49,804 nt of DNA from Treponema sp. (GTDB lineage Bacteria > Spirochaetota > Spirochaetia > Treponematales > Breznakiellaceae), in contig JAISAE010000006.1 of the NCBI GenBank assembly GCA_031266875.1, positions 1 to 49,804 of the forward strand, written 5' to 3'. Numbering within the stretch: position 1 is the first letter of the stretch; every line of letters begins with the position of its first letter. The translations under genes were made by a program, and so were the position numbers. The notes under the pieces were generated by a model. That model worked only from the letters and a program-made list of their open reading frames with translations, did not search any database and was not told where the DNA came from. Positions 1 to 49,804 of the stretch are shown piece after piece.

Positions 1-230
1 CCCAAGGCGGAGCCACGCTGGAGCAGGCCGCGCTGGATAAGCGCTGCCTGATGAAGGTTCCAGCTGACGGAAAGGGTCTCCAGCACTACCGGTTTACGCG
101 GCGGGGGAAGGAGAAGCTCATCTTTGACGCGGAGGACGCGGGTAAGACGGTCTATGTCTGCTGCCGCTACGAGAACCGGAAGGGCGAGGCTGGGCAGTGG
201 GAACCGGTAGCTTCGGCGGTGATACCGTAA
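1..230 (+). CDS. C-terminal end of an uncharacterised protein (partial at window edge)
   Basis: An open frame runs from the window edge to a TAA at 228-230 (75 codons visible). The last residues read ...YENRKGEAGQWEPVASAVIP. They align by eye with the C-terminus of the gene at 29897-30559 (...VENSGGKKGPWGPMVSAVIP), including the position of the stop, so the two are probably paralogues. The tail looks like the last strand of a fibronectin-III-like or similar beta domain, but I cannot assign a function. No terminator is obvious right after the stop. Confidence 0.7.
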   Translation, partial: QGGATLEQAALDKRCLMKVPADGKGLQHYRFTRRGKEKLIFDAEDAGKTVYVCCRYENRKGEAGQWEPVASAVIP

Positions 231-403
231 AGGAGGCACATATAAAACAACAACAGGCATGACGGATATGCGGGTACGTCGCATTAAAGCGCGTTTATAA
301 ACGTGGCGTACAAAAGGCGCGGAAGGCGTTCCGTGAAAGCGGCCGTTGGCTGCGGGAACCGCCGCGTTAAGGAAGGGTATACGACAGGGTTCGTATACAG
401 GTA

Positions 404-424
404 GTTATACGAAATGCAAGCCCA
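404..424. repeat. left copy of a 21-bp perfect inverted repeat
   Basis: The 21 bases starting GTTATACGAAATGC are the exact reverse complement of 1429-1449. Identity stops sharply at both ends (403/1450 and 425/1428 do not pair). The two copies bound a 1046-bp unit holding the TM2 and zinc-ribbon genes. The bases just to the left also form a local stem: TTCGTATA at 390-397 pairs with TATACGAA around 406-413. Confidence 0.85.
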
Positions 425-447
425 AACGTCTCGGAAGGTAGGGAAGT

Positions 448-465
448 CCCGCCATCTGTGGCGGG
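448..465 (+). other. hexaloop hairpin upstream of the TM2 gene
   Basis: CCCGCC at 448-453 pairs with GGCGGG at 460-465 around the loop ATCTGT. It lies 36 bases before the TM2 start codon and is the first of four similar hairpins in this region (1399, 1637 and 1947 are the others). The stems differ between copies but stay paired. Confidence 0.6.
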
Positions 466-501
466 GCAAAAGCATAAATTTTTTCCATTAGGAGGAAGAA
501 C

Positions 502-1005
502 ATGGCATACGTAAAGATAAAATCAAAAGGGGTTGCATACCTTCTGTGGTTTTTTCTTGGGATTTTCGGAGCGCATCGGTTTTACCTCGAAAAAATCGGA
601 ACGGGCATACTGTACCTTTGCACAGCGGGTGTGGCGGGGATTGGCTGGTTGATCGATTTATTCACTTTGGGTGGGCAAGTTGACAATTACAACCTTTTGC
701 ATAGCAATATGGCGGGTGGCAATCAGACCCAAAATGTTGTTGTGAATGTAACCGCTCCAACAGCGGTAGCTCCGCAGGATTCATCGGCGCCATCTGCTCC
801 ACAAATTGGGCAACCGAAGTTAAGCCCGGAGAAAGTCATCCTTGCTCTTGCTGATAAAACGCCAGTTTTGACATTGCGGCAAATCATGTCAAGTTCTCAC
901 CTGGACATGGACGAGGCAGAGACCGCTGTTAAAAAACTTGTCGCCAAGGGCATGGCAAAGGAGGGGGTTGATGGCTCCGGCAAATCAACCTACACTTTCG
1001 GATGA
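502..1005 (+). CDS. TM2-domain membrane protein
   Basis: A 167-residue protein. Residues about 8-55 form a TM2 domain: two membrane helices joined by a short turn with the [10 protein letters not shown] motif, followed by [11 protein letters not shown] and the WLIDLF segment. A low-complexity Pro/Ala/Ser linker follows. The last 55 residues look like a small winged-helix fold ([30 protein letters not shown]). TM2 proteins are widespread and have no single known function. The start is set by the strong Shine-Dalgarno AGGAGGAAG seven bases upstream. The next gene overlaps its stop (ATGA), so the two are translationally coupled. The pair lies inside the 21-bp inverted-repeat unit. Confidence 0.85.
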
Positions 1006-1391
1006 ATTGCGCAATTCACCCAGAGCGGCAGGCTAATAATCTGTGCATAAAATGCGGTAATTGGTATTGCGATGAGTGCATGGATTTCTCAAACGGGCAA
1101 CATATCTGCAAGCGTTGCGGATATGGGCAAAGGCAACAACCGGAAATTTGCTTTGTGAGTCCTATAAGCATAATACAAAACCTCGTTGTAAATATACCGC
1201 GGGAATGGGCCATTGCATTTACTGTCTGCTATTTCGTAGTTTTTGCCTTACTTGTTGTATTGGCAATTTATATGATGATTAGGTATACCGCATTTTTCAT
1301 GTATATACCTGTCGCCATATATTTGCTATGTGGCGGCTTATTTTACTTCTTGTTTGTACATAACAAGAGGTTTTACAGGAGGGTAAATTGA
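1002..1391 (+). CDS. zinc-ribbon / B-box-like protein with two membrane helices
   Basis: A 129-residue protein. Residues 3-42 hold a Cys/His-rich module (CAIHP, CIKCG, YCDEC, CKRCG) spaced like the bacterial B-box zinc fingers often found at the N-terminus of membrane proteins. Two hydrophobic helices follow at about 70-92 and 100-118. The protein ends with a basic tail. It starts inside the stop of the TM2 gene (ATGA), so the two are probably made together and may act together in the membrane. Function unknown. Confidence 0.8.
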
Positions 1392-1398
1392 AAGACCC

Positions 1399-1416
1399 GC
1401 TGCCATCCGTGGCAGC
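1399..1416 (+). other. hexaloop hairpin after the zinc-ribbon gene
   Basis: GCTGCC at 1399-1404 pairs with GGCAGC at 1411-1416 around loop ATCCGT. The loop is nearly identical to that of the hairpin at 448 (ATCTGT), while the stem differs by paired changes. No T-run follows, so it is not a standard intrinsic terminator. Confidence 0.55.
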
Positions 1417-1428
1417 AGCTAACGAAAG

Positions 1429-1449
1429 TGGGCTTGCATTTCGTATAAC
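1429..1449. repeat. right copy of the 21-bp perfect inverted repeat
   Basis: Exact reverse complement of 404-424; its outer end is GTATAAC at 1443-1449. Flanking bases outside the pair (AGGTA on the left, AGGTC on the right) share AGGT, which is too short to call a target duplication. Confidence 0.85.
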
Positions 1450-1610
1450 AGGTCTGTTTACGCTTCGCCTCTTCGGGGCTTGGGCTCCATTCGGCTAGGT
1501 TAGTCGCTCCGCTCCTTCCCACGCCTCATTCCGGCACGTTGCCCGCCCCCGCAATGCTAAACATTGCTTTATAGGGGGCGGGCAACGTCGTAAACAGCCG
1601 GAACTTATGC
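1443..1610 (+). other. attC-like imperfect palindrome with a strong central hairpin
   Basis: Four nested elements are visible. GTATAAC (1443-1449) resembles an attC R'' box (RYYYAAC). CTGTTTACG (1454-1462) pairs perfectly with CGTAAACAG (1589-1597), like L''/L'. CTTATGC (1604-1610) pairs with the R'' box at five of seven positions. In the centre, 15 bases at 1536-1550 pair perfectly with 1574-1588, and an inner stem GCAATG/CATTGC sits at 1551-1567. The order R''-spacer-L''-loop-L'-spacer-R' matches integron recombination sites, although 168 bp is longer than usual and the R' box lacks the canonical GTT. This and the following hairpins account for the gene-free stretch 1392-1732. Confidence 0.4.
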
Positions 1611-1636
1611 GCCAAAAATCTGAAATTTACCGGGGC

Positions 1637-1654
1637 GGTGGCGTCCGTGCCGCC
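1637..1654 (+). other. hexaloop hairpin (third copy)
   Basis: GGTGGC at 1637-1642 pairs with GCCGCC at 1649-1654 (one G-T wobble) around loop GTCCGT, which resembles the loops of the hairpins at 448 and 1399. Confidence 0.45.
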
Positions 1655-1664
1655 ACTACGGAAC

Positions 1665-1682
1665 ACCCTTAATAAGGGTTTT
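1665..1682 (+). terminator. short intrinsic-terminator-like hairpin
   Basis: ACCCTT pairs with AAGGGT around AAT and is followed by a four-T run. The stem is short, so termination would be weak. It lies 50 bases before the small ORF at 1733. Confidence 0.4.
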
Positions 1683-1732
1683 GTGAATTTCAACGTATAA
1701 CTAAAACTTTGCTGCCAAAGTAAGGAGTTTTT

Positions 1733-1930
1733 ATGAGTTTTTTAACCTGCCGCTTTCCCGGAAATGCCACGACTTATGCCTTACAACCGCTAAGGCCGAA
1801 AGGAAACCCCCGTTTCACCCATCTCACCATAGCGGGCTTACAAGTATACCGGGAAGGCTTCACCCAGAAAAGCAGAGCGATGAAGCGCGTAAATCACATC
1901 TACACGAAAAATCCACATCTGGATGATTAG
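1733..1930 (+). CDS. small ORF, hypothetical
   Basis: A 65-codon frame begins with ATG after a good Shine-Dalgarno (AAGGAG, six bases away). A 6-bp hairpin, ACTTTG/CAAAGT, lies at 1706-1721 just before the Shine-Dalgarno and could gate it. The translation is rich in Pro, Arg and aromatic residues without any motif I recognise. Support comes mainly from the ribosome site and from the matching layout of the next ORF. It may be a non-coding or decayed cassette. Confidence 0.35.
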   Translation: MSFLTCRFPGNATTYALQPLRPKGNPRFTHLTIAGLQVYREGFTQKSRAMKRVNHIYTKNPHLDD

Positions 1931-1946
1931 CGTCTGGGTATGACGA

Positions 1947-1974
1947 CTCGCGCCACCGGAAATGGTGGCGCGAG
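1947..1974 (+). other. 11-bp hexaloop hairpin before a phage-type gene
   Basis: CTCGCGCCACC at 1947-1957 pairs perfectly with 1964-1974 around loop GGAAAT. It is the strongest of the four hexaloop hairpins and ends 25 bases before the ATG at 2000. Confidence 0.6.
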
Positions 1975-1999
1975 GTAACAAAAAAGATAAGGAGTTAGC

Positions 2000-2215
2000 A
2001 TGAATCCATTTGAGAATGACACAGCCAACTGGAAAGCCGAGCTTGTTGATTTCAAATCGCTGATTCAAGCGGTGGCGACGGGACAACTGCCGGATACGGC
2101 ACTGCTCCCGAATATGCCCGCGCTGAATCAGATGACGAAAGCCTATCACGACACGCGGGAGATTCCCGATGTTCGACAATTCAACGATATAACGCAAGCG
2201 AAGCGCTATGCTTGA
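2000..2215 (+). CDS. small phage-type protein, hypothetical
   Basis: A 71-residue mainly helical acidic protein (MNPFENDTANWKAELVDF...). The start has a clear Shine-Dalgarno, AAGGAG, six bases upstream. Its last codons overlap the start of the nuclease remnant by 8 bases, as expected of an early-phage operon. I do not recognise the family. Since the next gene is broken, this is probably the last intact gene of a decayed prophage segment. Confidence 0.55.
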   Translation: MNPFENDTANWKAELVDFKSLIQAVATGQLPDTALLPNMPALNQMTKAYHDTREIPDVRQFNDITQAKRYA

Positions 2216-2677
2216 GTTTAATCCCGCGCTTCACGAATACCGCGCTGGGGACGTGGTTGTCCCCAGCGTTACCCACGTTTTGAAAACGGCGGGTATAGTG
2301 AATGACCGGTTTTTACTTCAGCTGAGGCGCGGGATAGGGGCTCCGTCGCTCACGAGCTTTGTGAGCGGTACGCCAAGTCCGGCGGGTGGACGCTAGAGGC
2401 CAGTGGATATGCGGCGTCGGCGCTTACGCGGTGAGTACCGAAGCCACGATTGACCACGTCATTGACGGGTTTCGGTACTGTGGCCGCTATGATCTTTTAG
2501 CGGAGATACGGGGTCTAACAAAGATACGGTGACGTCGCGTGTTAGTGGACATAAAGACTGGCGCGGTGGCATGTCATTCAACATCGCGGCGTTGTCGCGG
2601 CTGAGGCGGACACGGCGGCTATTGAGAATCCGGCTATTGATGACTTTGTGGATAACGCCGAAACGGGAACGGAATAG
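2208..2677 (+). pseudogene. frameshifted phage PD-(D/E)XK exonuclease
   Basis: The N-terminus, HEYRAGDVVVPSVTHVLKTA, is typical of phage RecB-like nucleases. The frame then shifts near 2325, where the next frame continues the family pattern (EARDRGSVAHELCERYAKSG). Near 2420 it shifts again (GAYAVSTEATIDHVIDGF...RYDLLAEI), and near 2530 a third time to give LVDIKTG, the D-x-K part of the catalytic motif. The last frame ends at TAG 2675-2677. At least three frameshifts in about 470 bases, with conserved residues preserved in each frame, make a decayed gene the simplest reading. Such nucleases process DNA ends during phage recombination. Confidence 0.75.
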
Positions 2678-2692
2678 GTATATGACGGCGCG

Positions 2693-3186
2693 GTGTGGGT
2701 TGACAGCGAGAACCCTATCGGCGCGACGCCCCATGAGGTCATGGGAGCGGATATTGACGGTGTAATGAGCGCGCAAGGTATGGCCGAATTAGCGGAACAG
2801 AGGAACCTGCTTAAGGAGGAGCGGGAGCGGGCTCTGGATGCGAAGATAGCGGCTGAGGCGGGGTTGCGGGACGCGGCGATAGCGCGGGCGCGACTGGCAA
2901 CTCACAGGTGGCTACCCGCCACGCGGAGCAAAGCTGCTTTACCCAACCCCGCGACACTGAGCCCTACCCTGAACTACCTGTGCCGTGTTATCAAGGACGA
3001 TACTCCGGCCAATAACGGCTGTGGGAGCTTATAGCGGGCGCGGCGGCGTGGACATACTTCAGCGACAACGTCGGCTGGATAGACCAAACAGAGCTTGACG
3101 CGGCGGTAGGCGCTGAGAAGACGGCGCGGGACGCGGCGATAGCGGCGGAGAAGGCCGCCCGGGAAGCCGCCGATACGGCGCTCTAA
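2693..3186 (+). pseudogene. decayed phage coiled-coil protein
   Basis: The first part reads VWVDSENPIGATPHEVMGADIDGVM..., then an Ala/Glu/Arg-rich coiled coil (EERERALDAKIAAEAGLRDAAIARARLA). The frame is then lost. About 130 bases later another frame continues with LWELIAGAAAWTYFSDNVGW and an EKTARDAAIAAEKAAREAADTAL tail, ending at TAA 3184-3186. The two coiled-coil segments share the same repeat (RDAAIA), so they look like pieces of one gene interrupted by frameshifts. Possibly a tail or structural phage protein; the function is inferred from context only. Confidence 0.55.
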
Positions 3187-3820
3187 ACCAAATCGACCTT
3201 CTGCCTTTGCCATCGCTAATATGACACCCCGTCAAGCTCGCCTTGATACGCCTCATGGTCTCGGCTGCTTCAGCCTCAGCGTTACCGGCGCTTTTCCAAA
3301 CCTCAACGCTCCCTTTAACCCCGCTGTCAACAAAATTGGCGTGCGTTTCCTCGCTAATAGAAAGCTCACTGCGGTTGCTTAAAGCGCTCCCTTGACCCGG
3401 CTTCACGGAATAGAACACGGGCCAATCATTGACAGCGTGGAAGACAAAAGCAGCGGAGCGATAAACAGCAGGCTCAGTCCCGGTCATGGGGTGCGGATAA
3501 GCGGCGAACTTTTCCCAGAGCCTTGCGGCAATCAAGGTCTCTACCAGTTCGCCGATAGACCGGTTAAGGCCACCGGCGTTTTGCGTTACCCGGTCAACCC
3601 GCGCCGACAGTTTGTCGACGTTCTGCGTTACCTGGTCAACCCGCGCCGGCATTTTGCCGGCGTTCTTGTCCGTTTCCGCGATGATTCGGTCATGTTCAGC
3701 CCTGCTTTCCTGAAACATTGCCCAGACATCCTCAAATGTCAGCCCCTTCTGCGGCTGACGCGACTGCGCTGCTATTGCCATACATATCTCCTCCGTGGCC
3801 TTGATCCCCATATACTTCAC
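3059..3820 (-). pseudogene. coiled-coil (DUF3782-like) protein with decayed C-terminus
   Basis: The N-terminal 115 residues look real. They contain LTFEDVWAMFQESRAEHDRIIAET, a heptad coiled coil with a threefold repeat (MPARVDQVTQN, LSARVDRVTQN), and GLNRSIGELVETLIAARLWEKFA. This order is typical of the treponemal family in which a coiled coil precedes a PD-(D/E)XK-like domain. From about residue 120 the composition no longer looks like that domain, and the 3' part lies antisense to the phage remnant ending at 3186. I infer that the catalytic half was lost when the prophage segment was rearranged. A reader should trust only about 3450-3820. Confidence 0.5.
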
Positions 3821-3921
3821 AGATGAAGCAATTGTAAATCGAAAAGAGGCCAGCGCATTATAACGTTACGCAAAGGCGCGGAGAACTATTAAGAGTAAGA
3901 ATGAGCGCCAAGCACAATATC

Positions 3922-3951
3922 CTGACAGAGGTGTCTGATTCAGGTTATACT
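3922..3951 (+). promoter_or_regulatory. sigma70-type promoter of tag (predicts leaderless mRNA)
   Basis: CTGACA (3922-3927), an 18-base spacer, then TATACT (3946-3951). The -10 ends six bases before the ATG at 3958, so transcription should begin at or next to the start codon. Confidence 0.65.
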
Positions 3952-3957
3952 GGGTGC

Positions 3958-4512
3958 ATGGAACTGACACGTTGTCCTTGGTGTTTAGGCGACGCCTTAT
4001 ACACCGCTTACCACGATGAGGAATGGGGCGTTCCCTGTACGAGGGACCAAGCACTGTTTGAGGCGCTTATTCTGGACGGGGCGCAGGCCGGCCTTTCGTG
4101 GCTCACGATACTGAGGCGGCGGCAAGGCTATCGCGCAGCCTTTGACGGGTTTAACGCCCAAAAAATCGCCGCTTACACTGAGGCCGACATCACGAGGCTC
4201 ATGGGAGATGCGCGTATCATCAGAAACCGGCGCAAGATTGAAAGCGCCGTCACTAATGCGCAGAGCTATCTCGCCATGATGAACAGTCCGGTTTCCTTCT
4301 CGCGCTGGCTATGGGACTGGGTTGACGGCAAGCCCATCGTCAACCACTACAGAACCTTGCCGGAAATTCCAGCGTCAACCGAGCTGTCCACAGCTATTTC
4401 AAAGGAATTGAAACAGCGTGGCTTCACCTTTGTTGGCCCACGCATTGTGTACGCCTTTATGCAGGCAAGCGGCATGGTCAACGATCATCTTGTGGATTGT
4501 TTTAGATATTAG
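3958..4512 (+). CDS. tag: DNA-3-methyladenine glycosylase I
   Basis: A 184-residue protein, the usual length of Tag. It removes 3-methyladenine from alkylated DNA in base excision repair. The family's zinc ligands can be seen: Cys in MELTRCPWC, His in YHDEEWG near residue 17, and His and Cys in NDHLVDC at the C-terminus. The glycosylase core (EALILDGAQAGLSWLTIL) is also present. I chose the ATG at 3958 over the in-frame ATG at 3901. It places the first Cys at the family position, and a promoter ends six bases before it, while neither start has a Shine-Dalgarno. The deacetylase gene follows 16 bases later. Confidence 0.93.
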   Translation: MELTRCPWCLGDALYTAYHDEEWGVPCTRDQALFEALILDGAQAGLSWLTILRRRQGYRAAFDGFNAQKIAAYTEADITRLMGDARIIRNRRKIESAVTNAQSYLAMMNSPVSFSRWLWDWVDGKPIVNHYRTLPEIPASTELSTAISKELKQRGFTFVGPRIVYAFMQASGMVNDHLVDCFRY

Positions 4513-4528
4513 TTAGAGAGGTAAAGAA

Positions 4529-5215
4529 ATGTATCCTAATGGAACAATGAAGGCGCTCACCCTGAGCTATGACGACGGGGTTGAGCAGGACAAACGGCTG
4601 GTCGAAATCCTGAACACGTACCACATCAGGGCGACCTTTAACCTTAACAGCGGTATCCAGACTGGCGCCAGCGCGTGGGAGAGCCACGGCTGCCCTATTC
4701 GGCGTATGAACATCGCTGGATTGCCGGCGCTCTACGCGGGGCATGAGGTCGCGGTACACTCGCTGACTCACCCGCATCTTCAGGAACTGGACCCCGATAC
4801 TGTGCGGAATGAGCTTGAGCAGGACAAGCTCAACCTTGAGCGTATCTTTCAAGCGCCGGTGCATGGCATGGCGTATCCTTATGGTACGTTTAACCAGTCC
4901 GTGATTGACACTGCCAAAGCCTGCGGGCTTCGTTACTCTCGCGGCGTGATCAGTACCCACAGCTTCGACCTGCCCGCTGACCTGCTTGCCTATCAGCCGA
5001 CCTGTCATCACAAAGACCCGCAGCTCCTGCAACTGGCGCAGAGCTTTCTCGACATGGAACAACCAGCCACTCCCCAGGTGTTTTACCTCTGGGGACACAG
5101 CTACGAATTCGATGTTGATGATAACTGGCGTGTCATCGAGGACTTTTGCAAACTGGTCGCTGGACGCGGCGATATATTTTACGCAAGCAACGCCGAGTCA
5201 TTCGGCGTTATATAA
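4529..5215 (+). CDS. polysaccharide deacetylase (NodB-type)
   Basis: A 228-residue protein matching the NodB fold of carbohydrate esterase family 4. The SYDDG motif at residues 13-17 supplies the base and metal Asp pair. HSLTHPHL near residues 76-83 gives the metal His residues. YPYGTFNQ and the C-terminal LWGHSYEF match later conserved motifs. There is no signal peptide, so it probably acts in the cytoplasm on a small N-acetylated sugar or lipid-linked substrate; the substrate is not inferable. The Shine-Dalgarno AGAGG lies eight bases upstream. The stop overlaps the upstream edge of the next gene, so tag, this gene and deoD form one short operon. Confidence 0.88.
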
Positions 5216-5226
5216 TGGAGGAACAC

Positions 5227-5931
5227 TTGTCAACACACATTGCCGCCAAAACCAATGACATCGCGGAAGCGGTCTTACTGCCCGGAGACCCGCTGCGGGC
5301 GAAGTTCATCGCCGAGACCTTTCTGCAAGACGCGGTTCAGTACAACGCGGTACGGAACATGTTTGGTTACACTGGTTTATACAAGGGCAAGCGGGTATCG
5401 GTGCAAGGCACGGGCATGGGGATTCCATCCATCTCTATCTATGCCAACGAGCTATTCAGCGACTATGGCGTTAAGCGGGCGCTCCGCATCGGCACTGCCG
5501 GGTCATTGCAAAGCACGGTTAAGCTCCGCGACCTAGTGATTGCTATGAGCGCGTCCACTGACTCAGGCGCGAATGTCCTGCGCTTTGAGGGGCGGAGCTT
5601 TGCGCCAACCGCGTCGTTCAGCCTGCTTAAAACCGCCTATGATGCGGCGCGGGCGCGGGGCTGGGAACCAAAAGTTGGCGGCATTGTGTCGTCGGATATG
5701 TTCTACACTGAGGAGCCTGATGACTGGAAACGCTGGGCGCGTTATGGCTGTCTTGCCGTAGAAATGGAGTGCGCCGAACTCTACACCCTCGCCGCCAAGT
5801 ACGGCAGGGACGCGCTTTGTTTACTCACCATCTCCGACTGCATGATCACCGGCGAAACCACCAGCGCCGAAGAACGGCAAACCACGTTCACCGCCATGAT
5901 GGAGATCGCGTTGGAAACCGCTATCTCGTGA
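5227..5931 (+). CDS. deoD: purine-nucleoside phosphorylase, DeoD type
   Basis: A 234-residue hexameric-type PNP. It cleaves purine (deoxy)nucleosides with phosphate to base and (deoxy)ribose-1-phosphate in purine salvage. Family motifs: [14 protein letters not shown] near the N-terminus (phosphate site), [32 protein letters not shown], and the catalytic Asp in [12 protein letters not shown] chose the TTG at 5227: GGAGGAA lies five bases before it, and it gives the usual MSTHIAAK-type N-terminus. The ATG at 5215 (overlapping the stop of the deacetylase) would place that ribosome site inside the gene. Last gene of the operon, followed by a terminator. Confidence 0.93.
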
Positions 5932-5935
5932 ACCT

Positions 5936-5963
5936 GCCCCCGCCTCAAGCGGGGGCTTCTTGT
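5936..5963 (+). terminator. intrinsic terminator after deoD
   Basis: GCCCCCGC (5936-5943) pairs with GCGGGGGC (5949-5956) around a five-base loop and is followed by TTCTTGT. The stem starts five bases after the deoD stop. Confidence 0.7.
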
Positions 5964-5995
5964 GTCAAGCAATGAATAGTTTACCTTGCCTACAT

Positions 5996-6036
5996 CTCCA
6001 GCAATGCTCTCTACTTCGTACATAGCATTGCTGGAG
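5996..6036. terminator. 13-bp hairpin downstream of larB
   Basis: CTCCAGCAATGCT (5996-6008) pairs perfectly with 6024-6036 across a 15-base loop. It lies about 55 bases beyond the larB stop and could end the lar transcript, but no T-run follows on either strand. Confidence 0.4.
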
Positions 6037-6090
6037 CTTCCGCTCGTCAGGCTGAACAGCTTCGCTCGGCTCTTCGGAAGAACCAGATGT

Positions 6091-6783
6091 TTACAGCCCA
6101 TGTTGCCCCGGAACCGCCTCCACAGGCTTGGCAACCGTCTGTTTATTGATCTGATGCGCCAGATACCCGGCTCCGAACCCATTGTCAATATTGACCACAG
6201 CAACCCCAGGTGCGCAGGCAGTGAGCATCCCCAATAGCGCGGAGAGTCCGCCGAATGACGCGCCATACCCTACGCTTACCGGCAGCGCAATAACCGGCGC
6301 CGATACCAGCCCCGCGATAACGCCCGCAAGCGCGCCCTCCATTCCAGCAGCCGCGACTATAACATTCGCTTTCCTGATGTCTTCCAGACACGAAAACAGC
6401 CGGTGTATGCCCGCAACGCCCACATCAGGAAAGATTTCCGCGGCGCTCCCTAAAAACCGCGCCGTAAGCAGAGCCTCCCGCGCTATTGGTAAGTCAGAAG
6501 TACCCGCGCATACCACCGCGATAAGCCCGCCGGCGTTCTCCGCTAGACGCCCAACCGTGAGTATGCCCGATATACTGTCATATTCCGCGTCAGGGTAGCG
6601 ATGGCAAATCCGTTCGGCAAGTTCTTTCTGCGCTCGTGTCGCCAGAACCGGAATGTCCCCTTCGCGCATCCGCGTGATAATTGACTCAGACTGTTCAAGC
6701 GTTTTTCCCGCGCAGTACACCGCTTCCGGGCAGCCTGTCCGGGACGCCCGGTCCTTGTCGATACACGCAAAATCCCCATCCAT
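6091..6783 (-). CDS. larB: nickel-pincer cofactor biosynthesis carboxylase LarB
   Basis: A 230-residue protein of the AIR-carboxylase (PurE-like) superfamily. In established LarB enzymes it carboxylates and hydrolyses nicotinic acid adenine dinucleotide to start synthesis of the nickel-pincer nucleotide, the cofactor of lactate racemase and related enzymes. The C-terminal half shows the PurE-like signature (VVCAGTSDLPIAREA, DVGVAGIHRL, VVAAAGMEGALAGVIAGLVSAPVIALPVSVGYGASFGG, NIDNGFGAGY). It starts three bases after the larE stop, so it is in the operon DUF3842-larE-larB. No larC or lactate-racemase homologue is in the window. Confidence 0.92.
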   Translation of the reverse strand: MDGDFACIDKDRASRTGCPEAVYCAGKTLEQSESIITRMREGDIPVLATRAQKELAERICHRYPDAEYDSISGILTVGRLAENAGGLIAVVCAGTSDLPIAREALLTARFLGSAAEIFPDVGVAGIHRLFSCLEDIRKANVIVAAAGMEGALAGVIAGLVSAPVIALPVSVGYGASFGGLSALLGMLTACAPGVAVVNIDNGFGAGYLAHQINKQTVAKPVEAVPGQHGL

Positions 6784-6786
6784 AGC

Positions 6787-7626
6787 TTACGCTCCGCTGC
6801 CAGCACTGATAAGCCGGTTAAGACTGCCCATACAATAGCCTTCCAGTTCAAAGGCAACATACACAAAGCCAAACGATTTAAGCGTTTGCGAAATACGATC
6901 AAGCAGCGCCTCATCGAAAAAACGTGGACGCTCTTCAGGCGACACTTCAATGCGGGCAAGGTCCCCGTGCGAGCGCACCCGAAACTGCCTGAATCCCAGC
7001 GCACGCAGCGCGTCTTCGGAACGCTCAATACGCGCTAGTTTTCCCGTGTCTATCTTCTCGCCATAGGGAATTCGGGACGCGAGACAGGCGTATGCTGGTT
7101 TGTCCCATACGGCAAGCTGGTAACGACGGGCAAGTTCGCGGATGTCGTTCTTTTGTAAACGCGCTTCACGAAGCGGACTGACAATCCCCAGTTCGGAAAG
7201 CGCGGTAAGCCCCGGACGGTAATCTCCCTGATCATCAAGGTTTGAGCCGTCAAAAACCGTGTGTATACCATGTTCTTCCGCAGTCCGCACGACCGCGCCG
7301 AACTCCAGTTTCTTGCAGAAATAGCAGCGGTTCACGGGATTCTCCGCGACCTCAGCGTCGATTTCATCTTCCTGCACGAGGATATGGGTGATGCCGATTT
7401 GGGCGGCAACGCGGCTGGCGCACAAAAGTTCGCTTTGGGGCAGCATAGGCGAGACAATAGTAACCGCGATTGCCTTGTCGCCCAGGGCTTCGTGCGCGGC
7501 ATAACACAAGAGCGAGCTGTCAACGCCGCCGGAAAAAGCAATGGCAGCGCCGCCAGACCTGCCTGCCTGCGCGATAGTTCCTAACAAGGTATGGTATTTT
7601 TGGTCAAGGGAAAGATGTTCAGACAC
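6787..7626 (-). CDS. larE: ATP-dependent sacrificial sulfur transferase LarE
   Basis: A 279-residue N-type ATP pyrophosphatase that inserts sulfur into the nickel-pincer precursor. The PP-loop SGGVDSS is at residues 32-38. NRCYFCKK and YACLASRIPYG supply three cysteines; family knowledge links this three-cysteine pattern to [4Fe-4S]-bearing LarE, as opposed to single-cysteine sacrificial forms. The GTG start at 7626 has GGAG six bases upstream; longer in-frame extensions lack homology. A 7-bp hairpin at 7685-7703 sits in the 94-base gap after DUF3842. larB follows within three bases. Confidence 0.92.
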   Translation of the reverse strand: MSEHLSLDQKYHTLLGTIAQAGRSGGAAIAFSGGVDSSLLCYAAHEALGDKAIAVTIVSPMLPQSELLCASRVAAQIGITHILVQEDEIDAEVAENPVNRCYFCKKLEFGAVVRTAEEHGIHTVFDGSNLDDQGDYRPGLTALSELGIVSPLREARLQKNDIRELARRYQLAVWDKPAYACLASRIPYGEKIDTGKLARIERSEDALRALGFRQFRVRSHGDLARIEVSPEERPRFFDEALLDRISQTLKSFGFVYVAFELEGYCMGSLNRLISAGSGA

Positions 7627-7720
7627 AATAACTCCAGTAATACAAGGGGATATAAGGAGTTCGTCTCCGCTGCGCTCATGCGCTCTGCGGCTTCGTGCCG
7701 CAGGTTTCATTCGCACTATG

Positions 7721-8155
7721 CTATAGTGCGCGTTTTACGTCAAGTCGTTTTTTAAGATAAGCAACAGCGTCGTCAATCAGTTTGGCAAGCGGCGCGCCTT
7801 CAAAACCCGCGATATGAAAGTGGTCGTTTTGTAAGGGGAGCAAGACCAGTTCACCCGGGGCGCTCAAGACCGCTTCCGCCATACCCGCGCTAATCTCACC
7901 CATAAGGCTATTGGCAATCACAATGCCAATGGGACCCACAATAAAATCACCCAGAGAAACAGACACCTTCACGGCGTTCTCACCCGAAGCGCCCCGATTC
8001 GCGCCCGCTTTAATCATGCGCTCAGTAGCGGACGCATTCGCTCCCAGCGCGATAATTTCCATAGCTTCCATCCCCGCGATTTCTTTAAGGCGCGGAATCA
8101 AAGCCGCCCCAATTCCGCCGCCCATACCATCAATAACCACAATGCGTATATTCAT
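7721..8155 (-). CDS. DUF3842 family protein
   Basis: A 144-residue protein with a glycine-rich nucleotide-binding-like start (IVVIDGMGGGIGAALIP) and a GPIGIVIANSLMGEIS segment. I recognise it as DUF3842, a family of unknown function found in anaerobes. Its place as first gene before larE and larB suggests a role in nickel-pincer metabolism; this is an inference from context. There is no Shine-Dalgarno. A promoter with the -10 five bases before the ATG predicts leaderless translation. Confidence 0.85.
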   Translation of the reverse strand: MNIRIVVIDGMGGGIGAALIPRLKEIAGMEAMEIIALGANASATERMIKAGANRGASGENAVKVSVSLGDFIVGPIGIVIANSLMGEISAGMAEAVLSAPGELVLLPLQNDHFHIAGFEGAPLAKLIDDAVAYLKKRLDVKRAL

Positions 8156-8160
8156 ACCCC

Positions 8161-8189
8161 ATTATTTCCTGTTACCGCCATGTTGATAA
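8161..8189 (-). promoter_or_regulatory. promoter of the DUF3842-larE-larB operon
   Basis: On the minus strand: TTATCA (8184-8189), a 17-base spacer, AATAAT (8161-8166), then five bases to the ATG. The 22-bp repeat array begins directly upstream. Confidence 0.5.
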
Positions 8190-9140
8190 GCCTCTCGCTC
8201 AGCCCCTAAGCTACCCCTTGATCAGACGCTGACGTCCTTTAGATCAGCGCCTAAGCTACCCCTACATCAGTGCCTGATGTAAAGGACATCAGGTGCTGAT
8301 CTCCTTTAGATCAGGGTCTGATCTCCTTTAGATCAGGCGCTGATCTCCTTTACGTCAGACGCTGATCTACCCCTACACCAGGGTCTGAGCTACTATACCT
8401 CAGCGCCTAAGCTACCCCTACATCAGACGCTGATGTAAAGGACATCAGCGCCTAAGCTACCCCTACGTCAGACGATGATGTAAAGGACATCAGGCTCTGA
8501 TCTCCTTTACATCAGGTGCTGATCTCCTTTAGATCAGGCTCCGATCTCCTTTAGATCAGGCGCTGATCTCCTTTACGTCAGACGCTGATCTACCCCTACA
8601 CCAGGGTCTGACCTACCATACATCAACGCCTAAGCTACCCCTACATCAGGGTCTGATGTCCTTTACATCAGGCGCTGACGTCCTTTCCGTCAGACGCTGA
8701 TCTACCCCTCGATCAGCGGCTGACGTACCATAGCTCAGCGCCTAAGCTACCCCTACGTCAGACGCTGATGTCCTTTACATCAGACGCTGATCTCCTTTAC
8801 ATCAGGCTCCGATCTCCTTTACGTCAGACGCTGATCTACACCTAGATCAGCGTCTTACATAACATACCTCAGCGCCTAAGCTACCACTAAATCATGCGCT
8901 GATCTCCTTTACATCAGGCGTTGATGTCCTTTACATCAGGCGCTGATCTCCTTTACATCAGGCGTTGACGTCCTTTACGTCAGACGCTGATCTACCCCTA
9001 GATCAGCGTCTGACCTACCATACCTCAGCGCCTAAGCTACCCCTACATCAGGCGCTGATGTCCCTCTAGGCAGGAGCTTTACACCTACCCCTCGAACAGG
9101 GGCTGAGCTACCCCTCGAACAGGGGCTGAGTTACCCCACA
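8190..9140. repeat. array of about 40 tandem 22-bp palindromic units
   Basis: The gene-free kilobase is filled by near-22-bp units of the form CGCTGATCTCCTTTACATCAGG. Within a unit, seven bases such as CTGATGT pair with ACATCAG around a five-base loop CCTTT. Arms change together in many units: CTGATCT/AGATCAG, CTGACGT/ACGTCAG, CTGATGT/ACATCAG. Other units carry loops built on ACCCC, and some are mismatched hybrids. Three units (8274-8292, 8430-8448, 8475-8493) carry the loop AAAGG, i.e. the unit in reverse complement. There are no spacers of unique sequence, so it is not CRISPR. It lies between the 3' end of the helicase gene and the lar promoter, both reading leftward. Confidence 0.9.
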
Positions 9141-9179
9141 CGTGAATACCGGTATGTTGGCTCTGCGGTGGGGGCTGGT

Positions 9180-10874
9180 TTACTTTCTAAACAAATTCAA
9201 GATACGAGACAAGACGCCTTTCTTTTGAACCGGCTTTACCTCAGCGTCTGTGTGCGCTTGGACTACCGGCGCGGGAGGTGGCGTGGCAGATAGTGGCGTG
9301 GTTTGTGGTTCTACTGGAGCAGCCCGCGTTATATCCTCCTGCTCCGGCTTTTTGCGCCGCGGTTTACTCCGCTCGGCTTGCTTACCGGCTCCGCCATACT
9401 TCTGCCGGTAATAGGCCATGCGTTCATCAAACGACAGTTTACTCAGGTCGTATCTGTCTGTTTGCCCGTCGCTTCTGGTTTCAGTCCGGGCTTGCGTAAC
9501 GCCGCGTTTTTTAGTGCCGCGCTGCTTCATGCTGCGTGTGTGCCGCCCTGACGCGGCAGATACTGAACGTTCCGGCGCGTTATGTTTGGGGCCGCTTTGG
9601 GCGGAGCGTTCTGGATTGCGCCACTGCCTGCTTTCGTTCCCGCGTTTTTCCGCGCTCCGTCCGCGACCAGCGCGTTCTTCCCTGTGAGACCGCTGTTCAT
9701 CATAAAGATCAGTATGAAGCCGCATCCCCTCGCTCCAGTCTTCCCCGTAGCTCTCCGAGCTGGCTGTCTCCGACGGAATTTTCTTGCCGATGTACCGTTC
9801 TATTGCGGGAAGCGCGTACACATCCTGCTCGCTTGCCAGGGTAATGGCCTTACCGGTTTTACCGGCGCGGGCTGTGCGTCCGATACGATGAACGTAGTTC
9901 TCAGCCTCTGTTGGTAAATCGTAGTTCACCACGAGACTCAGACCCTCAATGTCCAGCCCACGCGCCGCTACATCAGTCGCCACAAGGTAGCGCACTGCGC
10001 CGGCCTTAACATCCTCAATGATCTTGAGGCGCTTTGCTTGAGGCAGGTCGCCAATGATGAACTCACACTCAAAGCCATTCAGTTGCAGACGTTTTGCCAG
10101 AATCTCCACATAACGTTTTGTGTTACAAAAAATCACGGCGCTTTCCGGCTGTTCCTGTCGCATGATACCCAGAAGTAGTTTTATCTTGTTTTCGGAAGGC
10201 ACGTGGTAAAGGAGCTGCTCAGCCTCTTCAACCGTAACTGATTCAGGCTCAACAGCGATCTCAAAGGGAGATTTGGTATACTCCCACGCAAGGTTCTTGA
10301 CCCAAGCATTGAGTGTGGCGCTGAAGAGCATAGTCTGACGCTGATCAATGGGCGACACTACTTTGATGAGCTTACGCAGGTCAGGGTAAAAACCCATGTC
10401 GAACATACGATCTGCCTCATCCAGCACGAGAAACGCGATATCCATGAGGTTCATCTGGCCGTTCTGATTGAGGTCAAGCACCCGTCCTGGGGTTCCCACC
10501 AGAATCTGCGCGTTATCCTTGAGCAGTCGCTGCTGTAGTCCGTAACCGACTCCGCCATAAAAGCTGCCGATTTTGAACGGCAGGTATGTGCCGATGAGCT
10601 TAGCCTCTTCCTCAATCTGCACGGCCAACTCGCGGGTGGGAGCCATGATGAGCGCCTTTTTCCCATGGAGAGGCGATTCATTCAGGAGTCGCTGCAAGAT
10701 TACGATGAGGTACGCGGCGGTTTTTCCGGTTCCAGTCTGAGACTGAACGTAAAGGTCCTGCCCTCCAAAAGCATGGACCAGTACCTGCTCCTGAACCGGT
10801 GTACAGGTGATGTAACCCGACTCGGTGATACCCCGTTGGAGGTCGGGGTGTAAATTAAGTTCTGTGAATTCCAT
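9180..10874 (-). CDS. DEAD-box ATP-dependent RNA helicase
   Basis: A 564-residue protein: a helicase core of about 385 residues plus a long basic low-complexity tail. All core motifs are visible: Q motif (FTELNLHPDLQRGI), Walker A as SQTGTGKT, PTRELA, GTPGRVLDL, DEAD, SAT, ARGLDIEG and HRIGRTARAG. Such enzymes unwind short RNA duplexes in ribosome assembly, RNA decay and cold adaptation. The tail is rich in Arg, Glu, Ser and Gln and probably binds RNA. The ATG at 10874 begins the family N-terminus; the longer frame would need a TTG start. There is no Shine-Dalgarno. TATAAT lies three bases before the ATG, so the true promoter register is unclear. Confidence 0.95.
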   Translation of the reverse strand: MEFTELNLHPDLQRGITESGYITCTPVQEQVLVHAFGGQDLYVQSQTGTGKTAAYLIVILQRLLNESPLHGKKALIMAPTRELAVQIEEEAKLIGTYLPFKIGSFYGGVGYGLQQRLLKDNAQILVGTPGRVLDLNQNGQMNLMDIAFLVLDEADRMFDMGFYPDLRKLIKVVSPIDQRQTMLFSATLNAWVKNLAWEYTKSPFEIAVEPESVTVEEAEQLLYHVPSENKIKLLLGIMRQEQPESAVIFCNTKRYVEILAKRLQLNGFECEFIIGDLPQAKRLKIIEDVKAGAVRYLVATDVAARGLDIEGLSLVVNYDLPTEAENYVHRIGRTARAGKTGKAITLASEQDVYALPAIERYIGKKIPSETASSESYGEDWSEGMRLHTDLYDEQRSHREERAGRGRSAEKRGNESRQWRNPERSAQSGPKHNAPERSVSAASGRHTRSMKQRGTKKRGVTQARTETRSDGQTDRYDLSKLSFDERMAYYRQKYGGAGKQAERSKPRRKKPEQEDITRAAPVEPQTTPLSATPPPAPVVQAHTDAEVKPVQKKGVLSRILNLFRK

Positions 10875-10941
10875 ATTATTATAGAAGAAAGTATACAAGA
10901 CTTGGTTATGAATAGTTAAGAAGGACAAAGGACGGGTTACC

Positions 10942-10950
10942 TGTTATGAT
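10942..10950 (+). promoter_or_regulatory. extended -10 promoter of the phosphatase gene
   Basis: TG-T-TATGAT is an extended -10 element ending five bases before the ATG at 10956. No good -35 is seen, which is usual for extended -10 promoters. The GAGG next to the ATG is too close to serve as a Shine-Dalgarno. Confidence 0.5.
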
Positions 10951-10955
10951 GAGGC

Positions 10956-11687
10956 ATGATACACATTGAAACCGAGGCGGGCCGGCTTATCCCGTTGGAA
11001 AGACTGTACAATACACGCGACTTGGGCGGCTATGAGACGCGGGACAAGCGGCGTGTGCGTTTTGGGCGGCTTTATCGCGCTGGTGAGCTTTATGTTGGGA
11101 CCGCGAATGACAAGGCCGCGCTTGAGGCGCGGGGCATCAGAACCATTGTGGACTTTCGGGGTCTGTCGGAAGTCAGACACTATCCTGATATAAGGCCGCT
11201 TAGCCTTCAGCAGCAGGTCTCTTTACCCATTGACGCGGACAGTCTGCTGGACCTCTCCCTCGTTGGGCGGGATATGTCCGGCGAGGTGTTTATGATGAAC
11301 CTTTACGCCATCATCGTGGAAGCGGCGCGTGATCAATACCGTGAGTTGTTTCGGCTGATAAGCGATACCGCGAATACGCCGCTCCTGTTTCATTGCTCGG
11401 CAGGCAAGGATCGCACGGGTATTGCTGCCGCGCTCATCTATCACGCGCTTGGCGTGGAGCGGGAAGCCATATACGCGGACTATCTGCTTTCCGCAGTCTA
11501 CCTCAAGGACCATATCAAGAGCTGGATTAAGGATAAACCGCACCTTGAACCGGTTATGAGCATACGGCGCGAGTATCTTGAGACAGCGTTCAAGGTTATC
11601 GACGAAAAGTTCGGCGGCGCGGATCGCTATGTGGAGAATGAACTGGGCGCGGACTCGGCGCGTTTACGCGAGCTATACACGGAATAG
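10956..11687 (+). CDS. tyrosine-protein phosphatase family protein
   Basis: A 243-residue protein of the bacterial tyrosine / dual-specificity phosphatase family (Y_phosphatase3 type). The P-loop HCSAGKDRTG carries the catalytic Cys and Arg. YNTRDLGGYET and RAGEL near the N-terminus and IVDFRGLSE are typical of the family, which can act on phosphotyrosine, phosphoinositides or other phosphomonoesters; the substrate cannot be told. There is no signal peptide, so it is cytoplasmic. It is transcribed divergently from the helicase gene and followed 38 bases later by uraA, which has its own promoter-like sequence. Confidence 0.9.
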   Translation: MIHIETEAGRLIPLERLYNTRDLGGYETRDKRRVRFGRLYRAGELYVGTANDKAALEARGIRTIVDFRGLSEVRHYPDIRPLSLQQQVSLPIDADSLLDLSLVGRDMSGEVFMMNLYAIIVEAARDQYRELFRLISDTANTPLLFHCSAGKDRTGIAAALIYHALGVEREAIYADYLLSAVYLKDHIKSWIKDKPHLEPVMSIRREYLETAFKVIDEKFGGADRYVENELGADSARLRELYTE

Positions 11688-11689
11688 GG

Positions 11690-11719
11690 TTGAGTACGGA
11701 ATAGGCTTATCAGTAATGT
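11690..11719 (+). promoter_or_regulatory. putative promoter of the uracil permease gene
   Basis: TTGAGT (11690-11695), 18 bases, TAATGT (11714-11719), then six bases to the ATG at 11726. The -10 is imperfect. The arrangement predicts an mRNA starting at the start codon. Confidence 0.4.
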
Positions 11720-11725
11720 AGAGGC

Positions 11726-13030
11726 ATGAAAGATGCCATGATTATGGGGATCAATGAACGTCCCCCGCTTTTCCGCTGGATTCCGCTCAGTTTTCAGCAT
11801 GTATTCGCTATGTTTGGCGCGACCGTTCTCGTGCCGCTTCTTACTGGTTTGCAGCCATCGACCGCGCTTTTCACAGCGGGAACAGGAACCCTGCTGTATA
11901 TAGTGATTACCGGAGCGAAAGTACCAGCCTTTTTAGGCTCGTCTTTCGCGTTTATCCCAGCCTTGATAGGGATACGCGAAACGTATGGAATGCCCAGCGC
12001 GCTCGGCGGTGCCGTTGCTGCTGGGCTTTTTTATTGTCTGGTGGCCATCATCATAAAGGTCTCTGGCACCAAATGGCTTGACCGGGCTCTGCCGCCTGTG
12101 GTGATTGGCTCGGTAATCATCGTTATCGGCCTTAACCTTGCCCCGACCGCCATGTCGTCGGCCATGAATGACGCTGCGGGGAACTACTCCCTCATAAGCC
12201 TCTCCATCGCGGCCTTTACCCTGGGGCTTGCCGTGATTGCTACAATCTTCTTCAAGGGCTTTTTTAACACAGTCTCGATACTCCTCGGTCTTGTGGGAGG
12301 CTATCTTTTCACGCTTATCATGGGCTTCTTCTTTCCCGCGTATCAGCTTATTAGTTTTGACACGGTGCGGGAGAGCCCTTGGTTTGGGTTTCCGCGCTTT
12401 GAGGTTCCAGAGTTCCGGCTTGTGCCTATCGTAACGTTCATCATTGTGTCTTTTGCTACAGTCTGCGAGCATTTGGGCGATACGCTTGTTACCTCGCGGG
12501 TTGTGGGGAGGGATTTTTATAGAAACCCGGGCCTGCACCGGACTCTCACCGGCGATGGGCTTGCGACTGCGTGGGCTGCGTTCTGGGGCGGGCCGCCCAA
12601 CACTACTTATGGCGAAAACATCGGGGTTATGGCGATCACCAAAGTGTACAGTGTGTGGGTTATAGGCGGCGCGGCGTTCATCGCGCTGATTCTTTCCCTT
12701 ATACAGAAATTCGGCGCAGTGATTCAGACTATCCCCAATCCGGTTATGGGCGGTATCTCCATGCTCTTGTACGGTCTCATTGCCTCAAGCGGTCTGCGAA
12801 CCATTGTTGAAAGCGGGGTTGATTATACGAACAAGCGGAACCTGACGATTTCGTCTGTGATTCTGGTGATTGGCATTGGCGGCGGTGTGCTAAAGTTTTC
12901 GGTGGGTTCTGACATGGTATTTCAGCTTGGCGGCGTGGCGCTGGCAACAGTGGCGGGCATCGCGCTTAACCTGATTCTGCCCAAGTCTATTGATGAGTTG
13001 AGGAAAGGCAAACGCGCTCAATCTCGCTAA
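11726..13030 (+). CDS. uraA: uracil-xanthine permease (UraA/NCS2 family)
   Basis: A 434-residue inner-membrane protein with about 14 hydrophobic segments, the normal size for nucleobase:cation symporter-2 proteins. QHVFAMFGATVLVPLLTGL at the N-terminus, the GSSFAFIPALI segment and GGPPNTTYGENIGVMAITKVYS match the uracil permease substrate-binding motifs. It would import uracil with protons, pairing functionally with purine salvage by deoD. Its last 44 bases overlap the convergent Maf-like gene on the other strand. Confidence 0.93.
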   Translation: MKDAMIMGINERPPLFRWIPLSFQHVFAMFGATVLVPLLTGLQPSTALFTAGTGTLLYIVITGAKVPAFLGSSFAFIPALIGIRETYGMPSALGGAVAAGLFYCLVAIIIKVSGTKWLDRALPPVVIGSVIIVIGLNLAPTAMSSAMNDAAGNYSLISLSIAAFTLGLAVIATIFFKGFFNTVSILLGLVGGYLFTLIMGFFFPAYQLISFDTVRESPWFGFPRFEVPEFRLVPIVTFIIVSFATVCEHLGDTLVTSRVVGRDFYRNPGLHRTLTGDGLATAWAAFWGGPPNTTYGENIGVMAITKVYSVWVIGGAAFIALILSLIQKFGAVIQTIPNPVMGGISMLLYGLIASSGLRTIVESGVDYTNKRNLTISSVILVIGIGGGVLKFSVGSDMVFQLGGVALATVAGIALNLILPKSIDELRKGKRAQSR

Positions 13031-14648
13031 CGCTCCATGCGCGGCTCTGTTCAATGATCTCAGCGGCATGAAGCTGCGGGTTACGGCGCTTGAACGTGGC
13101 GGCTAGGGGCAATAGCGTGGCAAAGACAAGCTGCGATTCAGCGTCAAAGCGCTTGATATACGCGCCGCTGTTTAAGCGGGGGAGAGCATTAATACGCTCA
13201 CAGTAGTTGGCCAGAAACGCGGGCGCACTTAACCCCGCGTGCGTTGCGTGATTTGACCCAAAGAGCGGGGCTGGCTTGGGACGCGGCGCGGTCTGCCGGA
13301 TTTCGATGGGCGCTCCAAGCCCGTCCGCTGGTTCAACAGTGGCGTGAAGCGTTTCAGCCTTTGCCTCAAGACGGGTACGGTACATGGCAAGAAGCGGGGT
13401 TTCATAGTACCAGCCGTTTTTCTGGTATACCCGTTTGAGGGCGGCGCTGCGATACAGGAAGGCTGATGCAAGCGATTCGTAGGGAGCAAGGCGCGTTTGA
13501 CGACGCTCGAAGCTGGGGTTGACATAGGTTCCCCGCGCATAAGTGCGCCCAAGGGGATAGGCGAAGTCCGCGCCGTAGAGCGCTATCACATCAGCCCCAA
13601 GACTGTCGGCGAGGGACATAGCCGCGTAGGTAACATTACCACCTGATGTGTCCACTGTGGGCAGGGGACGCCACTTGCGTGAAACATAGCGGGTCAGTGG
13701 ATGGCTGCTGGAAAAGAAGCGCGGGCGCGGCGAGCAGGACGCGACAAGCGGCGGACTTGCCAGGTCAAGGTAGAGGGGACAGGGCAATCCCCACATAAAA
13801 TGAAAATAACTGATGTGCTGGCAATCAATGGAAACAACCACGTCTGGTGTAAGGCCAGCGTGCAGTAGGGCTGGAAGGCTTGTATCAGTGGCCATGAGAA
13901 AAGTGTCGTTCCGCGTTTCAGCAAGACGGGGAAGCTGTATATCAAGCGAAGGGCCGGCTGCTGCTATCGAAACGTGTTTGACAGCCGGAAAAGGCGTGTC
14001 CTGAGCGTCATCAATATTGAGGATGTTACGGACAATGTTTGAAAACCAGCGTGTTCCGAAAAACGCCTGCGCGGAATAGTCGTTACTTACGAGATTAATG
14101 GCGCGTTGAATGGTGTCGAACGCTGCGTTAAAACGCGCTGTATCAAACTCGGTTCTGCTTCGCAGGGGCAGAACCCGTATTCCGCCAGCCAGAGCCGGGT
14201 TATACTCGTCAAGAATAGTCTGCTCGATCAGCGGCGGCGGGGCATCTACCAGCAGAAGCACACGCGGGTCGCCCAGTATCGCGGTATAGTCTCTGGCGCT
14301 GAAAAGTTCCACGATACCGCCTATATCATAATCAATGACCAGAACCCGCTCCATACCAGGTCGCATCAGAGCGGACTCAATGGCAAAACCGCCTCCCAGT
14401 CCCAAAAACACGAGGAAGCCCTCGTCTTTGCATACGCCCAGCAGTCGCTCGGCCTCCCGTTTTGGGTCAACCAGCGAGTGTAAGGCTCTGGGAGGGACGC
14501 TTCCGGTCTTGTCGCGCCATGCGGGAATGAGCTGGCCTGAACGGGATGATAAAAACGTATAGCAAGACGCGCTGGTTTTTGCCGCAGCAAGGCGGTCGCG
14601 GAGTTCCGGGTTTGTCTGCGACAGGGCAATGAGGTTTTGTTCAAGCAT
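12987..14648 (-). CDS. DUF115 motility-associated glycosyltransferase-like protein (Maf family), copy 1
   Basis: A 553-residue protein of the DUF115 / MptE-like group. Spirochaetes and Campylobacter use related Maf proteins to glycosylate flagellins with nonulosonic acids. The central conserved block is visible (VSIAAAGPSLDIQLPRL, FLMATDTSLPALLHAGLTPDVVVSIDCQ, DLASPPLVAS, VTYAAMSLADSLGADVIALYGADFAYP). The N-terminal part contains FLVFLGLGGGFAIESAL and VLVIDYD, a Rossmann-like motif. The ATG at 14648 overlaps the stop of the second copy upstream by eight bases, indicating coupling; the longer frame starts inside copy 2. The 3' end overlaps uraA by 44 bases. Confidence 0.85.
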   Translation of the reverse strand: MLEQNLIALSQTNPELRDRLAAAKTSASCYTFLSSRSGQLIPAWRDKTGSVPPRALHSLVDPKREAERLLGVCKDEGFLVFLGLGGGFAIESALMRPGMERVLVIDYDIGGIVELFSARDYTAILGDPRVLLLVDAPPPLIEQTILDEYNPALAGGIRVLPLRSRTEFDTARFNAAFDTIQRAINLVSNDYSAQAFFGTRWFSNIVRNILNIDDAQDTPFPAVKHVSIAAAGPSLDIQLPRLAETRNDTFLMATDTSLPALLHAGLTPDVVVSIDCQHISYFHFMWGLPCPLYLDLASPPLVASCSPRPRFFSSSHPLTRYVSRKWRPLPTVDTSGGNVTYAAMSLADSLGADVIALYGADFAYPLGRTYARGTYVNPSFERRQTRLAPYESLASAFLYRSAALKRVYQKNGWYYETPLLAMYRTRLEAKAETLHATVEPADGLGAPIEIRQTAPRPKPAPLFGSNHATHAGLSAPAFLANYCERINALPRLNSGAYIKRFDAESQLVFATLLPLAATFKRRNPQLHAAEIIEQSRAWSVSEIERVCLSSTHQ

Positions 14649-16116
14649 GGGCCATATCCAGCTTGGCCAGGGTTCGTATTGCGTCCGTAAGTTCACTTAA
14701 TGAAACACTGTCCCAGGGTATGTTACCCGGTCTATCGGGAAACAGGAGCGGAACCAGTTCCTGTTTGATAGCTGCGCTGACAGCGGCGTTAGAAGAAAGC
14801 GTTTTTAGCAAGAGCGAGACTCCAGCCTTAACCGGATCGGGACGTGAGAAACGCGCTATCTCCCAAACATTGTTAGCAGCGTTTTTGAAAACCGAGCCTT
14901 TTCGCGCCCTGCCCTGTGTCGTCCATGACGGCGCGTTACTGAATACCGGGCTGTTTTTCCCCAGCGAATAAAGCCGGCCTGAGTAGGAATTAATATGCGT
15001 CCTGAACCATGCGGCGTAGACGTCGTGGCTTTTACCCTCGACGATGTATCTGGAGCGGGTGAAATATTGGGTATACAGCGGTAAGAAGCGGCTGGCCTTT
15101 TCCTCAAGCAGGCGCTCAAAACTATAGGGACGGGCGTGGATGCGTATGTCATTCATCGCAAGATCAGTGCCACTAATCACTACGTCGCCGCTCGTGAGAC
15201 AGAACGCCAGGTCGAGAGCCGACGCAGTTACGGTTCCCCGCTGGGGCAAGCTGACAAACGGCAGACTCAGTCCGCGCAGAATCAGGCTTTGCCATTGGCT
15301 CTTGTCGCTCATAAGCAAAAGAGGGACATCAGCGCACTGAGAAGGAAGCGCGGCGCTCATGCTCACAGCCAAAATGAAGGTAGCGCGTGTGTGTGTACGT
15401 ATACTATCCCGCAAAGATTCATACAGGTGGCACTGCGCCCATGAGCCGCCGTCTGTGCTAATAACAAAGTCCGGGGTAAGCCCAACGGCCAGCAGGCTTG
15501 GTGTTGATGATGAGGCTGCGAGAATCAGCGCGGGACCTTGCGCCTTCCGTTCCTGTATTAGGGGCAGGGCGCTTTCAAGGCTCGGCCCTGCGCCGGTAAC
15601 GATGACAGGCTCGTGGAGCGTGGAGCGTGGATACGTATAGTGTGTCAAGAGACGCAGGTTCCTGAAAAAATTGCTGAACCAGCGCTTTCCAAACAGGCGA
15701 AGGGTTTGTTCACCGGCGTCGAGCCGCCTGATGAATTCCACTGTTTCTTCAAGAAGACCACGATAGCGCTCGCCATACACTGCCAGCGCGGGTCGCCATT
15801 CAATAACCTGAATAGCTGTGGCCCCGACCGCTATTTCGTTTTCAAGGAAGCGTTGAAGCGGCTCGTCATGTCTAGGACTCCATGCTGGTATGGACGCGGC
15901 TTCTGGAACAAGCGCGTCGTTGGATTCAGCCGCGTGGAGCATGATGAGCTGCGCATCCGGTCGCTTTTGCCGCAGGAATGGGATAAGGTAGCCCAGCCCC
16001 GGCTCTATTAGGATGAAGCAACTCGCTTCATCCCTAAGTGTGAGGGAATTGACATAACGTTCCGCCTCAGCAACGGGGTTGTAACGGGAATGAAGCGCAT
16101 GAAGTGATGTACTCAT
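14641..16116 (-). CDS. DUF115 motility-associated glycosyltransferase-like protein (Maf family), copy 2
   Basis: A 491-residue paralogue of the next gene. The same blocks occur in the same order: VIVTGAGPSLESALPLIQERK, LILAASSSTPSLLAVGLTPDFVISTDGG, VTASALDLAFCLTSGDVVISGTDLAMND. The N-terminal Rossmann-like segment is less conserved than in copy 1. The pair overlap by eight bases and so are expressed together. A role in sugar modification of periplasmic flagellar filaments is inferred from family and genus; no flagellin gene is in the window. Confidence 0.83.
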   Translation of the reverse strand: MSTSLHALHSRYNPVAEAERYVNSLTLRDEASCFILIEPGLGYLIPFLRQKRPDAQLIMLHAAESNDALVPEAASIPAWSPRHDEPLQRFLENEIAVGATAIQVIEWRPALAVYGERYRGLLEETVEFIRRLDAGEQTLRLFGKRWFSNFFRNLRLLTHYTYPRSTLHEPVIVTGAGPSLESALPLIQERKAQGPALILAASSSTPSLLAVGLTPDFVISTDGGSWAQCHLYESLRDSIRTHTRATFILAVSMSAALPSQCADVPLLLMSDKSQWQSLILRGLSLPFVSLPQRGTVTASALDLAFCLTSGDVVISGTDLAMNDIRIHARPYSFERLLEEKASRFLPLYTQYFTRSRYIVEGKSHDVYAAWFRTHINSYSGRLYSLGKNSPVFSNAPSWTTQGRARKGSVFKNAANNVWEIARFSRPDPVKAGVSLLLKTLSSNAAVSAAIKQELVPLLFPDRPGNIPWDSVSLSELTDAIRTLAKLDMAHA

Positions 16117-16135
16117 TGGTCTTTTCTTCTCAAGA

Positions 16136-16519
16136 TTATATAAATGGTTCTATGAGCGTGAGGGCATATTCAGGGCTATTCGCCTCAAAAGATCGCGGAC
16201 TCATCACACCCAGGCTTTTAGCTAGCTGGTGTATGACAAGCTCACGGTCAATTTCATTGGAGAAGATCACCAGGTCGCGTGCGACGTGCGCACTGTTCAA
16301 GGGAATCACGATACCCAAAGGCGATACCATAGAGGCAAGGCGCTTTCGCGTGTCGTAAGCTGCGACACTACACAGCGGCAGTTCAAACACAATAGCCTGA
16401 AACACGGTATGATTTGCGTGGTATCCAGCAATGCTGTCTTTGATCCTGTTCCGCGCAAGTAGCGTTTCAGCCCTATCTTCAAGACTTGCTTTGAGAATGG
16501 CTTTACTTAAAAGCCCCAT
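16136..16519 (-). CDS. conserved-looking hypothetical protein of the Maf cluster
   Basis: A 127-residue protein (MGLLSKAILKASLEDRAETLLARNRIKDSIAGYHANH...). It appears to be a compact alpha/beta domain with a hydrophobic core (TVFQAIVFELPL, GIVIPLNSAHVARDLVIFS) and no membrane segment. I do not recognise the family. Its ATG shares one base with the stop of the upstream acidic protein (TGATG), and the Maf pair follows 19 bases later. It is therefore the second gene of a four-gene operon and likely works with its neighbours. Confidence 0.7.
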   Translation of the reverse strand: MGLLSKAILKASLEDRAETLLARNRIKDSIAGYHANHTVFQAIVFELPLCSVAAYDTRKRLASMVSPLGIVIPLNSAHVARDLVIFSNEIDRELVIHQLAKSLGVMSPRSFEANSPEYALTLIEPFI

Positions 16520-18237
16520 CAGGAGATATCCAGAGTCTTAAAGATCTGTTTATAGGTCGTAAAATGTTTGGATTGGGTAAACGCCTCGACTTTATCATCA
16601 GGCAATGAATCCAGAATTTGATCCATGTAAGCCAAGATACGTTTTAACTCGCGGGTCAGGTAGCTCGTTACATTATCATAAGACTCTTTTTTGGAGGAAA
16701 CTGAGGTTTCGCTGAGATTGGTGATCTCTTTCTCAGGTTCCTCTTTTGGCCCAGTCTCAGGGGTAGGTTCATTGGCACACGGCGCACTGGTATTTGTCTT
16801 TTCAAGAGCATCTTCCCAGTTTTTCCCCATGAGAAGATCCCCAATGTCTTGATCTGCGTCATTCTCTTCATCCTCATATTCCTCTAACTCAAGAAGCTCA
16901 TCTTCTTCTTCATAATAAGCAGCATGAAGGCGATCCGTATCCAGTTCGATTGAAATATCCTTCGTAGAATCATTATCAATGAGCAAACCATCAATGAGCG
17001 GTTCATCAGAACGCTCCGCTTCTGTTGTAGTATCTGTGATATCAGACGAGAGGTTTTTGATATGCTCTGGTGACGGCTCTTCCAGAGGATGTTCTTCAAT
17101 CTTCTCAGAAAAAATCGGATCATCTATAACTGCATTGGATAAATCAGGCACGTCAAAGAGTGACATATCAAGATAGCTCGTGTCCTCCGGCGTCGGTGTC
17201 AGAGGTTTAACCCCCTCCTCATACAGTTTTTTCATTTCATCGGTGTCTGCCTCCTTAATGATGTGCAGGTACTCATCACCAAGGTTTTGCGGTGTTTCAT
17301 CCAACGAAATTTCGCTAATGAGATTGAGTTCTGGCAAGGTTTCCTCTGCTGGATTGTAGTCCGGCGATTCCTCAGAACTGTCTTCACTCTCTTGGTGAAG
17401 CTGATGTGCGGTATTAAAAATATTACTAAGCTCGTCTCCTGTGAGGATAATCTGCTTATCGTCATCGCTCACTTCGGGGGCTGGCTTGGCTATGGTCCGG
17501 CTGAGTTCCTGCCGAATACCGGCCAGTTCATCGCGTATCAACATCAGATCGTTAGATTTAGGTACTTCTGTCGCCAGCGAGGCAACACTTCGGCTGAGTT
17601 CCTGCCGAATACCAGTCAGTTCATCGCGTATCAACGCTATATCATCATGTGTGATAGAGTTACGTATAATTTCATCATGTTCTTCGGGAATTACCACGTT
17701 TGCTGTCTGGCTGAGTTTGAGTTCCTGCCGAATACCAGTTAGTTCATCATGTATTGACGCCAATTCATCGGCGATCCTGCTTAATAAGTCGGCATGAACG
17801 TTTTGCGATTCCATTATAGCCGCCTTTTCAGTATTCACCAGCTCGCTATCCATTGGCATAACCGCTATTGTTTCAATCATCTCTTCGCTGAGTAGTGCGG
17901 GAGATATTGATGGGACATCCGGTGTTTCTGTTTCAGCCTTTTGTCCAGTCTCATCAATAGTCGATACAGCAACCTCATCAATATCCTCTATATCCGTAAG
18001 AAAATTTTTTAACAAATCAGCAGGAAAACCGCTGTCTTCAGAGGTAGCTACCTGGCTAGTCTTGTCGGACAGCTCAGACAAGTCTTGCAGAGGCTCACCC
18101 TCTTTAGACAGCACCAGAGTTTCAGGTTCATCAAGTGATTGCGGGGCACTTTTGACCCAAACCCCATACTCGTCAAGTTCATCAGTCATTTGGTCACTAT
18201 ATTCACCATACGTTGAAGGACTGTTAGTATTTGTCAT
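16519..18237 (-). CDS. acidic low-complexity protein with DELTGIRQEL repeats
   Basis: A 572-residue, very acidic, largely disordered protein heading the Maf-like operon. Residues about 165-260 contain four spaced copies of a short helical repeat of the type IRDELTGIRQEL, with coding DNA that is also repeated. The C-terminal 60 residues form a conventional amphipathic domain (SYDNVTSYLTRELKRILAYMDQILDSLPDDKVEAFTQS). There is no signal peptide or membrane helix. I cannot name the family. The architecture suggests a cytoplasmic scaffold or tether with one folded C-terminal domain. The start is supported by an AAGGA ribosome site. Confidence 0.7.
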   Translation of the reverse strand: MTNTNSPSTYGEYSDQMTDELDEYGVWVKSAPQSLDEPETLVLSKEGEPLQDLSELSDKTSQVATSEDSGFPADLLKNFLTDIEDIDEVAVSTIDETGQKAETETPDVPSISPALLSEEMIETIAVMPMDSELVNTEKAAIMESQNVHADLLSRIADELASIHDELTGIRQELKLSQTANVVIPEEHDEIIRNSITHDDIALIRDELTGIRQELSRSVASLATEVPKSNDLMLIRDELAGIRQELSRTIAKPAPEVSDDDKQIILTGDELSNIFNTAHQLHQESEDSSEESPDYNPAEETLPELNLISEISLDETPQNLGDEYLHIIKEADTDEMKKLYEEGVKPLTPTPEDTSYLDMSLFDVPDLSNAVIDDPIFSEKIEEHPLEEPSPEHIKNLSSDITDTTTEAERSDEPLIDGLLIDNDSTKDISIELDTDRLHAAYYEEEDELLELEEYEDEENDADQDIGDLLMGKNWEDALEKTNTSAPCANEPTPETGPKEEPEKEITNLSETSVSSKKESYDNVTSYLTRELKRILAYMDQILDSLPDDKVEAFTQSKHFTTYKQIFKTLDIS

Positions 18238-18391
18238 TCGAGTTCCTTTTCCAGATACATTATCTTCTAAGTTATCGTCATTTCATCTCTATTTTTGAGC
18301 GAGGCATCCATGCGAGCCAATAACTCATTCATGGTAATACGGAGTCGTCGCTATGTAAAGACTGAGGGACAAATATCCGTAAATAAAAAGT

Positions 18392-18895
18392 ATGAATTTT
18401 ATCAAATACCTTGCACCACTATGGATAGGGGTATGCATCTATGTTATATGCTCAGTTTTTACCGGGCCAACCGGATTATCGGCGTATGAGCAGCTCCGTG
18501 TGGAACAAGAAAAACTCAAGGTCAATATGGAAAACCTCAAACGCCTGAACACGGAGCTGGAGAACACCGGAAATGCACTCATTCATGACCCTGATACCAT
18601 CGCTATGTACGCACGGGAACTGGGTTATGGATATGCTGACGAGCGGTTTATCCGTATTGCCGGGCTAGAGAAGTCCCCAAAACAGCACATCGATCCGGGT
18701 CAGATACTTCTGGCTGCTAAGCCGAAACATACATCCAATGCAATCATCTTTATCTTCGCATTCTGGATTGCATTTGGAGCCTTCCTCTGTGTGCTGGTTC
18801 CTGACCTGCTCCATATAAACTACGCCACGGCACAAAGTGTGCGAGGCGCGGCGCGTAAGAAGGTCAGCGAGCAGTGGCATAGTATCTTTAGTTAA
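18392..18895 (+). CDS. septum formation initiator (FtsB/DivIC-like)
   Basis: A 167-residue protein. One N-terminal membrane helix (residues 6-24) is followed by a periplasmic coiled coil (EQLRVEQEKLKVNMENLKRLNTEL) and the DPDTIAMYARELGYG motif typical of FtsB/DivIC, which helps assemble FtsL and FtsQ at the division septum. Unlike most family members it has a second membrane helix near residues 119-138 and a basic tail, so both ends would lie in the cytoplasm. It overlaps the convergent smpB gene by eight bases. Confidence 0.8.
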   Translation: MNFIKYLAPLWIGVCIYVICSVFTGPTGLSAYEQLRVEQEKLKVNMENLKRLNTELENTGNALIHDPDTIAMYARELGYGYADERFIRIAGLEKSPKQHIDPGQILLAAKPKHTSNAIIFIFAFWIAFGAFLCVLVPDLLHINYATAQSVRGAARKKVSEQWHSIFS

Positions 18896-19349
18896 GTCCG
18901 TGGCGGAATTCCCGCGCCACATCACGCTTTAGGTCGCGGTCGCGGATATCGGCGCGTTTATCGTAGAGCTTTTTACCTTTGCATAAGCCCAGGTCAACCT
19001 TCACGCGCCCTTTTTTGAAATAAAACGATAGCGGTATGAGCGTATACCCCTTGTCCTCGACCTTACGGGCTATACGCTTTATCTCCTGCTTGTGAAGCAG
19101 GAGCTTCTTTTTTCGATCTGGATCATGGTTGAAAATTGAGGCAAAGGGGTTCTCCGCGATGGTCAGGGAACGGAGCCAGATTTCGCCGCTTATCACCTCA
19201 GCCCAGGCATCGGGAAAAGATATTTTGCCGTCACGAAAGGACTTAACTTCAGTTCCCAGCAACTCAATGCCGCACTCGTAGTTCTCGTCCACCAAATAGT
19301 TATGGCGGGCCTTGCGGTTTACCGCGATGGTTTTGATTCCTTCACTCAT
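18888..19349 (-). CDS. smpB: SsrA-binding protein SmpB
   Basis: A 153-residue protein, the usual length. SmpB binds tmRNA and carries it to ribosomes stalled on broken mRNA for trans-translation. The family signature is visible: AVNRKARHNYLVDENYECGIELLGTEVKSFRDGK, SFPDAWAEV, HDPDRKKKLLLHKQEI, and the basic C-terminus with LCKGKKLYDKRADI that inserts into the mRNA channel. The start lies two bases after the stop of the PEGA/FGE gene, so the two are cotranscribed. Confidence 0.96.
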   Translation of the reverse strand: MSEGIKTIAVNRKARHNYLVDENYECGIELLGTEVKSFRDGKISFPDAWAEVISGEIWLRSLTIAENPFASIFNHDPDRKKKLLLHKQEIKRIARKVEDKGYTLIPLSFYFKKGRVKVDLGLCKGKKLYDKRADIRDRDLKRDVAREFRHGLN

Positions 19350-19351
19350 AT

Positions 19352-20818
19352 TTATTCACTTTTTATTGCAATGATTGGTCTAAACGAGACAAACGGCGAA
19401 CAGAACTCTGGTGGCAACGAGCCTCTGGTTTCCACATCAAACGTATCCGGCTGGTTCGCCCATGAGCCGCCGCGTACCACACACTCTGGTGAGACGATTG
19501 CCTTGATGATATCGGGTTTGGCGGGAAGAAAGTTAAGCGGTGCATAAAGATCAGCACACCATTCCCACAAACCACCGCTCATATCTTGCAGGACGCCGTC
19601 GTTCCGTTCCGCCATCTTCGCTGCGTACTCCCACTCCGCCTCAGTAGGGAGCCGTACCTCATAGCCATTCAGCGCGGGTGGAAGCAGCGTCGTAAGCCAC
19701 ACGCAAAAGGCGTTTGCTGCATACCATGAAACCGACGGTATGGTGGAAGATTCCACATTAAGCGAAAGCAGGTAGTCTTCGCTCACCAGCCCTTCGGCCT
19801 TCAGCACCATCAGATTATCACTTCTCCAGCGAGGCTCGGCAGCAAGAAAGGTGTCCCACATCTCACGGGAAACTTCGTTTGCGGCAATCAGAAAACCATT
19901 GACCTCAATCTCATGAGGGAAAGTCTCGCCCTGCACCAGCGTAGCGCCGGACAGCTCCCGAAATGGTATAGCTTCGACGATAAACGTTTCGCCAAAGCCT
20001 GACGGAAAACTAGACACTGGTTGCTTCTGCGACAGCTTGGCGTACCAGCTTGAGCCGCTGATTACTTCACTCGCCTCTTTCGGCAACAGCGCGGCAAGCC
20101 ACGCGGCGCTTCCGGGCGTTTCGGACAGATAGGTCAATGAGTCTTCGATTGAAGACAAGAGCGACAATGGCGATGGGGCCAGCCCCGCATTGTCAGCCAG
20201 GGCCTTTGCCCGAACTAGGTCTCGCGCAGACGCCCGCGTAGTCGTAAAACGCGCCGCGCCCCACAGCAGATCGTCGATTGCTTCATAGCCATGCGGAGTC
20301 GCCGCTATCGGACCTGAACGGTATACACCTTCGGACAGGCTCCGGGGAATCTGGTAGATCGTGGTCGGCTCACCAGTGAACGACCACGCAGCGTACTCAG
20401 AAGCGCCCTGTAAGAGCGCCGCCGTGTCCGCCGTCTCGATCAGCGTCTCCACAACCCGTTCCTTACGAGGGAAGAAGGCCGATGCAAACACCCGCCGCTC
20501 GGCTATGACTGACCATTCATGCGGCACAAACCCAGGAAGCGTCATGGTAAGCTGGTGAGCGCCCTGGGGAACAAAGACATCGCAGGGTGTGGTTCCTATG
20601 TACACATCGTCAACACGAACCGCCGCCCCAGCCGGTTCTGATTCCAGCGCAAACACCGTGCCGGGCTTTATCAAACCAGGCCAGACCAGCGCACAAAAAC
20701 ATATAATAAGTAAGATAAATATATAGAGCGCGGAGAGATATACACCCGGCTTGACGCCAAGAATCGGTTTTAAGTGTATTTCATCTTCAGGCAGGATTTC
20801 TTTTTCTTTACTAAGCAT
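19352..20818 (-). CDS. PEGA-domain protein with formylglycine-generating-enzyme-like (SUMF1) domain
   Basis: A 488-residue protein. One membrane helix at about residues 28-50 precedes a PEGA domain (LESEPAGAAVRVDDVYIGTTP, then APQGAHQLTMTLPG-type strands), a middle region, and a C-terminal FGE/SUMF1-type domain. The FGE domain is seen in SREMWDTFL, PSVSWYAANAFCVWL, RLPTEAEWEYAA, LWEWCAD and VVRGGSW. The catalytic cysteine pair of true FGEs is not evident, so it is probably a non-enzymatic FGE-fold protein on the periplasmic side, a common treponemal type. A near-perfect promoter lies five bases before the ATG and there is no Shine-Dalgarno. Confidence 0.85.
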   Translation of the reverse strand: MLSKEKEILPEDEIHLKPILGVKPGVYLSALYIFILLIICFCALVWPGLIKPGTVFALESEPAGAAVRVDDVYIGTTPCDVFVPQGAHQLTMTLPGFVPHEWSVIAERRVFASAFFPRKERVVETLIETADTAALLQGASEYAAWSFTGEPTTIYQIPRSLSEGVYRSGPIAATPHGYEAIDDLLWGAARFTTTRASARDLVRAKALADNAGLAPSPLSLLSSIEDSLTYLSETPGSAAWLAALLPKEASEVISGSSWYAKLSQKQPVSSFPSGFGETFIVEAIPFRELSGATLVQGETFPHEIEVNGFLIAANEVSREMWDTFLAAEPRWRSDNLMVLKAEGLVSEDYLLSLNVESSTIPSVSWYAANAFCVWLTTLLPPALNGYEVRLPTEAEWEYAAKMAERNDGVLQDMSGGLWEWCADLYAPLNFLPAKPDIIKAIVSPECVVRGGSWANQPDTFDVETRGSLPPEFCSPFVSFRPIIAIKSE

Positions 20819-20823
20819 GACGC

Positions 20824-20853
20824 ATTATAGAAAAGCCGTTCATACCTTGTCAA
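20824..20853 (-). promoter_or_regulatory. near-consensus promoter of the PEGA/FGE-smpB operon (leaderless)
   Basis: On the minus strand: TTGACA (20848-20853), 18 bases, TATAAT (20824-20829), both perfect hexamers. The ATG begins five bases after the -10, so the predicted transcript starts at or within a base of the start codon. Confidence 0.8.
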
Positions 20854-20911
20854 CAACGCTCTTTTTATGGTAGGTTTTTTTTAGTTCCCCGCTTCATGGC
20901 GGATTAATAAA

Positions 20912-21934
20912 GTGAGTGTAAAAGTGCTTGAGAAAAATCGGGCGCGGACTTCAGCGCAAGTTCGCTTTTTTGAGCGTATACAGATACTTACCGAGCGTTG
21001 CCTTACGATCAGGCAACGGGACCGGCGTATCAGGAAAGAAAAAGAAAAGGCGCAACACCCTGTCCTGAGCTGGCTTGGGGCGTTCATCTGGGCTGCATGG
21101 GTGGTACTTCTCATCAACCAGTACCTGTTTCAGGCTTATGAGATACCTTCCGGTTCCATGATTGATACGCTGCTCATCAAAGACCGTATCTTTGTCAACA
21201 AGATCATCTTTGGTCCGGAACTTCTGCCTGGAGTGGTAAAACTGCCCAGTCCCATCAAGCCCAAGCGGAATGACATTATTATCTTTGAAAACCCATCTTA
21301 TATATCTAAAGGTCCGGTCTTTGACATTGCCCAACGCATCATCTATATGCTGACCCTTTCCCTGCTGAACATTGACAGCGACGCTCAGGGCAATCCAGAG
21401 GCGCACTTCCTCATCAAGCGGGCTGTGGGTGTGGGCGGCGATACCTTTGTCCTTGACCGGGGCGAATTCCGCCTCCGCTTTGCCGGTGAAACACGCTGGA
21501 TAAACGAGCGAGACTTTAACGCCGGACGAGGCTTTAATCACCAGCTTTCCCGCCTTATCAATGAACGAGACTACATGGCGATTGAGGCCACCGGCAAGTC
21601 CCGTGCCTATTCAGACCTGAACATTGACGCGCCGGCCTCAATCGCCCTTACCGCCGCCTCAATAAATGGCCAGTATCTGGCTGACTCGTTTGCTTATGAG
21701 CGCTCATGGCTCACGGTTCTGCGAGGAGCCTATCCTCAGGACAGCCGCTACATGATGCGATTAGCACAGCACACACAAGGCCGCTATATCCCCGAAGGCC
21801 GTATGTTTCCCCTGGGGGATAACCGCGACAACTCCCGTGACGGACGTTACTTCGGCCCCATCAAAGAACTCGACGTGCTTGGACAGGGCGCGATCAAGTA
21901 CTGGCCTTTGCGCCGTATCGGGGTTATAAGGTAA
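20912..21934 (+). CDS. lepB: signal peptidase I
   Basis: A 340-residue type I signal peptidase that removes signal peptides from exported preproteins at the periplasmic face. A basic N-terminal region and one membrane helix (about 47-70) precede the catalytic motifs. The nucleophile Ser is in YEIPSGSM, the general-base Lys in FLIKRAVGVGGD, and box E is PLGDNRDNSRDGRYFGP. A 60-residue insert separates boxes. The start is a GTG with no obvious ribosome site; the first 30 basic residues are not constrained by homology, so the start is uncertain. The second peptidase gene follows five bases later. Confidence 0.93.
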   Translation: MSVKVLEKNRARTSAQVRFFERIQILTERCLTIRQRDRRIRKEKEKAQHPVLSWLGAFIWAAWVVLLINQYLFQAYEIPSGSMIDTLLIKDRIFVNKIIFGPELLPGVVKLPSPIKPKRNDIIIFENPSYISKGPVFDIAQRIIYMLTLSLLNIDSDAQGNPEAHFLIKRAVGVGGDTFVLDRGEFRLRFAGETRWINERDFNAGRGFNHQLSRLINERDYMAIEATGKSRAYSDLNIDAPASIALTAASINGQYLADSFAYERSWLTVLRGAYPQDSRYMMRLAQHTQGRYIPEGRMFPLGDNRDNSRDGRYFGPIKELDVLGQGAIKYWPLRRIGVIR

Positions 21935-21939
21935 ACGCG

Positions 21940-22641
21940 ATGGCAAAGAAATATAAAATCGCGTACACGGAAAAGCAAAAAAACGCGCATCTGGCTGCGT
22001 GGGTGTTTCTCTGGTTCTTCGTGTTCTATCTGTTGTATACCCTGCTGACAACCTTTGTCTTTTCAACCAGATCGCTGGACACTGATACTATGCGCCCCGA
22101 ACTCCATGTAGGGGATCGCTTCATCTGTTCCTCCTACAGCTCCCTCCTGAACCGAACCCCGTCGCTTCGCTACGGAAACATCGTCATCATTGACAAGAGC
22201 AGGCAGAAACCGCGCAGCGTTGCTGACAGCCTCCTTGAGGGTGTAGTGCGTTTCTTCACTGCTCAACGGCTCAACCTCTTCACACAGGGCGAAGATTCGT
22301 ACATAAAGCGAGTGATCGGACTGCCCGGAGACGAGATCACCATGACAAATTACGTCTTCCGCGTGAGACGCCGCGACGATCCCTACAGCTACACTGAATT
22401 TGAGCTTGCCGAGAAGCCCTACGATGTTACTATTCCGCCCGGATCATCACTCTGGGACGAGTCCCTGCCATTCTTCGGCAGCATGGGGCCAATAGTGCTG
22501 GGCGATAACGAATGTTTCGTGCTTTCCGACGACCGGAATAACACCAATGACTCCCGCACGTGGGGGCCAGTATCACTCGACCTCATCGCAGGTAAAGTAG
22601 TTTTTCGCTACTGGCCAATCTTCCGTATTGGGATACCGTGA
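21940..22641 (+). CDS. signal peptidase I homologue with Thr at the nucleophile position
   Basis: A 233-residue S26-type peptidase homologue. One membrane helix lies at about 18-40. Box B reads LDTDTMRPELHVGDRF, so the catalytic Ser before Met is Thr. The general-base Lys is retained (YIKRVIGLPGDEI), as is box E (LSDDRNNTNDSRTWGPV). It could be a Thr-nucleophile peptidase, a weak or inactive partner of the upstream canonical enzyme, or a regulator. It forms an operon with lepB (five-base gap) and hemW (GTGA overlap). Confidence 0.88.
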   Translation: MAKKYKIAYTEKQKNAHLAAWVFLWFFVFYLLYTLLTTFVFSTRSLDTDTMRPELHVGDRFICSSYSSLLNRTPSLRYGNIVIIDKSRQKPRSVADSLLEGVVRFFTAQRLNLFTQGEDSYIKRVIGLPGDEITMTNYVFRVRRRDDPYSYTEFELAEKPYDVTIPPGSSLWDESLPFFGSMGPIVLGDNECFVLSDDRNNTNDSRTWGPVSLDLIAGKVVFRYWPIFRIGIP

Positions 22642-23813
22642 GTTCGTGTTCCGCCTCGCTCTATCTGCATATCCCTTTCTGCGTACATAAATGCGCATAC
22701 TGCGACTTTTACTCGGTTCCGTGCAGGCGCGATGATCCGCGCCTTGACGCCCTTGTTGAACGCCTGCTTGACGACGCCAAACGCTGGGTACACGACTTAG
22801 ACGTCAACCACATCCCAACGCTGTACATTGGCGGGGGAACGCCGTCTCTGCTGGGCGCGGCGCGGATCGCGCAGCTCTTAACCGGACTGGGGCGACTGTG
22901 CCAAGAAGCGCCGGAGGAGCTTACTGTCGAGCTTAATCCTGAATCCCTTGACGAGGCGTTTCTCATGGCCTGCCGTAACAACGGCGTTACGCGAATCAGT
23001 GTGGGGGTGCAGAGCTTTCACGATCCATCCCGCACTGCCATCCGCCGTGCTGGATCCGCCGCGCTTGCGCTGAAATCTCTCGACTTGGTTCAGCGTGTAT
23101 TCGGAACAGCGTTTTCTGCTGACCTCATCACCGGCCTGCCATTTCAGGATAACGCTGTATTACTAAAGGATATTAAAACGCTTCTTGCCTATCAGCCCGC
23201 GCACATTTCCCTGTACGCGCTCACGCTTGAGCCAGACACGCCGCTGGCTCGCATGGCGCAACAGGACAAGCGTCTGCTTCCCGCGCCGGACCTTGCCGAC
23301 GCGCTCTACATAGCAGGCCGGGACGCGCTTGAGCAGGCCGGTTATAGCCAGTACGAGGTATCCAACTTCGCGCTGAATAACACACGCGGAGCGCATAACA
23401 TACGCTACTGGCGTATGGAAAACTGGTTGGGCTTAGGCCCGTCCGCTTCTTCCACGATGATAGACGATAATAGCGGTACAGGCATCCGTTACACATGGGA
23501 ACGCGACGTTGACGCCTACCTTGCTGGAAGCGCCCCGCTCGTGGAGCGTCTTGACCAGCTCACCCTTATGAAGGAAACGCTGCTCATGGGCTTCCGTTAT
23601 ACTGACGGCCCTGACCTTGCCCTGTTTCAGAAACGCTTTGGCCAGCCTCTTGAGGCAAGCATCCCGCGCAGTCTGGCCGCGTGGCAAAGCCTGCTCGTCA
23701 GTTCGCCCTCGCGTTGTGCGCTCAGCAAAGACGGTCTGCTTGTGCTTGACCGTTTTCTACTCGACATTTTTGCGGAACTTGACCTTAACACGCTTGACAC
23801 GGTTTACACATAG
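22638..23813 (+). CDS. hemW: HemW-like radical SAM protein (haem chaperone / coproporphyrinogen oxidase-like)
   Basis: A 391-residue radical SAM protein. The iron-sulfur motif CVHKCAYCDF (CxxxCxxC followed by Phe) and the order LYLHIPF, TLYIGGGTPSLL, ELNPESL, NGVTRISVGVQSFHD, SADLITGLP, SLYALTLEPDTPL and QYEVSNFA identify the HemW branch rather than the oxygen-independent coproporphyrinogen oxidase HemN, which has a fourth Cys after CxxC. HemW homologues bind haem and are proposed haem chaperones. The GTG start overlaps the stop of the preceding gene. Confidence 0.9.
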   Translation: MSSCSASLYLHIPFCVHKCAYCDFYSVPCRRDDPRLDALVERLLDDAKRWVHDLDVNHIPTLYIGGGTPSLLGAARIAQLLTGLGRLCQEAPEELTVELNPESLDEAFLMACRNNGVTRISVGVQSFHDPSRTAIRRAGSAALALKSLDLVQRVFGTAFSADLITGLPFQDNAVLLKDIKTLLAYQPAHISLYALTLEPDTPLARMAQQDKRLLPAPDLADALYIAGRDALEQAGYSQYEVSNFALNNTRGAHNIRYWRMENWLGLGPSASSTMIDDNSGTGIRYTWERDVDAYLAGSAPLVERLDQLTLMKETLLMGFRYTDGPDLALFQKRFGQPLEASIPRSLAAWQSLLVSSPSRCALSKDGLLVLDRFLLDIFAELDLNTLDTVYT

Positions 23814-23851
23814 TATTACTGTGTTTTCAACATAGTTGATGATTCCTTGGA

Positions 23852-23925
23852 CGGGCAATAGCGCAGTTGGTTAGCGTACAAGTCTGGGGGACTTGGGGTC
23901 CCCGGTTCAAATCCGGGTTGCCCGA
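23852..23925 (+). tRNA. tRNA-Pro(GGG)
   Basis: The acceptor stem CGGGCAA pairs with TTGCCCG. The D arm is GCGC...GCGT. The anticodon stem CAAGT/ACTTG encloses the loop CTGGGGG, giving anticodon GGG. The T arm is CCCGG-TTCAAAT-CCGGG. No CCA is encoded. Flanking GATTCCTT (23841-23848) and AAGGAATC (23928-23935) would extend the stem outward. Confidence 0.93.
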
Positions 23926-24050
23926 CTAAGGAATCTAAGCTATTCCCTCTACATTAGCCACCTTTAACCACAGATAGCGCACCAATGAACGCTGATAGGT
24001 CTTAAAAATTTACCCATAAAAAGGTGACTGTCATCCCGTTGCAGTTTTAC

Positions 24051-24326
24051 ATGGAACATGGTATAGTCAAGGTTGTGGATATTAATATCATTTTCAGGCA
24101 GTCGGCTTTCAAACATGGTGTAAGCGAAGCTGATATACGGCGGGTGTTCAAAATCCCTGAGTATGATGCGGTGTTTGAAGAAGGAGACCCTACTAAAAAC
24201 CTGCTCATCGGTTTTGGTTGCAATGCCAATCTGCTTGAAATATTGTATAATGTCATTGATGAGAATACGGTGCAGGTATTTCATGCCATGAAGTGCCGCT
24301 CCGCATTAATTGCTCGGCTTAAATGA
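24051..24326 (+). CDS. putative toxin of a toxin-antitoxin pair
   Basis: A 91-residue protein with HGVSEADIRRVFK, a DPTKNLLIGFG strand turn, LLEILYNVIDENTVQVFHAMKCRSALIARL and an Arg/His-rich end. This resembles small BrnT/RelE-fold toxins, especially the pattern 'KHGVS...(strand)...LLEI...VFHAM'. The assignment is by eye, and the fold family is not certain. A GTG at 24024 gives a nine-residue extension; neither start has a good ribosome site. The next gene starts 12 bases after its stop, the usual toxin-first order of several such pairs. Confidence 0.55.
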   Translation: MEHGIVKVVDINIIFRQSAFKHGVSEADIRRVFKIPEYDAVFEEGDPTKNLLIGFGCNANLLEILYNVIDENTVQVFHAMKCRSALIARLK

Positions 24327-24338
24327 TAGGAGAAAGGT

Positions 24339-24572
24339 ATGCCGGAATTGACTGAAGAAGAAGCGAACGCGCTGGATGAATACTATACTGTCCATATCCC
24401 CAAAACAGGTCCCAACGGTACCGGCTTTATAAGCCGCCGAAACGCCCGCCTCATGGGGCTGGACAATCTGACTATGAACTACATCTGGACTAAAGCCGAG
24501 GCTGACCACAAAAGTCCCGCTCAAATCATCGGTGAACTGGTTCGTGAAAAGATACTTGCCGTTTCTGTATAA
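24339..24572 (+). CDS. putative antitoxin
   Basis: A 77-residue acidic protein (MPELTEEEANALDEYYTVHIPKTG...) with a C-terminal helix pair (SPAQIIGELVREKIL) that could dimerise in ribbon-helix-helix style. The Shine-Dalgarno AGGAGAAAGG is strong, much better than that of the upstream toxin, as expected if antitoxin must be in excess. Function is inferred from size, charge and coupling to the preceding toxin-like gene. Confidence 0.55.
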   Translation: MPELTEEEANALDEYYTVHIPKTGPNGTGFISRRNARLMGLDNLTMNYIWTKAEADHKSPAQIIGELVREKILAVSV

Positions 24573-24635
24573 GCTGATAATCCGTTGCCTCGCTCCGTCC
24601 CCATATAAAACAAAAGCCGCCCCCAGAAACAAAAA

Positions 24636-24668
24636 GGTGGAGCGCGGCGCAACCCGCCACGCTCCACC
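24636..24668. terminator. hairpin between the antitoxin gene and the lipoprotein gene
   Basis: GGTGGAGCG (24636-24644) pairs with CGCTCCACC (24660-24668). It lies between convergent genes and could serve both. Only a weak T-rich tract flanks it. Confidence 0.4.
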
Positions 24669-24735
24669 CTTGCCGTATAAGCCTAGACCGCCACGAAGCG
24701 GTGCGTGGCGCGGAACACCGCGCCGCCTTTACGCC

Positions 24736-26832
24736 TTATTCCCAGCCGCCCGCGTCGCCGTCTTGTGCGCTGTCCAGGGTAACGCCCTCTCCAGCCGTGG
24801 TATTGCGTTTCTTGCCGGGTGAACTGTCCACATAGACCGCGTGCCCGCCATTGCTGGCGGTGTTTTTCAAGCCGCTCTCAGCGTTAGACCCGTAAATGAT
24901 CCCGCCAGATTCCTTGGTAAACGTGCCGCTGTCCACATACACCCCGCCGCCGTAGGAGGAGGCGGAGGCGTTGGTGGAGGAAGCGGTATTGCCGCTGATT
25001 GCTCCGCCTCTCATCGTAAACGTACCACTGGACACAAACACCCCGCCGCCTTTGGAGGAGGCGGAGGAGTAGTAGTAGGAGGAGGTGGTGGTGGCAGTAT
25101 TGCCGCTGATTGCTCCGCCGCTCATCGTAAACGTACCACCGGACACAAACACCCCGCCGCCGTATGAGGAGTTGGAGTAGGTGGAAGCGGTATTGCCGCT
25201 GATCTCCCCGCCGCTCATCGTAAACGTCGCGCTGCTGTACACATACACCCCGCCGCCGTAGGAGGCAGTATTGCCGCTGATTGCTCCGCCGCTCATCGTA
25301 AACGTTCCGCTGTCGGACACATACACCCCGCCGCCGTAGGAGTAGACGCCGTATGAGGAGTTGGATGCGGAGGCAGTATTGCCGCTGATTTCCCCGCCGC
25401 TCATCGTAAACGTTCCGTTGCTGGACACAAACACCCCGCCGCCGTAGGAGGCGTTGGTGGAGGAAGCGGTATTGCCGCTGATTGCTCCGCCTCTCATCGT
25501 AAACGTTCCGTTGCTGGACACAAACACCCCGCCGCCGTAGGAGTAGGCGTTGGATGCGGAGGCAGTATTGCCGCTGATCTTCGAGCCGGTTTCCATTACC
25601 AACGCTCCCCCGCTATTCACCTTAACCAGCGAAGCAGTATTGTTGCTCCGTCCCTGCAAGGTAATGTTGTTTCCCAGGGTCAGGATAACGTTGCTTTCCA
25701 CGGTAAAGGATGAACCGTTTGAACTCAAGCTGATCGTGTGTTCCGTGTCCCCGCCTGTGAGGATGACGTTTACTTTTTTGCCTTCATAATTAAACGCCGT
25801 AGGCGCGATAGTCTCCTCTGCGTTTAAGGTGATGGTGTACGCGCCGCCATCTTCCGCGTTGGCGCTTATCCATGCCAACGAGTCCGCAAGGGAACTGGAA
25901 GGCGCTGGCGTGATCGCTGCCCACCTGGCAAAAAACTCCTTATGCCCCGTACTGCCCGCGGGAATTGCGCCAATTGTCGCGCCGCTAAAGTCCGCGTGCT
26001 CATACCAGCCCATAAAAACGTAGCCCTCACGGGAAGGCGCGGTAAGCAGCGTTAGAGCCGCGTCCGTGCTGCGGTACGAGCTGGTTTCCGTCTCCCCTTC
26101 CCCAAAATGGTAGGTGATAAGATAGGTAAGATTGAGGTCTTCCACGGTCAGCGTATAGGTCTTTGCGCTCGTGAGATGCGCCCATACATGGACTGCTTCG
26201 GAAATCGCCCCATAAAGCCGGCTGTCGTTATACAGCTTGATGACAAAGCGGTACGTCCCGGCAGGATAGTCCCCGTTAAGGACAAGCTTGTCGTCAGCGG
26301 GCGTGATAGAACCGGCTTCCTCCCCGTCCTTAAACACCCGCGCCTCTGTTATACCAGTATCGGGCGGCAGCTCTATGACCAGATTGATCGCGCCGTCTCC
26401 CTCCAAAACAGGCTTAACCGCAAACGTCAGGGTATTTGTTTCAGTAAGGCTGATAGTCTGTTCCCCTATAGTCCCGCTGAGAATAAGCTCGTTGTCTTTA
26501 TAGCCTTTAAGGGTAAAGCTCCATGTCCCGGTATCATTAAGATACACCGTGAAACCCTGGTCGCTGGAAAACTCCTTCAGCAGGGTTTCCCCGGCTCCCT
26601 GTTTCCCGCCCCACAATTCCCACGCGCTCGTGTCTTCCAGCGCGGCCGTGGGGCTTACGGTGCGTCCCGCGGCCGTCTCTATGACCACGCGGACAGCCGC
26701 CTTTCCCTCATGTGCCGAAGCCTGCTCAGGTTCCGGCGCGGTCATATCGCACGCGATGAAAAGCATCAATAGAGAAAGCACCAGGGAAAAGAGCGAAAGT
26801 ATCGCGCTCATGCGCAGTGTCTTTTTGTTCAT
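24736..26832 (-). CDS. surface lipoprotein with InlB B-repeat and GGxISGNTA beta-helix repeats
   Basis: A 698-residue putative lipoprotein. The signal peptide ends in a lipobox LFIAC. About 200 residues of beta domain follow, then one InlB B-type repeat (YLITYHFGEGETE...GYVFMGWYEHADFSG...FFARWA). The C-terminal half has about eight repeats of the form GGGVYVSSNGTFTMSGGEISGNTAS, predicted to form a right-handed beta-helix. Linkers of Ser/Ala/Tyr/Asn between repeats vary in length. Related repeats are common in treponemal cell-surface proteins of unknown ligand. A Shine-Dalgarno (AAGGAGG) precedes the ATG. It starts 11 bases after the stop of the larger relative and so is second in a two-gene operon. 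Confidence 0.83.
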   Translation of the reverse strand: MNKKTLRMSAILSLFSLVLSLLMLFIACDMTAPEPEQASAHEGKAAVRVVIETAAGRTVSPTAALEDTSAWELWGGKQGAGETLLKEFSSDQGFTVYLNDTGTWSFTLKGYKDNELILSGTIGEQTISLTETNTLTFAVKPVLEGDGAINLVIELPPDTGITEARVFKDGEEAGSITPADDKLVLNGDYPAGTYRFVIKLYNDSRLYGAISEAVHVWAHLTSAKTYTLTVEDLNLTYLITYHFGEGETETSSYRSTDAALTLLTAPSREGYVFMGWYEHADFSGATIGAIPAGSTGHKEFFARWAAITPAPSSSLADSLAWISANAEDGGAYTITLNAEETIAPTAFNYEGKKVNVILTGGDTEHTISLSSNGSSFTVESNVILTLGNNITLQGRSNNTASLVKVNSGGALVMETGSKISGNTASASNAYSYGGGVFVSSNGTFTMRGGAISGNTASSTNASYGGGVFVSSNGTFTMSGGEISGNTASASNSSYGVYSYGGGVYVSDSGTFTMSGGAISGNTASYGGGVYVYSSATFTMSGGEISGNTASTYSNSSYGGGVFVSGGTFTMSGGAISGNTATTTSSYYYSSASSKGGGVFVSSGTFTMRGGAISGNTASSTNASASSYGGGVYVDSGTFTKESGGIIYGSNAESGLKNTASNGGHAVYVDSSPGKKRNTTAGEGVTLDSAQDGDAGGWE

Positions 26833-26843
26833 GTTTTGCCTCC

Positions 26844-29723
26844 TTAATGAACGTTAATCGTAACCCGGCATCGCGCCGAGAGTAGGTCGCCGGTGCTTGT
26901 TTCAACAAACACCGACAGTTCGTAAATGCCCTGGGTCTTTGTGTTTGCCGCCAGCGTATAGCTTGACGAAGCCGCGCTGCTTATCTCTTCGCCGTCCCAG
27001 TACCATACATAAGAATCGTATCCGTCTCCCGCGTTGAATGTTGCTGATCCATCCACGAACAGGGTCGCGTTGGCAAGCGGGGGCGTATTCAGCACGGGCT
27101 GTAGAGTTACCTCAAGCGTTGCCGGATATTCTGTGTCCCAGCCGCTCCATGAACCGCTGTCCAGGGTAACACCCGCTCCAGCTGTACTGTTACGCTCTCT
27201 GGCAGGTGAACTGTCCACATAGACCGCGTTGCCATTGCCGCTGCTGGCAGTGTTTTTCAAGCCGCTGTCAGCATCCAGCCCGTAGATGATCCCGTCAGAC
27301 TGTTTGATGAACGCCGCGCTGCTGGCAACATACACCCCGCCGCCGTCATACACCCCGCCGCCGTCGTAGGAGGAGCCGGAGGCTGTATTGCCGCCGATTG
27401 CTCCGTCGCTCATCGTAAACGTGCCGCCGCTGGCAACATACACCCCGCCGCCGTAGGAGTAGGAGGAGTGGGCGGAGGCGGAGACAGTATTGCCGCTAAT
27501 TGCTCCGTCGCTCATCGTAAACGTCCCGCTGGCAACATACACCCCGCCGCCGTAGGAGTAGGAGGTAGAGGAAGCGGAATTGGAAGCAGTATTGCCGCTG
27601 ATTTCACCACCGCTCATCGTAAATGTCGCGCTGCTGGCAACATACACCCCGCCACCGGAGGCGGAGACAGTATTGCCGCTAATTGCTCCGTCGCTCATCG
27701 TAAACGTCCCGCCGCTGGCAACATACACCCCGCCGCCGTAGGAGCCGGAGCCGGAGGCAGTATTGCCGCTGATCTCTCCGCCGTTCATCGTAAACGTCCC
27801 GCTGCTGTCCACAGACACCCCGCCGCCGTAGGAGCCGGAGCCGGAGGCAGTATTGCCGCTGATCTCTCCGCCGTTCATCGTAAACGTCCCGCCGCTGGCA
27901 ACATACACCCCGCCGCCGTAGGAGTAGTAGGAGCCGGAGCTGGAGCCGGAGGCAGAGGCAGTATTGCCGCTGATCTCTCCGCCGTTCATCGTAAACGTCG
28001 CGCCACTGTCCACATACACCCCGCCGCCGTAGGAGTAGTAGCCGACGCGGCCGGAGCCGGAGGCAGAGGCAGTATTGCCGCTGATCTCTCCGCCGTTCAT
28101 CGTAAACGTCGCGCCACTGCCCACAGACACCCCTCTGCCGCTGGAATTGCCGCTGATTGTTCCGCCGCTCATTGTAAACGTCGCGTTACTACCCACAGAC
28201 ACCCCGCCGCTGATTGTTCCGTTGCTCATCGTAAACGTCGCGCTATCGCCCACAGACACGCTGCCGCTGATTGCTCCGCCGCTCATCGTAAACGTACCAG
28301 ACACAGACACCCCGCTGCCTTTATTGCCGGTGAGCTTCGAGCCGGTTTCCATTGCCAGGGTTCCCCCGTAGCTCACGTTCACTAGTGGATCCGAATTGTC
28401 GCTCCGCCCCCGCAAGGTAAGGTTGTTTCCCAGGGTCAGGGTAACGCCACTTTCCACCGTAAAGAGCGAGCCGCTTGAGCTTAAGTCAACGATCCGCTCC
28501 GTGTCCCCGCCGTCAATGCTTATACTGACCGTTTTCTCGTAGGAAAGGGTCTTGGGACCCATGGTTTCATTAGCGTTTAAGGTAATGACATAAACGCCGC
28601 CCTCCTCCGTGTTTGAATCAAGCCATTCAAGCGCGCCCGCTAAGGTTGAGCTAGGCACTGCTGTAGGGATGCTCCACTTGGCATAGAGCGTTATATCTGA
28701 AGTAACCCAGAACGAAGCGCCCGCTGCATACGAGGTCCCCGCGCCGTCCTCGCTGGTGTTCCACCAGGCGAATGTATACCCGTCTTTGCTCAACCCGGTC
28801 CCCTGGGCGAGCGTTATACGTGTCCCGCTCGCCGCTGTCTGCACGTCAGGCGTTGTCCCGCTGCCTCCATTCGCGTCGTACGTTACCGTATACTGTGAGG
28901 CGGCTACCCACGCGGCGTAGAGCGTTATGTTAGCAGTAACCGTGAACGAAGCGCCCGCTGCATACGAGGTTCCGGTCCCCGAAGCATTGGTGTTCCACCC
29001 GCTGAACGTATAGCCTGCCTTGGTCAGGCCGGTCCCATCCGCAAGGGCTATAAGCACACCATTGTTCACGGTCTGCGCGGCGGGCGCGGTTCCGCTGCCT
29101 CCATTCACGTCATACGTTACGGTGTACTGGACACCAGAGGCGTCTATCCATATAGCGTAGAGCGTTATGTTAGCAGTAACCGTGAGCGAAGCGCCCGCTG
29201 CATACGAGGTTCCGGTCCCCGAAGCATTGGTGTTCCACCCGGCGAATGTATACCCGTCTTTGCTCAACCCGCTTCCATCCGCGAGGGCTATAAGCACGCC
29301 GCTGTTCACGGTCTTCGCCGCAGGCGCGGTTCCGTTTCCCCCGTTCACGTCATACGTTACGGTATACTGGGCGCTTGAGGCGTCTATCCATATAGCGTAG
29401 AGCGTTATGTTAGCAGTAACCGTGAACGAAGCGCCCCCGGCATACGAAGTTCCCGTACCTGAAGCGTTGGTGTTCCACCCGCTGAACGTATACCCGGTGT
29501 TGGTCAGCCCGGTCCCGTTTGCGAGCGTTATGCTTGTTCCGCTCGCCGCTGTCTGCGCCGCGGGCGCGGTCCCGTTTCCCCCATTCGCGTCGTACGTTAC
29601 GGTATACTTTCCCGGATCATCCGGCTCGTTTTCATTCCCGCCGGATAAATCGCACGCGCCCAACACCAGAGTCAATGCCAGCGCTGCCGCCGCCATGCTC
29701 CAGAACCATTTCTTGTTTGTCAT
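26844..29723 (-). CDS. giant surface lipoprotein, four InlB B-repeats plus GGxISGNTA beta-helix
   Basis: A 959-residue protein. The signal peptide has lipobox LVLGAC. Four near-identical InlB B-repeats follow (YTVTYDANGGNGTAPAA...GYTFSGWNTNASGTGTSYAAGASFTVTANITLYAIW), then a linker, then about 13 beta-helix repeats (GGGVYVASGGTFTMNGGEISGNTAS). The C-terminus has an Ig-like tail (LEVTLQPVLNTPPLANATLFVDGSATFN...). The repeats are so alike at DNA level that the opposite strand is also open over 900 bases. The ATG at 29723 has GGGAG upstream; the 30-residue longer frame is not supported. Likely displayed on the outer membrane or in the periplasm; ligand unknown. Confidence 0.85.
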   Translation of the reverse strand: MTNKKWFWSMAAAALALTLVLGACDLSGGNENEPDDPGKYTVTYDANGGNGTAPAAQTAASGTSITLANGTGLTNTGYTFSGWNTNASGTGTSYAGGASFTVTANITLYAIWIDASSAQYTVTYDVNGGNGTAPAAKTVNSGVLIALADGSGLSKDGYTFAGWNTNASGTGTSYAAGASLTVTANITLYAIWIDASGVQYTVTYDVNGGSGTAPAAQTVNNGVLIALADGTGLTKAGYTFSGWNTNASGTGTSYAAGASFTVTANITLYAAWVAASQYTVTYDANGGSGTTPDVQTAASGTRITLAQGTGLSKDGYTFAWWNTSEDGAGTSYAAGASFWVTSDITLYAKWSIPTAVPSSTLAGALEWLDSNTEEGGVYVITLNANETMGPKTLSYEKTVSISIDGGDTERIVDLSSSGSLFTVESGVTLTLGNNLTLRGRSDNSDPLVNVSYGGTLAMETGSKLTGNKGSGVSVSGTFTMSGGAISGSVSVGDSATFTMSNGTISGGVSVGSNATFTMSGGTISGNSSGRGVSVGSGATFTMNGGEISGNTASASGSGRVGYYSYGGGVYVDSGATFTMNGGEISGNTASASGSSSGSYYSYGGGVYVASGGTFTMNGGEISGNTASGSGSYGGGVSVDSSGTFTMNGGEISGNTASGSGSYGGGVYVASGGTFTMSDGAISGNTVSASGGGVYVASSATFTMSGGEISGNTASNSASSTSYSYGGGVYVASGTFTMSDGAISGNTVSASAHSSYSYGGGVYVASGGTFTMSDGAIGGNTASGSSYDGGGVYDGGGVYVASSAAFIKQSDGIIYGLDADSGLKNTASSGNGNAVYVDSSPARERNSTAGAGVTLDSGSWSGWDTEYPATLEVTLQPVLNTPPLANATLFVDGSATFNAGDGYDSYVWYWDGEEISSAASSSYTLAANTKTQGIYELSVFVETSTGDLLSARCRVTINVH

Positions 29724-29896
29724 TGTTTTTCTCCCTTGTTTATAGACAGCCTTGTTCGCGGCTGCCGGTTTGTACATAAAAAAGACGGACACGACACTGC
29801 GCCGCGCCGTCAACTCAGCACTGTTAGTGGATAGTGATTAGCGAAAGATTATTACCTCACGCGCAAGCATCTCCCACCAACCACTACTTACACTGC

Positions 29897-30559
29897 CTAC
29901 GGTATCACGGCTGAAACCATGGGACCCCACGGCCCTTTCTTCCCGCCGCTGTTCTCCACCTGCACCGCGAAGTACGCCGTCTTCCCGCTGTCCTCATACT
30001 TGAAATGAGCCACGTCGTTCTTCCGCTGGGTGAAAAACGATTCGTGTATCGCGTCCGGGGTCGCGGGCGGGGTTTCCCCGTGGTCAACAACCGCGTACCA
30101 GACGCGGTAGCCCTTGTTCGCGGGGTCGCCGGGGCTTCCAGAGATGTACACGATCTTTATCCCCAGTTCGTGCCTGCCTACCAGATACGTTTCCACGGTT
30201 ACCTGAGCGGTGGGTTCTCCGGCGGGGGTCTGGGTGGCGTCATGGGGCGCGAGACCCAGAGCCGCGAAGTCCTCGTCCTCCAGAGGCGGCGTATAGAAGT
30301 AGCGTTTCTTGACGTCCCGCATCTTCTCCGACAGCTTGTCGAAGGCGGTTTTGCACCGTGCCGTGGCCACGGGCGTGCGGGTGGTCTCGCTCTTTGCCGC
30401 GTCTAAGGCGCTCGCCGCCGAGGTGGTCAGGGCCAGCAGCTCCTGTGTTTCAGCCGCGGGAACATTCCACCCTGTGCCTTTGACGGCTAACGTCTTGTTC
30501 CAGTCCTCAGCCATTGTTAACAGCCCGGTTCGAGTTCCGGGCTTCCAGTCTGTACTCAT
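29897..30559 (-). CDS. uncharacterised Treponema-type protein, relative of the gene at 1-230
   Basis: A 220-residue protein starting MSTDWKPGTRTGLLTMAEDWNKTL. The N-terminal half is helical (ALTTSAASALDAAKSETT...CKTAFDKLSEKMRDVKKRYFY). The C-terminal half is a predicted beta domain (GIKIVYISGSPGDPANKGYRVWYAVVDHG...KTAYFAVQVENSGGKKGPWGPMVSAVIP). There is no signal peptide. I have no name for it, but its C-terminus matches the truncated gene at the window start. The start at 30559 is set by AGGAGAAG six bases away; the in-frame upstream extension is just the translated 21-bp repeat array. Confidence 0.75.
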   Translation of the reverse strand: MSTDWKPGTRTGLLTMAEDWNKTLAVKGTGWNVPAAETQELLALTTSAASALDAAKSETTRTPVATARCKTAFDKLSEKMRDVKKRYFYTPPLEDEDFAALGLAPHDATQTPAGEPTAQVTVETYLVGRHELGIKIVYISGSPGDPANKGYRVWYAVVDHGETPPATPDAIHESFFTQRKNDVAHFKYEDSGKTAYFAVQVENSGGKKGPWGPMVSAVIP

Positions 30560-30589
30560 GATCTTCTCCTTTATGGAATTGTTATGCTT

Positions 30590-30710
30590 ATTCGCTACAG
30601 CGAATGAGTTATTAGCTATAGCTAATGAGTCGCTAGCTATAGCTAATGAGCCGTTAGCTGTAGCTAATGAGTTGTTAGCTATAGCGAATGGAGTATTCGT
30701 TATAGCGGAT
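30590..30710. repeat. six 21-bp tandem palindromic units
   Basis: Units begin at 30590, 30611, 30632, 30653, 30674 and 30695, exactly 21 bp apart. Each holds a 16-bp palindrome, for example ATTAGCTATAGCTAAT or ATTCGCTACAGCGAAT, separated by a five-base spacer ending GAG. Arms differ between units, mostly in a paired way. The array sits directly upstream of the gene starting at 30559. Confidence 0.88.
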
Positions 30711-30794
30711 CTCTCATTTTTAGGCAAAAATGAGGGGTTTTTCTGTTCAAACGGTGAAATCTGATGACATTGAGGGATGCGCGGCGTCAGGTAC

Positions 30795-30822
30795 TTGACA
30801 AAATATTGTTTACCGGTATAAT
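30795..30822 (+). promoter_or_regulatory. perfect-hexamer sigma70 promoter with no gene under it
   Basis: TTGACA at 30795-30800, a 16-base spacer, TATAAT at 30817-30822. It reads rightward into the 7-bp repeat array and a 370-base gene-poor stretch before tRNA-Leu. Confidence 0.75.
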
Positions 30823-30824
30823 TT

Positions 30825-30915
30825 GTCGTGAGTCGTGAGTCGTGAGTCGTGAGTCGTGAGTCGTGAGTCGTGAGTCGTGAGTCGTGAGTCGTGAGTCGTG
30901 AGTCGTGAGTCGTGA
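30825..30915. repeat. thirteen exact tandem copies of a 7-bp unit
   Basis: GTCGTGA is repeated 13 times without a mismatch over 91 bases, beginning two bases after the -10 hexamer of the promoter at 30795. The predicted start point lies inside the first repeat. Confidence 0.95.
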
Positions 30916-31034
30916 GGGCTGTTCTGTCTTTTTATCTGCCATTTTTAGAAGCATGAGACTATTCTATCCCATTTGCGAAAAGAATCAAGAGGTTTGTTAA
31001 AGATTAAGAATTTTTCAGCTTGGGCGCTGTTGAG

Positions 31035-31106
31035 GGTGTCAGACGTGGGTGTCAGAGACGCGGTAGGTGTCAGACGTGAGTGTCAGAGACGCGATGGGTG
31101 TCAGAC
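31035..31106. repeat. 31-bp tandem repeat, two copies plus a partial
   Basis: Units start at 31035, 31066 and 31097 and begin GGTGTCAGACGTG. Copies one and two differ at a few positions. Together with the 7-bp array this fills much of the stretch 30916-31285. A short open frame ending at about 31235 (GLLRTALLELGFPVKAG...) may be the tail of a lost gene. I see nothing else firm there. Confidence 0.75.
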
Positions 31107-31285
31107 ATGGGGTCAACGGGCTTTTGCGGACCGCTTTGCTGGAGCTAGGCTTCCCGGTCAAGGCTGGAAGGGGTCAGACACAGCAAGAAGCTGCTACTAA
31201 AGAAGCTCCGGTTGACACGATTAAAACGCCGTATTAGATTCAAAACCGTTGTAAAACCCTGGCTTTAGGCAGGGGTTACAGACAC

Positions 31286-31366
31286 GCGAGGGTGGTGAAA
31301 TTGGTAGACACGCCAGACTTAGGATCTGGTGCTTTCAGCATAGGGGTTCGAGTCCCCTCCTTCGCA
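31286..31366 (+). tRNA. tRNA-Leu(UAG)
   Basis: The acceptor GCGAGGG pairs with CCTTCGC (one wobble), with discriminator A. The anticodon stem CCAGA/TCTGG encloses CTTAGGA, giving anticodon TAG. A class II variable arm follows, then T arm GGGG-TTCGAGT-CCCC. CCA is not encoded. Confidence 0.93.
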
Positions 31367-31424
31367 ACTCGTAAGCCAGCTTTGAGTAGAACTAATCATT
31401 CTGCTGTGCGCTATTCGCTGACTC

Positions 31425-31453
31425 TTGTATACGACTGTTGCCCATAGTACAAT
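31425..31453 (+). promoter_or_regulatory. promoter of dnaE with a very short leader
   Basis: TTGTAT (31425-31430), 17 bases, TACAAT (31448-31453). The ATG at 31464 is ten bases after the -10, so the leader would be about four bases, too short for a Shine-Dalgarno. Confidence 0.6.
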
Positions 31454-31463
31454 CCCTTCCACT

Positions 31464-34400
31464 ATGACGGATTTCGTTCATCTTCATGTACATACTGACT
31501 ACTCCCTGCTTGACGGGGCGGCGTCAGTGGAAAACCTTTCCCGCAAAGCCGCTTCCCTGGGCATGAAAAGCCTCGCCATCACTGATCACGGCAATATGTT
31601 CGGCGTACTCAAGTTCCGTGACGCTTGCGTTGGCAGCAAAGACCACCCCATTGACCATGAGCCAGTGAAGCCTATCATCGGCTGTGAGTTCTACATGGCT
31701 CCTAAGTCCCGCTTTGAGAAAAGCGGCGCGGCTGATAATGATGACAAATACTACCACCTCGTGCTTCTCGCCATGAATACCCAGGGCTATCAGAACCTCA
31801 TCATGCTTGACTCCTATGCCTACACAGAAGGCTTTTACTATAAACCGCGTATTGATAATGAGCTGCTGCTGCGGTATCACGAAGGGCTGATCGGCCTGTC
31901 GGCCTGCATCGCGGGCGAAATTCCCCGCCTCCTTTTGCGCGGCGACATAAGCGCGGCGGAACAGCGGGCGCTCTGGTTCCGCGACCTGCTGGGCGATGGA
32001 AGGTTCTACCTTGAGCTGCAGGATCACGGCATTGCGGCTCAGCAAAAGCTGAATCCCCTTATCGCGGATATGGGAAAACGCCTGGGCATACCGCTGGTGG
32101 CCACGAATGATATTCACTATGTTGAAAAAGAGGACGCCGAGGCTCAGGACATACTGCTGTGTATCTCATCAAAGAAGACCGTGAATGACCCTAAGCGGAA
32201 GTTCCGTTTTGAAGGCACGGAGTTCTACTTCAAGACCGGTGATGAAATGGCGGCGCTGTTTCCCGAATATCCAGAGGCGATCAGCAATACCGTGCGTATC
32301 GCTGAAATGTGCAATGCTGAGATTCCATCGCCCGGCCCGCTTTTGCCGGACTTCGCCATTCCCGAAGGCTTTGAAAACACTGACGAATACCTGCGCCATA
32401 TCACGTATGCGGGGCTTGAGAAACGCTACCCAGGACGTATTGAAGAGATACGCGAGCGAGCTGAATACGAACTGGGCGTTATCATCGAAATGGGCTTTAC
32501 CGGCTATTTCCTCATAGTGCAGGATTTTATTAACTGGGCAAAAGAGCATGACATACCCGTAGGCCCGGGACGCGGGTCCGGCGCGAGTTCCATCGTGGCT
32601 TACGCGCTTCGTATCACTGATATTGACCCGCTCAAGTACAACCTGCTCTTTGAGCGATTCCTTAACCCGGAACGTATCTCCATGCCGGACTTTGACGTTG
32701 ACTTTTGCAATGAGCGGCGTGAGGAAGTCATCCAGTACGTTACCAAGAAGTATGGCTCCGACCGTGTGGGGCAGATCATCACGTTTGGAACGCTGAAAGC
32801 AAGGGCGGTTATCAAAGATGTAGCGCGGGCTTTGGGCATACCCCTTGCCGAATCCAACCAGATCGTTGAACTCATCCCCAAAGACCCCAAGATGACTCTT
32901 AAAAAAGCCTTTGCAGAGGAAGCAAAGTTTATCGCGGATGGCGCACTCAAAGAAGCAAAGCTCAAGGATATAGAACAGAGGTATCCAAAGCTCTTTGAGA
33001 TTGCCCGTAAGCTCGAAGGCAAGAACCGCAACAGCAGTTTACATGCCGCTGGTGTTGTGATTGGCAAAACCGCGCTTACCGACTATGTGCCGCTGTACTA
33101 CGACCCCAAGACAAAAGGCGTTGCCAGCCAGTACACCATGGACCTTATCGAGAATCAGGGACTGGTAAAGATGGACTTTCTGGGGCTGAAAACCCTTGAT
33201 GTTATCAAAAACGCTGTCAACCTCATCAGAAAACGTGGCGGTGAATACGCTCACTTCACCATTGAAACAATTGATGAACAGGACAAGGCGACATTCAAGA
33301 TGCTTTGCGAGGGCAGGAGCGCCGGTGTGTTCCAGTTTGAATCTGAGGGTATGCAGAAGATTCTAAAAGACGCCCAACCTGGGTCTATCACTGATCTCAT
33401 TGCCTTAAACGCCCTCTATCGCCCCGGGCCTATGGACTATATCCCCCAGTACATCGACTGCAAACAAGGGCGCAAGCCCATTGAGTACCCTGACCCCTGC
33501 CTTGAAAGCGTGCTGAAAGAAACCTATGGCGTTATTGTGTATCAGGAACAGGTCATGCAGGTTGCCCAGCGCATCGCGGGTTACTCGCTTGGTCAGGCCG
33601 ACATACTGCGCAAAGCTATGGGTAAAAAGAAAGTCGAGGTTATGGTTAAAGAGAAGGCGAGGTTTATCGAGAGCGCGGAAGCAAAGGGCTTTAACGGGGA
33701 AGACGCTGACCGCATCTTTGAGATACTGATCCCCTTTGCTGGTTACGGCTTTAACAAAAGCCACGCCTCTGCCTATTCTGTGGTGGCCTATCAGACTGCC
33801 TTTCTCAAAGCCAACTTTCCGGCTGAATTCATGGCCGCCAACCTTACCAACGAGATTTCCGGCGCTGACTCCCTGCCGGCATACATCGAAGAAGCGCGGA
33901 AGATAGGGGTTGCGATTGATCCGCCGGACATTAACCGTTCTGAGAAGTATTTCACTGTTGTTGACGGTCGTGTGGTGTATGGCTTTCTGGGCATTAAGGG
34001 ACTGGGCGAAGGCCCGGTCGAAGAGATCATCCGCAAGCGCGAAAACGGTCCGTACAAGAACATGATGGACTTTCTTGAGCGCGTGAAGATCAAAGGTATG
34101 GGAGAAGACAAGCGGGTCGTTGGCAAGAAAATGATAGAACTGCTCATTCAAACCGGCGCCTTTGACTGCTTTGGTAAAAACCGCGCAACGTTAGCCATGA
34201 ATCTGGAACACGCGATTGATTTTGCCCAGATCAAGAAAGACGAGAAAAAGTTCGGTCAGGAGAGCCTCTTCGGGTATAACGACGTGGAAACCTACCAGAG
34301 CTTCACCTTTCAGGATGCGCCGGACTGGACTTATATGGAAAAGCTCAATATGGAAAAGGAACTTTTGGGCTTCTACTTCTCTGGCCACCCCATGGATGAG

Positions 34401-35036
34401 TATAAGCAGGTATGGGAACAGAATAACAACCTTGACCTTGGCCATATAGAAAAGGCGAAGAGCGGTACTTACACACTGGTTGGTATCATCAAATCATTAA
34501 AACCGTACCAGAGCAGCAAGGGAGCGATGGGCTTTAGTTCCATTGCTGATTACAACGGCGAAATCGACCTTGTGCTTTTCTCGGATACATGGGAAAAATA
34601 CAGAAACAAGCTTGAGCTTGAGAAGGTTGTCGCTATTCGGGGCAAACTTGACCTTACCAAGAAACGGGAACGCCCCAGCGTCATCGTGGAAGCCATACTG
34701 GACATGGAAAACCTCAAGGTACTGGCTCAAACCCGAACAACGCAAAGAGAATGGAGTATGCAAAATAAAGAATATCAGGAACTGCACATCACACTAGACG
34801 AACAAGCCTCAGAAACCGATGAGGCGCTCTATCCCCTGCGCGATCTGTTTCAACAGCGCCGCATCGACGCTGCGAATAGCGTGAGCGAAGCTCACGATGC
34901 CTGCGTTGTCTTTATCCATGTGCCGCTTGCAGGCGGGGAACGGATTGTCAGAACAGCTATACGCATCGGCTCGTCTGACGCAACGCTTGAAGCCATCGGG
35001 CGTTGCGCGGGCGTGGTGCAGGCGAGGTATGCGTAA
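31464..35036 (+). CDS. dnaE: DNA polymerase III alpha subunit
   Basis: A 1190-residue replicative polymerase subunit, the usual length for DnaE. The N-terminal PHP domain starts FVHLHVHTDYSLLDG and includes ITDHGNM. The C-family polymerase core contains GPGRGSGASSIVAYAL and PDFDVDF, whose Asp residues bind the catalytic metals, then SLHAAGVVIG, FQFESEGMQ, YRPGPMDYIPQY and FNKSHASAYSVVAYQTA. An OB-fold lies near the C-terminus (YTLVGIIKSLKPY...). It extends primers at the replication fork and binds the sliding clamp. I take the ATG at 31464, where the PHP domain begins; the upstream in-frame ATG overlaps the promoter. Confidence 0.97.
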   Translation: MTDFVHLHVHTDYSLLDGAASVENLSRKAASLGMKSLAITDHGNMFGVLKFRDACVGSKDHPIDHEPVKPIIGCEFYMAPKSRFEKSGAADNDDKYYHLVLLAMNTQGYQNLIMLDSYAYTEGFYYKPRIDNELLLRYHEGLIGLSACIAGEIPRLLLRGDISAAEQRALWFRDLLGDGRFYLELQDHGIAAQQKLNPLIADMGKRLGIPLVATNDIHYVEKEDAEAQDILLCISSKKTVNDPKRKFRFEGTEFYFKTGDEMAALFPEYPEAISNTVRIAEMCNAEIPSPGPLLPDFAIPEGFENTDEYLRHITYAGLEKRYPGRIEEIRERAEYELGVIIEMGFTGYFLIVQDFINWAKEHDIPVGPGRGSGASSIVAYALRITDIDPLKYNLLFERFLNPERISMPDFDVDFCNERREEVIQYVTKKYGSDRVGQIITFGTLKARAVIKDVARALGIPLAESNQIVELIPKDPKMTLKKAFAEEAKFIADGALKEAKLKDIEQRYPKLFEIARKLEGKNRNSSLHAAGVVIGKTALTDYVPLYYDPKTKGVASQYTMDLIENQGLVKMDFLGLKTLDVIKNAVNLIRKRGGEYAHFTIETIDEQDKATFKMLCEGRSAGVFQFESEGMQKILKDAQPGSITDLIALNALYRPGPMDYIPQYIDCKQGRKPIEYPDPCLESVLKETYGVIVYQEQVMQVAQRIAGYSLGQADILRKAMGKKKVEVMVKEKARFIESAEAKGFNGEDADRIFEILIPFAGYGFNKSHASAYSVVAYQTAFLKANFPAEFMAANLTNEISGADSLPAYIEEARKIGVAIDPPDINRSEKYFTVVDGRVVYGFLGIKGLGEGPVEEIIRKRENGPYKNMMDFLERVKIKGMGEDKRVVGKKMIELLIQTGAFDCFGKNRATLAMNLEHAIDFAQIKKDEKKFGQESLFGYNDVETYQSFTFQDAPDWTYMEKLNMEKELLGFYFSGHPMDEYKQVWEQNNNLDLGHIEKAKSGTYTLVGIIKSLKPYQSSKGAMGFSSIADYNGEIDLVLFSDTWEKYRNKLELEKVVAIRGKLDLTKKRERPSVIVEAILDMENLKVLAQTRTTQREWSMQNKEYQELHITLDEQASETDEALYPLRDLFQQRRIDAANSVSEAHDACVVFIHVPLAGGERIVRTAIRIGSSDATLEAIGRCAGVVQARYA

Positions 35037-35046
35037 GGAAGGCGGC

Positions 35047-35709
35047 GTGAAATTTGATGGCGTCGCCTTTGATCTTGACGGAACACTCTACCCAAACTAC
35101 CAGTTTTACTACCGCGTCATCCCGCTTGCCTTGCTGGAGTGGCGGCTGTTCTTCGCGTTCAACAGTGCGCGAAAAGTTCTGCACGCGGAGAACCACCCGT
35201 TCCACAAAGACTTTTACGAGCTACAGGCAGAGCTTATGGCGAATATCCTCAAGCAAAACCAGCGTTCTGTTAAAGAAAAAACTGAGCGTCTCTTCTACCG
35301 TGGCTGGGAACCCTTGTTTCAACATATCGCGCTCTACCCTTTTGCCCGCGAAACCCTGAACGCCTTCCGTGACGCTGGTTTGAAACTGGGCATACTCTCA
35401 GATTTTCCATTACCAAACAAACTGCGGAACCTCAAACTTGAGGGGATATGGGACGCTGCGCTGTGTTCTGAGGAAATCGGCCATCTCAAACCAAGTCCTC
35501 AGCCCTTTCTCGAACTGGAAAGACAGCTTGGCGTTCCGGCAAGCCGCCTGCTCTATGTGGGAAACAGTGTACGCTACGATGTTAGGGGCGCGAAAAAGGC
35601 CGGCATGAAGGCCGCGCTGATCAATCCCTGGTTTAAACCGAAACAGAACGCCAATAACGCTGACTTTGTCTTCACGGACTACCGCGCCTTGCGGGAATAT
35701 GTCCTTTGA
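35047..35709 (+). CDS. HAD-superfamily hydrolase
   Basis: A 220-residue HAD phosphatase. Motif I is FDLDGTLYPNY, motif II is ILSDF, the Lys of motif III lies in GHLKPSPQPF, and motif IV is LYVGNSVRYDVRGAKKAG. A helical cap lies between motifs I and II. HAD enzymes of this group dephosphorylate small metabolites; the substrate cannot be read from sequence. The GTG at 35047 follows AAGGAAGG. The ATG at 35029, overlapping the dnaE stop, is an alternative adding six residues. Cotranscription with dnaE is likely. The 170 bases after its stop hold an imperfect GC-rich hairpin near 35735-35762 but no clear terminator. Confidence 0.88.
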   Translation: MKFDGVAFDLDGTLYPNYQFYYRVIPLALLEWRLFFAFNSARKVLHAENHPFHKDFYELQAELMANILKQNQRSVKEKTERLFYRGWEPLFQHIALYPFARETLNAFRDAGLKLGILSDFPLPNKLRNLKLEGIWDAALCSEEIGHLKPSPQPFLELERQLGVPASRLLYVGNSVRYDVRGAKKAGMKAALINPWFKPKQNANNADFVFTDYRALREYVL

Positions 35710-35882
35710 AACCGGAAACAGCGTCTCCATACGAACACCCTGCTCGCCGTAGCGGGCAGGTGGTGTCAGAGACCGAGCGGGTACGCGCTTCATGCTACTT
35801 TGTATCGTTTTTAGGCTTCCCTGTTTCTATACAGATTTGGTACAATCCTTCTTAATACTAACTCTATTAAGGAGAGATACCG

Positions 35883-36530
35883 ATGAAACTTGAATCTGTG
35901 AAAGACGCTTCGTTTCGTGAGTATGGACAGATCGTGGAGGGCTATGATTTTACCGAATTGCTCCAAACCCTCAAAAAAAAGACGCCGCGCCCTCTGGACA
36001 AGGTGATCTATGTGCCGAGCAATCCTCAGCTTGAGGGTCTGTCTGTATACGGCGCGTTGCAAAACAACTACTATGGCGGTATGCCGATTCAGATCGGCTA
36101 CTGTAACGGGCATAGTACCAAGCTCAATGCGTTTGAGTACCACCGCGACTCAGAAATCAACATCACGTATGATGACGTGATCCTGCTCCTCGCCAAACAG
36201 TCTGACATAAACACCGTGGACTGGAGCATTGACGCGGCCCGGACCCGGGCATTCTTCCTGTCGGCGGGCATGGCGGTGGAGCTTTACGCTTCTACCCTGC
36301 ATTACGCGCCTTCGTCTGCTGATGAAACCGGCTTTCAGGTGATTATCGTGTTACCCAGAGGTACGAACATGGCAAAGCCTGCTATTACGGCAAAGAATGG
36401 TGAAGACCAGCTTCTTAGCGCCGCGAACAAGTGGCTTATTGCTCACGCCGAAGCCAAAGCTGAAGTAGCCGGCGGCGCTCATGTTGGTATTAGGGGCGAG
36501 AATCCCAACGCTCGCAGTGTTTGGAAGTAG
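35883..36530 (+). CDS. DUF4867 family protein
   Basis: A 215-residue protein I recognise as DUF4867, likely a cupin-like beta-barrel. Features include VKDASFREYGQIVEGYD at the N-terminus, YGGMPIQIGYCNGHSTKLNAFEYHRDSEINI in the middle, where the His and Glu residues resemble a cupin metal site, and FFLSAGMAVELYASTLHYAP. Related Firmicutes proteins occur near sugar-metabolism genes and may be isomerases; here the neighbours give no hint. The Shine-Dalgarno AAGGAGAG lies eight bases before the ATG. It appears to be monocistronic. Confidence 0.82.
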   Translation: MKLESVKDASFREYGQIVEGYDFTELLQTLKKKTPRPLDKVIYVPSNPQLEGLSVYGALQNNYYGGMPIQIGYCNGHSTKLNAFEYHRDSEINITYDDVILLLAKQSDINTVDWSIDAARTRAFFLSAGMAVELYASTLHYAPSSADETGFQVIIVLPRGTNMAKPAITAKNGEDQLLSAANKWLIAHAEAKAEVAGGAHVGIRGENPNARSVWK

Positions 36531-36585
36531 CTCTACAGGGAGCGAATGTTGAAAGCGTCAGGCTTCCGGCATGGCTCCCTTACGC

Positions 36586-37464
36586 TTATAGCTGATACTG
36601 TGCTTTTTGGTGCATGATTTCCAACCGCGTCATAATCGCGTCTACTACCGCTTGTTTCTTGTCCTCAATATCTTCTCTCATGTGGGCGGCATTTCTGAAC
36701 TCAAGGCAGGAAAGCACTGGTCCTGCGGTGAAACGAACCTGTCCTTTACTCACATAGTCATCCATCATGTCTTCGTCCGATCCTGCGTCTCCGCGCCGCA
36801 CATGTAACAATTCGCCGTTGATGGCGACTAGACACATATAGTCAAAGGACTTGATATAGGAATCAATCTCGCGCACCCCTCGTTTAGTTCTGGGGTCCCA
36901 AGGGCGGTAGCGCGTTCCTGCGGGGAAAACCAGCACGAGTTTACCCTTTTTTTTAATATCAATCAGAGCTTTCATGGCTGCGTGGTTAATGGCGTTTATG
37001 CGGGCAAGCTCGTCGCGGTCTTTTTCGCTGTCCAGGCTCTGCAAAGAGCGGCTTGGATAAATCACGAGCCGGGTGTACGCGCCGGTGAAGGCGGCCACAG
37101 TGGGGCTGGATTCGTTGAGCTTGACGCCTGCGATGGCTACAAGCGCGGCAGCCACTTCCTTGCCGCGCTCGGAATCCTTCCGCAGAAGGTACGAAAACAA
37201 CGGCAAGTCGAGGTTACTATAATGCTCAAGCAGGAGGAGGCAAGACTTGCCTTCCCTCGCCTTGTCGAGCAGAGCGGAAAGATGTTCCATCCCCATAATG
37301 CCGGAGCCCGGGAGGATAAGCGAATCAATGATATGGTCAATATAGGGAATCGTCTCTTCCTGTCCCTCTTGATAGACATTGTATTCATCTATCACCGTAG
37401 ATGACTTTGATAAGGCTACAACCTTCTTGATAATATCCTGAAAAGCAGAACTTAACTCTTCCAT
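36586..37464 (-). CDS. phospholipid/glycerol acyltransferase-like protein
   Basis: A 292-residue protein of the PlsB/PlsC acyltransferase superfamily. The catalytic HxxxxD motif is HYSNLD (near residue 81), and the glycerol-phosphate binding motif is VFPAGTRYRPW, close to the FPEGTR consensus with Ala for Glu. It probably acylates glycerol-3-phosphate or lysophosphatidate for membrane lipid synthesis, or a related lipid. It lacks a membrane helix. It is last in the pepT-lipoprotein-acyltransferase operon, with a ten-base gap upstream. Confidence 0.85.
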   Translation of the reverse strand: MEELSSAFQDIIKKVVALSKSSTVIDEYNVYQEGQEETIPYIDHIIDSLILPGSGIMGMEHLSALLDKAREGKSCLLLLEHYSNLDLPLFSYLLRKDSERGKEVAAALVAIAGVKLNESSPTVAAFTGAYTRLVIYPSRSLQSLDSEKDRDELARINAINHAAMKALIDIKKKGKLVLVFPAGTRYRPWDPRTKRGVREIDSYIKSFDYMCLVAINGELLHVRRGDAGSDEDMMDDYVSKGQVRFTAGPVLSCLEFRNAAHMREDIEDKKQAVVDAIMTRLEIMHQKAQYQL

Positions 37465-37474
37465 AGAGCGATCC

Positions 37475-37717
37475 TTACTTCTTAATGTTTTTCAGCAGCT
37501 CTTCAGCGGCCTTACTCGCGTCTTCCAGTACGTCAGACGCGCCCTGTTTTAGGTTTCTCGCCGCGTCTGAGGCCTCCTGCTGTATATCTTTTGCCGCTTG
37601 TGAAGCAGTTCCCTTGAGCTCATCAAGTTTTTTCGCGGTTGGGTCTTTATCTGAACAGCTAGCTAAAACAAAGGCCACGATGCTGTACATAGCGAGTAAT
37701 TGAACTATTCGTTTCAT
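37475..37717 (-). CDS. small amphipathic-helix lipoprotein
   Basis: An 80-residue protein. A signal peptide ends in the lipobox VLASC. The mature part is one long amphipathic helix with quasi-repeats (TASQAAKDIQQEASDAARNLKQGASDVLEDASKAAEEL), resembling LEA- or apolipoprotein-like small lipoproteins. The ATG overlaps the pepT stop (ATGA) and has GGGGGAAA upstream. Its position between a peptidase and an acyltransferase suggests an envelope role, but the function is unknown. Confidence 0.8.
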   Translation of the reverse strand: MKRIVQLLAMYSIVAFVLASCSDKDPTAKKLDELKGTASQAAKDIQQEASDAARNLKQGASDVLEDASKAAEELLKNIKK

Positions 37718-38955
37718 TGTTTCCCCCAAAGTTTGACAAGCTCGACGACCACTTTACAGGCCGCTGTCATGTCAGAAACCGACGCCCATTCAAGGCGGCT
37801 GTGCGCATTACGCCCGCCGGTGAAGATGTTTGGTGTGGGTATGCCAAGCTGAGTGAGCTGAGAGCCATCGGTTCCGCCCCGAATTGGGTGATGTATGCAC
37901 GGTATGTTCAGGTTGGCGAGCGCCTCCTTGAGTATGTTCAGGGTTTCCGGCTTTTCGTCAAGTTTTTCCTTCATATTAAAATACTGAGGCGTAATGCTCA
38001 CCGTAACCGTGCTGCCGGGGAACTGGGCTTCCACGGCTTTGGCGAACGTTTCCAGCGCCGCAACCCGCCGTTCAGCCCCGGCGCGGTCAAAGTCGCGGAT
38101 ATACACCTGAAGCGAGGCAGTTTCCATGTTGGCGTTGATGTTCATAGGGCAGTAATAACCATAATACCCATCAGTGGCTTCCGGGCTTTCCACGCGGGGC
38201 AGCATGAGCGCAAAGGTTGCGGCCATAACCGTGGGGTTAAGCATACGCCCACGCGCCGTACCCAAGTGTATGGCCTTACCAACAAACTCGATATTCGCCT
38301 CATACGCATTGAAACACTCAGAATCAATCCCTCCCAAGGGACCGCCGTCTAAGGTGTAACAGGCAACTGATTTCACCCGCTCCACTGGGAAACCAACAAG
38401 CCCCGCGCCGACTTCCTCATCAGGAGTAAAGAATAACTCAATTGGCCCATGCGTGATTTCAGGATGACGGAGCAGGTACTCCGCTGCTCCCATGATCTCG
38501 GCAATGCCGGCCTTGTCATCCGCGCCCAACAGCGTGGTTCCATCAGTATGAATGATCGCCATGCCTTCGTGGGCTGCCAGATCAGGATCAAGCGCCGGAT
38601 CAAGCGCCACACCATCCGCAAAGGCTATCCGCTTACCGTTATATGCGTTAACGAGCTGAGGTTTCACATCTTTGCCCGACACGTCGCCTGCTGTATCAAG
38701 ATGCGCCATAAAACCAACGCACGGACGCGCCTCTTGTCCCGCCGTGGCCGGAATACGGGCAATCACATAACAATGGCCGGTTAGTTCAACATCGCTGACA
38801 CCCAAGCCCCGCAACTCTTCGGCAAGAGCCTTAGCAAGGTCCCATTGACCGGCTGTTGACGGCGTTTCGTCCCTATGCGGGGCGCTTGTCGTCCAATACC
38901 GGACATACTTCAAAAACCGGTCTACCACTAAACTAGTGAATTCATCGTTATTCAT
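37714..38955 (-). CDS. pepT: peptidase T (tripeptidase)
   Basis: A 413-residue M20B metallopeptidase that removes the N-terminal residue of tripeptides in the cytoplasm. Zinc-site motifs are clear: FMAHLDTAGD, LLGADDKAGIAEI, FTPDEEVGAGL, DGGPLGGIDSECFNA, and HHPIRGGTDGSQLTQLGIPTPNIFTGGRNAHS. The length is normal. I chose the ATG at 38955, where homology starts. It has no Shine-Dalgarno, and a promoter -10 lies six bases before it. It is the first gene of a three-gene operon. Confidence 0.95.
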   Translation of the reverse strand: MNNDEFTSLVVDRFLKYVRYWTTSAPHRDETPSTAGQWDLAKALAEELRGLGVSDVELTGHCYVIARIPATAGQEARPCVGFMAHLDTAGDVSGKDVKPQLVNAYNGKRIAFADGVALDPALDPDLAAHEGMAIIHTDGTTLLGADDKAGIAEIMGAAEYLLRHPEITHGPIELFFTPDEEVGAGLVGFPVERVKSVACYTLDGGPLGGIDSECFNAYEANIEFVGKAIHLGTARGRMLNPTVMAATFALMLPRVESPEATDGYYGYYCPMNINANMETASLQVYIRDFDRAGAERRVAALETFAKAVEAQFPGSTVTVSITPQYFNMKEKLDEKPETLNILKEALANLNIPCIHHPIRGGTDGSQLTQLGIPTPNIFTGGRNAHSRLEWASVSDMTAACKVVVELVKLWGKQ

Positions 38956-38961
38956 GGTTGT

Positions 38962-38990
38962 AGTATGCAGGATAAGCGGCGGTGCGTAAA
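38962..38990 (-). promoter_or_regulatory. putative promoter of the pepT operon
   Basis: On the minus strand: TTTACG (38985-38990), 17 bases, CATACT (38962-38967), six bases to the ATG. Each hexamer matches the consensus at four of six positions. Confidence 0.4.
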
Positions 38991-39048
38991 GGGGACTGTC
39001 GATACTCAACAAGCTCACACGCACAGAGCAGCGCCGCGCCGCTTTGGT

Positions 39049-40176
39049 TCAGACATTAAATTTGAAGAACATCACATCGCTGTCACGTACCATATATTCC
39101 TTGCCCTCGATCCGGTACTTACCAGCCTCTTTGATCTTCGCCTCACTGCCATACTGTAACAAGTCTTCGTAGGAATAGACTTCAGCCTTGATAAAGCCCT
39201 TTTCAAAATCCGTATGTATGACACCAGCGGCCCTAGGCGCAGTGTCTCCCGCGTGGATCGTCCATGCACGGCACTCATCCGCGCCCGCAGTGAAGAACGT
39301 TGACAGCCCCAAAAGCTGGTACGCCGCGTGAATGAGCGCGGAAAGACCTGATTCCTTCAAGCCAAGCTCCTCGATAAACGCCAACTTATCCGCCGCGTCT
39401 TCAATACTGACAAGTTCAGCCTCATATTTGCCGCAGATCACTACTGCTTCCGCGCCTTCGCTCTTTGCCCTCATCAGCGCCTTTTCTATATGCGTGCCAG
39501 CAAGCGCCCCCTTGAGATACGAGCGCATACCTGCCTCATCAACATTGCACACATACAACTGTGGTTTCATCGTGATGAAATGGCAATCGTATACCGCAGC
39601 CTTTTCGTCATCGTTCAGGGTAATTGAGCGTGCGGGTAGTCCGTTTTCCAGCGCCGGCTCGATCTTGTCCAGCGCGGTCAGTGCCAGCGCGGTATTCTTC
39701 TGATCTGCCTTCGCCTGCCCCTTGAGCGTGCGCACAGCCCGCTCCCGCCGTTTCGTCAGCGTATCGAGGTCAGCCAGCGCCAGCTCTATGGCGATGGTTT
39801 CCATGTCCGAGTCAGGGTCAACCTTGTTATTGACATGAACAATGTCTGGATCATCAAAACAGCGCACCACGTGAGCAATGACCCCTACTTCCCGAATATG
39901 TGACAGAAACTGATTGCCCAGCCCTTCGCCTTTTGACGCGCCCTTCACCAGCCCCGCAATATCGACAAACTCCACAGTCGCGGGAACAACCCGTTGTGGT
40001 TTGAAGATTTCAGCCAGCTTCACCAGACGCACGTCTGGCACGCTGACAATGCCCACGTTTGGGTTAATCGTACAGAAGGGGTAATTCGCCGCTTCCGCCG
40101 GCGCGTTACTCAACGCCGAAAAGATCGTTGACTTACCTACATTGGGAAGCCCCACTATGCCACAGTTAATCGCCAT
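39049..40176 (-). CDS. ychF: redox-regulated ATPase YchF (Obg-like)
   Basis: A 375-residue P-loop NTPase of the Obg/YchF group. GLPNVGKST is the Walker A loop. DIAGLVKGASKGEGLGNQFLSHIRE follows, then a coiled-coil insert (LTKRRERAVRTLK) and a C-terminal TGS domain ending in MVRDSDVMFFKFNV. YchF prefers ATP and binds ribosomes; it affects translation fidelity and stress responses. The ribosome site CAGGA lies before the ATG. The 23-bp repeat array lies immediately upstream of the start region. Confidence 0.95.
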   Translation of the reverse strand: MAINCGIVGLPNVGKSTIFSALSNAPAEAANYPFCTINPNVGIVSVPDVRLVKLAEIFKPQRVVPATVEFVDIAGLVKGASKGEGLGNQFLSHIREVGVIAHVVRCFDDPDIVHVNNKVDPDSDMETIAIELALADLDTLTKRRERAVRTLKGQAKADQKNTALALTALDKIEPALENGLPARSITLNDDEKAAVYDCHFITMKPQLYVCNVDEAGMRSYLKGALAGTHIEKALMRAKSEGAEAVVICGKYEAELVSIEDAADKLAFIEELGLKESGLSALIHAAYQLLGLSTFFTAGADECRAWTIHAGDTAPRAAGVIHTDFEKGFIKAEVYSYEDLLQYGSEAKIKEAGKYRIEGKEYMVRDSDVMFFKFNV

Positions 40177-40208
40177 TATATCCTGCCTTTTTCCCTTAGT
40201 TAGCGCAT

Positions 40209-40432
40209 CACGTTACTGCTCTATAACGAGCCTCGTTACTGGCCTATAACGTGTCGCGTTACTGCTCTATAACGAGCCTCGTTACTGGCCTATAACGTGT
40301 CACGTTACTGCTCTATAACGTGTCGCGTTACTGAGCTATAACGAACCTCGTTACTGCTCTATAACCTGTCGCGTTACTGCTCTATAACGAGCCTCGTTAC
40401 TGCTCTATAACCTGTCGCGTTACTGAGCTATA
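40209..40432. repeat. ten 23-bp tandem units with alternating palindromes
   Basis: Units of the form CGTTACTGCTCTATAACGAGC repeat at a 23-bp period. Two kinds of stem are possible: CGTTA/TAACG within a unit, and across unit borders TAACGAG-C-CTCGTTA or TAACGTG-T-CACGTTA. At the borders both arms change together. It fills the space between rsgA (ending at 40446) and ychF (starting at 40176), both reading leftward. Confidence 0.9.
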
Positions 40433-40445
40433 CTCATTTACACAC

Positions 40446-41537
40446 TTAATCCACTTGCCGCCCGGCGTGTTTTTTACGATTAAAGCGGGCGATGTGCTTT
40501 TGCCACTCTTTCTTGTGTTGCAGAGACGCCGACTTGCTTTCTACAAAGGCGCTTTCCTTCTTGAATGTAAGATAATGCTTCCATTGCGCTTCCGATAGGG
40601 AACCGTTGTCAAGCGCGGCTTTCACCGCACAGCCCGGCTCGCTTCCGTGCAAGCAGTCTGAGAAACGGCATTGTAAGGCCAGCTCCTCAATGTTGCTGAA
40701 AAGCGCGTTGACCCCTTCGTCCGCGTCCCAAAGCCCCAGTTCCCGCATACCGGGCGTGTCAATAATGAGTGCGCCGCCCGGCAGCCTCACCATCTGCCGG
40801 TGGGTCGTGGTGTGGCGTCCCTTGCTGTCCTCCTCACGGATTGCCTTTACCTCCATGATGTTCTTCCCGGCAAGGGTGTTGAGAAGGCTTGACTTACCCA
40901 CGCCTGACGAACCGAGCAGCACGGCAGTCTTGGCCGGCGACAGGTAGGTTGCGAGCGCGTCCAGTCCCAAGCCGGTAACGCAGCTCACCGGCAGCACCGG
41001 AGTGTCCGGGGCCACGCGGCGTATTGTATCAACACGGGACACGCGCTCAAGATCAACGCAGAGGTCTGCCTTAGTGAGCAGCACCACAGGCGCCCCGCCA
41101 CTCCGCCGCGAGGCTGTGAGGTAGCGGGCGATACGGTTTGGGTTAAAATTGAAATTCAGCGAACAGAGTATGAACACATAGTCAAAATTCGTAGCAACAA
41201 CCTGTTCCACGACGTTTTTGACATAGGCTTCCTCATGCCCTGAAAAGTCAGCGCGAGAAAATTGTGAGATGCGGGGCAGCACTTTGGTTATGCCCGAAGG
41301 CCCATTCGCGTTGTATTTGAGCAGAACAAAGTCCCCTACCGCAGGGTAGTCATGCCGACATTCCACTTCATACTGGAATGTGCCGGTGATAACCGCAGGC
41401 ACTTCCCCGTACTGGCAGATCGCTTTGTACAAGTCCCGCCGCATCTCCGTGATTCGAGCTGGAATGACGCCGTCAGTGATGGCGCCTACGCCCGGCACAG
41501 ACGCGCCGGAATATCCGTAGTCAGTCAGTAAACCCAT
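40446..41537 (-). CDS. rsgA: ribosome small-subunit-dependent GTPase A
   Basis: A 363-residue circularly permuted GTPase that checks late 30S subunit assembly. The N-terminal OB-fold (ICQYGEVPAVITGTFQYEV...VGDFVLL) precedes G4 (LLTKADL), then G1 (GSSGVGKSSLLNTL), G3 (DTPGMRELG), and the zinc knuckle CRFSDCLHGSEPGC. A basic C-terminal tail follows. The ATG at 41537 has GGAG six bases upstream; the longer frame is unsupported. Confidence 0.95.
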   Translation of the reverse strand: MGLLTDYGYSGASVPGVGAITDGVIPARITEMRRDLYKAICQYGEVPAVITGTFQYEVECRHDYPAVGDFVLLKYNANGPSGITKVLPRISQFSRADFSGHEEAYVKNVVEQVVATNFDYVFILCSLNFNFNPNRIARYLTASRRSGGAPVVLLTKADLCVDLERVSRVDTIRRVAPDTPVLPVSCVTGLGLDALATYLSPAKTAVLLGSSGVGKSSLLNTLAGKNIMEVKAIREEDSKGRHTTTHRQMVRLPGGALIIDTPGMRELGLWDADEGVNALFSNIEELALQCRFSDCLHGSEPGCAVKAALDNGSLSEAQWKHYLTFKKESAFVESKSASLQHKKEWQKHIARFNRKKHAGRQVD

Positions 41538-41708
41538 GCTTAACTCCATATCTTTAATAAACGAATCCCGCATACCTTGCCGCTCCATATACCTCTTATC
41601 TTATATCTCTTATCTATACTGTTAGCTCACTCCTGACAGCGCGGCGCGGACACTCCGCACAGGGCGGCGGTCCGGGCGCCACAGTCAAGAAGTGATCGAA
41701 GGCCGCAG

Positions 41709-43481
41709 TTACAGGTCAATCGCCCGCGTTGCAATCTTGTTCTCAATGTAGGCGGCAAAGTCAGGGACATTCATCGGCGCTATCTGCGTGCCGTCGCGGG
41801 TGCGGACAGAGACTGCGCCGTGGTCCTGCTCGCGCTGACCAAGCACCAGCATGTATGGCGTCTTGCGGGTCTGGCAGTCGCGTATCTTGGCATTCATGCG
41901 CTTATCGTTCAGTTCCAAGCTGACGCGGATGTCGCGGGCTTTGAGTTCAGCGGCAACGGTTCGGGCGTAGTCGTTGAAGGCATCGGCGACTGGGATCACG
42001 GCGACCTGCTCCGGCGCTATCCACACCGGGAACGCGCCACCAAAGTGTTCGATAAGTACACCAAAGAAACGCTCAAGGGAACCAAGTAGTGCGCGATGGA
42101 TCATGTAGGGGCGCTTGTGCTTACCGTCAGCGTCAACAAAGGTCATGTCAAAACGTTCCGGCTCGTTGAAATCAAACTGGATTGTACTCATTTGCCACTC
42201 ACGGCCGAGCGCGTCCTTGATCTTGAGGTCGATCTTGGGGCCATAGAACGCGCCGCCGCCCTCGTCAATCTCGTAGGCAACGCTCTCAGCGTCAACTGCC
42301 TTGCGAAGAGACTCCAGCGCCGCGTCCCAGCGGCTCTGCTCGCCGACTGAGTCTTTGGGGCGAGTGGCGAGATACGCCTTGATCTCCTTGAAGCCAAAAA
42401 TCTTCCATATCCAGAGGCTGAAACGCAGTACCTCGCGGATTTCGCTCTCCATCTGCTCCGGTGTACAGATGATGTGGGCGTCGTCCTGAGTGAAACCGCG
42501 CACCCGCATAAGCCCATGAAGCACGCCGCTCCGCTCGTACCGGTAAACCGTGCCGAGTTCAGCCCAGCGCAGGGGCAGTTCGCGGTAACTCCGCCCGCTG
42601 TTCTTGTAAATCAGGATATGAAACGGGCAGTTCATCGGCTTGATGATGTAATCCTGCTTGTCGATCTGCATAGGCGAATACATATTGCTCTTGTAGAAGC
42701 CGAGGTGTCCTGATGTTTCCCAAAGCCAGCTTTTGCCAATGTGCGGTGTATACAGGATTTCATAGCCATTGCGGTAGTGTTCCTTACGCCAGAAGTCTTC
42801 AATGGCAACACGTATACGTCCACCGTTGGGGTGCCAGTAGATAAGGCCAGCGCCGGCTTCCTCGTGAATTGAGTAGAGGTCCATCTCCTTACCAATACGG
42901 CGGTGGTCGCGCTTCTCAACCTCTTCGAGAAAGGCGAGGTGAGCCTTGAGTTCCTTGGGCGTTTCCCACGCGGTTCCGTAGATACGGGTGAGCATGACGC
43001 GGCTCTCGTCGCCGCGCCAGTACGCGCCAGCTATGTTCTGGAGCTTGAAGGCGGCAGAGTTGATTTCGCGGGTATGGGCAACGTGCGGCCCCCGGCAGAG
43101 GTCGGCGAAAAGCACATGAGCGTCGTGGGTCTGCTCGTAAATCGAGATTTCAGTATCCGCCGGCAGTTCGTCAATGAGTTCGAGCTTGAACGGCTCAGTG
43201 GCAAAGCGACTCTTTGCCTCTTCGCGGCTCACGGTTACGCGGACAAAGTTCCTGCCCGCATCAATGATCTTCCGCATCTCGTCCTCTATGAGGGGCAGTT
43301 CAGCTGCGGTAAGCTCCTGCGGGAACTGGAAATCGTAATAAAACCCGTTTTCAATGGCCGGCCCAATGGCGATTTTAGCGCCCGGAAAGAGCCGCGTTAC
43401 CGCCTCCGCCATGATATGACTCACCGAGTGTCGTATGATGGCGAGCTTTTCGTTCTTAGCCTGTTCTTTAGCGTCTGGCAT
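41709..43481 (-). CDS. thrS: threonyl-tRNA synthetase lacking the TGS domain
   Basis: A 590-residue class II synthetase that charges tRNA-Thr. The protein begins directly with the editing domain (RHSVSHIMAEAV, the HxxxH motif, and ADLCRGPHV) and then has the catalytic core with class II motifs (KPMNCPFH, the zinc Cys; YRYERSGVLHGLMRVRGFTQDDAHI; GSLERFFGVLIEHFGGAFPVW) and the anticodon-binding domain. The usual N-terminal TGS domain is missing. This is not a truncated call: AAGGAG lies seven bases before the ATG. The 170 bases between its stop and rsgA hold a GC-rich stretch without a clear terminator. Confidence 0.96.
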   Translation of the reverse strand: MPDAKEQAKNEKLAIIRHSVSHIMAEAVTRLFPGAKIAIGPAIENGFYYDFQFPQELTAAELPLIEDEMRKIIDAGRNFVRVTVSREEAKSRFATEPFKLELIDELPADTEISIYEQTHDAHVLFADLCRGPHVAHTREINSAAFKLQNIAGAYWRGDESRVMLTRIYGTAWETPKELKAHLAFLEEVEKRDHRRIGKEMDLYSIHEEAGAGLIYWHPNGGRIRVAIEDFWRKEHYRNGYEILYTPHIGKSWLWETSGHLGFYKSNMYSPMQIDKQDYIIKPMNCPFHILIYKNSGRSYRELPLRWAELGTVYRYERSGVLHGLMRVRGFTQDDAHIICTPEQMESEIREVLRFSLWIWKIFGFKEIKAYLATRPKDSVGEQSRWDAALESLRKAVDAESVAYEIDEGGGAFYGPKIDLKIKDALGREWQMSTIQFDFNEPERFDMTFVDADGKHKRPYMIHRALLGSLERFFGVLIEHFGGAFPVWIAPEQVAVIPVADAFNDYARTVAAELKARDIRVSLELNDKRMNAKIRDCQTRKTPYMLVLGQREQDHGAVSVRTRDGTQIAPMNVPDFAAYIENKIATRAIDL

Positions 43482-43638
43482 GGGATACTCCTTCTCTTTG
43501 GCGGCGGAACATTACCGCCGTTCAGGTTTTTGAGTCTATCCCATAGAATAACAGGCGTCAATCTACAGACGTAGGTCTGGGAAGCCGCTACAAACAAAAC
43601 GATGAACGCTGCCCAACCTACAGCTTTGGGCTGCTGGC

Positions 43639-43657
43639 CTACTCACGTCTTGAGTAG
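43639..43657. terminator. 7-bp hairpin after the histidine-kinase gene
   Basis: CTACTCA pairs with TGAGTAG around CGTCT, about 50 bases beyond the kinase stop. No T-run follows, so it is only terminator-like. Confidence 0.3.
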
Positions 43658-43707
43658 GGTTAGGGTTACTCAGAACCTGAACAGGAGCGTGGCTGCGCTG
43701 GCGCAAT

Positions 43708-45816
43708 CTAGCGCCGTATATTCCGTAGAGGGACACGTGTTTCTACCAGTGTTCCCTGGTCTGTGGAATTAAAGACATACTCGGCGTTCAGTTGATGGGC
43801 GCGATAGCGCATGGAGCGCAGACCTAAGCCTGCGCTGCGCTTGTGTCCGGCCAGTATCGGGTCTTCGCTGCTCAGGGCGGGGTGGCCTTTGCCGTTGTCG
43901 CGTACACGGGCAATGAAAAACAGGGCGCTCATCTCAATCTCAACGCTGATACGGTTCGCGCCGGAATGTTTCACCGCGTTCTGTACCGCCTCCTGTATGA
44001 TACGGTATACGTTAATGTTCTGCTGGGTTGAAAGCGGGGACTTTTCAGCAAAGGCTGACCAGTGGAAATCACAGCGGCAGGCGTGGTTTATCGTGTTACA
44101 GAGCGATTCAAGCGCGCCGCGCAAACCAAAGGTGTCAAGCTCGACCGGAAACGAATCGTGCGCGTACTGGCGGGTGCGCTGTAGGGTTTCGTCAATCATG
44201 TCGGAAAGCTCAGGCAAGAGGCTTATCCCGCTGAGGCCGGAGGCAAGGCTTCGCGCAAACATAGAGATACCGGCAAGGCGCTGGCAGATGTCGTCGTGGA
44301 GGTCAAGGCTGAAACGAAGCCGTTCCAGTTCGCTGATACGCAGTACCTCAGCCTCGACCGCGACACGGCGCTTGGCTTCCACATTCAAGGCACGGGTACG
44401 GAACGCTACTTCTTTCTCAAGCTGTTTTGCCCAGCGCTGTTCTTTTTCCAGAATGAGTAGACGCTTGATCGTATTGGCAATAAAAATCGCGGCGGAACAG
44501 ATGTGCGGGTGCAGGGCGTTCTGGATGTCATAGACAATAAGGCCGATATACTCGTTCCCAGAACGAAGATGATAGAGGCAGACTGACGAGTCAAGTTCCG
44601 CGAAAAACGTGGTCAGATTGATGTTTGGGGGATTCTTGTAAGCAAGCTCGCCGTCCTTATCACGCTTCAGAACAAGCGCGCTGGACCCAAGTGGTTTCAG
44701 CGATGGGCGCCTGTTAATAAAAAGATAAAAAACCTCAACCCCAAGATTGGTAAGAAAGAATTGCAGGCGCGGAATGATTTCCTGGATTGTGTTCACAGAG
44801 GTGAGGTCCTGGCCAAAGATGCTCACATAGCTAAGACAACGTTCCTGCCATAGCGCATTCTGTGCCGCGATATGGGTGATACTGTATGCTGTTTCCTGGG
44901 ACAGTTCCTGTATATTACAGGTAAGCTCCCAGTAACGCCCGCGCTCCCGTTGTTTCCATGCCATATCTTTACAGCCGCAGGAGTTTCGCAGACAGAGTTC
45001 CGCCTCCACCGAGGTAAGGAGCGGCGTATCCTTACCCATGATGGAATCACGCAGGAGTCTGACCGCGATCTTGCCCATTGCGTCAAAGGGCTGGTGTATG
45101 GTGGTAAGCGCGGGCAGTTCGAGGTGGCTTTGAGGTATGTCGTCAAAGCCGGTGAGGGCGCAGTGTTTCCAGCGCGGGTCGCGGGCTGCGTCCAGTGCGC
45201 GGCGTGCGCCAAGCGCGATGGTGTCAGAGGCCGCGATCACGGCGTCAAGCGGCTCATGCTGATGCGCGGCGATATAGTCCCGCATCAGCGCCATGCCGGA
45301 GATTTCGTTAAACTCCCCGTGTATAACCTCGCCGCTCATTTCGTTGTTAATAAAGCTGCGGAACACGGTCTCACGGTCGCAGCTATCCTGATTACGCTCC
45401 GGCCCGCAGAGGAACAGGAGTTTGCGATACCCATGAGCCTGTGTGAGGTGTTCCAGCAGCCGCTGCATCGGAGCTCGTCCGTTGACCACTATGGAGGGAA
45501 AGTCAAACATCCGCGCCCCTATTGATACTAGGGGAAACGAACGGCCAGCCATCCGCACAACACTCGCCGACTCATTATCATCCCGAATCACGACTGACGT
45601 GAGCAACAACACCCCGTCAGCCCCAACTCGTTCCCTCATAAAGAAACGCTCAAGATCGCGTTTGTGAACCAGTCGATCCAGCTGATAGCGATCCGGCATG
45701 GCGTGCTGTACACAGACAAGCTCAATACCTAGGGCCTCGGCTTCATCACGTACCGCACGGTACAGGGAAATCTGGTATGCCTCATCAAGGTTATTGAGGA
45801 AAAGTTCTACTCGCAT
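43708..45816 (-). CDS. soluble histidine kinase with LacI-type ligand-binding domain
   Basis: A 702-residue protein without membrane helices or signal peptide. Residues about 1-290 form a periplasmic-binding-protein-like domain of the LacI regulator type (SIGARMFDFPSIVVNG, DAVIAASDTIALGARRAL, LTGFDDIPQSHLELPALTTIHQP) but lack the LacI DNA-binding helix-turn-helix. A LRNSCGC motif, a GAF-like region, a coiled coil, then a HisKA_3 dimerisation helix with the phospho-acceptor His in LDLHDDICQRL follow. The HATPase domain shows QEAVQNAVKHSGA, RDNGKG and GLGLRSMRYRA. It would sense a cytoplasmic sugar-like ligand and phosphorylate the divergent NarL-type regulator 60 bases away. The start at 45816 is chosen at the domain edge; a GAGAAG ribosome site lies just upstream. 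Confidence 0.88.
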   Translation of the reverse strand: MRVELFLNNLDEAYQISLYRAVRDEAEALGIELVCVQHAMPDRYQLDRLVHKRDLERFFMRERVGADGVLLLTSVVIRDDNESASVVRMAGRSFPLVSIGARMFDFPSIVVNGRAPMQRLLEHLTQAHGYRKLLFLCGPERNQDSCDRETVFRSFINNEMSGEVIHGEFNEISGMALMRDYIAAHQHEPLDAVIAASDTIALGARRALDAARDPRWKHCALTGFDDIPQSHLELPALTTIHQPFDAMGKIAVRLLRDSIMGKDTPLLTSVEAELCLRNSCGCKDMAWKQRERGRYWELTCNIQELSQETAYSITHIAAQNALWQERCLSYVSIFGQDLTSVNTIQEIIPRLQFFLTNLGVEVFYLFINRRPSLKPLGSSALVLKRDKDGELAYKNPPNINLTTFFAELDSSVCLYHLRSGNEYIGLIVYDIQNALHPHICSAAIFIANTIKRLLILEKEQRWAKQLEKEVAFRTRALNVEAKRRVAVEAEVLRISELERLRFSLDLHDDICQRLAGISMFARSLASGLSGISLLPELSDMIDETLQRTRQYAHDSFPVELDTFGLRGALESLCNTINHACRCDFHWSAFAEKSPLSTQQNINVYRIIQEAVQNAVKHSGANRISVEIEMSALFFIARVRDNGKGHPALSSEDPILAGHKRSAGLGLRSMRYRAHQLNAEYVFNSTDQGTLVETRVPLRNIRR

Positions 45817-45876
45817 CTTCTCGCTTCGGGAAAATTCCCTATAGGCGAGTATACCATCACAACCTACACTAGAGCT

Positions 45877-46536
45877 ATGAATTCGTTGAAAAAAGCCGCT
45901 GTGATGATTGTTGAGGATCATCCGCTTTTCAGCAAGGGACTGGCCTCACTCATCAAGACTCAGACCGCGTATACCATTGTCGGAGAGGCCATGAATGGCG
46001 CGGAAGCCATGGAGTTACTCCGCATGAAAGACCCTGATCTGGCCATTGTTGACCTCAATCTGGGTAACGAAGAAGGGCTTGAGCTTATCAAGGATATGAA
46101 GGTATACAAGCCCGCGCTTCTGGTGCTGGTGCTTTCCATGCACGATGAGTGCTTTTACGCTGAACGGGTTATAGGGGTTGGCGCCAACGGCTATATCATG
46201 AAGGACGAGGCGGCACATAAGGTGCTGGACGCCATACACACGGTTCTGTCCGGCAAGACCTATATCAGTGAGGCGGAACAGGCAAGGCTTAAATTGAGTG
46301 GCGCTGTGGTTACGAAAAGTGTCGCGCTGGACGAGCTGTCTGACCGTCAGTTTCAGATTTTTTCCCTTATCGGTAAGGGGCTTGGCACACGAGAAATTGC
46401 CGTCAAACTCAACTTGAGCGCGAAAACAGTGGATACCCATAAGGAACACATCAAACTGCGCCTCCACTGCGATTCAGCCCGGCAGCTTCGCCAGCTTGCC
46501 ATTGAATGGACCAATCGCGCCCCAGCAGAAAACTGA
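45877..46536 (+). CDS. NarL/LuxR-family response regulator
   Basis: A 219-residue regulator. The receiver domain contains VEDHPLFSKGL (acidic pocket), the phospho-acceptor Asp in AIVDLNLGNEEGL, VLSMHD and the conserved Lys in YIMKDEA. The LuxR-type helix-turn-helix is at the C-terminus (LSDRQFQIFSLIGKGLGTREIAVKLNLSAKTVDTHKEHI). It is divergent from the kinase and is its probable partner, since HisKA_3 kinases normally pair with NarL-type regulators. TACACT lies six bases before the ATG, but no good -35 or Shine-Dalgarno is seen. Confidence 0.94.
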   Translation: MNSLKKAAVMIVEDHPLFSKGLASLIKTQTAYTIVGEAMNGAEAMELLRMKDPDLAIVDLNLGNEEGLELIKDMKVYKPALLVLVLSMHDECFYAERVIGVGANGYIMKDEAAHKVLDAIHTVLSGKTYISEAEQARLKLSGAVVTKSVALDELSDRQFQIFSLIGKGLGTREIAVKLNLSAKTVDTHKEHIKLRLHCDSARQLRQLAIEWTNRAPAEN

Positions 46537-46577
46537 AGCGCGATAATTCCCCCGCTGGATGTTCCCTCGTCGCCAAT

Positions 46578-46880
46578 GACTCGCTCCCAGAAGTGAGCCA
46601 CTCGCTCCTAGAAATGAATGACTCACTCCTAGACACCAGCGATTCACTCCTAGTTGCCGATGACTGGCTCCTAGACGCCAGCGATTCGCTCCTAGATGCC
46701 GATGACTCACTCCTAGTTGCCAGCGATTCGCTCCTAGACACCAGCGATTCGCTCCTAGACGCCGATGATTCGCTCCTAGACACCAGCGATTCGCTCCTAG
46801 AAGTGAATGACTCGCTCCTAGACACCAGCGATTCGCTCCTAGTTGCCAGAGACTGGCTCCTAGTTGCCGGAGACTCGCTA
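46578..46880. repeat. fourteen 21-bp tandem units
   Basis: Units of the type GATTCGCTCCTAGACACCAGC repeat with exact 21-bp spacing from 46578 to 46872 without an indel. The base after each unit border often completes a small stem: AGCG-ATT-CGCT, GCCAG-AGA-CTGGC, AGTG-AGC-CACT. Because 21 is a multiple of three, both strands are open, which creates false ORFs. The array lies between the convergent 3' ends of the response-regulator gene and the TPR gene. Confidence 0.92.
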
Positions 46881-46914
46881 ATGTTCTTAATAGTCTGCGC
46901 TGTTTGGCGCTTGT

Positions 46915-49804
46915 TTAACGGGTTGCCGCGAAGAGCGGGTCTGAGATACGGGTGTTTCGTGGGGTAATATCTTCCCACCATGAAGGTTCCAGCATATCTT
47001 TGTCAATCTGGGTGTATATCTTCGGGCGGTATCCAGATACAGGATAGAGCGAGTTTCGGGAATTGAGTGACGCCTGATCAGTACCCGGGGCGCTGATATC
47101 TTCCACCTGTGAACGGATCATGGCCTGTGGACTCCGGCTGAGCATATCCCAGACGCGGGCTGACTCAGTATAAAGACCCAGCGCGTTAGCGCGGTAGAGG
47201 CTGTTGCCGGTGCTTTCAGAGAGGGATTCCAGCGTTACCGCAAGATTGTTCTGCGCTACCATAATTCGCTCAAGCAGTTCCTGATGATCCTCTCGCTCAT
47301 TGGGGAGGAGCATGGGGAAGCGGGCGCGATCAGTGTCAAGGAGGTCCAGAAGCCGTTTGTAATACCCTTGGGCAAGGAAATAGTCGCCCCGCATAAACGC
47401 GGCGGCGCCTAAGCTGTTGAGAATCCGCCGGTTATAGGGTATGTCGGAGGCGGCCTTCACAAAATGTTCCAGAGCTGGACCCCACTGCAAGCTCTGGTAA
47501 TAAGTCGCGCCCATGCGGTACTGCAACTCTGGCGTGGTCCAGCCGTTCTGTTCCGCCTCCGTGTAGTATTCCAAAGCGGTACCAAGATAGCTGTCATCCT
47601 TATAGGTAAAATAGGCTAGATCGCCCATGTCCGCGTAGAGCCGGCCATACTGGGGCGCTGAGCTGAGAAGGTTGCGGTCAACAGCGTCTTCATAGAGATC
47701 AATGGCCTTGAGCAGTTCAAGTTCAGCGGGTATGAACTCACGGCTGCCAGCAAGCAGGTGGGCATAGCGCCGCTCAGCGTCGATGTGCATGTTTATGAGT
47801 TTCACGGATTCCCGCGGTGTGGCGTCAAAAGCTGTGAGCGCGGTTTCCAGCGTAATCCGTTCCTCAAGCGTGCTTTGAAGGTGATTATAATACCTCGCAA
47901 GATGGTAATGCGATTCAGGCTGTGTAGGCTCAAGTCTGACCGACCGCAGCAGTATGTCGCGGATACCATCAATATTGTCGATATACTCGTTTGGAACGCC
48001 GGAAACTTCTTCTGTCTTCTTGTCCAGCAGGTATCCGCCGAGTTCTGAAAGGGTCGCGGCGGAGATAGTGGTATTGGGTGTCTCCATAAAATAGTGCTGT
48101 AAGGGGATTACATAGCCCAGGTTATCGGTACGGATAAAGTATTGTAACATTCGCTCGTCAAGCGGATCGGTGTGACCGTAATATTCTATATAACGGGCGA
48201 ATGATTCCCGTGCGGTTTCATACTTTTCCGGATCAATGCCTCCCCATTCAAGCGCGTTACCCCCTCGCGCAAGGAGACCTTCCCGGTCATTAACCGCGTA
48301 GTCAAGGATGTTTTCGCGTATCAGTCTATCGGCCTTCTGGTAGTCAAAAAGGTAGTTAGTTTCCATGTTCGCGTAATCAAGAACGGCTTTTTTATCCCGT
48401 GGGTAATTCAATAACAGCCCATCGTATTTTTCTTCCGCCTGTGCGTATTGCTGGTTATCCCGGAACGCTTCCGCGTAACGATAGAACCAGTTTTTATCTC
48501 GATGGAGGGCAAAGGCTTCTCTGAACCGGTCGTTTGCCCGCTCGTAATCACCCGCGCCGATGCGTTCATAGCCAAGCCGGTAGATTGACTCAGCCTGTAG
48601 AGGAATGTAAATAAACTGGCGTCCCAGATAGAAGACAGACGCGGCCACAAGCGCGAGCATGATGAAACGCTGGAAGACAGGCAGGAACTTGTAAATAAAG
48701 ATATAGGTGAAGCTCCCCTGTTCCGCTTCCCGTTCCTCGTCGCTTTTTTTCTCAAAGCCCGCGGGGATGCGAATGACTCGTCCCGCAAGCTTGCCCACAA
48801 GCGAGGCAGTTTCTCTGGCCGGTGCGCCGCCAACCAGCGCCTTAACCAGCTTGGGCATGAGTACAAAATTAACCTCCTGTTCAGCAATGAGCTCCTCACA
48901 GAGGATACGCAGGTTAAGCGGATAGGAAGACAGGGTTTTTTGCATGTTGGCTAGGTCTTGCTCGCTTAAGAGGATTTCCTCAACATCATTGGAGAGATTC
49001 AGGCTATCCAGATCGATAAGCTCATCTTGTTCTATATTGACCTGATCCCTGTTATTTTCTTCTATAAAATCGCTTTCATTGAATTGGAGACTGGTAAGCG
49101 CGTTTTCATCGGCCCCACCAGTACGTGTCGCGGCAGGCTCTTGTGGTACAGGGTCTGGTATGCTTTGCAAATCAGACGAGGCAAACGCGGACATATTAAT
49201 CAACGACTCCGGCATCGCGTCATCGGCAATCTCTTCATCCAAGAATGGGTCTACGTCGGAAGCCGCCGGCTCTTCTGGCGCTGAAGCGGGGGCGTCGAGC
49301 GCAAGCTCGCCAAGGTCGGATAATGCGTCTGGCTCATCGGACGCGGGAGCGGGGGCGTCGAGCGAAAGCTCACCAAGGTCGGGTAATGCGTCTGGTTCTT
49401 CGGGCGCGGAAGCGGGGGTGTCGAGCGAAAGCTCGCCGATGTCGGATAATGCGTCTGGCTCTTCGGGCGCAGAAGGGGCGACGTCTAGCGAAAGCTCCTC
49501 AAGGTCGGGTAATGCGTCTGGCTCATCGGACGCGGGAGCGGGGGTGTCGAGCGAAAGCTCGCCGATGTCGGATAATGCGTCTGGCTCTGCGGGCGCGGAA
49601 GCGGGGGCGTCGAGCGAAAGCTCCTCAAGGTCGGGTAATGCGTCTGGCTCTGCGGGCGCGGAAGCGGGGGCGTCGAGCGAAAGCTCGCCGATGTCGGATA
49701 ATGCGTCTGGCTCTTCGGGCGCGGAAGCGGGAGCGTCGAGCGAAAGCTCGCCGATGTCGGATAATGCGTCTGGCTCTTCTGGCGCGGGAGCGGGGGCGTC
49801 GAGC
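46915..49804 (-). CDS. large membrane TPR protein (FlcA-like flagellar collar candidate), 5' end outside window
   Basis: The open frame runs from its stop at 46915 to the window edge (963 codons). From the visible N-terminal side come at least nine 21-residue acidic repeats of the type EPDALSDIGELSLDAPASAPE. They are followed by an acidic region, one membrane helix (FQRFIMLALVAASVFYLG) and about ten tetratricopeptide-like repeats (SIYRLGYERIGAGDYERANDRFREA; YRYAEAFRDNQQYAQAEEKYDGLL; ALEYYTEAEQNGWTTPELQYRMGATYY). This order (cytoplasmic tail, one helix, periplasmic TPRs) resembles spirochaete BB0236/FlcA, a flagellar collar protein. The match is by architecture only. A start at 49242 would be internal. 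Confidence 0.75.
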   Translation of the reverse strand, partial: LDAPAPAPEEPDALSDIGELSLDAPASAPEEPDALSDIGELSLDAPASAPAEPDALPDLEELSLDAPASAPAEPDALSDIGELSLDTPAPASDEPDALPDLEELSLDVAPSAPEEPDALSDIGELSLDTPASAPEEPDALPDLGELSLDAPAPASDEPDALSDLGELALDAPASAPEEPAASDVDPFLDEEIADDAMPESLINMSAFASSDLQSIPDPVPQEPAATRTGGADENALTSLQFNESDFIEENNRDQVNIEQDELIDLDSLNLSNDVEEILLSEQDLANMQKTLSSYPLNLRILCEELIAEQEVNFVLMPKLVKALVGGAPARETASLVGKLAGRVIRIPAGFEKKSDEEREAEQGSFTYIFIYKFLPVFQRFIMLALVAASVFYLGRQFIYIPLQAESIYRLGYERIGAGDYERANDRFREAFALHRDKNWFYRYAEAFRDNQQYAQAEEKYDGLLLNYPRDKKAVLDYANMETNYLFDYQKADRLIRENILDYAVNDREGLLARGGNALEWGGIDPEKYETARESFARYIEYYGHTDPLDERMLQYFIRTDNLGYVIPLQHYFMETPNTTISAATLSELGGYLLDKKTEEVSGVPNEYIDNIDGIRDILLRSVRLEPTQPESHYHLARYYNHLQSTLEERITLETALTAFDATPRESVKLINMHIDAERRYAHLLAGSREFIPAELELLKAIDLYEDAVDRNLLSSAPQYGRLYADMGDLAYFTYKDDSYLGTALEYYTEAEQNGWTTPELQYRMGATYYQSLQWGPALEHFVKAASDIPYNRRILNSLGAAAFMRGDYFLAQGYYKRLLDLLDTDRARFPMLLPNEREDHQELLERIMVAQNNLAVTLESLSESTGNSLYRANALGLYTESARVWDMLSRSPQAMIRSQVEDISAPGTDQASLNSRNSLYPVSGYRPKIYTQIDKDMLEPSWWEDITPRNTRISDPLFAATR

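Follow-up and report, generated by a model that had tools for sequence, protein, structure and literature searches.

Hairpin-unit array with REP-like anatomy in a Treponema genome and the 21-23 bp tandem arrays of its genus

REP elements, satellites and the array in the window

REPs of 21-23 bp are substrates of RAYT-like HUH transposases, and GGAG, like the tetranucleotides named next, counts as a REP head. In the literature the head is GT(A/G)G and REPs mostly measure 21-24 nt (PMC2817692); members of the GTAG family have stems of 5-13 bp and loops of 2-20 nt, and head-to-tail REP dimers are rare, head-to-head or tail-to-tail pairs being normal (PMC3733652). Two further systems are relevant. 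Prokaryotic satellites have a median of 0-3 per Mb in most groups, and the available part of the survey describes no peak at 21-23 bp (Subirana and Messeguer, 2019; PMC6749651). The tandem repeats of archaeal Borgs, according to the part of the paper at hand, have units of 18, 20, 21 and 36 nt, are perfect and A-enriched, and many are found in ORFs (PMC9879509). Full-text literature searches, in which few subscription papers were covered, returned no paper on the arrays described below in termite treponemes.

The array lies in a stretch of 49,804 nucleotides, here called the window, which is part of a metagenome-assembled Treponema genome (2.6 Mb, 112 contigs, completeness 83%); this treponeme group, we infer from the records of related arrays, belongs to the Breznakiellaceae and has its setting in the termite gut. 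The features at the locus are the following.

8198..9136, minus strand: hairpin-unit array, about 41 complete 22/23-bp units, head to tail (TRF, unit segmentation, tag/stem/loop statistics)
8332..8348, minus strand: example unit with tag GGAG (8348-8345), arms ATCAG (8344-8340) and CTGAT (8336-8332) and loop CGC (8339-8337), read from the sequence with the unit model
8274..8292, strand not given: in-register inverted unit CTGATGTAAAGGACATCAG; further ones at 8430-8448 and 8475-8493
9085..9137, minus strand: diverged 23-bp sub-block CTACCCCTCGAACAGGGGCTGAG at the helicase-side edge, 2.3 copies (TRF)
9180..10928, minus strand: DEAD-box helicase gene (Pfam), its 3' end (9180) facing the array
7721..8155, minus strand: DUF3842 gene, upstream of the larE-like and larB-like genes, its start (8155) facing the array
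6787-7716: larE-like gene, downstream of the DUF3842 gene
6091-6783: larB-like gene, downstream of the DUF3842 gene

TRF calls positions 8288-9006 with period 22 and 32 copies, and flanking units extend the array; by profile alignment there are 43 units, whole or partial, and both arms are complete in 41. This agrees with the initial annotation, which had placed about forty 22-bp palindromic units at 8190-9140 and had found there neither an ORF nor CRISPR spacers. A coding repeat is ruled out by the period, as 22 is not a multiple of 3, and a CRISPR array by unit segmentation, in which units with 3-nt loops abut one another and repeats with unique spacers were not seen. Of the flanks then given, the 3' end of the helicase gene is right; on the other side, where the lar promoter had been placed, lies the start of the DUF3842 gene, which precedes the larE- and larB-like genes. 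A search of Rfam over the window gave two tRNAs as the only matches and none in the array, and a phage origin was set aside after viral contigs returned no match in a search for exact copies of one two-unit pattern.

The same unit family forms at least seven further arrays at other loci of this genome, with flanks unrelated to each other. The eight arrays, all between genes, hold about 146 complete units, a dispersal of extragenic copies such as REPs have. Tandem units of 10-200 bp in at least four copies define a minisatellite, and the array at 8198-9136 answers to this definition. A BIME, whose REPs alternate in orientation, is a different arrangement, since the units here run head to tail and only about 6 of the 146 are inverted.

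The stem of the unit

The initial annotation had read compensating changes into arms of the CTGATGT/ACATCAG type around CCTTT or an ACCCC-based loop. The array at 8198-9136 has 215 Watson-Crick pairs of 287 in this stem, against 210.9 ± 3.8 when 5' arms are matched with 3' arms from other units of the same array (P = 0.18). Since the arms thus pair no better than expected from random drift of one ancestral palindrome, the outcome on which the annotation itself had made its claim depend, compensating changes are unsupported. The stem count against shuffled units that it had proposed comes out at chance for total pairing; perfect 7-bp stems are in mild excess in this array only (9 vs 4.6 expected, P = 0.015), the seven other arrays having 2 vs 4.9 expected, with 529 Watson-Crick pairs vs 533 expected, which is zero excess. 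A C.C mismatch at position 6 of this stem occurs in 107 of the 146 units, among them the most frequent unit, CTGATCTCCTTTACATCAG. The template switching suggested at the time is compatible with a few in-register inverted units, three here and about three in sister arrays, and the idea of a structure under constraint was sound in that the stem-loop seems to matter, though through another dyad.

This second dyad, (A)TCAG-NNN-CTGA(T), spans the junction between units. Its loop columns NNN are near random (1.5-1.7 bits), whereas most stem and tag columns carry 0.06-0.8 bits; two of its stem pairs are more variable, at 1.1-1.4 bits in one or both of the paired columns. In minus-strand reading the unit consists of a GGAG or GTAG tag, a 5-bp stem, a 3-nt loop, the other 5-bp arm and a GTA(AA/GGG) tail, and the tag is present in 121 of 146 units (GGAG in 76, GTAG in 45). 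Plus-strand C.A pairs, equivalent to G.T wobbles on the minus strand, occur 36 times and the reverse 15 times. With G.T allowed on the minus strand, 24 of 42 stems of the array at 8198-9136 are full, vs 18.4 ± 2.2 after re-pairing (P = 0.0075), and over all eight arrays 61 of 146, vs 55.7 ± 3.3, a weak difference (P = 0.07). On the minus strand TCAG-NNN-CTGA is the better-supported stem when set against CTGATGT/ACATCAG, and it is preferred for the variability of the loop and for the tag more than for the pairing statistics.

The anatomy of the minus-strand unit is REP-like: a head tetranucleotide of the GTAG/GGAG type, directly 5' of a palindrome, in a total of about 22 nt. Against the ranges reported for REPs, its 5-bp stem and 3-nt loop are those of the consensus, fully paired junctions being the 61 of 146 just given. 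The initial statement that no known element explains the array was therefore too strong. The family resembles REP/BIME elements (PMC2817692, PMC3733652) in its tag followed by a stem-loop, in its dispersed extragenic occurrence in many copies and in the presence of Y1_Tnp genes in the genome. It departs from them in its head-to-tail arrays of tens of units and its very short stem; moreover, a RAYT flanked by this unit was not found, and the other unit families of the genus are mostly untagged.

Arrays at the same site in congeners and across the genus

Arrays related to this family by DNA pattern are found in other metagenome-assembled genomes named Treponema sp. At the site between the helicase and DUF3842 genes, the congener G004 has the two genes adjacent, separated by a short array-free spacer; G001 has an unrelated 23-bp palindromic array of AGGAACTAGGTGTTAGTTCCTAG, G003 an irregular repeat region of longer period with GGTGCCAGAGAC motifs, and in G002 no array was called. 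A terminator-like hairpin after the helicase stop is kept in congeners, by eye, and the array at 8198-9136 appears, from the sequence comparison, to have replaced or disrupted part of it. Unrelated arrays adjoin the same gene in congeners at two more places (L093 vs L142, L015 vs L132).

An IS-like element of G001 has CAGCAATTCAAAGTATC inverted ends at both sides in two copies (L046 1231-2050, L050 1406-2060), and two more copies at contig starts (L048, L051) show one such end. In these copies arrays related to the present family occupy most of the place of the transposase gene, whose remaining fragment matched no Pfam model. In the treponeme genome Iy174_bin62 (L069 3560-3960) a mixed 23-bp array has TTACCTTGGACAAGACCCTTGCC beside CTGACCTCCCTT units related to this family.

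The window holds two other arrays of similar period.

40211..40432: second array, unrelated to that at 8198-9136; 23-bp unit CGTTACTGCTCTATAACGTGTCG, stem CGTTA/TAACG, 9.7 copies
30594..30706: third array; 21-bp unit GCTATAGCTAATGAGTTGTTA, dyad TTAGCTATAGCTAA, with relatives at L086:2665-2743 and L103:8894-8949

In 671 kb from five congeners, tandem matches that are exact over 14 nt or more number 0, 5, 94, 49, 66, 4 and 0 for the successive lags from 19 to 25, and harmonics appear at 42, 44 and 46. What is counted here is runs of repeats rather than independent arrays, and the loci picked for the present family mainly raise lag 22. Two-copy duplications that stand alone were rejected as array seeds; their number is small, with a certain excess at 21 and 42. 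A 372-kb sample of this genome, of DNA not picked for the unit family but with the window itself counted in, has 45 arrays with four or more copies. The period is 21-23 in 31 of them (21 in 18, 22 in one, 23 in 12), which makes about 83 per Mb, and with their harmonics these occupy 3.2% of bases; the assemblies come from short-read metagenomes, so that copy numbers are uncertain and contigs break at arrays. In 280 kb from two complete genomes that belong to the same taxonomic family there is a single array with four or more copies, its period being 15, and small samples (2-40 kb) from 29 other genera have a small number of such arrays, most of them in G008, G013, G029, G030 and G034. The arrays share with prokaryotic satellites the intergenic tandem layout and the many unrelated families, some of them dispersed; from the satellites in the available part of that survey they differ in density, in the sharp length rule and in dyad enrichment (PMC6749651). 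The nearest case is that of the Borg repeats, where unrelated arrays likewise arise independently and turn over fast, although the part of that paper at hand describes no fixed unit length such as the one found here (PMC9879509).

Clustering at a 74% cyclic-identity cut, with periods limited to 19-25 beforehand, gave about 60 unit families of mostly unrelated sequence, a few of which are likely related or subfamilies of one another. Dyads are enriched in the units relative to genomic windows (longest stem 4.3 vs 3.4, p = 5e-8; 18% vs 3% have a stem of 6 or more), and stems of at least 5 occur in 19 families vs 5.8 ± 2.1 expected, some families having none. Within arrays, variation is lower in stem columns (7.2%) than elsewhere (12.5%; Wilcoxon p = 2e-4), which column permutation confirms for stems of at least 4 (difference 0.053 vs -0.001 ± 0.015, 0 of 300) and of at least 5 (p = 0.007). 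All P values given in this work are single-test values, several tests having been chosen after the data were seen. Some arrays of the class fall in open frames and might code, and 21-bp arrays stay open by chance more often.

Repeats of other kinds were also observed. Two perfect heptamer arrays (100% identity) within open frames, GTCGTGA in 13.1 copies at 30825-30916 of the window and GTCTGCT in 14.6 copies at L086 2330-2431, are possibly contingency loci, and positions 24978-29608 of the window have long, surface-protein-like open frames rich in 90-240 bp repeats.

Origin of the arrays

On balance, and with some reserve, we favour the reading that the array at 8198-9136 is one locus of a dispersed REP-like family, and belongs to a clade-specific class of 21-23 bp arrays that arise by length-constrained, hairpin-dependent tandem amplification and are largely neutral or selfish. 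That RAYT transposases instead make them and spread them in trans as ordinary REP/BIME elements, with each unit as one RAYT target, seems to us unlikely, despite several points of agreement. The REP head stands directly 5' of the stem-loop in the 121 tagged units, and the unit length falls within the 21-24 nt of most described REPs (PMC2817692). Y1_Tnp genes number 6-11 per genome in the genus, 9 in G013, 61 in the array-bearing G030 and 0 in G031 and G032, both of them complete; across 20 genera, four or more such genes tend to go together with arrays (Fisher p = 0.013, an exploratory and hand-counted comparison). In G030 the core GGWCAGACC, which is that of its 21-bp array, occurs within 300 bp of RAYTs at 18-fold enrichment. 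The expansion of RAYT-like Y1_Tnp genes in this genome, to at least 61 matches in 2.2 Mb, is an observation in itself.

Against this stands the absence of the tag from most unit families: GTAG or GGAG is found at the hairpin in 5 of 60 (null 1.2 ± 1.1), so that the 21-23 bp class as a whole lacks the REP head-plus-hairpin and RAYT as sole cause was rejected. The head-to-tail order is the one that is rare among REP dimers (PMC3733652), and G026 has 28 Y1_Tnp genes but no 21-23 bp array in 16 kb. Moreover, no RAYT gene was found between inverted copies of this family's unit; a regular-expression scan of 22 RAYT loci of the genus, including five of the six in this genome, did not detect the unit. 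The RAYTs of the genus are flanked by GTGYCAGASAC instead. Within 400 bp of Y1_Tnp genes (L198-L219) this motif shows a 13-fold enrichment; it occurs also at 31035-31115 of the window, and is likely the true REP of these RAYTs. By estimate, arrays lie within about 550 bp of 5-7 of the 22 RAYTs vs about 3 expected from array density. In view of the GTGYCAGASAC flanks, the missing unit at 22 loci and the five tagged families of 60, RAYT is a candidate and not a finding.

SbcCD cuts hairpins in other bacteria. Neither an SbcD above cut-off nor a full-length SbcC-like match was found in any of the five congeners (G000-G004), all of which gave the MutS control, and a genus-wide loss of SbcCD is likely; G030 also has no clear SbcCD. 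As sole cause this loss was rejected, as G009, G014, G033 and G035 have no SbcD, yet their samples are free of arrays, and in G013 arrays coexist with SbcCD. SbcCD loss thus fits the five congeners and is neither necessary nor sufficient across the family.

Two functional readings were considered. Arrays as sites for dimeric DNA-binding proteins, spaced two turns apart on one face and serving chromosome organisation or regulation, would account for the period, the dyad symmetry and the arms being less variable than the rest; we hold this to be quite improbable, for a set of some 60 sequences, most of them unrelated, would call for many proteins, congeners have a different array or none in the corresponding intergenic space, and a gene-context preference is absent. 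By crude gene calls the gaps with arrays are tandem, divergent and convergent in numbers of 24:10:9, against 150:76:58 for all gaps; because the classes match the overall gap numbers the arrays show no tie to terminators or promoters, and a placement linked to transcription was rejected. A role under selection, as RNA or DNA hairpins that terminate transcription or stabilise mRNA 3' ends, is very improbable for the arrays; this reading has on its side the conserved stems and the lean of G.T wobbles to the minus strand, on which both neighbouring genes are encoded, and against it the proportional spread over gap classes, the pairing over all arrays barely above re-pairing and the apparent loss of part of a terminator-like hairpin to the array. 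This want of a link to terminators and promoters makes a mutational or selfish origin preferable.

Under the favoured reading, tandem amplification would act on a single-stranded hairpin of fixed length, with arrays arising and turning over. The sharp lengths of 21-23 bp, combined with mostly unrelated sequences, point to a length-measuring process; this length is about two turns of DNA and also that of one classical REP. Copying might proceed by slipped-strand or hairpin-copying synthesis, of which in-register inverted units would be the expected trace, and an HUH transposase of the RAYT kind is an alternative candidate for the ruler. Units with intact stems would be re-amplified while loop and linker drift, and this preference could keep stems conserved without a host function, most arrays being neutral or selfish. 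A more far-reaching version, in which a lineage-specific machinery arrays almost any short hairpin-former in units measured at 21-23 bp, either as two turns of DNA or as one transposase target of REP size, with fast intergenic turnover, is tentative and in our judgement rather less than probable.

Minisatellite unit lengths normally vary. That the intergenic arrays of this clade share one length, and mostly not one sequence, suggests a molecular ruler, and the enzyme could be sought by comparing array-bearing with array-free genera. The arrays probably add to the fragmentation of the assemblies of these genomes, and they illustrate REP-like hairpins turning into satellites.
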